In this document: one piece after another, positions 1-46,005 of the stretch | How positions within the stretch are numbered: position 1 is the first letter of the stretch | Layout of the letters: every line of letters begins with the position of its first letter | DNA from: an uncultured Rubrobacteraceae bacterium | GTDB taxonomy: Bacteria > Actinomycetota > Rubrobacteria > Rubrobacterales > Rubrobacteraceae | Reading direction: 5' to 3' | DNA: 46,005 nt | Assembly (NCBI GenBank): GCA_902805975.1 | Contig: CADCUT010000052.1 | Coordinates: 1 to 46,005, forward strand | Translations under genes and position numbers: made by a program | Notes under the pieces: generated by a model | What the model was told of the DNA's origin: nothing | Database searches by the model: none | What the model saw: only the letters and a program-made list of their open reading frames with translations

Positions 1-74
1 CACGCGTTTTCTTTCCCGCGTTCGGCACTCTCGTCTTCCGAGTGCCAGCGGCGAGAGTATATTCCCGGGCGGGG

Positions 75-80
75 TACAAT
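75..80 (+). promoter_or_regulatory. -10 box of a predicted leaderless promoter
   Basis: TACAAT lies 6 bases before a GTG codon at 87, so transcription would begin on the start codon itself. No Shine-Dalgarno sequence precedes that GTG. The same geometry recurs at nine other genes in the window. No clear -35 hexamer is seen. Confidence 0.55.
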
Positions 81-86
81 TCAACG

Positions 87-332
87 GTGGGCATCTTCCG
101 AACAGACAGGATTCCGAGCCTCAGCAGGATCCCGGCGGAGCTTGGCCGGGAGCCGCGTCCCTGCGACCGCTGCGGCCACCGGACCGAGCATATCCTCTAT
201 CGGGTCCCGAAGAAGCTCGCGTTCGTGTACCTCAAGGACCACCCGAAAAACCTGCAAGCGACCTGTATAGAGTGCGCCCGCAGCACGGTGCTGACTGGCC
301 AGGACCGCGAGAGGGTGCTCGGGACGGACTAG
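87..332 (+). CDS. Small zinc-ribbon protein
   Basis: This 81-residue protein carries two CxxC pairs (CDRC near residue 28 and CIEC near residue 62) separated by about 30 residues, the spacing of a treble-clef or ribbon zinc site. The middle is basic and aromatic (YRVPKKLAFVYLKDH). The family is not recognised and no function is claimed; RNA or protein binding would be typical for such a small module. An in-frame ATG at 42 would add 15 residues, but the -10 box at 75-80 lies inside that extension and favours GTG at 87. It converges on the M23 peptidase gene. Confidence 0.7.
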   Translation: MGIFRTDRIPSLSRIPAELGREPRPCDRCGHRTEHILYRVPKKLAFVYLKDHPKNLQATCIECARSTVLTGQDRERVLGTD

Positions 333-401
333 ACCGCGGGCTTCGACGCATTGCATTGGCGGGACGCTTCGCGAGGTTCTTCGATGCCGGTACGGTTTTC
401 C

Positions 402-422
402 GGGCGGGTTTGAAACCCGCCC
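402..422. terminator. Perfect inverted repeat between convergent genes
   Basis: Two 10-base arms, GGGCGGGTTT and AAACCCGCCC, flank a single G. The element lies between the zinc-ribbon gene and the end of the M23 peptidase gene and could terminate both. There is no U-tract on either strand. CTACGGG follows directly; similar GC-rich palindromes occur as dispersed intergenic repeats in many genomes, so it may be a repeat copy rather than a dedicated terminator. Confidence 0.45.
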
Positions 423-466
423 CTACGGGTGGGTTGGGGACGTCAGGCGTCCCGGTTGGTCGTCTC

Positions 467-1936
467 TTATCGTCGCGCTCTCTGGGGGTCGCCGCCATTT
501 GGGTTGTGTTGCTCGTGCGTCTTCGCCTTGCGGTCCGCGGCGGGACGGGACGTTTCCTGCTGAGAGCCGGCCGTCTCTTCCGTTGAGGGATCGTAGTACT
601 GTCCTCTTGTGGGACCCTCGGGTGGCAGGGCGGGCTTCGGCGGGTCCTCTTCGCGCGGTTTGGGGTTAGGCGGGCCTTTCTCAGGCGGCTCCGGCTCTGG
701 CGTTGCATGGCCGTCCCCGCCGGCCTTGGGTCGCGTCGCTTCCCGATGGTTCGAATCCGGGCGGTCGGGTTTCGGCGCCTGCGGCCGGTCCCCGCCCGGG
801 CGTTTCGGAGGGGTTTCGTTGCGGGCTTTCTTCGGATTGGCGGGGTTGGGCGGCTTCTTTGCGGGGGCTTCCTTCCCCTGGTCGTTCTTATGGGTGACGC
901 GGACCGGCCGAGGGTTGTCGGAGCCGGTGTCGAGGTCCGGGCTTACGCCGTCGTGGGCGGAGGGGGTCGGTGGGCCGGTCCTCGGGGCCTCGCAGAAGCG
1001 GGCGTCCGACCCACCGGAGACGGCGCCGCCGTTCGACTTGATCCACTCCAGCAGCGGGTACGGGTTCATGGCGCCCGAGTCCGCCTCCTCCCTGTCGCCG
1101 GTCCCGTCGTACCAGCCGAGGTGGAGGTGGGGCGGGAAGAGGCCGCTGGTGCCCGGCGGGCCCTGTCCCGTGTCGCCGGCGTAGCCGACGACCTGCCCGG
1201 CGCTGACCCTGGTTCCGGTCTCGAGAGGGCTCTTTCGCTCCAGGTGGGCGTAGTAGAAGAGGTCGCCCGCCTCGACGGGGCCTATGGAGTAGTCGGCCCG
1301 GATCATCACCGCGTGGCCGCCTAAAGTGTTCCATCCATCGGCGTTGGAGCCGGCGACCGGCACGACGGTGCCGTCCGTTACGGCGTACTCGGGCACGCCC
1401 GACGGGGTCATGAGGTCCGTGCCCTCGTGGCCGCCCTGCGCGCGCGGCGCCCCCCAGGTGTCCTCATAGGAGGAGAAGAACTTTTGCTCCAGGGGGAAGA
1501 CGATCCTGCCCCCCTCGGGCGCGCCGCGCAGATCTCCGCACACGGGCCCGGAGTCCTCGGGCGTACCTCCGGGCGCACCCTCGTCTGCCGGACGGTAGAA
1601 GATAGGCGGCTCGGTCACGGGTGCCTCCCGCGCTACCTTTACGGGCTGGACCCGCTCCTCCCTCTCCGGTGCCGGAGGTCGGGGTTCGGCCGGTTCAGAA
1701 GTGTCCGCCACGCGCAGGGCCTCTTCGCTGGAGTCTTCGAAGGAGGAGATCTGGTCCTCCGTCCACTGCGTGATGGCCGGCTGCTCCGGCTCCTCGGACG
1801 CGCGGGATATGACGTCCGGTACCCGGGCGGTCAGCGAGCGGGCCTCGGCCCCGGTCTCGCCGAGTCGTACGAGGGCCGTCAGGACGGTAAGGACCAGGAA
1901 CAGGCAAGCGAGCCTCATCCAGCCGAACCGACGCAC
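467..1936 (-). CDS. Secreted or anchored M23 (LytM-like) metallopeptidase with Pro-rich tail
   Basis: This 489-residue protein has an N-terminal hydrophobic segment (RLACLFLVLTVLTALV) acting as signal peptide or anchor. An acidic linker follows, then an M23 domain at about residues 140-310. The zinc-site motifs are visible: HEGTD (HxxxD), YYAH and HLHLG. M23 enzymes cut peptidoglycan peptide cross-bridges, so it should act in the cell wall. About the last 160 residues are a low-complexity Pro/Glu/Lys tail, possibly a wall-spanning spacer. The GTG start is preceded by AAGGGGTGATG; an ATG 18 bases further in is an alternative. It lies 94 bases downstream of tsaD on the same strand and has no obvious own -10 box. 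Confidence 0.9.
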   Translation of the reverse strand: MRRFGWMRLACLFLVLTVLTALVRLGETGAEARSLTARVPDVISRASEEPEQPAITQWTEDQISSFEDSSEEALRVADTSEPAEPRPPAPEREERVQPVKVAREAPVTEPPIFYRPADEGAPGGTPEDSGPVCGDLRGAPEGGRIVFPLEQKFFSSYEDTWGAPRAQGGHEGTDLMTPSGVPEYAVTDGTVVPVAGSNADGWNTLGGHAVMIRADYSIGPVEAGDLFYYAHLERKSPLETGTRVSAGQVVGYAGDTGQGPPGTSGLFPPHLHLGWYDGTGDREEADSGAMNPYPLLEWIKSNGGAVSGGSDARFCEAPRTGPPTPSAHDGVSPDLDTGSDNPRPVRVTHKNDQGKEAPAKKPPNPANPKKARNETPPKRPGGDRPQAPKPDRPDSNHREATRPKAGGDGHATPEPEPPEKGPPNPKPREEDPPKPALPPEGPTRGQYYDPSTEETAGSQQETSRPAADRKAKTHEQHNPNGGDPQRARR

Positions 1937-2030
1937 CCATCACCCCTTTTCCAGATCCTCCGGCAAAAACGGGCTTCACTCTCACAGATCGTCCCCCACC
2001 CGTCAAGGACGCGAATTGCCCTGATGGGCC

Positions 2031-3017
2031 CTACACGCTCCGGGCGTTCAGGCCCAGGTAATCCGGGAAGGGTACGGCCTCCGAGAGCGGGGCCGCCGCC
2101 CCGATCATGGCCGCGTTGTCCGTGCAAAGCTCTGGTGACGGTATGACGAGCCGGAGCCCGCGAAGCCCGCACTCTTCTTCGAGGGTGCGGCGCAGGAGGC
2201 GGTTGGCAGCCACACCCCCGGCGACGACGACCGTGCTTGCTCGATGCGCCTCGGCGGCGCGCAGGAGCTTCCGGGAGAGGGCCTCAACGACGGCCAGCTC
2301 GTAGGCCGCCGCCAGGTGGGGTAGCTCCCGGCGCACCCCTTCCTCGTCCAGCGCCTTCAGCTTGTAGAGGAGGCTCGTCTTCAGGCCCGAGAAGCTGAAG
2401 TCCAGGTTGTCCCTGTTCTTGAGGCCGACGGGGAAGTCGTGTCGGGTCGCGTCGCCGCGCTCGGCGGTCTTCGAGATCTCCGGCCCCCCGGGGAAGCCGA
2501 GGCCGAGCATCCTGGCGCCCTTGTCCAGGGCCTCGCCCGCCGCGTCGTCCAGCGTCTCGCCGAGGAGGCTCATCCCGGCGGCGTCCACCGCGTAGAGCGC
2601 CGTGTGCCCGCCCGAGGCTATGAGGGCCACGAACGGCGGTTCCAGGTCCGGCTCTGTCAGGTACGCCGCCGCGACGTGGCCCTCCAGGTGGTCCACCGGA
2701 ATCAGGGGCAGCCCACGGGCGTAGGCAAGCCCCTTCGCCGCCGAGACGCCGACGAGGAGGGCCCCTATAAGGCCGGGCCTCACCGTGACCGCCACACCCG
2801 TAACGTCGTCGAGGCCTAGACCTGCGTCGGCGAGGGCCTTCTCGATCACCCCGTCCATCCGTTCGAGGTGGGCGCGGGAGGCGACCTCGGGGACGACGCC
2901 GCCGTAGCGGGCGTGCTCGGTCTGGGTGTGGACCACGTTCGAGAGCGCCCGGCGGCCGTCGGGCTCGACGACCGCGGCGCAGGTGTCGTCACAGGATGTC
3001 TCGATAGCGAGGATCAC
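2031..3017 (-). CDS. tsaD: tRNA N6-adenosine threonylcarbamoyltransferase TsaD
   Basis: TsaD transfers the threonylcarbamoyl group to A37 of ANN-decoding tRNAs, working with TsaB and TsaE, both encoded about 3 kb away on the same strand. The 328-residue product starts with the diagnostic ILAIETSCDDT and carries the metal-binding HLEGH motif near residue 110. It also has the ASGGHT, FPGGP and VAGGVAANR blocks of this ASKHA-fold family. The length is normal. The GTG at 3017 was chosen because the conserved N-terminus begins there and a TATAAC box stands 6 bases upstream. A longer reading from 3074 would add 19 non-conserved residues. Confidence 0.97.
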   Translation of the reverse strand: MILAIETSCDDTCAAVVEPDGRRALSNVVHTQTEHARYGGVVPEVASRAHLERMDGVIEKALADAGLGLDDVTGVAVTVRPGLIGALLVGVSAAKGLAYARGLPLIPVDHLEGHVAAAYLTEPDLEPPFVALIASGGHTALYAVDAAGMSLLGETLDDAAGEALDKGARMLGLGFPGGPEISKTAERGDATRHDFPVGLKNRDNLDFSFSGLKTSLLYKLKALDEEGVRRELPHLAAAYELAVVEALSRKLLRAAEAHRASTVVVAGGVAANRLLRRTLEEECGLRGLRLVIPSPELCTDNAAMIGAAAPLSEAVPFPDYLGLNARSV

Positions 3018-3023
3018 GGTGGG

Positions 3024-3029
3024 GTTATA
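3024..3029 (-). promoter_or_regulatory. -10 box of tsaD, predicted leaderless
   Basis: On the reverse strand TATAAC is followed by CCCACC and then the GTG start of tsaD. Transcription would start at or within a base of the GTG, leaving no room for a Shine-Dalgarno sequence. Confidence 0.6.
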
Positions 3030-3252
3030 GCACTCCCGGCCATACGTTCGCCTCGTGTCCAGGCGCCCACGCAAACCGTATGTTTATTGGCCCAGTGCCA
3101 AAGCCCCGAGAGCGGTAGCAGAACGTCGCGCAGAGGTCCACTCTCAGCCTCCGACGTGCGCAGAACTACTCTTATACGCAAATGGCAGTGCGGCGAGCTT
3201 CCAGAGGTTACCAACGGCGGTAACATGGAAACCAGCTCCTTGTCGAGTATGT

Positions 3253-3287
3253 GGAAGGGGCGGAGCCACAAAGACCCCACCCCTTCC
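3253..3287. terminator. Hairpin in the tsaD/beta-lactamase intergenic region
   Basis: GGAAGGGGCGG (3253-3263) pairs with CCACCCCTTCC (3277-3287) with one mismatch and a 13-base loop. It lies in the 355-base gap between the end of the beta-lactamase-like gene and tsaD, and is the only structure seen there; no convincing gene fills the gap. It may terminate the beta-lactamase transcript, though no U-tract follows. Confidence 0.4.
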
Positions 3288-3372
3288 AACCCTCAACCCT
3301 TGGGCCTCTAAGGGCTAGGCGTGTTTGACGAACGGAAGGGTAAGACCCTGCTAGATTGAGCTGGTTATCGGG

Positions 3373-4491
3373 TCATGTCATCTGGCCGTCGACCACCATC
3401 TCATGGATTTTCCGAACGGGATCCCACACGCCATCTTCCATGTTTGATAGGAGTGTGACGGCTATATCCTGCTCTGGGAAATACCGGATCAGGCCACTGA
3501 CGCCAACGTTTACCCCCTCTTTTTCAAAGCAGACGACCTTGCTCGCCTGATCAACGTAGAACCATAACCCGTACCCATACATCTCCGTCCAGGTATCCCA
3601 TGTTCGATGCACGACTTGAGGTGTGAGGAAGGCGCCGGTCAGTTCGGGCGAAAGGAGCTCCCCTGCCCTCACTGCCCGCAAGAATCGGTCCAGGTCGGCG
3701 ACCGTGACATGGGCGCCGCCATCCGGTGACCCGATCGGTGGGAAGGAGTAGATGTTCTTTTTCCAGTCCACGATGGTCCCGGTTGCGTCGCGAATCGGAT
3801 CGCATCCTTCGGCGACGTTATGGTTGACGCGGTCCATCCGGAAGAAACCGGAAGCGGTCATCCCCGCTGGGGCGAACACGTGAGCGCGGACGTAATCGCG
3901 GTACGTCATCCCGCTGATCGACTCGATCAGGAGGCCCAAGAGGACGTAGCCGCAGTTGCAATAGCGGCACCCTTGTCCTGGGAAGAAGTTGGCCGGCTTG
4001 TTTGCGAATTGGGGCAGGAAGTCGCGGGTTTCGACGACGGAGTAGTTGGGCTTCGTCTTCCACAGGTCTTCGTATCGTTCGCCCGCCTCTTCGTCGGCGT
4101 CGTCGCCTATGCCCGAGGTATGGGTTAGCAAGTGAAGAACGTTGACTTCCTTCGAGAGCGTCGTACCTTGCAGGCCCAAGCTCTCCACCACGGGAGTATC
4201 GAAGGCCAGCAGCCCTCTGTCGATCAGCTGTAACGTCGCGATTGCGGTAAAGAGTTTGGTAACCGACGCGGTATCGAAGCGCGTATCCAGGGTGTTGGGC
4301 ACGCGCCACGGGCGGCTGGCGTAACCGTAGGCGCGGGCGTACAACCGGGTTGCGCCTTGCGTGATGAGCACCGCGCCGGAGAACAGATCCTGGGCGGCTC
4401 GGCGCCTAAAATACTCGTCCAGTACATCGGTCCAACGCATGACGTCCTTCCCAAGCGCTCCATCGTGCTCCGTAACCTTCGACATCGCCAT
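3373..4491 (-). CDS. Serine beta-lactamase-like hydrolase (class C / PBP4* family)
   Basis: This is a beta-lactamase-fold serine hydrolase of about 372 residues. The catalytic SxxK is visible as TASVTKLF near residue 76 and the YxN element as YCN in CRYCNCGY. LLTHTSGI and PGQGCRYCNCGYVLLG are typical of the esterase / D-aminopeptidase / PBP4* branch. GGAHVTVADLDRF stands where the third (KTG/HxG) motif lies. No signal peptide is seen, so a cytoplasmic esterase or peptidase is as likely as antibiotic resistance. The start is uncertain: ATG codons at 4491, 4485 and 4440 all lack a good Shine-Dalgarno. Its GC is lower than its neighbours and it splits tsaD from the tsaB/tsaE operon, so it may be an acquired insertion. 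Confidence 0.88.
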   Translation of the reverse strand: MAMSKVTEHDGALGKDVMRWTDVLDEYFRRRAAQDLFSGAVLITQGATRLYARAYGYASRPWRVPNTLDTRFDTASVTKLFTAIATLQLIDRGLLAFDTPVVESLGLQGTTLSKEVNVLHLLTHTSGIGDDADEEAGERYEDLWKTKPNYSVVETRDFLPQFANKPANFFPGQGCRYCNCGYVLLGLLIESISGMTYRDYVRAHVFAPAGMTASGFFRMDRVNHNVAEGCDPIRDATGTIVDWKKNIYSFPPIGSPDGGAHVTVADLDRFLRAVRAGELLSPELTGAFLTPQVVHRTWDTWTEMYGYGLWFYVDQASKVVCFEKEGVNVGVSGLIRYFPEQDIAVTLLSNMEDGVWDPVRKIHEMVVDGQMT

Positions 4492-4707
4492 GGAGGAGAG
4501 CCGGGGGCTGCGGTGCCCCTTCGGACGATCGTAGCAATTACTAGCGCGTATTGCGTAGCCTGTCAGCCCGGACAAGACGAACTTCTAAGAACCCCCTCAG
4601 CAAGAATTTCGCAGAGGCCCAAAACGAACCTCTTGGAGATGAACCGGAGGCTGCCACAGCAGGCTACCTCGTCGGGTCGGCCTACCCGTGGCGGTCGGCG
4701 GGAGGAG

Positions 4708-4724
4708 AACGGATATACTCCGTT
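4708..4724 (+). promoter_or_regulatory. Palindrome covering a -10 box; possible operator
   Basis: The perfect inverted repeat AACGGA-TATAC-TCCGTT contains the -10 box TATACT (4714-4719), which is followed by 7 bases and then ATG at 4727. A repressor bound here would block transcription directly. No candidate regulator is adjacent. Confidence 0.5.
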
Positions 4725-4726
4725 CC

Positions 4727-4990
4727 ATGCGGCTGTACTCGTTGTTGTTTGGTCTGATCTCGCTGGTAGTGCTGGTGATGTTCTTTATCTACGTGATCCG
4801 GGGCCCGGTCGATCCCCTGATCGCGGGCGGCCTCTTCGTCTCTTTTCTGGCCTGCGCGGCCCCGGCCCTGCTCCTGCTGAAGCCCGCTGGCCAAACGTCC
4901 GAGGAGTTGAAGCGGCGCCAGGCGGCCCGCCGGGAGCGGGCGAGGCAACGGGGCTTTACGGACGACCCTCCGAAAGGTCGAGGGTCATGA
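4727..4990 (+). CDS. Small two-helix membrane protein
   Basis: This 87-residue protein has two predicted membrane helices at about residues 4-25 and 31-52, then a basic, probably cytoplasmic tail (SEELKRRQAARRERARQRG). The family is not recognised. The start is set by TATACT 7 bases upstream; an in-frame codon at 4688 would place that -10 box inside the gene. The 3' end overlaps the 3' end of rimI by 35 bases on the opposite strand. Confidence 0.75.
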   Translation: MRLYSLLFGLISLVVLVMFFIYVIRGPVDPLIAGGLFVSFLACAAPALLLLKPAGQTSEELKRRQAARRERARQRGFTDDPPKGRGS

Positions 4991-5429
4991 GCAGCGCGTC
5001 CTCGTCGCCGTAGTAGCGGGGCCTGCGGCCCGTCTCGCGGAAGCCTAGAGACTGGTAGAGGGTCCTCGCGGCCCGGTTTGTCGGGCGGACCTCGAGGTGG
5101 ACGAGTCGGGCGTCCGGGTAGGCGGAGAGGGCGCCCTGGATCATGGCCCGGGCGTGGCCGCGCCCGCGGTGTCCGGGACGCACGGCGACGTTGGTCACGT
5201 GCAGCTCGTCGAGGACGCTCCTCACCCCGATCTGCCCGATGACCTCATCCCCCTCCTCCAGGACCAGGTAGAGGCCGAACGGGCTCTCGATCTCGCTGCG
5301 CCAGATCGCCTCGCTCCACGGCTTCGGCAGCGAGGCCGCGTCTATCTCCATCACCGCCCCAAGGTCGGAGAGCCTCATCCGGCGCAGGAACGTCCCGGCG
5401 TCGGGCTCCCTCACGACGACCGGCCCCAC
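4956..5429 (-). CDS. rimI: Ribosomal-protein-alanine N-acetyltransferase RimI
   Basis: This 157-residue single-domain GNAT is placed directly after tsaB, the usual bacterial position of rimI. The acetyl-CoA-binding motif A is VTNVAVRPGHRGRGHARAM near residues 78-97, and the C-terminal NRAARTLYQSLGF block is typical. RimI acetylates the N-terminal alanine of ribosomal protein S18. The start overlaps the end of tsaB by 19 bases, implying translational coupling. It is the last gene of pspC-udg-tsaE-tsaB-rimI. Confidence 0.9.
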   Translation of the reverse strand: MGPVVVREPDAGTFLRRMRLSDLGAVMEIDAASLPKPWSEAIWRSEIESPFGLYLVLEEGDEVIGQIGVRSVLDELHVTNVAVRPGHRGRGHARAMIQGALSAYPDARLVHLEVRPTNRAARTLYQSLGFRETGRRPRYYGDEDALLMTLDLSEGRP

Positions 5430-6097
5430 GGGTTCAGATCTCGCCTGACCTCCGCGTCGGGCTCCCTGACGTAGATCGGAACGAGCTCCTCGGCGCTAAC
5501 CGGGGATAGATCGGCTGACATCACGTGCCCGACCGCCGAGACCCGGTTCAACATAGAGTCGTCCGGGGGTATGTGACCGAGGCGTTCGAGATCCTCCCTG
5601 TAACGGACCGCCCCGTCGCCGACGACGAGCGGGCCCCCGGCCGCGGCGAGCTCGGCCGGTTTCACGCAGATGACCTCGGTCGTCGGTCCGTCAGGGGAGA
5701 ACCGGCGGGCGAACACCTCCCCCCTCCTGGCGTCGAGGACGGCGAGCACGTCCGGCCGGCAGGCGAGGGCGGGGGCGGCGAGGGCGTCTAGGCTGGAGTT
5801 TTTGGCCAGCGGCGAGCCCGTGCCGAGGGCGAGGGCGCGGGCCGTGGCCGCGGCGATGCGGATGCCGGTGAAGGTTCCGGGGCCGACCCCGCAGAGTACG
5901 CGGTCCACCGAGGAGAGCCTCTCGCCCGCGAGGCCAAGGGCGGCGTGGACGGCCGGGAGCAGGACTTCTGAGGCGCTTCCGGAAGGCTTGTTGGAGGGAA
6001 CGGAGATCTCGGCCAGCACCCCGCGCCGGCCGGCTTCGGCCCTGGCGAGGGCTACGGTCGTCACGGAGGTCGAAGCGTCGAGCGCGAGGATCAGCAC
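5411..6097 (-). CDS. tsaB: t6A biosynthesis protein TsaB
   Basis: TsaB is the non-catalytic ASKHA-fold partner of TsaD in t6A synthesis. The 228-residue product begins VLILALDAST and contains the signature GVGPGTFTGIRIAAATARALA near residues 70-90 and VLDARRGEVFA near residue 122. The GTG at 6097 was chosen because the conserved N-terminus starts there and it overlaps the last 7 bases of tsaE, as expected for coupled genes. A longer reading from 6214 would add residues that are only an out-of-frame copy of tsaE. Confidence 0.95.
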   Translation of the reverse strand: MLILALDASTSVTTVALARAEAGRRGVLAEISVPSNKPSGSASEVLLPAVHAALGLAGERLSSVDRVLCGVGPGTFTGIRIAAATARALALGTGSPLAKNSSLDALAAPALACRPDVLAVLDARRGEVFARRFSPDGPTTEVICVKPAELAAAGGPLVVGDGAVRYREDLERLGHIPPDDSMLNRVSAVGHVMSADLSPVSAEELVPIYVREPDAEVRRDLNPWGRSS

Positions 6098-6540
6098 GCC
6101 GGCAACCGTCCCGCGACGGGACCGCTTACCTCCGCCCGACGGGTCGCCGGGGTCTCGTGGCGGAGGCGTATGACGGTCGGCTCTTCTATGGCTTCCAGGG
6201 CAGGCTCGGCCCACTCTATGAACGTCACGGCGTCGGGGCCGAGGTAGTCGTCGATCTCCAGTACGTCCGGCGCCTCGATCCCCTCAAGCCGGTAGAGGTC
6301 GAGGTGGTTTACCGTCACCGGGTGCCCGCCGAGGTTCCCCTCGTAGCCGCGGGCGAACTGGTAGGTCGGGCTCGTCACCCGCTCGCGGACGCCGAGAGCC
6401 CTGGCGGCGGCCCGGACGAAGGTGGTCTTTCCGGCGCCGACCTCACCCGATAGGACGACGACGTCGCCGGGTTCTAGCTTGCCGGCCACGCGGGAGGCGA
6501 GGTCCTCAAGGGCGCCCTCGTCGAGCCCGTCCAGCTCCAC
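6091..6540 (-). CDS. tsaE: t6A biosynthesis ATPase TsaE
   Basis: TsaE is the small P-loop ATPase that activates the TsaB-TsaD complex. The 149-residue product has Walker A GEVGAGKTT near residue 32, SPTYQFA, the HLDLYRL block and FIEWAE near residue 109, all family hallmarks. The start is GTG with TAGGGG placed 7 bases upstream. It begins 10 bases after the uracil-DNA glycosylase gene and overlaps tsaB. Confidence 0.96.
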   Translation of the reverse strand: MELDGLDEGALEDLASRVAGKLEPGDVVVLSGEVGAGKTTFVRAAARALGVRERVTSPTYQFARGYEGNLGGHPVTVNHLDLYRLEGIEAPDVLEIDDYLGPDAVTFIEWAEPALEAIEEPTVIRLRHETPATRRAEVSGPVAGRLPAC

Positions 6541-6550
6541 CTTCCGGCCC

Positions 6551-7177
6551 CTACCAGAGCCCGGGCTGCAGCGGCTCCGGCTCGGCGGAGCGGGTGACGT
6601 TCAGGGTCTCGTAGGTGGAGGGGCGTTCGGCTTCGAGGAGCTCCGGCAGCCGGGAGAAGTCCGAGATAAGGAGCGCCCGGTCGGCCGGGGTGTAGAGGGC
6701 GCGGGAGAGGGAGAGCGTCGGGAAGACGTAGCGGCCGTCAAGGGGGATGGCCCGGCCCCGGATGCGAGCGGCCGACTCCTTTCTTCCCGTGAGCACCCGG
6801 CTCGCGAGGTCCCCCATCGCGACCACGACCAGCGGGTCCACGGCGGCGAGCTGGGAGAGCAGGTACGGCCGGCAGGAGCTGACCTCAGAGGGCTTGGGCG
6901 GCCGGTGCGGATTGCCCGGCGGCCGGCACTTGACGAGCGTCGTCAGGTAGGCCCTGTCGCGACCGACGCCGACAGAGTCGAGCAGCCGGTCGAGGAGCAT
7001 CCCGGAGGCGCCCATAAAGGGCTTCCCCTGGGCGTCCTCGTTAAAGCCCGGCGCCTCGCCGACGACGAAGAGGCCGGCGTTGAGCGGCCCCTCGCCGAAG
7101 ACGACCCGCGTCCTCGACTGGCACAGGCCGCACTTCGTGCAGCCCAACGCCTCCTTCTGGGCCTCCGCGAACTCCAA
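6551..7177 (-). CDS. Family 4 uracil-DNA glycosylase, atypical second motif
   Basis: This is a 208-residue Fe-S uracil-DNA glycosylase that would remove uracil from DNA. Cysteines near residues 13, 16, 84 and 102 match the 4Fe-4S ligands of the family. The water-activating motif GEAPGFNED near residue 40 and KPFMG are intact. The second active-site motif, normally with His-Pro (as in YHPAAL), reads FPTLSLSRAL near residue 152, so the histidine is replaced by serine and the proline by leucine. The TTG at 7177 was chosen because it begins the conserved N-terminus 4 bases after pspC; a TTG at 7216 would overlap pspC by 35 bases. Confidence 0.9.
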   Translation of the reverse strand: MEFAEAQKEALGCTKCGLCQSRTRVVFGEGPLNAGLFVVGEAPGFNEDAQGKPFMGASGMLLDRLLDSVGVGRDRAYLTTLVKCRPPGNPHRPPKPSEVSSCRPYLLSQLAAVDPLVVVAMGDLASRVLTGRKESAARIRGRAIPLDGRYVFPTLSLSRALYTPADRALLISDFSRLPELLEAERPSTYETLNVTRSAEPEPLQPGLW

Positions 7178-7181
7178 ATCC

Positions 7182-7382
7182 CTAGAGCTCGTCGCTCTCT
7201 GGAAGAGTAAAACCAAGAATGACGTAGACGGCGAGCACCGGGATGAGGCTGAAACCGGGGATCACGATAGCGAGCACGGCCGTCACCAGCCGCACCACGT
7301 TCGAGTTCCACCCCTGTTGCCGGGCCAGCCCACCGCACACGCCGAACACCCAGCGGTCCCTCTTTGCCCTCTGGAAACGCAA
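7182..7382 (-). CDS. PspC-domain membrane protein
   Basis: This 66-residue protein consists of a single PspC domain: a basic N-terminus (RAKRDRWVFGVCGGLARQQGW) and a hydrophobic segment (LVTAVLAIVIPGFSLIPVLAVYVILGF). PspC proteins sit in the inner membrane and take part in envelope-stress signalling. The start is TTG, supported by GGAGGTAAGG just upstream. It heads the operon with udg, tsaE, tsaB and rimI. A TATAGAAT sequence about 50 bases upstream of the start could be its -10 region. Confidence 0.88.
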   Translation of the reverse strand: MRFQRAKRDRWVFGVCGGLARQQGWNSNVVRLVTAVLAIVIPGFSLIPVLAVYVILGFTLPESDEL

Positions 7383-7465
7383 GACCTTACCTCCCCGGCC
7401 CCGAAAGGCCGCCGTTCGTGTGCCCGGATTCTATAGCACGCCGACTCAGCCGGCTTGCCCGCCCG

Positions 7466-8245
7466 TCAAGGGTGCAAGAGGGTGATGGCGTGGGCTATGG
7501 CCTCTTTGTTCGCCGCTTCGGGGTCCAGGCCGCGGGCTGTGAGGAGGCGGGCGCGGGCCGCGGCGTGGCCGGCGTCGGCGTCCCTGGCGCTCGGAGGAAG
7601 GGCATCTGCCAGCACTCCGTAGTCGGGTTCGGGGTGCGGGTTTAGTCTGCGGCTGGTTCTGAGGAAGTCGGCGCAGAGGGTTACGTGGCGGTCTATGTGC
7701 TCGGGTTTGAGGCGCGGCCCTTGCGCGGCGAGGCGGTCGGCAAGGCTCAGGACCGCGAGCTCTTCGCCGAAGGGGCCGGCGGCGCGGGCGAGCCGCTCCG
7801 GTGGGTGGTCGGTGCGCCCGTTCTGCATAAAGCCGATCTTGAGGTGCAGGGCGGTGAGGGTCGCGGCGAGGTCCGCGTGGGCGGCCGGGACGTCGAGGCG
7901 GCGGCAGATCCGGCGCGCGAGGGCAGCACCCAACGAGTCGTGGGCCACGAAGAGGACCCTGCCTTCGAGCTCCCCACGGGTGACGGGCTTGGCGACGTCG
8001 TGGAGCAGGGCGGCGAGGCGCAGGCCGTCCACGCGGTGCGCGGGGACGCGGGCGCCGAGGCGGTCCTTCTCGAGCTCCTCCTCCACGCGCCGGACCACCT
8101 CGAGGACGTGGTCAAGGGTGTCGAGGTGATGGTACGGGCTGCCTTCGAGGCCGCGGGCAAGCGTGAGCTCCGGCACCGCTTCCAGAAAGACGGCCGGGTC
8201 TACGGGTGGTTCGAGGGCGGCGAAGAGCGCCTTGTGATGGGGCAC
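7466..8245 (-). CDS. HD-domain metal-dependent phosphohydrolase
   Basis: This 259-residue protein carries the HD-superfamily pattern in order: HHLDTLDHVLEVV near residue 39, LLHDVAKP near residue 80, FVAHDSLGA near residue 100 and a late aspartate in LSLADRLA. The layout resembles the HD module of bacterial CCA-adding and related enzymes, but no nucleotidyltransferase domain is present. The substrate is unknown; cyclic or free nucleotides are usual for the superfamily. GTG starts 3 bases after the preceding membrane-protein gene, so it should be co-transcribed with the acpS-to-alr run. Confidence 0.85.
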   Translation of the reverse strand: MPHHKALFAALEPPVDPAVFLEAVPELTLARGLEGSPYHHLDTLDHVLEVVRRVEEELEKDRLGARVPAHRVDGLRLAALLHDVAKPVTRGELEGRVLFVAHDSLGAALARRICRRLDVPAAHADLAATLTALHLKIGFMQNGRTDHPPERLARAAGPFGEELAVLSLADRLAAQGPRLKPEHIDRHVTLCADFLRTSRRLNPHPEPDYGVLADALPPSARDADAGHAAARARLLTARGLDPEAANKEAIAHAITLLHP

Positions 8246-8248
8246 GGG

Positions 8249-8593
8249 CTACCGCTTGCGGCGGGTCTTCTTGCGGCTCGTGTTGGGGTTCGGGCGGCCC
8301 TTGAAGGCGCTCGGGGTCTCGGGGTCGCCTTCCGGGCGGGCTGGCTTGCCCGACTCCTTCATCTTTGCCTGCTCGATGCGGCGGTTCTTGTTGCGCTCGA
8401 CAAAAGCGTAGACGAGCGTGAAGACGAAGAAGAAGATCACCGCGTTTATCAGGAGGCTCGTGATCTGGGCGCTGTCCCCGATGCCGAAGGTCTGCGGGAA
8501 GGCCACGCCGAGGACGTAGAACAGGCCGATGTAGATACCGATAACGATGGCCGACCGGCGGGCGGCGGACCTCCAATTAAGACCCTCGAACAT
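8249..8593 (-). CDS. Small membrane protein with Lys/Arg-rich tail
   Basis: This 114-residue protein has two predicted membrane helices (about residues 13-33 and 44-66). A highly charged tail ends in KKTRRKR. No family is recognised. The ATG overlaps the end of alr by 17 bases and is preceded by GAGAGGAG, so it is translated from the same mRNA as alr. The basic tail suggests a cytoplasmic end that could touch nucleic acid or acidic phospholipids; this is inference. Confidence 0.8.
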   Translation of the reverse strand: MFEGLNWRSAARRSAIVIGIYIGLFYVLGVAFPQTFGIGDSAQITSLLINAVIFFFVFTLVYAFVERNKNRRIEQAKMKESGKPARPEGDPETPSAFKGRPNPNTSRKKTRRKR

Positions 8594-9677
8594 CCGTGTA
8601 ACTCCTCTCGACGCGCCGGGGATTTACCCCGGTTGTGATCTCGTAGTTTATCGTGCCGGCAAGGCGTCCGAGCTCCTCAGCGGAAACCTTCTCGTCCCCC
8701 TGCTCCCCGACCAGCACGACCTCGTCCCCTACCCCAACCCCACCGTCCACCCCGAACACGCAGGCGTCCATCGTAACCCGCCCGAGAAGCGGCCGACGGG
8801 CACCCCGGATCAGGGCCTGTCCTCTACCCGATAGGGACCTCCGGTACCCCTCCGCGTAACCCACGGGCACGGTGGCCGCGAACGTCGGCACCCCGGCCCT
8901 GTAGGTCAGCCCGTAGGACACGCCTTCGCCGGGCAGCAGCCGCCGGATGCCAGCGACGTAGCTCTTGAGCGTCATGGCCGGCCGCAGCCCCTCCCCGGCC
9001 GGGTCCCCCCCGTCTCCTCCCGGGTGAAGGCCGTAGAGCGCTATTCCGGGCCTGACGAGGTCGTAGCGGGACTCTGGGTGCCACAGGAGGGCGGCGGAGT
9101 TCGCGGCGTGAACGGTGGTCAGCCCGCCAAGGGGTTGGTCCGCGAGCACGGCGTCGAAGCGCTCCATCTGGCGGCGGGTCTCGGAGGCGTCGGAGTCGGC
9201 GGAGGAGAAGTGTGTGTAGACGCCCGCGAGCCCGTCGCCGAGGATCCTGCGCGCCTCCCCCACCTCCGAGGGCTCGACGCCCCAGCGGTTCATGCCCGTG
9301 TTCACCTTTAGATGGGCCGCGAGCCCCTGCACGCCGGCGATTCGCTTCGCGCTCTCGACGGAGTGGGCCGTCACCGCCAGGCGGTGCTGACGGGCGGCGG
9401 ACAGCTCTTCCGGCGAAAGGTCAGTGAAGACCAGGATCGGGGCGCCTATGCCGGCCCCGCGAAGTTCGGCACCCTCTTCGGCGGTAACGACCGCTAGAGA
9501 GTCGGCGCCAGAGTCGAGGGCCGCGCGGGCCACGGGGACGGCGCCGTGGCCGTAGGCGTCGGCCTTGACGACGGCCATGATGGGGACGCCCGCGCGGCGC
9601 TTCAGCACGCTGACGTTGTGGCGGACGGCGGCGAGGTCGACCTCGGCCCAGGTACGGGAGGGCGGGCTGCCGTCCAA
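8577..9677 (-). CDS. alr: Alanine racemase
   Basis: This PLP enzyme makes D-alanine for peptidoglycan from L-alanine. The 366-residue product has the PLP lysine in AVVKADAYGHG (Lys38). The second catalytic base lies in VSYGLTYRAG, followed by VPVGYAEGY and MDACVF. The length and domain order (TIM barrel, then beta domain) are normal. The start is TTG with only a weak GAGAG upstream, 8 bases after the CBS-domain gene. Confidence 0.96.
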   Translation of the reverse strand: MDGSPPSRTWAEVDLAAVRHNVSVLKRRAGVPIMAVVKADAYGHGAVPVARAALDSGADSLAVVTAEEGAELRGAGIGAPILVFTDLSPEELSAARQHRLAVTAHSVESAKRIAGVQGLAAHLKVNTGMNRWGVEPSEVGEARRILGDGLAGVYTHFSSADSDASETRRQMERFDAVLADQPLGGLTTVHAANSAALLWHPESRYDLVRPGIALYGLHPGGDGGDPAGEGLRPAMTLKSYVAGIRRLLPGEGVSYGLTYRAGVPTFAATVPVGYAEGYRRSLSGRGQALIRGARRPLLGRVTMDACVFGVDGGVGVGDEVVLVGEQGDEKVSAEELGRLAGTINYEITTGVNPRRVERSYTDVRGS

Positions 9678-9685
9678 CGCGCTCT

Positions 9686-10165
9686 CTACCGGCGGGGGTT
9701 GAGGACGTGGAGGGTGAGGATGTCCATGCGGGTTACGACGCCGCGGAGGACGCCGTCCTCGGTGACGGGCAGGATCTTGATCCTGTTCTCGGCCATGATG
9801 GTCGCGGCCTCGGCCAGGGTGGCGCCGGGGGGGATCGTCTTCACGTCCCGCGTCATCACCTGGTCAACCGTCACGCCGGCGCTCTTCAAAGCCTCCTGGC
9901 GATACTCGTTCCAGTCGCCTAAAGGGATCACACCCCCCAGGATGTCCAGGAAACCGGGCGACCGGATGTCCGCGTCGCGGAAGATGAGGTCTCCCTCCGT
10001 GACGATGCCGACGAGCCTGTCGCCCTCGACGACCGGCACGCCGGAGATGCCGGACTCGGCGAAAGCCTTGATCGCGCCCTCCACCGTCTCCCCGGGCCCT
10101 AGAGTGGGCCACTCCTCGTGCGCGATGTCCGATACCTTGAGCTCTCTTATGTCCTGCTGCTCCAC
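9686..10165 (-). CDS. Tandem CBS-domain protein
   Basis: This 159-residue protein is two CBS motifs. The first is at residues 8-65 (SGVPVVEGDRLVGIVTEGDLIFR) and the second at 98-155 (IKILPVTEDGVLRGVVTRMDILTLHV). A CBS pair binds adenosine nucleotides and usually serves as an energy-sensing module. No catalytic domain is attached, so it probably acts on a partner. GTG start with a G-rich stretch (GGGGGGACAGGGG) directly before it. It lies between ymdB and alr in a same-strand cluster. Confidence 0.9.
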   Translation of the reverse strand: MEQQDIRELKVSDIAHEEWPTLGPGETVEGAIKAFAESGISGVPVVEGDRLVGIVTEGDLIFRDADIRSPGFLDILGGVIPLGDWNEYRQEALKSAGVTVDQVMTRDVKTIPPGATLAEAATIMAENRIKILPVTEDGVLRGVVTRMDILTLHVLNPRR

Positions 10166-10204
10166 CCCTGTCCCCCCGTATCGCGTTGCCAGACGGTCAC
10201 CATT

Positions 10205-11013
10205 CTAAACGGCTTCGAACCCCTCCGGACGCCACTCCCGGCGCACGGGCTCGATGGACGTCGCCTCCCCCCTCCCAAGGTCGAACTCGACGAGCGCGGC
10301 GTTCAGGGCCACGAGCCCGCGGGTCTCTACGTGTACGCCCCGCCGCCCGTTTGGGACGAACAGGCCGAGAAAGTCGTCGCGGTCAAAGCCTATGACGCTC
10401 TCCCGGCAGCCGGTCATGCCGACGTCGGAGGCGTAGGCGGTGCCGCCGGGCAGGACCTCGGCGTCAGCCGTCGCGACGTGGGTGTGGGTACCCAGCACGG
10501 CCTGGGCCCTCCCCGCCAGGTAGTACCCCAGGGCCTGCTTCTCCCCCGTCGCCTCGGCGTGCGAGTCGACCAGCACGAGGTCGGCCACGCCGCCGAGCTC
10601 GTCCAGTGCCCGGTCCGCCGCCTCGAACGCCGAGGTCTTTGTTCTGTCTATGAACACCCTGCCAAGCACGTTCGCGACCCCGACCGTCACGCCGTCCACC
10701 CCGAACGTGCCCCAGCCCCGGCCCGGGTGGCGGCCGTCGAAGTTGGCCGGTCGTATCACCCTCTCTTCCCCGTCTAGAAAACCCCCGTGGCCCTCGGCGT
10801 CGAAGGAGTGGTTGCCCAGGGTGAGAAAGTCCGCGACCTCCAGCAGGGCGGCGCCGCTCTCCGGGGTGATGCCGCGTCCGGTGGGGGCCGAGTTCTCGCC
10901 GTTGGCGACGACGGCGTCGAGGCCCAGTTCCTCGCGCAGCTTCGGCACGAGGTCCAGTACGGCGGAGACGCCCGAGGGGCCGACGACGTCCCCGACAAAG
11001 AGCAGGCGGAAGG

Positions 11014-11017
<4 letters not shown>
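10205..11017 (-). CDS. ymdB: YmdB-type metallophosphoesterase
   Basis: This 270-residue calcineurin-like phosphoesterase belongs to the YmdB family, shown in Bacillus to hydrolyse 2',3'-cyclic and 3',5'-cyclic nucleotides. Metal-binding motifs are visible: LFVGDVVG at the N-terminus, NGEN near residue 38, LGNHSFD near residue 66 and LGTHTHVATAD near residue 173. The TTG start at 11017 overlaps the stop of nnr (TTGA), giving tight coupling. Reading further upstream in this frame only yields a shadow of nnr. Confidence 0.93.
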
Positions 11018-12515
<1,498 letters not shown>

Positions 12516-12519
<4 letters not shown>

Positions 12520-12908
12520 TGCTCCTTGCGCACGACGCAGACGGCGACGGCGGAGAGCTCGGAGTGGGTTATCGAGAGGTGGAGGTCTTCCTCGCGGATG
12601 CCGACCATGTCGGCGAAGCGTTGGATCTTGCGCCCCGTTATGCGGACCGTCGGGGCCTGGCGCGGCTTGCGCACGACCTCGACGCCGTTCCACTGGATCA
12701 GACCGCACCCCAAGGCCTTTGTGACGGCCTCCTTGGCGGCCCAGCGGCCGGCGTAGTGCCGGTCGAAGAAGCGGAACTTCTCGCAGTAGGCGATCTCATC
12801 GGGCGTGAAGAGGCGCTGGCGAATCCTTGGCGTGCGTTCGAGGGCGAACCTCATTCGCTCGACGTCGACCACGTCCACCCCGACACCCGGAACCACGAAT
12901 CCATCCAT
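12516..12908 (-). CDS. acpS: Holo-acyl-carrier-protein synthase
   Basis: AcpS transfers 4'-phosphopantetheine from CoA to acyl carrier protein. The 130-residue product shows GVDVVDVERM near residue 9 and RWAAKEAVTKALG near residue 55, the two metal/CoA-binding blocks of the AcpS fold. HLSITHSELSAVAVCVV forms the C-terminal strand. The start ATG is predicted to be leaderless, 7 bases after TAACAT. It heads the reverse-strand cluster acpS-nnr-ymdB-CBS-alr-membrane protein-HD protein. Confidence 0.95.
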
Positions 12909-12961
12909 AATCCCTATGTTACGCCAGATCCGCCGCCGGTAAAAGGACTATAGTATGAATG
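12909..12961. promoter_or_regulatory. Compact divergent promoter for acpS and the lipid-kinase gene
   Basis: On the reverse strand TAACAT (12921-12916) is followed by 7 bases and the acpS ATG. On the forward strand TATAGT (12949-12954) is followed by 7 bases and ATG at 12962. Both transcripts would be leaderless and their -10 boxes are under 30 bases apart, so the two -35 regions must overlap. No clear -35 hexamers are visible. Confidence 0.55.
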
Positions 12962-13840
12962 ATGAGAGCCACCTCTGACGCGGTCATTATCGGGAACCCG
13001 CACTCGGGGCGCGCCGGCGACCGGGACTTCCTGGAACGCCACGCCGAAGCCCTGCGCTCGGGCGGCCTCTCCACCGAGGTCCTGAACACCGAGTACCCGA
13101 ACCACGCGACGGAGCTCGCGGCGGGGGCCGGGGAGCGCCTCGTCGTGGCGGCTGGCGGCGACGGCACGGTCAACGAGGTCATAAACGGCCTCTCCCCGGA
13201 GGCGACGCTCGGCATCCTCCCTTTGGGGACGGCGAACGTGCTGGCCCGGGAGCTCGGGCTGCCGCTGGACGTGGAGGGGGCTTGCCGGCGCATCATGGAC
13301 GGCGGCGAGACGCGGGTCGACCTCGGGGTCGCCACGGACGAGGCGGGCAACGAGCGGCGCTTCGCCTGCATGGCCGGCGTTGGCTTTGACGCGAAGGTCG
13401 TCGGCGAGGTGACGCCGCGCCAGAAGCGCTATCTGAGGGGTCTCGCCTTCCAGGTGACGGCCTTTCGGGTCCTCTTCGGCAACAGGTTCCCGCCGGTCAG
13501 GATCTCCGCCGGCGACGACGTCCACACGGTGAGGTTCGCCATCGTCGCCAACGGCCACTACTACGGCGGGGACTACAGGGTGACGGGGCCCGGCCTCCTC
13601 ACCAGCGGGAAACTGGAGACCGTCCTCGTCGAGCGCGTGGGCGAGCTTCTCAGGCCCGACGTCTTCTGGGGCATCATCTTCCGCAGGCCCCTCAACCGCG
13701 CGATGGAGTCATTCAAGGCCAATGAGGTCCACGCCGACTCCGCGGGCGACCACGTCCCCGTCCAGATCGACGGCGAACTCTGGGGAGAGCTGCCGATGAC
13801 CTTCCACGTCGAACCGTCAGCCCTCAAGGTGATCTGCTGA
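12962..13840 (+). CDS. Diacylglycerol kinase-like lipid kinase (YegS/BmrU family)
   Basis: This 292-residue product has the DAGK catalytic-domain signature GGDGTVNEVINGL near residue 62 and LPLGTANVLARELGLP near residue 84. AGVGFDAKVV and a C-terminal IDGELWGELP complete the family pattern. These enzymes phosphorylate diacylglycerol or related lipids at the membrane. ATG codons at 12959 and 12962 are adjacent; 12962 fits the 7-base spacing from TATAGT. It converges on the LysE-family gene, 35 bases apart. Confidence 0.92.
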   Translation: MRATSDAVIIGNPHSGRAGDRDFLERHAEALRSGGLSTEVLNTEYPNHATELAAGAGERLVVAAGGDGTVNEVINGLSPEATLGILPLGTANVLARELGLPLDVEGACRRIMDGGETRVDLGVATDEAGNERRFACMAGVGFDAKVVGEVTPRQKRYLRGLAFQVTAFRVLFGNRFPPVRISAGDDVHTVRFAIVANGHYYGGDYRVTGPGLLTSGKLETVLVERVGELLRPDVFWGIIFRRPLNRAMESFKANEVHADSAGDHVPVQIDGELWGELPMTFHVEPSALKVIC

Positions 13841-13875
13841 GCTAGAGGTGTCGGATCTGGAACCTCCGGGTCCGG

Positions 13876-14490
13876 CTAGTGGCGGGTCTGAAGGGCCAGG
13901 CGGAAGCCGAGGCCGATAAGGACGCCGCCGGTAAGCCAGCGCAGGGCGTTCGCGTAGGTCGGGTTGGACGAGATCCGGCCGCCCACAGCACCCGATAAGC
14001 AGGCCAGGACGCAGAGGAAGATCAGGCCGAGCAGGGTGAAGGTCAGGCCCAGCACCAGCAACTGGGGTCCTACACCGCCGGCGCCCGAACGCACGAACTG
14101 CGGCAGGAACGCCAGGAAGAACAATGCCACCTTGGGGTTGAGGACGTTCGTGGCGAAGGCCTGAAAGAGGACGTTTCTGAGGACCGGGGCCGAGTCGTCG
14201 CCGGCGGGTATCGTGAAGCCCTCCCTACTGAGCAGGGCCCTGACGCCGAGGTAGATCAGGTACGCCGCCCCGACGTACTTGACCACCGAGAAGGCCACCG
14301 CCGACTGCGCCACAAGCGCCGAGAGACCGACGGCGGCGAAGACCGAGTGAACCACGAGCCCCAGGCTGGCCCCGGCCGCCGACACCAGGGCGGCGCCGCG
14401 ACCCTGGGCCACGCCGCGGGTAAGGACGAGGATGTTGTCGGGCCCCGGCGACACGATCAGGGCCAGCGAGGCGATGAGGAAGAGGACCAC
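13876..14490 (-). CDS. LysE/RhtB-family amino-acid exporter
   Basis: This 204-residue integral membrane protein has five to six helices. The family hallmark is at the N-terminus (SPGPDNILVLTRGVAQGRGAA near residue 14) and NVLNPKVALFFLAFLPQF near residue 115. Members export amino acids such as lysine, threonine or homoserine lactones; the substrate cannot be told from sequence. GTG start at 14490 with only a weak GGGCGG upstream. Confidence 0.93.
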   Translation of the reverse strand: MVLFLIASLALIVSPGPDNILVLTRGVAQGRGAALVSAAGASLGLVVHSVFAAVGLSALVAQSAVAFSVVKYVGAAYLIYLGVRALLSREGFTIPAGDDSAPVLRNVLFQAFATNVLNPKVALFFLAFLPQFVRSGAGGVGPQLLVLGLTFTLLGLIFLCVLACLSGAVGGRISSNPTYANALRWLTGGVLIGLGFRLALQTRH

Positions 14491-14625
14491 GTCTATCCGC
14501 CCGTCGTAGGGTTCTCTGGTCTAACGTAACTGTCGCCGACTCTAGCACGGAAGGCACCCGCGGGGCCATAAGGACAAAGCCTCTACCGGCCCTCCCCGGA
14601 GAGCCCACGACCCGCGTAGAACACG

Positions 14626-15441
14626 CTATGCTCCGGTCCACGTCCACCGAATCCCCGCAGAGAGAGGCGCGTCGCCGATGGCGAGCAGGCCGGCACCGAG
14701 CCCGACGGCGAGGAACACGGCCCCGAAGACGAGCAGGCCCGCGGCGATCAGGCCGAGGACGAGGGCGTCCCTCTTGTAACCCTTCTCGAGCTCCTCCTCG
14801 GAGCGGTGGCTGATCAGGAACCCTCCCCTCCCGCCCCCGTCGTCCAGCGGCCCGATCCGGCCGTCCTCCCTAACGACCCCGAGCACGTAGACGGGCGCGT
14901 CGATGGGCAGCACGCTCTCCACGTGCCGGTAGCCGATGGTGCGCTCGCCCTCGCCCATGTTGATGGTGACGCCGCCCACCGCGAAGCCTGCCTCTCCGCC
15001 CTCGCCCTCCTCGAACCGGTTCGTAACCTCCAGGGCGTCCACCTCGGCCCCCTCGCCGCTCACGCCAACGGTCCCCGAAGAGTCCTCCACAGAGAACGGG
15101 GCGAACCGCTCGCTCTCGGCCACGACCTGCGTGCGCCGCCTCGTCTCGAGGTCCCCGTCCGCGTCGCGTTCGGTCTCGCGGTACTCCCGGATCACCCGCG
15201 AGACGTAGTAGGCGCACTCCCTTCCTGCCATCTCGCTCGTCAGCGGCTCCTCGCACCGCAAGGTACCCTTCACCTCGACCGGAGTTCCTGCGGCGAGAGC
15301 CGCCACCCCAGCCGCCGTCGTGGTCTCGGTGTCGCGCATGAGCCCGGTCTTGCGTAGTCGCCCGCGCCTGAAGTAGACGAGCACCCCGGCGGCGACCCAC
15401 GTGAGGACGCCGAAGAGCGCGAAGATCAGGGTAAACATCAT
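14626..15441 (-). CDS. GIDE-domain membrane protein (MUL1-like without RING)
   Basis: The 271-residue protein has one helix at each end (about residues 3-25 and 225-255). Between them is a soluble domain with VEVKGTLRCEEPLTSEMAGRECAYY and a FSVEDSSGTVGV strand. This is the pattern of the GIDE/BAM domain of mitochondrial ubiquitin ligase MUL1, known also in bacteria and archaea. No RING finger is present, so ligase activity is not implied. The start at 15441 (ATGATG) has AGGAGG 8 bases upstream and overlaps the stop of the preceding small gene. Confidence 0.8.
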   Translation of the reverse strand: MMFTLIFALFGVLTWVAAGVLVYFRRGRLRKTGLMRDTETTTAAGVAALAAGTPVEVKGTLRCEEPLTSEMAGRECAYYVSRVIREYRETERDADGDLETRRRTQVVAESERFAPFSVEDSSGTVGVSGEGAEVDALEVTNRFEEGEGGEAGFAVGGVTINMGEGERTIGYRHVESVLPIDAPVYVLGVVREDGRIGPLDDGGGRGGFLISHRSEEELEKGYKRDALVLGLIAAGLLVFGAVFLAVGLGAGLLAIGDAPLSAGIRWTWTGA

Positions 15442-15716
15442 CGTCTGCACCTCCTGGTCTCGAAACTCAACGAACCTTGACGGTGGCTGGCTACGACCCG
15501 CCGCCGTCCCTCGGCCCGGACGCCGGCGACGTCTATCTTCCGCGGGCCGTCGGGTCCCGCCAGGTAGATGTCTCCGAAGCGCTCGAAGGCAAGGTCGCCG
15601 TTCTGGCCGGGGAAGGCCGCCTCCGCCGGCCGTCCAGGGGCTACCAGGAATGTCAGCAGGGCCACCAGTAGCGCCCCGGGCAACCCGGCCCGGTTCGATC
15701 TTATGGTTTCGTTCAT
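15438..15716 (-). CDS. Short secreted protein, likely a truncated TolB-like propeller
   Basis: This 92-residue reading frame has a clear signal peptide (residues 1-33, ending PAEAA). FPGQNGDLAFERFGDIYLAGPDG follows, the usual beginning of WD40/TolB-type secreted beta-propellers. Those proteins are normally 300 residues or more; here the homology ends after one blade strand and the rest is basic and unstructured. It has a good Shine-Dalgarno (AAAGGAGAG), and its stop overlaps the ATG of the GIDE gene. It may therefore survive as a leader peptide or coupling gene, or be a decaying remnant. Confidence 0.6.
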   Translation of the reverse strand: MNETIRSNRAGLPGALLVALLTFLVAPGRPAEAAFPGQNGDLAFERFGDIYLAGPDGPRKIDVAGVRAEGRRRVVASHRQGSLSFETRRCRR

Positions 15717-15745
15717 CCTCTCTCCTTTCGTGGGGCCGCCGGGCC

Positions 15746-16474
15746 TCAGTTGGCCGCCCTGAAGCTGATCCCGTTCAGCGAGAAGTCGCTGAAGGAGCCC
15801 CTGAGGGCGACGACCGCACCGTCGGGCCGGATCTGGACCTCACCAAAGGCGTGGTTGGAGGTGGTTGCGAAGGTCTGCCGCTCGCCCGGTCGGTAACCGG
15901 CGGGCAGCACGAAGATAACCGCATGCTCGCCGAGTTGGTTGTACTCCGCCCAGCACGAGGAGTTGTCCCGGACCTGTCCCTTGAGGTGGACGACCCCCGC
16001 CTGATCTTTGAAGTAGGCCGTACGCGCCCAGTCGTTGCCGAACCTGGCGATGTCCATCCAGTTGGGCCGCGGGGGACTGGCGGTGGCGCACTGGCCCGTC
16101 GAAGAGATGTAGAAGCCGGAGCCACCGTAATCTTCGTCCACGACCCGCCAGGCCTCAGCCGTTCGGGACGCGAAGTCCGAGGAGTCCTTGCCGTCCAGGC
16201 TGTCGGCGTTCAGGTTGTCCACCCTGGCCGGGGAGTTGACCGCGAGCGGCGGCTGGCCGGCGCCGACCTTTAGGCTCAACGCCGGTCCCGCGCCCCGCTT
16301 GACGAGCGCGCTCACAGCCTGGGATACGTTCTGTTTGCCGAGCAGGAAGGGCTTGCCGTCCGCTCCCAGGGCCATCGACGTCGCCCCGAAGACGCCCGCC
16401 AGCATCACAGTGAAGCCCAGGACGAGCGCCGTGCCTCTTACTAACCCAAGGGTTCTGCGCCAAACGTTTTTCAT
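15746..16474 (-). CDS. Secreted protein with NLNAD-LDG motif
   Basis: This 242-residue protein has a signal peptide or anchor (residues 1-37). A short segment VDNLNADSLDGKDSSDF near residue 85 follows, a motif seen repeatedly in surface proteins of Rubrobacter-like and other Gram-positive bacteria. The C-terminal 150 residues look like a beta-sandwich (VVHLKGQVRDNSS, IFVLPAGYRPGERQTFA, DFSLNGISFRA), reminiscent of phage-tail or surface adhesin modules. No enzyme motif is seen. The start is supported by CAGGAG upstream. Confidence 0.75.
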   Translation of the reverse strand: MKNVWRRTLGLVRGTALVLGFTVMLAGVFGATSMALGADGKPFLLGKQNVSQAVSALVKRGAGPALSLKVGAGQPPLAVNSPARVDNLNADSLDGKDSSDFASRTAEAWRVVDEDYGGSGFYISSTGQCATASPPRPNWMDIARFGNDWARTAYFKDQAGVVHLKGQVRDNSSCWAEYNQLGEHAVIFVLPAGYRPGERQTFATTSNHAFGEVQIRPDGAVVALRGSFSDFSLNGISFRAAN

Positions 16475-16495
16475 ATCGTTCTACTCCTGTTCGCT

Positions 16496-16538
16496 CCCGG
16501 CAGGGGCGCGGCTCCGGTCTGGGCGCGCCCCTGCCGGG
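16496..16538. terminator. Strong hairpin between envelope genes
   Basis: A perfect 15-base inverted repeat (CCCGGCAGGGGCGCG and its complement) with a 13-base loop lies between the end of the six-helix membrane gene and the start of the secreted NLNAD-LDG gene. It probably terminates the cupin-membrane operon. No U-tract follows in either direction. Confidence 0.6.
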
Positions 16539-16544
16539 TGGTCT

Positions 16545-16572
16545 TGTTTGGATCTGTCTGTTTGGATCTGTC
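16545..16572. repeat. 14-base perfect tandem repeat
   Basis: TGTTTGGATCTGTC occurs twice head to tail, ending exactly at the stop codon of the membrane-protein gene. It looks like a recent slippage duplication in the 3' untranslated region. Confidence 0.85.
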
Positions 16573-17232
16573 CTACGCCGCCGGGTTCGTCGGCCGGATG
16601 GTTTCCTCTGCGATGGAGATGGCCGCCCCGGAGGGCCCTCGCTCGGCCCGGAGGCCGAAACCGAGGACGGCCCAGCCGAGGCCCGTGGCGACCACGGCCG
16701 CCATGATCGGGACGATTTCCTGCTGGAAACCCAACATGAACAGCGCGAAGAGCGCCACCGGCCCCGCCGCGGCGAGCAACGCGCCCATCTTCGGGAGCGA
16801 GCCCTTGCGGAGGAGGTCGACGCCGAAGATCGCCGAGCCCAGCGTGTACAGAAGTTGCGCCAGCGGGTGCGTCACGATGTCCAGGACCCCGAGCGTCGCC
16901 TCGTCGCCGACGGCCAGGCCGACGACGATGATGGTCAGGCCGCCTATCACCGAGAGCCCGAAGCCAGCAAGCGTCAGGAAGAAGCCGGCCTTGCCGATCC
17001 TGCCGACCTTCCCGGCCTGAGAGCGGTAGACCCCGAGCGCCCCGACGAACAGCAGCGCGAACGTCGCGACGTCGATAATGTGGATAAAGGCGTGCTCCCC
17101 GAAAAACGTGCCTTTGGCCTCATCGGCGAAGGCGAAGTAGATCAGGTACACAGCCACGAACGCGAGTACGTACATGACGCCGCCCAGAATCGACGCCGGC
17201 CCCCCGTAGCGCATCACTCTCTCACTGGTCAT
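16573..17232 (-). CDS. Six-helix membrane protein, family not recognised
   Basis: This 219-residue protein has about six hydrophobic segments, for example [59 protein letters not shown] and [12 protein letters not shown]. No catalytic motif is visible. It begins one base after the stop of the cupin gene, with an AGGAG sequence upstream, so the two are translationally coupled. The pair is divergent from the first STAND regulator, which may control it. Confidence 0.8.
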
Positions 17233-17233
17233 C

Positions 17234-17734
17234 TCAGAAACTCCTTTCGGTCAATCGTCTTGCCCCGCATATCTCGATGCCGTGCTCCGCCGCCAGAAGG
17301 GCGAACCCCGGGTCGGCCCGATCCGGGGGTTCGGCCGCGCCGGTCTTCAGCCCGCCGGCCGCCGCGAGGAAACTCTCCTGCGACCCTCCCGGCGTGTGGA
17401 CCACGAGCAGCCGGCCCGTCCCGCCGCCGACGTTCTCGTAGGCGTGCAGGGCGCCTTTGGGCAGGTAGAGGTGCGTCCCCGGGCCGGCCTCCGACGCGAC
17501 GCCCTCGACCACGAAGCCGAAGCGGCCCTCGGCCACGTAGAGGTACTCGTCCTCGCGGTGCTGGATGTGCGGTCCCTCGCCGCCACCCGTCTGGACCTCG
17601 ACCTCGAAGAGGGAATAGGCCCACCCGGTCCTCTCCGCGGTCACCTTGGTGGTCACCAGCCGGCCCCCCGGCATCGACACGGACCGTTCTTCCGCAGCCC
17701 CGAGGTTGTCGGCGCCAGGATCCTTCGTCTCCAT
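17234..17734 (-). CDS. Cupin-domain protein
   Basis: This 166-residue single-domain cupin has the first motif [25 protein letters not shown] near residues 54-78 and the second motif [13 protein letters not shown] near residue 92. The histidines and glutamate for metal binding are present. Cupins of this kind bind small molecules or act as isomerases or dioxygenases; the substrate is unknown. The start has an excellent AAAGGAGGTGAGAG Shine-Dalgarno. It is the first gene of a two-gene unit with the membrane protein. Confidence 0.88.
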
Positions 17735-17795
17735 CTCTCACCTCCTTTGCTCGCCTGTTTGCCTGCCACAACTGTGCCGTCCCGGACGGTGACGG

Positions 17796-17844
17796 AACAC
17801 CCACAGCGTCCACACACCGCTCCCCTGTGGAGGAAGCGTGTGGG
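17796..17844. promoter_or_regulatory. Operator-like element upstream of the first STAND regulator
   Basis: AACACCCACAG (17796-17806), a CCACACAC block and GCGTGTGGG (17836-17844) form inverted-repeat half sites (CCACA / TGTGG). The same AACACCCACAG and GCGTGTGGG occur in the same order before the second paralog. The element lies between the divergent cupin operon and the regulator and could control both. Confidence 0.5.
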
Positions 17845-17899
17845 TCGAGACGATCGCCGCACGGCCGGATCAGACGGGCACGGCGCCGCGCCGGCTTGG

Positions 17900-17905
17900 T
17901 ATCCT
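17900..17905 (+). promoter_or_regulatory. -10 box of the first STAND regulator, predicted leaderless
   Basis: TATCCT is followed by CTTGGG and then ATG at 17912. The paralog at 23551 has TATGCT in the equivalent place, both preceded by TTGG or TTGGT. Confidence 0.55.
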
Positions 17906-17911
17906 CTTGGG

Positions 17912-20326
17912 ATGGTGGAACGGGCAACGGCGAAAGAATTCGAGCGCGGAGAGGCTTCTTCCTTCGGCGCCCTCTTGCGGAACTTTAGGACGGCGGCCGG
18001 GCTCACCCAGGAGGAGCTGGCCGGGAGGGCAGGCCTCTCCCCAAACGCCATAGGCGCCCTCGAGCGCGGGCAGAGGAGACGCCCCTACCCCCACACCGTG
18101 AGGGCGCTTGCGGATGGGCTGGGGCTCGGCGAGGAGGAGCGGGCCTCGCTGCTCGCCGCCGTCCCCGGGCGCGGCGAAGCAGCCCCGTCTCGCGGCGACG
18201 TCGCCGCGCCGCACGCCGCGGGGACCATCTCCACGCTGCCCCGTCCGGCCACCCCGCTCTTCGGGCGCGGGCGCGAACTCGACAGGATAGAGGACCTCAT
18301 CGCGCAGCCCGGCACCCGGCTGCTCACGCTCACGGGGGTAGGCGGGGTCGGCAAGACCCGCCTCGCCGTGGAGGCGGCGCGGGGGGCGGAGGGGAGGTTC
18401 GCGGACGGGACGGCGTTCGTCGGGTTGGCCCTGCTCGGGGACCCAGCCCTCGTCGTCCCGACCATCGCCCGGGCTCTGGGCCTCAGGGAGGCGGAGGGAC
18501 GGACGGCGCGCGGGGCCCTGGAAAGCCACCTGAAGACAAAGCGGCTGCTGCTCGTGCTCGACAACTTCGAGCACGTCCTCGGGGCGGCGCCCGAGGTGGC
18601 CGGCCTGATCGAAGCCTGCCCGGGCCTCACCGTGCTCGTCACCAGCCGCGCGCCGCTGGGCGTGAGGGGAGAGAGGGAGTACCCGGTACCCCCCCTAACC
18701 CTGCCTCCCAGTGGCCGGACCCCGACCGAAGGGGAGGTCATCGCTTCGCCCTCGGGACAGCTCTTTCTGGAGCGAGCCCTGGCGACCTCCCCCATGTTCG
18801 CCGTCACCGCGAGCAACGCGGGCGCCGTGGCCACGATCTGCCGGCGCCTCGCGGGCCTGCCGCTCGCCATAGAGCTCGCCGCCGCGAAGACCCGGTTCCT
18901 GGACCCCGCGGCGCTGCTCTCCCGCCTTGACCGGGCGCTCTCGACGAGGGGGGCGAGGGACCTGCCGGAGCGCCAGCGCACGATGCGGGCCACCCTGGAC
19001 TGGAGTTACGGGCTGCTCTCGGAGACGGAGAAGGCGCTGTTCGGGCGGCTCTCGGTCTTCGCGGGGGGCTTCACGCTCCCGGCGGCGGAAGGCGTGGGGG
19101 CTGACGAGGCCGGGCCGTTCGGCGCCGAGGACGTGCTAGACCTCGTGGGAAGCCTGGTCGAGCAGTCGCTGTTGACGGTGGAGACGAACCAGGGCGGCGA
19201 GGTCCGCTACGGCATGCTGGAGCCGGTAAGGCAGTACGCGCTGGAGAGGGCGGAAGAGGCCGGAGAGTCCGAAGGGGCGCGGCGGCGGCACGCCGCGTTC
19301 TTTCTCGCGCTGGCGGAACGCGCCGCCAAGGAGCTCAGGGGACCGGCGCAGGTCGGGTGGCTTGAGAGCCTCGAGCGGGAGAACGGCAACCTGCGCGCGG
19401 CGATGTACCGGGCCATATACGGGGACGTGGCCGACGGGGCCGAGGTCGCCGCCCGCCTCGGCTGGGCGCTGTGGGTGTTCTGGTGGCTTCGGGGCCACCA
19501 GGAGGAGGGTCGCAGCTCGATGGAGACGCTGCTGGAGGCCGACCCGCCCCTACACCTGCGGGCGAGGGTCGTTCAGGTCGCCAACGCCATGGCCTACACG
19601 CAAGGCGACTTCGAGGCGTGCGCTCGGTACTCGCGGGAGGCCCTGGAGCTCTCCCGGGCGGCCGGTGACGAGCTCTGCGAGGCCTACGCCCTGTGCGGCC
19701 TGGGCCTGGAGGCTATGGGCCTGGGCGACTTCGCGGAGGCGACGGCGCGCTTTGAGGGGGCGCTCCCGCTCTTTGTCCGCAACGGCGAGGAGGGGATGCT
19801 GCCGATAGCGCGCGTCTGGATGGGCATCGTGCTCCTCCTCCAGGGCGACCGCGACCGGGCGGTGGAGGCCTTCGAGGAGGGGCTGTCCCTGGCGCGCGAG
19901 AGGGGCGACAGGCTCGGCGCGTACAACGCGCTCTACAACCTGGCGCAGCTCGCCGCGGGCCGCGGAGATCACGGGCTCGCGACGCGCATGTTCGAAGAGG
20001 GCGTTGAGCTTTCGGAGGGGATGGGTGACCGGGCGAACCTGGCGCACTTCCTCGAAGGGCTCGCCGTCGTCGAGGGGATGCGGGGCGACCCGGCCCGCTC
20101 AGCGACCCTCTTCGGCGCGGCGCAGAGGCTCGCGAGCGAGGCCGGGGCCCCCGTCTACAACTACTACGTGCCCGCCCCCTCGCTGCGGGACGACGCCACC
20201 GCCGGGGTACGCTCGACCCTGGGCGACGACGCCTTCGAGGAGGCGCGCGAGGGCGGACGCGGGATGTCCTTCGAGCAGGCGGTCCGGTACGCGCTCCCGG
20301 ATGCCCGCGCGTCGGGGGGCGCGTAG
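17912..20326 (+). CDS. XRE-HTH / NB-ARC / TPR STAND transcriptional regulator, copy 1
   Basis: This 804-residue signal-transduction ATPase has an XRE-type helix-turn-helix at residues 16-80 ([24 protein letters not shown]). The NB-ARC ATPase follows at about 110-400, with Walker [10 protein letters not shown] near residue 142, Walker [11 protein letters not shown] near 210 and sensor TSRAPL. TPR-like helical repeats fill residues 480-790. STAND regulators are thought to switch on when ligand binding allows oligomerisation. No DNA-independent effector domain is present, which argues for transcription control rather than abortive defence. It is divergent from the cupin operon; a 185-base part of its HTH region is nearly identical to copy 2. 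Confidence 0.93.
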
Positions 20327-20441
20327 CGTCCCGGCCGCGAGATCGGCTTCCCGCGCCGCCCGGAGTGGCGGATCTCGTACGCCGGCGGGACACGGCAGAG
20401 GACGGCGCCTGTCCGCCCCCTGCCGCTTCGAGAGGCCCGTC

Positions 20442-22604
20442 CTACCCTCTTACCTTGAAGGACCAGGCCTTCGTGGCGGACGGGGAATGGCCGGCGAGGT
20501 CCTCAACCCCTGTCGTTACTGTGGCCGTGTACCTGGTCCCTGGCATGAGCTTTGCAGAGGGGTTCAGCGTCGCCTTACTGGTCGTCGCGTCGTAGGTCAC
20601 CGCCGCCGGCACGGCCCTCGTGGTGCCGCTCCTGACGAGCTTGACGGTCGTCCGGTTCACGGTGGCCTCGCCCATGACCTCCGAGAAGGTCGCCACCAGG
20701 TTCGCCCTGGGGGACACGCCCGTCGCGCGGTGCGCCGGGCTCACCCCGACGACGGAGGGCGCGACGGTATCCACCGTCACTTTCAGGGGGTCGGACTCGG
20801 GGGAGGTGTTGCCGGCGGCGTCGGTCGCCCTCGCGGTAAAGGTGTGCGTCCCGTCGGAGATGGCGGCGGCGAGCTCCGCGCGCCAGTCTCCGGACGGGCC
20901 GGCCGTGGCGGCGGCAACCGGGGAGTTGTTTCCGGCCTCGAAGAGTTCGACCTCGCTGCCCGGTTCGGCGGTGCCGGCAAAGGCCAGCCGGCCGTCGACG
21001 TCGTAGGAGCCGTCCGCCGGGGAGGTGATCACCGGCGGTCCGGGTGCTGTGGCATCCGCGACGACGACGGCCTCGGAGAACTCTGACGACCCGTCGAGCC
21101 CGGTCGCGGTCGCGGCCACGAAGTCGCCCGCGTGGGCGTCCGGGGTAACGAAGGAGAAGGCGGCGCGTCCGCTCCCGTCGGTGGTGACGACCCGCTCGCC
21201 CAGGAACGTCTCCCCCTCGCCGCGGCCCGAGGGGTCCTTCTCCGGGTTGGCGAAGAACTGGACGGTGAGCGAGGTGTTCGGGGCGCCGTCGAACGAGCCC
21301 TCTACCGTCGAGGCGCCGCCGGCGCGGGAGGCCGAGGCCAGCGTCGGGGAGTTCTGCAGGCCGTTGGGACCGGAGTCTGTGTCACCCGGGTCGTTGCCGG
21401 TCACCCCGGTCGCGCCGAGGTCGATCCCGAGGCCGCCGTTATCGCGGATGGAGTTGCCCAGGACGCGATTACCGGAAGCCGCGGAACCATACCCGGAGAC
21501 GTAGCAGGGATCCGCGACGACGGCGACGCCGGCCATCCTGTTGTGGGCGATGACGTTCCCCTCACCGGGGCCCGTCCCGCCCACGGTGTGGTCTTTGATG
21601 GAGCCGCAACGGCCGCTGAGGACCACACCGTTGCCGGAGTTGCCCAGAGGGCGGGTGCCGGTCACGTCGGTCCCGATAAAGTTGCCGCGCACGTAATTCT
21701 TCTCTATGCGTCCTCCGATTGTACCGTTATCGAACACGACGCCGTTGTCTCCGTTGCCGGAGATGACGTTGCGCGATTCGGGTGTGGTCCCGCCGATGAC
21801 GTTGGTGGTCCCGTAGCGGACGTGCACGCCGTGCCCCGAGTTCCCCAGGTCGGCGGTCCCGGTGGCATCGGTTCCGATAAAGTTGCCCTGCACCAGGTTC
21901 CCCGGGGTGCCGGTGTGTATCCAGACCGCCCCCCCTCCGCTGTTGTTGCCGGAGATCACGTTGCGGGCGGCGGGGGTCGTTCCGCCTATGGTATTGGGGG
22001 CGCCCCCCGAGTAGGTGTTCACGATCACGCCGCTGTAGCGGTTGCCGAGGTCGGCGGAGCCGGCAGCATCCGTGCCGATAAAGTTGCCCTCGACGGCGTG
22101 CCCGCCGTCGCCACCAAGATATATCCCGTAATCGGTAAAGCGGTTGATCACCATCCCCTTTACAGTGCTGTCGGTCGTGGAGATGTTCAGCCCGGAGACC
22201 CCACTCCCGGCGGCCGCGCCGTTTAGCTCGATCTTGAGCGCGGCGTTATCGCTCCGTCCGGGGCCGTTGGTGTTGGGGGTGGCCCCGGGCTGGCTGTAGC
22301 CGTCGATGGTCACGGGGTCTGTGATGGCCGGCAGGGCGGAGGCCGGCGAGATGGTCTTTACCCCTTCGCCGGGGATGGCGAACGAGATCCTATCCGCCCC
22401 GCTGCGGGCGTTGGCGTCGAGGATCGCCTGGCGCAGGGAGCCGGCCCCGCCGTCGCCCGTGTTCGTTACCCCGAAGTCGGCGGCGTGGACGGGCCTGGCG
22501 CCGAAGAGAAGTGACCCGCATACGAGCGCGAGCATCACCACCGTCCTCGCCTTCCCGTACGACCGCGTTACGCCTACCCGTGCCTTGTGTCCAACGTGCT
22601 TCAT
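20442..22604 (-). CDS. Secreted right-handed beta-helix protein with Ig-like and Big_5-like domains
   Basis: This 720-residue exported protein has a signal peptide at residues 1-41 (ending PVHA). A VTNTGDGGAGSLRQAILDAN segment typical of secreted beta-helix proteins follows. A parallel beta-helix spans about residues 60-420, with GNFIGTD-GTADLGN and NVIGGTTPESRNVISGN units repeating roughly every 55-60 residues. It ends with an Ig-like module (about 515-615) and an SbsA/Big_5-like domain (about 620-720). It is probably a surface or matrix protein; sugar binding or lyase activity is possible but no catalytic residues were identified. It converges with STAND copy 1 and has AGAGGAG before its ATG. 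Confidence 0.9.
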   Translation of the reverse strand: MKHVGHKARVGVTRSYGKARTVVMLALVCGSLLFGARPVHAADFGVTNTGDGGAGSLRQAILDANARSGADRISFAIPGEGVKTISPASALPAITDPVTIDGYSQPGATPNTNGPGRSDNAALKIELNGAAAGSGVSGLNISTTDSTVKGMVINRFTDYGIYLGGDGGHAVEGNFIGTDAAGSADLGNRYSGVIVNTYSGGAPNTIGGTTPAARNVISGNNSGGGAVWIHTGTPGNLVQGNFIGTDATGTADLGNSGHGVHVRYGTTNVIGGTTPESRNVISGNGDNGVVFDNGTIGGRIEKNYVRGNFIGTDVTGTRPLGNSGNGVVLSGRCGSIKDHTVGGTGPGEGNVIAHNRMAGVAVVADPCYVSGYGSAASGNRVLGNSIRDNGGLGIDLGATGVTGNDPGDTDSGPNGLQNSPTLASASRAGGASTVEGSFDGAPNTSLTVQFFANPEKDPSGRGEGETFLGERVVTTDGSGRAAFSFVTPDAHAGDFVAATATGLDGSSEFSEAVVVADATAPGPPVITSPADGSYDVDGRLAFAGTAEPGSEVELFEAGNNSPVAAATAGPSGDWRAELAAAISDGTHTFTARATDAAGNTSPESDPLKVTVDTVAPSVVGVSPAHRATGVSPRANLVATFSEVMGEATVNRTTVKLVRSGTTRAVPAAVTYDATTSKATLNPSAKLMPGTRYTATVTTGVEDLAGHSPSATKAWSFKVRG

Positions 22605-22641
22605 ACCTGCGGCTCCTCTCTTAGCTGCCTACCCGCCAATA

Positions 22642-22678
22642 CCGTGGGGGCGGGGATGCAAGGCCCCCGCCCCCACGG
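22642..22678 (-). terminator. Terminator hairpin after the RTX gene
   Basis: A perfect 14-base inverted repeat (CCGTGGGGGCGGGG and complement) with a 9-base loop lies just downstream of the RTX-protein stop and upstream of the beta-helix start. It should insulate the two same-strand genes. It lacks a U-tract. Confidence 0.65.
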
Positions 22679-22699
22679 TGGATGTCCGTGGTCCCGGCT

Positions 22700-23185
22700 C
22701 TACTTCACGAACCGCTCGCAGCCCGCGAAGCGGTCGAGGTCGGTGTCGGGTCCCTTCTTGACGGTGTCGGTGCCGCCGCCGCAGTCAACGATGTCGACCT
22801 CCCCGTCGCCGGCCGTGTGGAAGGTGTCGTTACCGGGGCCGCCGCCGAGCATGTCCTCGCCGCCCTCGCCGTAGAGCACGTCGTCGCCGCTCCCGCCGAA
22901 GAGCCGCCTCTCCTCCGCCCGGTCGTCACCGGCTCCGCCGCGTAGCGTGTCGTCGCCGGAGCCCCCATACAGGGCGTCGTGGCCGGCCCCCCCGAAGAGC
23001 CGGTCGTTGCCCCCGAGGCCGCTCAGGCGGTCGTCGCCACCGTTGCCCTCCAGCACGTCGGCCCTGGACGTCCCTTTAAGGGCGTTGTTACCGCCGTCGC
23101 CCACCTTCAGTGTCGCAAAGGCCGCGCCCGCGGAGAGGGCCAACATCAGCATCAACATCGCGGACATGATCGCTATCTTCCTCAT
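22700..23185 (-). CDS. Secreted RTX (hemolysin-type) calcium-binding protein
   Basis: This 161-residue protein has a signal peptide (MRKIAIMSAMLMLMLALSAGAAFA). At least six RTX nonapeptides of the form GGxGxDxLx follow between residues 30 and 125 (GGNDRLFGGAGHDALYGG). The C-terminal part has two cysteines (VDCGGGTD and GCERFVK) that may form a disulphide. RTX repeats fold into a calcium-loaded beta-roll outside the cell. ATG at 23185 was chosen because GAAGGAGAG lies upstream and the signal peptide starts there; reading from 23248 would add a charged, unlikely extension. It is divergent from STAND copy 2. Confidence 0.88.
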   Translation of the reverse strand: MRKIAIMSAMLMLMLALSAGAAFATLKVGDGGNNALKGTSRADVLEGNGGDDRLSGLGGNDRLFGGAGHDALYGGSGDDTLRGGAGDDRAEERRLFGGSGDDVLYGEGGEDMLGGGPGNDTFHTAGDGEVDIVDCGGGTDTVKKGPDTDLDRFAGCERFVK

Positions 23186-23449
23186 CACTTCTCTCCTTCT
23201 AGTTCGTTCTGTTGGGTTCTCTCGGTGCTTCTTGCTGTTCTTATCCAAGCGTTTCCCCTCGCGGCCGGAAGCCGACCGTTCCGGCGGCGGGTCCGGGATC
23301 CGGGCGTCGCCCCGTCCGGCCGGCGTTTATCTCCTGCGGCAAGCGCTCATTGCGCCCGCGTGCCGGGAAGATCTCGATGCTCGTGAACAATTTCTTCCTC
23401 CTCTCTGGGTGTCCCTGTGTGAAGAGTCTGCCGTCGCGGGCGACGGTCG

Positions 23450-23497
23450 AACACCCACAGCACCCACACGCTCGCCGGTGTGAAAGAGGCGTGTGGG
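23450..23497. promoter_or_regulatory. Operator-like element upstream of the second STAND regulator
   Basis: AACACCCACAG (23450-23460) is followed by a perfect 9-base inverted repeat, CCCACACGC (23463-23471) and GCGTGTGGG (23489-23497), 17 bases apart. The motif order matches that before STAND copy 1. It ends 53 bases before the predicted start and lies between the regulator and the divergent RTX gene. Confidence 0.55.
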
Positions 23498-23537
23498 CAG
23501 CGTGCAGATGCCCCGTGAGGAACCCGTGTTCGGTTGG

Positions 23538-23543
23538 TATGCT
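23538..23543 (+). promoter_or_regulatory. -10 box of the second STAND regulator, predicted leaderless
   Basis: TATGCT is followed by CTCCCCC and then GTG at 23551. It aligns with TATCCT of the paralog. The in-frame ATG at 23539 overlaps this box and is therefore not preferred. Confidence 0.5.
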
Positions 23544-23550
23544 CTCCCCC

Positions 23551-25971
23551 GTGGAGAGGCGAGAGTTCGAAAAAGAGACCTCCGGGGCGTTCGCCCGGCG
23601 CTTGCGGGACTTCAGGACGGCGGCCGGGCTTACCCAGGAGGAGCTGGCCGGGAGGGCAGGCCTCTCCCCAAACGCCATAGGCGCCCTCGAGCGCGGGCAG
23701 AGGAGACGCCCCTACCCCCACACCGTGAGGGCGCTTGCGGATGGGCTGGGGCTCGGCGAGGAGGAGCGGGCCTCGTTGCTCGCCACCGTCCCCGGGCGGC
23801 CTGAGGCCGCCACGCGGGTCCCGGAAGGTTCTCCGGCGGCCGACCCGCCGGCCGCGTCACCGGCCGCGTCACCGGCGGCGCTGCCGTACCCGGCGACGTC
23901 GCTCGTTGGGCGTGGGCGGGAGCTCGGGGAGGTCGCGGGCCTGCTGGCGCAGCCCGAGGTGCGGCTCCTCACGCTCACCGGCACCGGCGGGGTCGGCAAG
24001 ACCCGTCTCGCCGTGGAGTCGGCGCGGGACTCGCTGGCTTCCGGGCTCTTCCCGGACGGCGTCGCCTTCGTCGGTCTCGCCCCGATCGAAGACCCGGCGC
24101 TCGTGGCCCAGGCGGTACTCGGTTCGCTCGGCGCGGCCATACCGGACGGCCTGACCCCGTACGAGGCACTCGCCGGGCACCTGAGGGAGAAGGAATTCCT
24201 GCTCGTCCTGGATAATCTGGAGCACCTGCTGGCGGCGGCGCCGGAGCTTGCGGGGTTGGTAGAGGTCTGCCCGGGCCTGACGGTGCTGACCACCAGCCGG
24301 GCCCCGTTGAGGGTGCGGGGGGAGATCGAGTACCCCGTCCCGCCGCTCGCGCTGCCGCCCACGACCCGCTCGCCCTCCGAGGAGGAGGTCACGGGCTCCC
24401 CCGCAGGCACCCTCTTTGTCGAGCGGGCGCGGGCGACCTCGGCCGGGTTCGGCCTGACGCGCCAGAACGCGGCGGACGTGGCGGCGATCTGCTGGAGGCT
24501 GGCGGGGCTGCCGCTGGCGCTGGAGCTTGCGGCGGCGAAGACGAAGTTCCTCGACCCCGCCACGTTGCTCTCGCGCCTGGACCGGGCACTCTCGACCACC
24601 TGGGGGCGCGATCTGCCGGAGAGACAGCGCACGATGCGGGCGACGCTGGACTGGAGCTTCGGGCTGCTCGGCGAACCGGAGAGGCGGCTGCTCGGACGCC
24701 TCTCCGTGTTCGTCGGCGGCTTCTCGCTTCCGGCGGCCGAGGCCGTGGGGTCCGACGCGGCGGGAGACGTCGACGCCGAGGCGGTGATCGAACACCTCGG
24801 TACCCTGGTGGAGCAGTCGCTGGTGACGGTTGACCCGAACGGGGGCGATGATGGTACCCGCTTCGGGATGCTCGAGCCGGTTAGACAATACGCCCTGGAG
24901 AAGCTGGTCGAGGGCGGCGAGGAAGGGGAGACGCGCGGGCGGCACGCGGCCTACTACCTAGCCGTGGCCGAGCGGGCGGGCGTGGAGCTCTGGGGCCCCG
25001 GCCAGGGGGCGTGGCTGGAGAAGCTCGAGCGCGAGAACGGCAACCTGCGCGCCGCCCTCGCGTGGACGATCGATTCGGAGGCGGAGACCGCGGGGAGGTT
25101 CTGCTACGCCCTGTGGCTCTTCTGGTGGGCCCGCGGCCACCACCGGGAGGGTCGCCGGTGGTGCGAGGTGGCGCTCGGGCGCGACCTTCCGCCCGCCTGG
25201 CGCGCCAGGGTGCTATCCGTCGCCGCGGGGATGTTCTACGCGGCCAACGACCATGACCCGGCTGAGGAGCGCTGGAGCGAGGGCCTCTCCGTCTCCCTGG
25301 AAGAAGGCGATAAGGTCGTCGAGGGTCTTTGCACGGCGGGCCTGGGGCTCGCCAGGTTGGCCCGTGGGGACCACGAAGCGGCGGCGGCGCGATTCGGCGA
25401 GGCCCTGCCGCTTCTGGAAGAGTGTGGAGACCCGGTCTCCTCGCTGGCACGCGTGTGGCTCGGGACGACCTCCCTTCTCCGCGGCGACGCCGCGCGGGCC
25501 GAGCGGGAGATCGAGGAGGGGTTGAGCTCGGCCCGGTCCCGCGGGGACACTCTTTGCACCTACGTGGGGCTCTACAACCTGGCCCAGCTGGCGATCTCAC
25601 GCGGCGACCTAGGGCTCGCGGGGGGCCTGCTGGAGGAGGGCGTGGGGCTCTCCGGACACACCAGGGACCGGGCGAACCTCGCGCACTTCCTGGACGCGCT
25701 CTCTGCGGTCGCCGCGCTGCGCGGGGAGCCGGAGCACTCGGCGGTCTTGATCGGCGCGGCCGAGGAGTCCCTCCGGGAGGTGGGCGCCCCCGTCTATAAC
25801 TTCTACGCCCCGGACCCGTCCCTGAAAGTACGCGCCTCCTCGGAGGCCCGCGCCTCTTTGGGCGACGCGGCGTTCGAGGAGTTGCGCGAGCAGGGACGGG
25901 CCATGACCTTTGAGGACGCGGTCACCCTAGGAGCGGGTACCGACGCGAACGGCCCCACTGCGGCCCTGTAA
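23551..25971 (+). CDS. XRE-HTH / NB-ARC / TPR STAND transcriptional regulator, copy 2
   Basis: This 806-residue paralog of the gene at 17912 has the same layout. An XRE HTH lies at residues 12-76, NB-ARC follows with Walker A GTGGVGKTR, Walker B LLVLDNLEH and TTSRAPL, and a TPR-type region ends in the shared APVYNFYAPDPSLK block. Residues 22-83 are encoded by DNA almost identical to copy 1, while the ATPase and TPR parts have diverged considerably. An Ala/Pro-rich linker (PAASPAASPAALP) separates HTH and ATPase. It is divergent from the RTX gene, which is its most likely neighbour target besides itself. Confidence 0.93.
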   Translation: MERREFEKETSGAFARRLRDFRTAAGLTQEELAGRAGLSPNAIGALERGQRRRPYPHTVRALADGLGLGEEERASLLATVPGRPEAATRVPEGSPAADPPAASPAASPAALPYPATSLVGRGRELGEVAGLLAQPEVRLLTLTGTGGVGKTRLAVESARDSLASGLFPDGVAFVGLAPIEDPALVAQAVLGSLGAAIPDGLTPYEALAGHLREKEFLLVLDNLEHLLAAAPELAGLVEVCPGLTVLTTSRAPLRVRGEIEYPVPPLALPPTTRSPSEEEVTGSPAGTLFVERARATSAGFGLTRQNAADVAAICWRLAGLPLALELAAAKTKFLDPATLLSRLDRALSTTWGRDLPERQRTMRATLDWSFGLLGEPERRLLGRLSVFVGGFSLPAAEAVGSDAAGDVDAEAVIEHLGTLVEQSLVTVDPNGGDDGTRFGMLEPVRQYALEKLVEGGEEGETRGRHAAYYLAVAERAGVELWGPGQGAWLEKLERENGNLRAALAWTIDSEAETAGRFCYALWLFWWARGHHREGRRWCEVALGRDLPPAWRARVLSVAAGMFYAANDHDPAEERWSEGLSVSLEEGDKVVEGLCTAGLGLARLARGDHEAAAARFGEALPLLEECGDPVSSLARVWLGTTSLLRGDAARAEREIEEGLSSARSRGDTLCTYVGLYNLAQLAISRGDLGLAGGLLEEGVGLSGHTRDRANLAHFLDALSAVAALRGEPEHSAVLIGAAEESLREVGAPVYNFYAPDPSLKVRASSEARASLGDAAFEELREQGRAMTFEDAVTLGAGTDANGPTAAL

Positions 25972-26019
25972 CCTCCGGGCAACAGGACCTGGTCAGCGTC
26001 CCGAGGGCAGCGCCGGGGC

Positions 26020-27861
<1,842 letters not shown>

Positions 27862-28242
27862 GGGCGTACCTCCCAGTCTTCCGCAAATTAAAGTCAATTG
27901 GGGCGAAGAGAGAGTGGCAGGACCGTCAGGGTCCTACCCGGGCCGAACGGCGTTTTGTCCCCGGCGTCACCACCGGATTTTGTCGCCGCCCTATCGACCG
28001 CCCGAAGCCGAGACGCACCCGCCGAAAAACTCGATGAACGTCTCCCTCGTCGACTCCCGCCTCACAAACATCTGCTCGGGAGCCCTGGCGCTTGTTTTTG
28101 TTCTCTCCATCCCGCAAGCCCCGACCTCTCCGTCGGGCCTACCGGCCGTACCTCTGACGAAATCTCCTCTTCCGCACCTCCTCTCGAAGAATCGCAGCCC
28201 GTTAACTGTACCCACAGCGGCGCGAAAAGGAAACCCGAGGCC
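27862..28242. other. Intergenic stretch without a recognisable gene
   Basis: About 380 bases separate glmS from the DUF1624-type gene. A forward open frame (27898-28272) is rich in Ser/Pro/Arg, lacks a recognisable fold and ends inside the neighbouring gene, so it is not called. A TTGACT sequence on the reverse strand about 30 bases upstream of the glmS GTG could belong to its promoter. The rest shows no clear repeats or hairpins. Confidence 0.5.
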
Positions 28243-29043
28243 TCAGAAAAGGCCGAGATCCACCACACCTAGCGCGGCGAGAAGGGCGACCATCACCGGC
28301 TGGTGTATGAGGTAGATCGCGAGCGAGTTCCTGCCCAGCGGAAGCAACGGCCTGGCTAACACCGGGGCCGACGCCGGTAATCTCGCTGGCCGCCTTCCCT
28401 GGCCGTAGATTACGTTCCCGAAGAAGATCCCAACCAGGACCACCCCGAACCACGGCAACAGTGGCCTGTAGTCCGGCATGGCCCATCCCTCCGGTACGAC
28501 CCCGAACGGCAGGAGCCAGGCGCTCCCTGTCGGGTCCCCGGCCTGCAAATACAGTCCCGCGGCGAAGACCGCGACCCCAAGAACGAGGTTCGTTAGCCTG
28601 AACTTCAGGAAAGGGTAGGAGAGGACGATCGAGACCCCGATCAGATGGAGTATCCCGAACGCGACTATCCCCATGCCGAAGACGAGGAAGACCACCGTGA
28701 GCAGCATCCCGTAGCCGAAGATCCTGAGCCCCCGCAGCAGGTACTTCCGGAACCCTCCCCCGCCCCTCTTGCTGCTGATGGCGAGCGAGACCCCCACGAG
28801 AAAGAGGAAGAGGCTCGCGGTCGCGTCGGCGAAGCGGGCCCAGAAGCCGCTCACGGCATCGACGTCGTAGCCGCCGAAGGCGTAGAGGTCGAAGGTGAAG
28901 TGGTAGACGACCATCATGAGGATGGCGACGCCGCGGGCGGCGTCGACCTCCCAGAACCTGCCGCCCTTGCTGGTGGCGCTGCGCTCCGTAGCCGGTCCCC
29001 TCTCAGCCGTCGCGGGGATCATACCCCACCCGCCAAACCTCAT
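28243..29043 (-). CDS. DUF1624/HGSNAT-like membrane acyltransferase-family protein
   Basis: The 266-residue protein has about seven membrane segments. It begins with the family pattern WEVDAARGVAILMMVVYHFTFDL near residue 31 and ends with LGRNSLAIYLIHQPVM. These features match DUF1624, the bacterial relative of heparan-alpha-glucosaminide N-acetyltransferase. The His in VVYHF is the residue corresponding to the acyl-carrying histidine of HGSNAT; function in bacteria is uncharacterised. ATG codons at 29043 and 29022 are both possible. It is divergent from a GNAT gene with only 16 bases between the start codons. Confidence 0.85.
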   Translation of the reverse strand: MRFGGWGMIPATAERGPATERSATSKGGRFWEVDAARGVAILMMVVYHFTFDLYAFGGYDVDAVSGFWARFADATASLFLFLVGVSLAISSKRGGGGFRKYLLRGLRIFGYGMLLTVVFLVFGMGIVAFGILHLIGVSIVLSYPFLKFRLTNLVLGVAVFAAGLYLQAGDPTGSAWLLPFGVVPEGWAMPDYRPLLPWFGVVLVGIFFGNVIYGQGRRPARLPASAPVLARPLLPLGRNSLAIYLIHQPVMVALLAALGVVDLGLF

Positions 29044-29047
29044 GGGT

Positions 29048-29053
29048 TAGGAT
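29048..29053 (+). promoter_or_regulatory. -10 box of the GNAT gene at 29060, predicted leaderless
   Basis: TAGGAT is followed by TGTCGG and then ATG at 29060. The only space upstream is the 16-base gap to the divergent gene, so the promoter overlaps that gene's start. Confidence 0.55.
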
Positions 29054-29059
29054 TGTCGG

Positions 29060-29542
29060 ATGGAGAGCCAGGACTTCGCCATCCGAGCGGGCCGCCGGGA
29101 GGACGCGGAGGCGGCCGCGCGGCTGTGGATGCAGAGCGCCGAAGAGCACACCTCCCACGACCCCGTCTACGCCACGGCCCCCGACGCCGAGAAGACGATG
29201 CGCCGGTTTTTGGCCGACCTCGCCCGCAACAGCTACGCCTTCGTCTTCGTCGCGACTGTCGGGGACCGGATCGTCGGCTTTATCTCGGGCGAGCTGCGCG
29301 AAGGCTCCCCGACCTTCCTCCCGAAGACCTGGGCCTCCGTAGACGACGTCTTCGTCCACCCCGACCACCGCAACCGCGGCATGGGCCAGGCCCTCGTCGC
29401 CAGCGTCGAAGGCTGGGCGAGACAGAAGGGCGCGAGCGGCGTCTCCCTGCAAGTCGCCGCGGCCAACGGGCGGGGACGCAAGTTCTACGAGGATCTTGGC
29501 TTTCGGGAGATCTCGGTGTACGAGGTGCTGGAGTTTGAGTAG
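29060..29542 (+). CDS. GNAT-family N-acetyltransferase
   Basis: This 160-residue single-domain GNAT has motif A VDDVFVHPDHRNRGMGQALVASVEGWA near residues 93-119 and the C-terminal ANGRGRKFYEDLGFREISVYE block. The acyl acceptor is unknown. It converges with the GNAT gene at 29567. Confidence 0.88.
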   Translation: MESQDFAIRAGRREDAEAAARLWMQSAEEHTSHDPVYATAPDAEKTMRRFLADLARNSYAFVFVATVGDRIVGFISGELREGSPTFLPKTWASVDDVFVHPDHRNRGMGQALVASVEGWARQKGASGVSLQVAAANGRGRKFYEDLGFREISVYEVLEFE

Positions 29543-29554
29543 GTTTCAGGCTGA

Positions 29555-29580
29555 AGGCTTTAGGTTCTAGGCTTTAGGTT
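29555..29580. repeat. 12-base direct repeat between convergent GNAT genes
   Basis: AGGCTTTAGGTT occurs twice with a 2-base spacer (29555-29566 and 29569-29580), preceded by a degenerate third copy. The second copy enters the 3' end of the GNAT gene on the reverse strand and supplies its stop codon. Confidence 0.75.
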
Positions 29581-30040
29581 TTTCTTCGTCGCTACCACGG
29601 ATGGTCAGGGACCTGGAGAGAACCCGCGCGTCGGGCTCGGTCTCGTAGCCAGAAGCCGCGTAGAGGGCTCTCGCACCGTCCTCTTCTACCTGAACTTCAA
29701 GGTAAGATACGCCGCGTTCACCGCAACGGTCTTCCGCGGCTTGCAGAAGGGCCTTGCCTACGCCCCGTCGCCTGTCCGCGGGGCGGACGTAGAGGTCTTC
29801 GATGCTGGCGAAAGTCGCGCCCACGGAGATGTTCGGGCGGAAGGCGAGGACGAGCACGCCCGCCGTCCGGCCATCGAGGCGGGCGGTCAGCACTTCCAGG
29901 TCCCCGGCCTGGACGAGGCGACCGAGCTCTTCCAGGAACGGGCCGGGCACGGGTTCGCCGTCCCTGAGCCATTCTTCGAGCAACCGCAGGGGTTCGCGGA
30001 GGTCCGTGGTGGGGACCGGCCGGACCTCGATGGGGCTCAT
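29567..30040 (-). CDS. GNAT-family N-acetyltransferase
   Basis: This 157-residue GNAT has the acetyl-CoA motif IEDLYVRPADRRRGVGKALLQAAED near residues 85-109 and YLEVQVEEDGARALYAASGYE. The substrate is unknown. Its ATG overlaps the stop of the threonine aldolase gene (ATGA), so it is the last gene of the acyP-rnhC-ltaE-GNAT operon. Its C-terminus (EEKPKA) is set by a local direct repeat. Confidence 0.88.
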   Translation of the reverse strand: MSPIEVRPVPTTDLREPLRLLEEWLRDGEPVPGPFLEELGRLVQAGDLEVLTARLDGRTAGVLVLAFRPNISVGATFASIEDLYVRPADRRRGVGKALLQAAEDRCGERGVSYLEVQVEEDGARALYAASGYETEPDARVLSRSLTIRGSDEEKPKA

Positions 30041-31050
30041 CGCTGAAGCGTGGTGATCCTGGCGGCGGCCTCGACGGCGGCCTCTATCTCCGCATCTCCG
30101 ACGTCGAGGTGGGTGCAGAGGCGGACGTAGCCGGGCTTGCCCGGGGTGGCGAGAACGCCTTCGCGGGCGAGCGCTTCGAGGAACTCTTCGGGCCTCTCCA
30201 CTTCGACCAGCACCAGGTTCGTCTCCGGGATCGCCACCTCGTAGCCGACTTCCCTCAACCTATCGGCGAGGGTACGGGCGCGTTCGTGGTCTTCGGCGAG
30301 CCGTTCCTGGTGGTGCTCGAAAGCATAGAGGGAGGCGGCTGCGATGACACCCGCTTGGCGCATGCCGCCGCCGAAGGCCTTGCGGGCGCGGCGGGCTTCG
30401 TGGATGGCCTCTTCGGAGCCGGCGAGCAGGGAGCCTACGGGGGCGCCGAGGCCCTTAGAGGAGCAGACGGAGACGGTGTCGACGTGCTCGCACCACTCGC
30501 GGGCCGGTATGCCGGTGGCCGCCTGGGCGTTGAAGAGCCTGGCGCCGTCGAGGTGGACCTTGAGGCCGCCCTCCCGCGCCACGTTGGCGGCGGCGGCGAA
30601 GTCTTCCAGCGGGTAGACCTTGCCGCCGGCGGTATTGTGGGTGTTCTCCAGGCAGAGCAGGCGCGAGCGCGGGAAGTGGACGTTTTCGGGACGGATCGCC
30701 TTACGGACGGTCTCCGGGTCGAGGACGCCGCCCTCGCCGGGGAGGGTGCGCAGCTGGACGCCGGAGAGCAGGGCCGGGGCGCCGCCCTCGTAGACGAAGA
30801 CGTGGGCGCCCTCGTGGATCAGGACCTCCTCGGCCCTCCCGGTGTTGACGTAGACCCCGATCTGGTTGGTCATCGTCCCGGAAGGCGCGTAGATGGCCGC
30901 CTCCTTGCCGAGCAGGCCGGCGACGTACTCCTCCAGCCGGTTGACGGTCGGATCCTCCCCGAAGACGTCGTCTCCTAGAGGCGCCTCCATCATGGCCCGC
31001 CGCATGCCCTCCGTCGGCCGCGTTACCGTGTCGCTGCGAAGATCTATCAT
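30037..31050 (-). CDS. ltaE: Low-specificity L-threonine aldolase
   Basis: This PLP enzyme cleaves L-threonine or allo-threonine to glycine and acetaldehyde. The 337-residue product begins IDLRSDTVTRPT and has GDDVFGEDPTVNRLEE, LENTHNTAGG, VHLDGARLFNAQAA and the PLP lysine in VSVCSSKGLGAPVGS near residue 200. Length and order of motifs are standard. It overlaps both neighbours by ATGA, indicating strict translational coupling with rnhC upstream and the GNAT gene downstream. Confidence 0.95.
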   Translation of the reverse strand: MIDLRSDTVTRPTEGMRRAMMEAPLGDDVFGEDPTVNRLEEYVAGLLGKEAAIYAPSGTMTNQIGVYVNTGRAEEVLIHEGAHVFVYEGGAPALLSGVQLRTLPGEGGVLDPETVRKAIRPENVHFPRSRLLCLENTHNTAGGKVYPLEDFAAAANVAREGGLKVHLDGARLFNAQAATGIPAREWCEHVDTVSVCSSKGLGAPVGSLLAGSEEAIHEARRARKAFGGGMRQAGVIAAASLYAFEHHQERLAEDHERARTLADRLREVGYEVAIPETNLVLVEVERPEEFLEALAREGVLATPGKPGYVRLCTHLDVGDAEIEAAVEAAARITTLQR

Positions 31051-31970
31051 GCTGTTCCTCCGTCTTCTCCGATTACCCGCTTCGTCGTCGCAAAGTGAAC
31101 CTTCGCCACCTTCGCGAGGCCGTCCTCTCCCAGTTCCCGCACGACACGCCGGCCAGCGTCGATCACGTGCGTCGCCCCGAGCGGCAACCGGAAGCCTACC
31201 GTCTCCGAGAGACGGTCTACCTCCTCCAACTGCCGCGCCCGCGCCAGGATCGAGGCCGCCGCCACCGCCGCGTCGTCCTCCGCCCGCGGTCGTACCTCGA
31301 GACGCACCCCCGGCGGCACCGCGGGCGCCAGCCGCGCCCGCGCGCTTTTCGCATACTGGTCCACGACTATCACTTCTACCTCATCCTCAAGTTCATGTAT
31401 GATCCCGGCGTCAACCTCGCCGAGCAGGTCGTTGACGTTACCGGCCGCCCTGCGCCTCGTCTCGTACTCCTCGGGACCGAGGACCACGACGCGGACGTTC
31501 TCCGGTCCGGTCGCCTCGAGGATACGTTCCGCCATCGGCCGCGCGCCGAGGACGCCGACCGTCTTTGAGTCCCTGACCCCGATCTCCCTGAGTTCCGCCG
31601 CCATCTCCCCGCCGGTAACGCGCACGCCGGCGACGACCAGGGGACCGAAAAAGTCGCCCTTGCCGGCCTCGTCGATCCCGAGCCGCGGCGTCCCGTCAAG
31701 CGCTGGCCTGGGACCCGCCGCCGGCTTACGGCTCCTTCCCCCGACCCCGCCCTCCCCCGTGCGCCAGCCTTCGAGCACCTCTATCAACCTTGAAGCTCTA
31801 CCTCCGGCAGATACCTTTCCCGTGCGGTAGACGTTCAGCTTGGCGGTCTCGCCGTCGCGGACGAGGTCGTACTGGGTGCCGTGGTCTATGGGGCGGGTGG
31901 CGGCTACTTCGGCGCCCTCGTCGTCGAGCAGGCGGCGCAGGCCGGCCGGGATGTCGTTGGGGGGGCTCAA
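31047..31970 (-). CDS. rnhC: Ribonuclease HIII
   Basis: RNase HIII cuts RNA in RNA-DNA hybrids. The 307-residue product has an N-terminal TBP-like substrate-binding region (residues 1-75, including KLNVYRTGKVSAGGRASRL). The catalytic domain starts with GIDEAGKGDFFGPLVVAGV, which is diagnostic of HIII (Asp-Glu metal ligands), then VRDSKTV and RAEDDAAVAAASILAR. The TTG at 31970 overlaps the stop of the acylphosphatase gene (TTGA). No RNase HII is in the window. The linker around residues 70-88 is rich in Gly/Arg/Pro. Confidence 0.94.
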   Translation of the reverse strand: MSPPNDIPAGLRRLLDDEGAEVAATRPIDHGTQYDLVRDGETAKLNVYRTGKVSAGGRASRLIEVLEGWRTGEGGVGGRSRKPAAGPRPALDGTPRLGIDEAGKGDFFGPLVVAGVRVTGGEMAAELREIGVRDSKTVGVLGARPMAERILEATGPENVRVVVLGPEEYETRRRAAGNVNDLLGEVDAGIIHELEDEVEVIVVDQYAKSARARLAPAVPPGVRLEVRPRAEDDAAVAAASILARARQLEEVDRLSETVGFRLPLGATHVIDAGRRVVRELGEDGLAKVAKVHFATTKRVIGEDGGTA

Positions 31971-32251
31971 CGAACCTCGAAGCCCGACAGGTCGCCCTGG
32001 GCTGGCTCGTAGTCGACGTCGACGTTCTCGACGGCGGCGTCGGGGGGGCCTTGGCCGCACCAGTGGACCATCTCCTCGACGCCCTCCGCCGGGCCTTCGA
32101 AGAGGGCTTCCACGTCGCCGTCCGGGGTGTTCGTCACGTAGCCGGTGAGGCCGAGCTCCCGCGCCTTCTGGCGGGTCGAGTCGCGGAAAAATACGCCCTG
32201 CACCCGGCCGCTGACGCGGACGCGAGCCCTCGTGCGGTCGTCCTGTTGCAC
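31967..32251 (-). CDS. acyP: Acylphosphatase
   Basis: This small enzyme of about 94 residues hydrolyses carboxyl-phosphate bonds. It shows VSGRVQGVFFRDSTRQKARELGLTGYV, with the catalytic Arg in the VQGV-FR loop and Asn in VTNTPDGDVEALFEG. The GTG at 32251 was chosen because TGGAGG lies 8 bases upstream and the length fits the family. A TTG at 32281 would add ten residues and swallow the Shine-Dalgarno. First gene of the acyP-rnhC-ltaE-GNAT unit. Confidence 0.92.
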   Translation of the reverse strand: MQQDDRTRARVRVSGRVQGVFFRDSTRQKARELGLTGYVTNTPDGDVEALFEGPAEGVEEMVHWCGQGPPDAAVENVDVDYEPAQGDLSGFEVR

Positions 32252-32336
32252 GCGTTCTACCTCCAGAAGAGTAGTGTCCAATTGAGTCTAACCCGTGTTT
32301 GGGCGGTACAGGCCGATATGCTAGCCTAGAGCGGCT

Positions 32337-33887
32337 ATGGAGGCACAGGGGTGGACGGCGACCGGCGAATCGGGGGGGGAAGGCACCGGCGGGGTGCTCC
32401 TCACCCTCGTCGTCCCGACGCGCAACGAGGCGGACAACGTGGCGGAGCTGGTCCGCAAGCTGCGCGATGGGCTCGCCGGCGTCGAGTACAGGGTCGTCTT
32501 CGTGGACGACTCCACAGATGGGACGCCGGGTGTGATCCGGGGCCTCGCCGAGGAGGATGGGCGCGTGACGCTCGTCCACCGCGAGGGCGCCGAGCGGGAG
32601 GGGGGCCTCTCGACGGCGGTTACGACGGGGATGGAGATCTTCTCCGGCCAGAGCGAGTTCACCTGCGTCATGGATGCCGACCTGCAGCACCCGCCGGAGA
32701 AGGTGCGCGAGATGCTGGAGGTTGCCCGCTCGGGCGGCGCGGACGTTGTCGTGGCCAGCCGGTACGCCAAGGGCGGCAGCTACGAGGGGCTCTCGGGGTG
32801 GGCGCGGCGGGCGATCTCGGTAGGGAGCAAATCCCTCGCCAGGGTCGTCTTCAAGGAGGCCCGCAAGACCACCGATCCCATGACCGGCTTCTTCCTGGTG
32901 CGAAACGAGGCCATCTCCGGCATACAGTTCCGCCCTACGGGGTTCAAGGTGTTGCTGGAGATCCTCGTCTGCGCGCCGGAGTTGCGGGTCCAGGAGGTTC
33001 CGTTCGGCTTCCGGGCCCGCAACGCCGGGGTCTCAAAGGCCAGCCTGAGGCAGGGCCTCGAGTACCTGACGCACATACTCAGCCTCTTCTGGTACGTGCC
33101 TTCGGCGGGGCGGTTCTGGAAGTTCGCGATGGTCGGGGCTTCGGGCGTGGTGGTCAACAGCCTCGTCCTGATCACGCTGGCCGAGGTGTTCGACGCCCAC
33201 AAGGTGATCGCCTGGATGTTCGCCGTCGGCCTCTCTATCTTGAGCAACTTTCTCTTGAACAACGCCTTTACCTGGCGCGACGTCCGTCACTCGAGCCGCA
33301 TCCACTTCCTGCTGCGGGGCGCCCTTGCCTACCCCGTCGCCGTCATGGGGATCGGGGCGAACTTCGCCGTCTTCTACCCGCTGCTGAAGTACGTCTCGGC
33401 CGAGTTCCCGTTTTACGTGATCTTCAACTTCCTCGGCATCCTGGCCGCAACAGCGGTCAACTTCGCCCTCTCCTCCCGCCTCGTCTTCAGGCCGTCCCTG
33501 CCGGAGAACCTGGACCCCGATGCCCCCCCGAAGCAGATCGCCGAAGAGATGCGCCGGGAGCTCAAGGCCGACCGGGTCCTACTCGTAACCACCCCAGACA
33601 TCTCCCCCCTCGGCGGAGATTCCGGGGACCTCACGGCGGCGGAGCGGGGCGTGATCCGTCTCGTCACCGACACGGCCCAGCCGACCCTCACGGTCACGGG
33701 CCCCCGACGCCTCCCCCAGGCCCGTACCAATGCCCGCTGGACCAACTCCCTGGCCGTCCCAATCCTCGACGGCGGCCACCCCGTCGGCGTCGTCTACGCC
33801 ACCCGCCGTTCCACCGAACCCTTTACCGAAGAAGACCTGCACTGGCTCACCGCCTACACCAGCACCGCTTCGCCACTCTTCGAGTAG
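32337..33887 (+). CDS. DPM1-like GT2 glycosyltransferase fused to GtrA and a GAF-like domain
   Basis: The 516-residue protein has a family 2 glycosyltransferase at residues 20-235 (LVVPTRNEADN, VDDSTDGT, DADLQHPP as the metal-binding DxD). A GtrA membrane domain with four helices follows at about 255-395 (WKFAMVGASGVVVNSLVLI, LSNFLLNNAFTWR). It should use an activated sugar to make a polyprenyl-phosphate sugar and help flip it. The last 110 residues (AERGVIRLVTDTAQPTLTV, NSLAVPILDGGHPVGVVYA, FTEEDLHWLTAY) look like a GAF sensor domain, an unusual addition. TATGCT at 32317-32322 may be its -10 box, 14 bases from the ATG. Confidence 0.9.
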   Translation: MEAQGWTATGESGGEGTGGVLLTLVVPTRNEADNVAELVRKLRDGLAGVEYRVVFVDDSTDGTPGVIRGLAEEDGRVTLVHREGAEREGGLSTAVTTGMEIFSGQSEFTCVMDADLQHPPEKVREMLEVARSGGADVVVASRYAKGGSYEGLSGWARRAISVGSKSLARVVFKEARKTTDPMTGFFLVRNEAISGIQFRPTGFKVLLEILVCAPELRVQEVPFGFRARNAGVSKASLRQGLEYLTHILSLFWYVPSAGRFWKFAMVGASGVVVNSLVLITLAEVFDAHKVIAWMFAVGLSILSNFLLNNAFTWRDVRHSSRIHFLLRGALAYPVAVMGIGANFAVFYPLLKYVSAEFPFYVIFNFLGILAATAVNFALSSRLVFRPSLPENLDPDAPPKQIAEEMRRELKADRVLLVTTPDISPLGGDSGDLTAAERGVIRLVTDTAQPTLTVTGPRRLPQARTNARWTNSLAVPILDGGHPVGVVYATRRSTEPFTEEDLHWLTAYTSTASPLFE

Positions 33888-34164
33888 CTTCGCCGCCCAT
33901 TCCGGCTAACGCCTTCGCTTTCAACACGCTTCGGACCTTGCGGCCCTCGCTTTCAGCTATGGGGTACGCTGCCCGCGTTTGTGAGTGCAACGTCTTCTTG
34001 CCTCCGTGACAGCGCCCACAGATGACTTTCTGAAAGCGAAGGCCAGAGGCTGGAGCGTGCCGAACGTGCCCGAACGGGACGTGCTAACAAGGCGCGAAGC
34101 GCCGTGCTGAAGACGAAGCCGTAGCGTGTACGACGACCGAAGGGAGGAGCCTGCCGGAGCGTGC

Positions 34165-34197
34165 TGGCGTCCGGGGACCCAGAGTCCCCGGACGCCA
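34165..34197. terminator. Perfect 14-base hairpin with 5-base loop
   Basis: TGGCGTCCGGGGAC and its complement flank CCAGA. It lies 280 bases after the glycosyltransferase stop and is immediately followed by a second hairpin. There is no U-tract, so a terminator role is plausible but not proven. Confidence 0.55.
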
Positions 34198-34200
34198 ATA

Positions 34201-34225
34201 GCGATTCCTCCTCCCGAGGAATCGC
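34201..34225. terminator. Perfect 10-base hairpin with 5-base loop
   Basis: GCGATTCCTC and its complement flank CTCCC. It starts three bases after the preceding hairpin, forming a tandem pair. Confidence 0.55.
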
Positions 34226-34543
34226 GGGCCGGACCCCACCACCCCTCCCTGCCGGTAGAGCCCTTGATGTTCCCCGTGTCTCGACCATAGCTTTAAACCG
34301 AGCCCGTGGCCGCGGGGGCCATCCGATAAGGATTATTAGCATCCCCCTCGACGTGGCGCAACACTCTCAAATCCCTGTACTTAAGCGGATAACTTAGCAG
34401 CATCGCTCCCGACGTACGACATATCCCTGTTATGCCGCCACCCGGTACAAGATATTGAGTCTGAACCAAAACACGAATCTTCGATCTTCAAAGCATGGAG
34501 TGCAAGTACAGGTTTATTCTGATCAAAGGTAGTGGTCGAGAGA

Positions 34544-35362
34544 TCATACCCGTGGGTGGGTCGGGGCGGCCATTTTCAGGGCGTAGCGGCGTTCTCTGGC
34601 GACGGGTCGGAAGCCTGCGGCCCTGAGGATAGGGGCCGAGGAAGCCGTGTTCGCGTTCGCTAGGGCCAGGGTGGCGCCAAGGGCGTGGGCGTGGCGGCAC
34701 CTCTCTATAACCAGGGCGCTGTAGGACCGGTGCCGCCTGTGCCGTGGAAGCGTGGCGGCTCCCCACAGCCGCGCCGTCTCGCCCGCCATCTCCGCGCCGG
34801 CGGTGGCGGCGATCTCTACCTCGTCTTCGGGGTTCCGGACAAAGGCCAGGTACCGGAGGACGCGCGAGGCGCCACCTTCTCCGGGACGCTCTCGCCCGCG
34901 GGATTGGAGGTCCGCGACTCCCGCCAGGTAGGCGCGTCTCTCCGCTTCGCTCCAGGTCGACGCGGGAAAGACGTTAGCCTCGACGACGTTCGCGAGGCTG
35001 AGGTCGGCCCTGTTCGCGACGAGCCGGGTGCTGACGTCGTTTGGGACGGGGAGATCCGGGAGTATCGGCCCGGCGTCCGTGCCAAGCTCGAAGGCCAGGA
35101 CGTCGAGGTCTTCGGTCTTCTCAAAGCCGTGTTGCGGGAGGAGCTCGTCCATGAAGATCGGGGAGATGGCGTCGCCTGTGTGCCAGACGAGCCCGGTACT
35201 GCCGGCGGCGCGCGTCTCCTCGATGGTCTCGAGGACCAGGGCTTCCGCCCCCGCCCGGTTCGTGCGGGAGCGCCACACGCGGCTCGTGCCCCGCTGCACG
35301 GGCGGGTGGACCAGCAGGCGCCCGGCGTCCTCGATCAGGACGCCGGAGGGCGGGACGTGTAC
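34544..35362 (-). pseudogene. 5'-truncated GNAT-type acetyltransferase gene
   Basis: The reading frame encodes about 270 residues resembling a two-GNAT-domain protein: VWHTGDAISPIFMDELLPQHGFEKTEDLDVLAFEL in the first half, SALVIERCRHAHALGATLALANANTASSAPILRAAGFRPVARE in the second. Gene-like sequence begins near VPPSGVLIEDAGRLLVHPP, with no ATG, GTG or TTG at a sensible place. Upstream the open frame continues only as the antisense of the HAD gene. The start and promoter therefore appear lost at about 35350-35366. If a nearby non-standard start is used, the protein could still be made. Confidence 0.6.
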
Positions 35363-35858
35363 CCTGTGGTGGGACGCGCTCTTGCCCGTCTTCGTACGGG
35401 CCTTCAGGGCCGGTGGGATAGACCCCGCGGTCTCGCGGGCACTGGCGGTCAGAGTTCGCGAAGCATACGTAAACCCGCGCGAGTGGCGGCTCTTCGACGA
35501 CGCGATACCCGCCTTGCGAGAGCTCTCCTCACTGGGCTGGACGCACCTGATCCTCTCCAACCACGTCCCGGAACTGCCCGAGATACTTCTAGCCCTCGAA
35601 CTCGACGAACATTTCCTCCGGGTTTTCAACTCCGCCGAGAGCGGGCACGAGAAGCCCCACCCACGGGCCTTCGACGGCGTGTTGGAGACGACCGCCGGCG
35701 CCGAGGCCGCGTGGATGGTGGGCGACAACCCGCGGGCGGACGTGCGCGGCGCGGAAGCGGTGGGCCTGCCCGCGATCCTCGTCCGCGGCCCGAAGCGCGG
35801 TACGCGGTACCACCGCGAAGACCTCTCCGGAGTAGCCGACATCGTCGAGCAGGCGTAG
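35361..35858 (+). pseudogene. 5'-truncated HAD-family hydrolase gene
   Basis: About 165 residues of a HAD hydrolase remain: cap region (LLPVFVRAFRAGGIDPAVSRALAVRVREAYV), motif II ILSNHVPELP, motif III lysine in ESGHEKPHPRAF and motif IV MVGDNPRADVRGAEAVGLPAILVRG. The N-terminal motif with the nucleophilic Asp (DxD) is missing. The frame upstream runs only through antisense of the GNAT gene. Without the nucleophile the product cannot be an active phosphatase. The break is within about 15 bases of the break in the divergent GNAT remnant. Confidence 0.7.
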
Positions 35859-35966
35859 TTATCTATCCACCCCCCCACCGCGAGCCGGGCTGACGACCAG
35901 GTCCTTCCGGGAGGCCTCACCCGGAACCCGATACCAGATGCCTATAGCTTCGGCGAAGCGGCGCTT

Positions 35967-35972
35967 TATACT
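35967..35972 (+). promoter_or_regulatory. -10 box of the SAM hydrolase gene, predicted leaderless
   Basis: TATACT is followed by ACGGGC and then ATG at 35979. No Shine-Dalgarno is present. Confidence 0.6.
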
Positions 35973-35978
35973 ACGGGC

Positions 35979-36794
35979 ATGAGGCCCGTGTGTTTTTTGA
36001 GCGATTTTGGTCTTGCCGACGACTTCGTCGGGACGTGCAAGGGCGTGATGCTCGGCGTCGCGCCGGGGTTGACCATCGTGGATCTGACCCACGACGTGCC
36101 GGGCTTCGCGGTCGAGGCGGGGGCGGAGATCCTCGAGCACGCCACCCGCTACATGCCTGAAGGCTGCGTCTACCTCGCCATCGTGGACCCCGGTGTAGGT
36201 ACGGAGCGCCGGGAGCTGGCCCTCAGAACGGAACGGGACGCGCTGCTCGTCGGCCCGGACAACGGCCTGCTCGTCCGGGCGGCCGACTCCCTCGGAGGCA
36301 TCGCCGAGGCGGTCGTGATCGACAACCCCGACTACCACGTCCACCCTGTCTCGAACACCTTCCACGGCCGCGACGTCTTCGCCCCGGCCGCCGCCCACCT
36401 GGCGACGGGCACGCCCCTCGCGCGGCTGGGCGCGGGGGTGTCCCTCGACTCCCTGGTGCGCCCGGAGGAACCCGCAGGCTCCGACGGAACGCTGGAGCCC
36501 AGGATCATCTCCATAGACCGTTTCGGGAACGCGAGGCTCTCGTTGCCTTACGACGATCTGGGGCTGGAATACGGTGATTGGCTGCGGATCGACGCCGGAG
36601 ACGGACATATGTCCGTTCGGTACGTCGAGACCTTTGGGGCGTCCAAGGCGGGCGAGTTGATACTCGTGCCGGACTCGCACTGGCGGTTGAGCCTCTCGAT
36701 CAACAGGGGCAGCGCCTCCCAGGCGCTCGCCCTGAAACTCGGGGACCGGGTCCGGCTGCTACGCGCTGAGGCTCCCGATGCCGCCGGCGCCTGA
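35979..36794 (+). CDS. SAM hydroxide adenosyltransferase / SAM hydrolase (DUF62 family)
   Basis: This 271-residue enzyme of the fluorinase-like family splits S-adenosyl-L-methionine with hydroxide, giving adenosine and methionine. Conserved blocks are visible: LSDFGLADDFVGTCKGVML near residue 7, IVDLTHDVPGF near residue 33, IVDPGVGTERREL near residue 68, VGPDNGLL near residue 90 and HGRDVFAPAAAHLA near residue 128. The second domain contains IISIDRFGNARLSL. The fluorinase-specific insertion was not seen, so fluorination is not suggested. The downstream coiled-coil gene overlaps it by 17 bases. Confidence 0.93.
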   Translation: MRPVCFLSDFGLADDFVGTCKGVMLGVAPGLTIVDLTHDVPGFAVEAGAEILEHATRYMPEGCVYLAIVDPGVGTERRELALRTERDALLVGPDNGLLVRAADSLGGIAEAVVIDNPDYHVHPVSNTFHGRDVFAPAAAHLATGTPLARLGAGVSLDSLVRPEEPAGSDGTLEPRIISIDRFGNARLSLPYDDLGLEYGDWLRIDAGDGHMSVRYVETFGASKAGELILVPDSHWRLSLSINRGSASQALALKLGDRVRLLRAEAPDAAGA

Positions 36795-37518
36795 GCGAAC
36801 GCCGGATGGCTCCGTAGGATCTCCCCTCTCGGCGCGGGAGCGGGGCCTGATGGTGCGGGCCGCCGCGCTTCGCCCTTTGAACCTGATCGTCCTGGTAATA
36901 GGGGTCGTCTTCTTTGCCGCGACGCTCGCGTGGTGGGCGCTGCCCCTCACCCTGGCAACCTACGCGGCCCTGGTCGCCCTGGGGACGGGGGACCCGATCC
37001 TCCAGCGGCGCACCCTCGGTCGAAAGGAGCCCGAAGCCTTGCAGGCGCGCGACCTCTCCCCCGAGCGGCGGGCCCGGTGGCTTCCCCGGGGCGAGACCAG
37101 GGAGAAGGTCGACGCCGCGCTCGTTGAGTACCGAAAAGTCGTGGCCGCCATAGAGGCCTCCGATGACGTTACCCGGTCCGTCCTGGACGACACCGTGCCC
37201 AGGCTGCACGCCGCCGCCGACCGCCTCGTCGACGTCGCCCTCCAGAGGGAGAAGGCGGCGGAAACCGTCAAGGATCTGCGCGGCAAGCCGGGTTCCGGCA
37301 GCGGGGCCCGCTCCGACAACCTCCAGACGCTGGAGGAGCGCATAGAAGAGGCGGATGCGGAGATCGCCGCGACCGGCGGGGAGTTGCTCGACCTGCGCGC
37401 GAAGGTGGTCAGGGTCTCCATAGATGCCGGCAATGCCCAGCGGGCCAACGAGCTCAACGCCTCGCTCGACGAGCTAAACGCCCGCCTGGAAGCCCTCGAA
37501 GACATAAACTCTCCCTAA
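36778..37518 (+). CDS. Membrane protein with C-terminal coiled coil
   Basis: This 246-residue protein has one or two membrane helices at residues 33-68 (LNLIVLVIGVVFFAATLAWWALPLTLATYAALVAL). A long charged helical region of about 160 residues follows, with heptad character (LQTLEERIEEADAEIAATGGELLDLRAKVV, LNASLDELNARLEALED). No family is recognised. It overlaps the SAM hydrolase gene by 17 bases and is probably co-transcribed with it. Confidence 0.8.
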   Translation: MPPAPERTPDGSVGSPLSARERGLMVRAAALRPLNLIVLVIGVVFFAATLAWWALPLTLATYAALVALGTGDPILQRRTLGRKEPEALQARDLSPERRARWLPRGETREKVDAALVEYRKVVAAIEASDDVTRSVLDDTVPRLHAAADRLVDVALQREKAAETVKDLRGKPGSGSGARSDNLQTLEERIEEADAEIAATGGELLDLRAKVVRVSIDAGNAQRANELNASLDELNARLEALEDINSP

Positions 37519-37556
37519 AGCGCGGCGAGACGCGGAAGGGTCCGAGCCGACCCGAT

Positions 37557-38594
37557 CTATGCGGGATCGTCCAGGTATACCCGCGATGCCCGCCTGTTCG
37601 CGTATTCGTGGGCTTCCCTCTGGCCCAGCCCATCGTCCATCAGATCCGCCTCAAGCTCCGCGGCGTCTTCCGCGCTCCACTGCGATGTTACGACCCGAAC
37701 TACCTTCCCCGAGGGATGCGGGTACTTGCTCCCGACGGCGATTCCCCCGCCACGGTTCTCTTCCGCGATGTTCTCCAGGTTGAACTCTCTATCCTGCTCC
37801 GGAACGATGCCGAAGTCCCCCCGCGTGTGACGGTTCAGGTATCCTCGCACCTCCTCCTCGGTGAGCACATCCCGGTCTCCACCGAGGACGTTCATCTCCC
37901 CGGAATCGAACAGCGACCTCTCCGCCGCTCCTTCACTGGTACCGGGGCTCCCGGGCACAGGGCCGACGGCCATCGTGCGCACGGGACGCCCGCAGCTCGT
38001 GCAGAAACGGTCGCCAGGGTTCAACTCCCGGCCGCAGTTCCCGCAAAACCTGTCTACCACCTCGCCTCCTCGGTCCGGGTTTACCGTGCGGGGCCCTTGA
38101 GGGTGATCCTCGGACGGGGTCTGCCGTATCCGCGTTGCGGCTGTGGCGGGCTGGGCCGCAACACCCCTGATCGGGGGCCCCATGCTCTTGTTGCTCTTGC
38201 GCCGGTTGCAGCGCCCGCACAGCAGCTGTATGTTCGATGGATCGTCGGAGCGCCCGCCCAGGGAGTATGGGACTACGTGATCGTACTGTAGAGCCGTCCC
38301 CGAGCCGCATCTCCTGCAGCGACCGGCGTCCCTGGCGGCCACGGCGACCTTCACGGCTTGCGGTACCGTCCGCGAACCGGGTATCGTGGAGACTCGCGGA
38401 TCGCGGTCGAACAGGGCCCACTGGAAGAGGGCCGCGACCACGCCGTAGACGAGAAGAGCGAAAACGAGCCAAATCCACCAGCGCAAGTCGATAACCGGGT
38501 CGATGAACGCCCAGGCCGGCGCCACGATGAGCGCCGTTATCAGCGACGCCGCACCGTGATAGTAGTCCATCTGTTTGTCTCTTATGCTCGCCAT
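37557..38594 (-). CDS. Membrane-anchored HNH nuclease-domain and zinc-ribbon protein
   Basis: The 345-residue protein has two N-terminal membrane helices (about residues 15-34 and 38-62). An HNH domain at residues 78-140 follows: CRRCGSG, YDHVVPYSLGG, NIQLLCGRCNRRKSNK, with the catalytic His in DHV and the final Asn in the CNRRK segment. A double zinc ribbon is at about 183-205 (FCGNCGRELNPGDRFCTSCGRP). The last 100 residues include LNRHTRGDFGIV, RGGGIAVGSKY and GKVVRVVTS, resembling a GDWG-type domain common on plasmids. The combination is unusual; target and role are unknown. A second ATG is at 38570. Confidence 0.85.
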   Translation of the reverse strand: MASIRDKQMDYYHGAASLITALIVAPAWAFIDPVIDLRWWIWLVFALLVYGVVAALFQWALFDRDPRVSTIPGSRTVPQAVKVAVAARDAGRCRRCGSGTALQYDHVVPYSLGGRSDDPSNIQLLCGRCNRRKSNKSMGPPIRGVAAQPATAATRIRQTPSEDHPQGPRTVNPDRGGEVVDRFCGNCGRELNPGDRFCTSCGRPVRTMAVGPVPGSPGTSEGAAERSLFDSGEMNVLGGDRDVLTEEEVRGYLNRHTRGDFGIVPEQDREFNLENIAEENRGGGIAVGSKYPHPSGKVVRVVTSQWSAEDAAELEADLMDDGLGQREAHEYANRRASRVYLDDPA

Positions 38595-39042
38595 CGGCTC
38601 GCTTACCTCACGCGCCCCACGTGTGCCCCTTTTCTCGGATAGGTCCCGGGGCGAAGTGCCAGGCCTTCACCCTGCTGACCGATGGCACAAGCGTAACAGC
38701 GCGCCGGAGCGCGGCGAACCCCTGCATGGTACATCCCTGAAAAACGGTCAAGAACGGCCCGAGGTGTGATTCACCCGGATGACCGCGACCGCGCTACTCC
38801 GCGCCAGAATCCGCCGCCTGGTACGAACGTTGGCAACATCACGCCAGTGGGGTATGCGGTAGCGCGGTCTCTCACGTGAAAATCGGGGTCTCGCCTGAAC
38901 CGACGCCGACATGGTCCGGGTCGGGCCGGGATTACGCCGCAGGGAGGACGGTCTTACCTATTCGGGTGAGCCCGTAGCAAGGGTGCTCTGATCGGCCCGG
39001 AGCCGGGCCATGCCGTAGAAGAGTAGTTGGAGAAGCCGGCGC
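38595..39042. other. Intergenic stretch with a terminator-like hairpin
   Basis: No gene is supported in this 448-base gap. A hairpin GGCCCGG-AG-CCGGGCC at 38994-39009 lies 34 bases after the end of the coiled-coil gene on the reverse strand and may terminate it. The part next to 38594 should hold the promoter of the HNH gene, but no clear -10 box was identified. Confidence 0.5.
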
Positions 39043-39582
39043 TTAGGCCGAGCTCGCCCGCCAGCCACGGTCGTCGTTCTGCTCCTCGGCAGGCTCCGGC
39101 TGGGGCACCGGACGGTGTACGGGGACGCCGCTGAGCTCCTGCCTGGACTCCTCTACGGAGACCAGGGAATCCTGGAACCAGTCCTCGAGCTGGCCCATCA
39201 CGCGGTCCCGATAAACCTCCGAGCCGCTGGAGACCTCTTCGGCGTAGCGTTCCGCGCCGTCGATGATCTCACCCGCCCGACGCTCGGACCTGCGGCAGAG
39301 CTCGGTCTCAGGCACCAGGGCGTTCGCCCGGTGATGCGCCTCTTCCACTATGCGCCGGCCTTCCTCCTCGGCCTCGGCGACCATGACCCCACACTCCCGA
39401 CGCAGCGCCTCGGCCTCCGCAAGCTCGCGGGGCAACGAAGCCCTCAGCTCATCGAGCATCACGAGCAGGTCAGAACGGTCTACGACCGCCCGTCCCTTGC
39501 GCATCGGCACACCCGAGGCATCCTGAACGATCGCCTCCAACTCGTTCAAAACCCCGCTTATGTACTGCATGTCTTCTCTCAT
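39043..39582 (-). CDS. DivIVA/F0-b-like coiled-coil protein
   Basis: This 179-residue, mostly helical protein begins MQYISGVLNELEAIVQDASGVPMRKGRAVVDRSDLLVMLDELRASLPRELAEA in blocks typical of the short actinobacterial proteins often annotated as ATP synthase subunit b-like or DivIVA-like. A long charged coiled coil (residues 50-120) follows, then a Pro/Glu tail. Relatives are linked to cell-envelope growth, but the exact role is unknown. The ATG at 39582 was chosen because TAGGGT lies 7 bases upstream; reading from 39654 would add 24 basic residues. Confidence 0.75.
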   Translation of the reverse strand: MREDMQYISGVLNELEAIVQDASGVPMRKGRAVVDRSDLLVMLDELRASLPRELAEAEALRRECGVMVAEAEEEGRRIVEEAHHRANALVPETELCRRSERRAGEIIDGAERYAEEVSSGSEVYRDRVMGQLEDWFQDSLVSVEESRQELSGVPVHRPVPQPEPAEEQNDDRGWRASSA

Positions 39583-39589
39583 GGGGGCA

Positions 39590-39595
39590 ACCCTA
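39590..39595 (-). promoter_or_regulatory. -10 box of the coiled-coil gene, predicted leaderless
   Basis: On the reverse strand TAGGGT is followed by TGCCCCC and then ATG at 39582. The hexamer is weaker than the others of this class, and no Shine-Dalgarno is seen. Confidence 0.45.
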
Positions 39596-39767
39596 GCATG
39601 CCCCTTACGGCTACGCCAGCCTTTCTGAAAGTATTTTTTGATGCTCACCCTCATTCCAAGGTCTAATTTGATCTTAAGGTTAAGTGCAAGCCTTCCACGA
39701 TGCTCGAGGGGGATTTTGGGCGGCCAGGGCGTCGGACCCTTGCGCCTTACAATGGCGCTTTATGGAG

Positions 39768-39776
39768 TTATCCACA
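39768..39776 (+). promoter_or_regulatory. Single perfect DnaA box
   Basis: TTATCCACA matches the consensus DnaA-binding site exactly. It stands alone in a 502-base non-coding gap (39583-40084) with no second box, AT-rich unwinding region or dnaA/dnaN nearby, so it is not an origin. It could be a DnaA titration site or chance. The remainder of the gap shows no supported gene. Confidence 0.45.
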
Positions 39777-40084
39777 GGCAGTGAAGGATACCGACAAGGT
39801 TTAACCGTGTCCCCAGGGAGGGTTGAAGCCCGTGTGCAGGGCCCATTTCGGGAGGCTGGCGGTGGTGTGCGCTCCGTATGCAACCCGCGAGCCCTTCGGA
39901 GGCAGAAGATCGGCGCCGATCAACCCGTGGCGCGGTGCGTGGGTGGCGGATGTCCGGGCGGTACGGGCCAGATGGCGGACGATGGGTGTGGCCCGTGAGC
40001 CACGCACCTTCGAGTCGGGACGGGGTGTGGAAGATCCGGGCTCCGCCCCGCGGGCAGGCGGCAAGGTTGGGCGTGGGCTTCCCC

Positions 40085-40582
40085 TCAGACCTGGCGGTTC
40101 ACCACGGCGGCCGTGACCGCCGCCAGCACCATGGGGATGATCGCGAAGACCAGATTACCGGCCGGGACCCCCATAAGTATCGCCGGGACCACCCGCAGGG
40201 CGAGGAATGGGGTTGCGACCGCGACCACCGAGATGAGCATGGCTATCGGCCCACCGTTGCGACCTCCGGCGCGGTTCACCAGCGTGCCCGCGCCGTACCC
40301 GGCGGCTATCGAGAGCAACCAGGAGAAAGGCAGGCGGTAGACCACGGCCACGAAGACGATGCCGACCACGGCGACCCCGATGCCCGCGAGCACGCTCCTT
40401 AGAACCTGCTTCGGCTTCATCACGCCGGCCCGGGCGCCACGCGGAAGCCTGGCGTCGTCGGGGCACTTTATTCCGACCTCGGTCTGGCGCATGCACTCCG
40501 TGCAGATCGGCCGCCCGCAGGTGGCGCACGAGACGCGCGTCTCTCTTTTGGGGTGCCGGTAGCAATGCATCGGTTCGGACAT
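40085..40582 (-). CDS. B-box zinc-finger membrane protein
   Basis: This 165-residue protein starts with a B-box-like zinc finger (CYRHPKRETRVSCATCGRPICTECM, then KCPDDAR). Three to four membrane helices follow between residues 60 and 162. Similar N-termini occur in bacterial rhomboid proteases, but no rhomboid Ser-His dyad is present. Its ATG shares one base with the stop of hspR (TGATG), so it belongs to the end of the dnaK operon, or at least is translated with it. Function unknown. Confidence 0.82.
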   Translation of the reverse strand: MSEPMHCYRHPKRETRVSCATCGRPICTECMRQTEVGIKCPDDARLPRGARAGVMKPKQVLRSVLAGIGVAVVGIVFVAVVYRLPFSWLLSIAAGYGAGTLVNRAGGRNGGPIAMLISVVAVATPFLALRVVPAILMGVPAGNLVFAIIPMVLAAVTAAVVNRQV

Positions 40583-40989
40583 CAGCGTCCCTTCCGGTTC
40601 TGGCTGGCGCGCGCCAGCTCGCCGCGGGGCACCAGGACGATCTCGCGCTTGTAGCTCTGGTGGATCTCGGCGACTTCCCGGCGGTGCTCCAACTCCTGTC
40701 TACGGAGTTCCTCCCGCAGGAGGCGGTTCTCCGCCGCGAGCCCGGAGACGCGGCTTTCGAGATCCAGCACGGTCCTGACCCCGGCGAGGTTCATCCCCAT
40801 CTCCTGGGTGAGCCGCTGGATGTGACGGCCGAGCTCGACGTCTTCCTGGGAGTAGAGGCGCGTGTTCTTGATGCTCTTGCGCGGGCAGAGGAGGCCCTTC
40901 TGCTCGTACATCCTCAAGGTCTGGGGGTGGACCCCGATAAGCTCCGAGGCGATCCCGATCATGTACAGGGGACGATTGCGCAGGCTCAC
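40582..40989 (-). CDS. hspR: HspR heat-shock repressor (MerR family)
   Basis: This 135-residue MerR-type regulator has the winged HTH YMIGIASELIGVHPQTLRMYEQKGLLCPRKSIKNTRLYSQEDVE at residues 9-52. A coiled coil (SRVSGLAAENRLLREELRRQELEHRREVAEI) follows. HspR represses the dnaK operon by binding HAIR sites and uses DnaK as co-repressor, so the operon controls itself. Its GTG overlaps the dnaJ stop (GTGA). The C-terminal tail is basic, as in other HspR proteins. Confidence 0.94.
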   Translation of the reverse strand: MSLRNRPLYMIGIASELIGVHPQTLRMYEQKGLLCPRKSIKNTRLYSQEDVELGRHIQRLTQEMGMNLAGVRTVLDLESRVSGLAAENRLLREELRRQELEHRREVAEIHQSYKREIVLVPRGELARASQNRKGR

Positions 40990-42116
40990 GCCCCGACCCT
41001 CCTGAACAACTCCGCCCGCACGTCCTCGTCCCGCTCCTCCGCGAGCGCCTCTAATATCTCACGCTCCCGACGCCGGAGCTTCTTCGGCACCACGACGCCG
41101 ACCCGCACGATGAGGTCTCCCCTCTCGGCCCCGCCCCGCCTGGTCTTTGGCGCCCCGGCCCCCCTGACCTTGAACTGCTTCCCATTCTGGGTGCCGGCCG
41201 GTATCCTTAGCCTGACCGTCCCACCCCCCGGCTTCGGGGCCTCGACCTCAGCCCCGAGCGCCGCCTCGACGAAGCTCACGGGCACCGAGACGACGAAGTC
41301 ATCTCCCTTCCTCTTGAAGACGGGGTGCTCCTCGACCCGCGTCACCACGAAGAGGTCGCCCGCCGGGCCGCCATTCCTCCCGGCGCCTCCCCTGCCCGGC
41401 ACCCGCACCTTCATCCCGTTCCTGGCACCCGCCGGTATCCTGACCTTGACCTGCTTCACGCCGCGCGTCATGCCGTTCCCCCGGCACCTCGGGCACGGCG
41501 TCTCAACGATGGTGCCCCCGCCCCCACACCTGGTGCACGCCGTCGAGAGCGCGAACAACCCCTGGTCCCGGCTCTGCGTCCCGCGCCCCCCACACTGCGG
41601 ACACGTCCGCGGCGATGTCCCCGGAGCCGCCCCACTCCCCCCACAGTCACCGCAAGCCTCCTCCACGGGAACCCCAACCCGCGTCGTCACGCCCTCTAGC
41701 GCGTCTTTGAAGTTTAACTTCACGCTTACCGTGGCGTCTTCGCCTTTCGGCGAGGTCTGCCGGCGGCGGGCGCTGGTGGTCGCCTGGCCGAACACGTCGC
41801 CCAGGTTGCCGAAGCCGCCGAAAAGGTCGGAGAGGTCCGAGAAGTTCTGGAAGTCCGCGCCCGCCGTCGGGCCCTGCCCGGTGTTCGGGGCGCCGAAGAA
41901 CTGGCGGGGACCCTCGTCGTATTCCCGGCGTTTCTCCGGGTTGGAGAGGATCTCGTACGCCTGTTGGATGTTCTTGAAGCGGTCCTCGGCGTTGTCGTCG
42001 CCGGGGTTCGCGTCAGGGTGGTACTTGCGCGCCAGGCGGCGGTAGGAGCGCCGGATCTCATCCTGCGAAGCCCCCTTGGATACCTCGAGAACCTTGTAGA
42101 GATCCTTCGTCTCCAT
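40986..42116 (-). CDS. dnaJ: Chaperone DnaJ
   Basis: This 376-residue Hsp40 has an N-terminal J domain with HPD in RKYHPDANPGDD near residue 33 and a G/F-rich linker (FGGFGNLGDVFG). All four zinc-finger repeats are present (CGDCGGSG, CPQCGGRG, CTRCGGGG, CPRCRGNG). The two substrate-binding C-terminal domains follow. It stimulates DnaK ATPase and delivers substrates. It starts 3 bases after grpE and overlaps hspR. Confidence 0.96.
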   Translation of the reverse strand: METKDLYKVLEVSKGASQDEIRRSYRRLARKYHPDANPGDDNAEDRFKNIQQAYEILSNPEKRREYDEGPRQFFGAPNTGQGPTAGADFQNFSDLSDLFGGFGNLGDVFGQATTSARRRQTSPKGEDATVSVKLNFKDALEGVTTRVGVPVEEACGDCGGSGAAPGTSPRTCPQCGGRGTQSRDQGLFALSTACTRCGGGGTIVETPCPRCRGNGMTRGVKQVKVRIPAGARNGMKVRVPGRGGAGRNGGPAGDLFVVTRVEEHPVFKRKGDDFVVSVPVSFVEAALGAEVEAPKPGGGTVRLRIPAGTQNGKQFKVRGAGAPKTRRGGAERGDLIVRVGVVVPKKLRRREREILEALAEERDEDVRAELFRRVGA

Positions 42117-42119
42117 AAC

Positions 42120-42738
42120 CTAAACCTGCTTCGCAACCACAACCTTCGCGGGACGGATCGCCCTGCCGTTTAGCAGGTAGCCCCTCTGGAAGGTCTGGAG
42201 TACGGTCCCCTCTTCGTAGTCTTCGGAGGGCTGGCCCATGACGGCCTCGTGAACGTTGGGGTCGAAGGGCTGCCCGTCCGAGGCCACGGGCAGGAGGCCC
42301 TCGTTGGCGAGCACGTCGGCGAGCTGGCCGCGGGTTGCCTGGACGCCCTCGCGGATATCCCCCTCGGACTCGAGGGCGCGGTCCAGGTTGTCCAAAACCG
42401 GCAGGATCTCCTGCACGAGCTTCTCTGAGGCCGACTCGAGGATCCTGGCCCTCTCGCGCTCCTGGCGCTTGCGGGAGTTGTCGAACTCGGCCTTGAGGCG
42501 CCGCAGGGAGTCGAGGTACTGGTCCCGTTCCCGGCTCACCGCCTCGAACTCGGCCAGCGGCACGGAAGGCTCCTCTGCTAAGACGCCTTCGAGTACCTCG
42601 TCCGTCTCGTCCACGGCGCCCGTCTCGTCGATGATGTCGGGGTCCGAGGGGGAGCCCTCGACCTCCTCTATGGGCTCCCCCTCCCGCGGGTCGTCACCGG
42701 GATGGTTCGGGTCGCGCCTCTCCTCTTCCCCGGCCAAC

Positions 42739-42767
<29 letters not shown>
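42120..42767 (-). CDS. grpE: Nucleotide exchange factor GrpE
   Basis: The product of about 215 residues has an acidic, disordered N-terminus and a coiled coil ([29 protein letters not shown]). The conserved [17 protein letters not shown] and C-terminal [27 protein letters not shown] follow. GrpE exchanges ADP for ATP on DnaK. The ATG at 42767 overlaps dnaK by 29 bases. A TTG at 42734, just after the dnaK stop and with GGGGAG 10 bases upstream, is an equally plausible start and would shorten the disordered tail by 11 residues. Confidence 0.94.
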
Positions 42768-44649
<1,882 letters not shown>

Positions 44650-44690
44650 GCCCTGCCTCCAGAAGATAAAGAGTGATCTAAGTTCTCACC

Positions 44691-44720
44691 AGTATAAAAT
44701 CTTAGTGTCACACCTTCAAG
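44691..44720 (-). promoter_or_regulatory. dnaK promoter with HAIR-like HspR operator
   Basis: On the reverse strand a -35 box TTGAAG (44719-44714) and a -10 box TATACT (44696-44691) are exactly 17 bases apart. Overlapping them, CTTGAAG-N7-ACTAAGA (44720-44700) matches the HAIR consensus CTTGAGT-N7-ACTCAAG imperfectly but with the right spacing. HspR bound there would cover the -35 box and spacer. Confidence 0.75.
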
Positions 44721-44826
44721 TTTTTCACTAACCGAACGATATTACGACGAGGCTACAGGAAAGTTGCGGCATAAGGTAGGATACTCTGACCTCTAATGAG
44801 GGGTAGATCTGGAGGTTTCTGGAGGC

Positions 44827-45516
44827 TTGGACGAGACTATATTGCTGGTCGACGACGACGCGGCGCTCTTGGAGGTGACCTCCATCGTGCTGGCGTCGGA
44901 GGGCTACCGGGTGGTCACGGCGGAGGATGGGACGGAAGCATTGCGGGCGCTCGAGGGGGAGGACCTCGACCTCGTGGTGCTGGACATCATGCTGCCGAGG
45001 ATGAGCGGGTTCGAGGTCTTGAAGAAGATGCGGGAGTCGAGCGACGTGCCGGTGGTCCTGCTGACGGCCAAGAGCCAGTCCGTGGACAAGGTGGTGGGGC
45101 TCGAGCTCGGGGCCGACGACTACATAACCAAGCCCTTCGACACCAAGGAGTTGCTCGCCAGGATCAAGGCGATCCTGCGGCGGTTCGGTCGGGAGGGGCG
45201 TGGCCGGGAGGGGATGTTGCGGCTCGGGCCGCTGGAGCTCGACCCCGGGGCGTACACCGTGAGCCGGGACGGGCGGACGTTGGAGCTGACACCGACCGAG
45301 TTCAAGATACTCGCGCTGTTGATGCGCCGTCCGGGGCAGGCCTTCACGCGGGCCCAGATAAGCGAGGCGGTCTCGACGGGCTCGCACTACCTCGCCAGCC
45401 GCTACATAGACGTCCACATAAGCCGGCTGCGGGCCAAGGTCGAGGGCGACCCGTCGCGACCGGAGATCATACAGACCGTGCCGAGCGTGGGTTACCGGGC
45501 CGCCCGGCCCGGATAG
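44827..45516 (+). CDS. OmpR-family response regulator
   Basis: This 229-residue regulator has a receiver domain (ILLVDDDAALLEV, phospho-acceptor Asp in LVVLDIMLPRMSG near residue 52, LLTAKS, and DDYITKPFDTKELLARI). An OmpR/PhoB winged helix follows (LELTPTEFKILALLMRRPGQAFTRAQI, HISRLRAKVEGDP, TVPSVGYR). The start is TTG at 44827; GGAGG occurs twice upstream, at 1 and 11 bases, neither ideal. It is divergent from dnaK and directly precedes the sensor kinase in the same frame. Confidence 0.94.
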   Translation: MDETILLVDDDAALLEVTSIVLASEGYRVVTAEDGTEALRALEGEDLDLVVLDIMLPRMSGFEVLKKMRESSDVPVVLLTAKSQSVDKVVGLELGADDYITKPFDTKELLARIKAILRRFGREGRGREGMLRLGPLELDPGAYTVSRDGRTLELTPTEFKILALLMRRPGQAFTRAQISEAVSTGSHYLASRYIDVHISRLRAKVEGDPSRPEIIQTVPSVGYRAARPG

Positions 45517-45528
45517 AGGGGCGGCGAC

Positions 45529-46005
45529 ATAGCGAGGAAGGGCAAGAGAAGGGGCCTTCTGCCCCCGGCGAGCTTTCGGGCCAGGATCTTCGTCGCGCTC
45601 GTCGGCATCTCCTCGGTGACGAGCCTCATTATAGGCGTCGTCCTCTACTCGTTCTCACAGAACCAGCTCGTGGAGGCCGAGAAGACGCTGCTCGAACAGC
45701 GCTCCCAGACGGCGAACTCCGGGGCGCAGGACTTCCTCGAGTCCCTGCGCGACCCGGAGGACCAGAGCCTCCCCCCCGCCGAGGAGAACGCCGAAGAACT
45801 CGTAACGACGGTCGCCGACCCGACGGGCCTCGGGGTGCTCTACGTCGGCACCGGGGGCGAGCCGCTGGCCGCCAGGGACGGCTACGGGAACCCGGTGGAC
45901 CCCGGCGCGGAGCTCGATAAGTTAGACCTCGCGGAGGGGACGTTCGAGGAGGCCGCCCGGTCCACGGGGGGCGAGGGTAGGCTGGTCTGGAGCGAGGGGC
46001 GTTCG
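45529..46005 (+). CDS. Sensor histidine kinase, N-terminal part (cut by window end)
   Basis: The visible 159 residues show a basic N-terminus (ARKGKRRG), a first membrane helix (ARIFVALVGISSVTSLIIGVVLYSF) and the beginning of an extracytoplasmic sensor region (NQLVEAEKTLLEQRSQTANSGAQDFLESL). This fits the kinase partner of the OmpR-type regulator upstream. It is in the same frame as the regulator, 12 bases after its TAG. No ATG, GTG or TTG precedes the helix. ATA at 45529 has AGGGG 7 bases upstream, and CTG at 45559 has AAGGGG 4 bases upstream. The kinase domain lies beyond the window. Confidence 0.8.
   Translation, partial: MARKGKRRGLLPPASFRARIFVALVGISSVTSLIIGVVLYSFSQNQLVEAEKTLLEQRSQTANSGAQDFLESLRDPEDQSLPPAEENAEELVTTVADPTGLGVLYVGTGGEPLAARDGYGNPVDPGAELDKLDLAEGTFEEAARSTGGEGRLVWSEGRS

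Follow-up and report, generated by a model that had tools for sequence, protein, structure and literature searches.

In the window, by which we mean the whole analysed stretch of 46,005 nucleotides from an uncultured Rubrobacteraceae bacterium (contig CADCUT010000052.1), two neighbouring, old paralogous regulator genes, here called A and B, carry nearly identical segments coding for a helix-turn-helix (HTH) domain. We consider it likely that these segments were repeatedly overwritten by ectopic gene conversion, and that shared regulatory wiring probably helps to retain the converted copies. As judged from the sequence comparisons given below, the case for recurrent gene conversion in the HTH segment is well supported.

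Two diverged regulators with a common HTH segment

Gene A (17912 to 20326, forward strand) starts with ATG and encodes 804 amino acids; its paralog, gene B (23551 to 25971, forward strand), starts with GTG and encodes 806. The homogenised HTH segments (17987 to 18171 in A and 23614 to 23798 in B, both on the forward strand) are alike in 182 of 185 bases, with mismatches only at 18004, 18149, and 18158. Read in frame, the segment comprises 61 aligned codons with 98.4% nucleotide identity, and 58 of the 60 shared residues use the same codon. Outside the segment, 734 aligned codons show 58% amino-acid identity, 66% nucleotide identity, and 55% same-codon use; in the per-codon comparison, identity drops immediately at both segment edges. 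The excess of same codons in the segment over the ATPase part has a Fisher p of 8e-11 (7e-8 corrected over 818 pairs), in a test that treats codons as independent. The original prediction of a 185-base near-identity between two genes with diverged ATPase and TPR flanks is thereby confirmed. The search for further genes sharing the segment, which it had proposed, gave eight matches in the same genome; among the 40 of 183 first-look candidates that were scored, the best copy after A and B reached 81%.

The segment corresponds, with a slight overhang, to the HTH_31 domain (PF13560), which spans residues 18-80 in A and 13-76 in B. Gene A matches HTH_31, NB-ARC, and TPR_12 above the Pfam cut-offs. 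In gene B, HTH_31 is above its cut-off, NB-ARC is just below (23.1 bits, compared to 26.7 in A and a cut-off of 23.5), and TPR_12 is below as well (24.5 bits, compared to 45.2 in A and a cut-off of 30.1). TPR_MalT matches both proteins below cut-off. In an alignment of 35 sequences, the Walker A residues G133, G136, G138, K139, and R141 are invariant and T140 is nearly so. The A/B family therefore has the NB-ARC/NOD-type ATPase with Walker A motif that characterizes STAND proteins, together with a C-terminal repeat sensor, and its profile matches AfsR and MalT chains. The OmpR-type DNA-binding and BTA domains of a SARP such as AfsR were not found: the N-terminus is HTH_31, and the Pfam families listed for A and B include neither a SARP nor a BTA match. 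The NCBIfam AfsR model scored 65/1430 bits on A, far under its cut-off, and PADLOC matches to the family fell in the HTH region or the TPR only. A and B are AfsR-like STAND regulators with an XRE-type HTH.

The window's genome, placed in the Rubrobacteraceae by its nearest named relatives, contains nine further loci with long matches to the STAND family, some of which are without the HTH. In a search of the genus at E 1e-30, the regulator family was present in eight of nine genomes. Between A and B, on the reverse strand (20442 to 22604), a 720-amino-acid surface-type protein with Big_13/Big_5 Ig-like domains and 201-base internal repeats is encoded; a beta-helix match to this protein was below cut-off.

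Concerted evolution within genomes

In the following, G000 is the window's genome, with genes A0 and B0; A3 and B3 are from G003, and A4 and B4 from G004. G004 is a congener whose locus lies on contig 412 of AVDCRST_MAG01; it carries orthologs of A and B in the same order and with similar spacing. A 725-amino-acid ORF occupies a position like that of the window's surface-type protein (judged by place, unaligned).

Paralogs are closer within a genome than orthologs between genomes in the segment only. The segment identities are 182/185 for A0-B0 and 177/185 for A4-B4, compared to 164/185 for A0-A4 and 161/185 for B0-B4. In contrast, the ATPase and winged helix give 0.857 for A0-A4 and 0.942 for B0-B4 versus 0.712 for A0-B0, and the TPR part gives 0.838 and 0.910 versus 0.591. 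Quartet site patterns inside the segment comprise 17 concerted sites, no orthologous site, and one reversed site; outside, the counts are 6, 445, and 6, respectively, and two of these six concerted sites sit just ahead of the segment. The longest concerted run has 19 consecutive sites, whereas shuffles reached at most five (0 of 20,000 matched 19). This run, from 17983 to 18138, lies between orthologous sites at 17973 and 18173. At the 17 concerted sites, A0 equals B0 and A4 equals B4 while the genomes differ; the segment was thus homogenised in each lineage after the split.

The tract borders are sharp, and the phylogenies on their two sides conflict. In the HTH tree, A0 groups with B0 (support 99/97) and A4 with B4 (99/92), and the HTH data reject the clades A0+A4 (p 0.005) and B0+B4 (p 0.004). 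In the body tree, A0+A4 and B0+B4 are each supported at 100, and the body data reject both A0+B0 (p 2e-52) and all four sequences as a single clade (p 1e-4). The trees comprised 30 rows for the HTH, 29 for the body, and 30 for a third tree set, with distant or fragmentary genes omitted by hand. Because the body tree separates A from B and the HTH tree joins them, the homogenisation after the split in both lineages appears to have come on top of an older one. The HTH tree groups A and B with B3 and the regulator on contig C87 of the window's genome rather than with A3 (94/82, an open fork); this is a weak hint that the original transfer, beneath the later events, may have run from B to A.

To determine how general the pattern is, all pairs among 45 genes were compared. 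Of these 990 pairs, 172 were dropped for having fewer than 35 HTH or fewer than 100 other aligned codons, which left 818 usable pairs. Three passed correction: the A/B pairs of G000 and G004, and a pair on contig C77 of G005. All three belong to the eight pairs located within one fetched locus; none of the 84 other same-genome pairs (some of which share a contig, but lie further apart) and none of the 726 pairs between genomes passed. The G005 pair uses the same codons at 39/42 positions in the HTH versus 110/180 elsewhere. Its 101 identical aligned bases begin near the contig start and decay at the VPK codons; the contig starts inside the HTH, and the left tract border falls past its end. The other five same-locus pairs showed no same-codon excess. 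Three of them are from G003, where A3-B3 is not homogenised (139/185) and where A3 has neither visible 11-bp upstream repeats nor a clear divergent target.

Two further candidates were rejected, and one was a duplicate. In the case of MAG37, the pairing is rejected by the body tree (p 0.008), the HTH data are compatible with the alternative (p 0.20), and the codon excess fails correction. A pair on contig C66 of G002 (locus L219) is nearly identical from inside the HTH onward and is a case of whole-gene conversion or duplication instead of an HTH-limited one. These two tandem STAND genes remain nearly identical as far as they were compared, and likewise in the -10/start region; upstream, and between the near-identical parts, they are diverged. 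Locus L119 is the same contig, as its length and sequence show.

Several processes other than recurrent conversion could bring about such near-identity. Purifying selection on the DNA of the segment, through an overlapping gene, an RNA, or codon constraint, would agree with the high A-B identity at synonymous sites; we regard it as extremely improbable. Orthologs share codons at 42/59 (A0-A4) and 40/57 (B0-B4) positions within the segment versus 438/580 and 572/662 downstream of it. They thus differ at synonymous sites in the segment at least as much as elsewhere, which refutes silent-site constraint. Synonymous conservation between orthologs was one of two patterns that the original prediction had named as evidence against it; the other, equal identity along the whole gene in relatives, was likewise not seen, as segment and body differ. 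One recent domain swap in the lineage of the window, which had been put forward as an alternative to conversion, would fit the identity in G000 taken alone. The concerted sites contradict it: G004 is homogenised with its own sequence at the 17 sites, which requires a separate event in each of the two lineages once they had diverged, and in G005 a different neighbouring pair is homogenised. A single swap is therefore highly unlikely, and of the two processes originally proposed, the comparisons support gene conversion confined to the DNA-binding segment.

Collapse of near-identical repeats by a metagenome assembler has somewhat more in its favour, and we still consider it quite unlikely as the cause. 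G003, G004, and G005 are metagenome assemblies, and G000 is a draft in 238 contigs; the 144 bases between 18004 and 18149 are identical in G000, as a collapse would look, and the identical stretch in G005 begins with a contig that opens inside the HTH. Collapse could therefore exaggerate the identity in G000 and G005. However, A4 and B4 keep eight differences, three in the core and five in 18149-18163, a distribution that argues less than fully against collapse. The A4-B4 identity exceeds that of both ortholog pairs whichever G000 copy is the true one, and separate genomes give the same right tract border. Since it retains eight differences, the G004 pair does not look collapsed, and this pair alone suffices for the conclusion of conversion.

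Operators, promoters, and candidate targets

A candidate operator of A (17795 to 17844) consists of CCCAC-type repeats spaced by 11 bp with an inverted copy; a candidate operator of the same type precedes B (23449 to 23497). Across the upstream regions of 38 genes, 158 near-matches of 7 bases were counted at spacing 11, compared to 11.9 in dinucleotide shuffles and 12 in coding controls; 25 of the 38 genes have such a near-match. The z value of 31 overstates the evidence, since these regions are not independent but related. At spacing 22 there were 39 near-matches versus 5 in coding controls. Spacings 6, 9, and 12 also exceeded the shuffles (44, 69, and 44), yet coding controls did likewise (39, 52, and 58). 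By eye, a -10-like TATCCT (TTGGTATCCT; 17900 to 17905, forward strand) lies six bases ahead of the A start, and a -10-like TATGCT (23538 to 23543, forward strand) seven bases ahead of the B start. Elements like the former are present, also by eye, in many upstream regions of the family. As the starts of A, B, and the C87 regulator follow such an element by 6 to 7 bases, their transcripts are probably leaderless.

The repeats sit between the regulator promoter and a divergent gene, which encodes a cupin protein for A and an RTX-repeat protein for B. The cupin gene (17234 to 17734, reverse strand) is a probable target by its Cupin_2 match and its position; the protein gene directly behind it (16573 to 17232, reverse strand), for which no family was found, is a possible one. 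The small, secreted-looking RTX-repeat protein (22700 to 23185, reverse strand; HemolysinCabind match, start chosen by eye) is the probable target of B. At other loci, the divergent genes are RTX, cupin-like, acetyltransferase-like, or other genes, as judged by eye. A small ORF (LFTSIEI...; 23241 to 23390, reverse strand) lies between operator B and the RTX gene. ORFs of this kind, which begin with LFT or MFT (MFTSIEIS, MFTELDLS, MFTALDHT, MFTGMESL), directly follow the operator on its target side in the window and in loci L089, L090, L094, and L235, and perhaps represent a conserved small protein or leader peptide; the MFT-type start occurs in relatives as well. In L089 of G004, the RTX gene beside the B ortholog seems, by eye, mostly deleted, and an RTX-like tail (DLDSFANCERFVR) is found at the end of the MFTSIEIS ORF.

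The pattern CCACAC-N(4-30)-GTGTGGG, derived from A and B, occurs at seven loci of the genome and not at all in the reversed control. A looser search returned 48 sites at up to three mismatches versus 37 in the control; meaning can thus be attached to the best matches only. Besides A, B, and C87, the seven loci are C120, C144, C22:44203, and C113. The C144 site (C144:27232-27266; L234, about 2233-2267) is an A/B-type operator with 11-bp repeats in both arms before an RTX gene, a candidate target in trans; contig C144 gave no STAND match. The C22 match, which is 2.4 kb away from the contig's regulator, precedes a small MFT-type ORF and a gene for an FAD oxidoreductase; the C113 match falls within a long ORF. 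The control regions of C87 and C120, both paralogs in the window's genome (L091, L092), are 0.72-1.00 identical from -322 to +71, versus 0.35-0.60 before and 0.57-0.80 after. This stretch covers the start of the divergent gene, the operator, and the HTH start. From the comparison of these two paralogs, it may possibly be another conversion tract, with the operator at its centre. In L095, the C24 regulator has a different operator-like array of three 11-bp units resembling CTCATGCGCTG, and its recognition helix differs (SPNAISDLERGRRRH).

The original prediction also held that conversion keeps both regulators on the same operator. This half is backed in part only: the upstream repeats of A and B are indeed of one type, but the Mantel tests, a crude approach, speak against a link beyond descent, and the A-B pair comes only 63rd of 703 when upstream regions are compared over their whole length. 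The partial Mantel correlation of operator with HTH given ATPase is 0.111 (93/2000 permutations, not significant) and that of operator with recognition helix 0.086 (142/2000, not significant), whereas operator with ATPase given HTH yields 0.267 (0/2000, significant). Matching of operator to HTH and common descent are not separable in these data. Comparing a recognition-helix residue (K/R or other) with operator base 3 (T or C) gives agreement in 19 of 20 genes, which proves nothing, because only two to three changes on the tree underlie the agreement; the operators compared were those that best fitted two templates, base 3 was picked with the data in view, and ten of the 30 tree genes were omitted (nine without a listed operator, one with neither C nor T at base 3). 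In G004, the operator region of A4 lies past the contig end.

Mechanism and relation to known systems

The mechanism that we propose starts from A and B as old paralogs in an AfsR-like STAND family with many members in the Rubrobacteraceae. As the sequence comparisons show, ectopic conversion between the neighbouring genes repeatedly overwrites the HTH-coding segments and no other part. Conversion would be possible only where A and B have remained similar enough; at the N-terminus, in the linker, and in the ATPase/TPR part, divergence would be too great, which would place the tract edges at the domain edges and let the island of identity renew itself. By analogy to AfsR, A and B probably both act as activators that form oligomers upon binding of ATP and ligand, and each would bind the 11-bp-spaced repeats between its own leaderless promoter and the divergent target. 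Given their common HTH and operator type, the sensors of A and B could each control the cupin as well as the RTX target set, and selection for this shared wiring probably helps to retain conversions. That selection for one operator drives conversion is plausible. A stronger version would have the HTH act as a locally shared specificity cassette, recopied by neighbours, so that several diverging sensors are held on one operator set and a multi-input gate is maintained by recombination and not by point selection; for us this idea is close to evenly balanced, with the scale tipping slightly against it.

Conversion could also be entirely neutral, with the HTH as the sole stretch conserved enough to pair and homogenisation having no regulatory role. 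This is a serious possibility, although we lean away from it. The tract borders coincide with borders of alignability (a variable N-terminus, and a variable linker after 18172), the affected pairs are all from the same locus, and in the partial Mantel tests the operator follows the ATPase and not the HTH. Against it, a conserved Walker A stretch (18299-18386) with about 0.8 nucleotide identity is not homogenised, and in one case, G003, the unhomogenised A3 is also the gene that lacks upstream repeats and a clear divergent target, a coincidence that a link between homogenisation and operator would predict.

The usual expectation for paralogous regulators is that their DNA-binding parts drift apart, which avoids crosstalk. 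Here, recombination would reverse the divergence in DNA binding while the sensing part moves on; if true, this is a simple route for wiring several signals to one gene set. The homogenised pairs in three genomes and the unhomogenised pair in a fourth make the idea testable in vitro.

Among solved structures, AfsR (a large SARP of the STAND family; PDB 8k60, 8jke) best matches the ATPase and TPR parts together, although some TPR-only chains score higher; its NOD ATPase and TPR can be aligned to the A/B family (profile positions 49-718, E 2e-30). The DNA-binding parts differ, OmpR-type SARP plus BTA in AfsR versus the XRE-like HTH_31 in A and B. In MalT, the DNA-binding domain is C-terminal and of the LuxR type, which is also different from A and B. 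According to PMC10936776, MalT of E. coli is a STAND transcription activator, as A and B would be, the binding sites of AfsR are direct repeats of 11 bp, and the afs box overlaps with the -35 element. The A/B operator type, in contrast, includes an inverted copy, and for A it is located 68-117 bases ahead of the start.

Domain-limited conversion between paralogs is already known from domain 3 of RF1/RF2, for which PMC4530459 describes two independent cases between old paralogs. A and B differ in being neighbouring regulator genes, in that the affected domain confers DNA specificity, and in the recurrence within one bacterial family. HTH-limited recurrent conversion of neighbouring bacterial regulators was not found in the literature searched, in which subscription journals were thinly covered. 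The tufA and tufB genes of Salmonella likewise undergo intrachromosomal conversion between duplicates; according to PMC5485169, this concerns whole, near-identical genes, whereas in A and B it concerns one domain of genes that are 66% identical elsewhere. In Type I restriction specificity subunits, a DNA-recognition segment recombines as well; according to PMC3077401, that segment moves to a new position and diversifies, whereas the A/B segment keeps two proteins alike.
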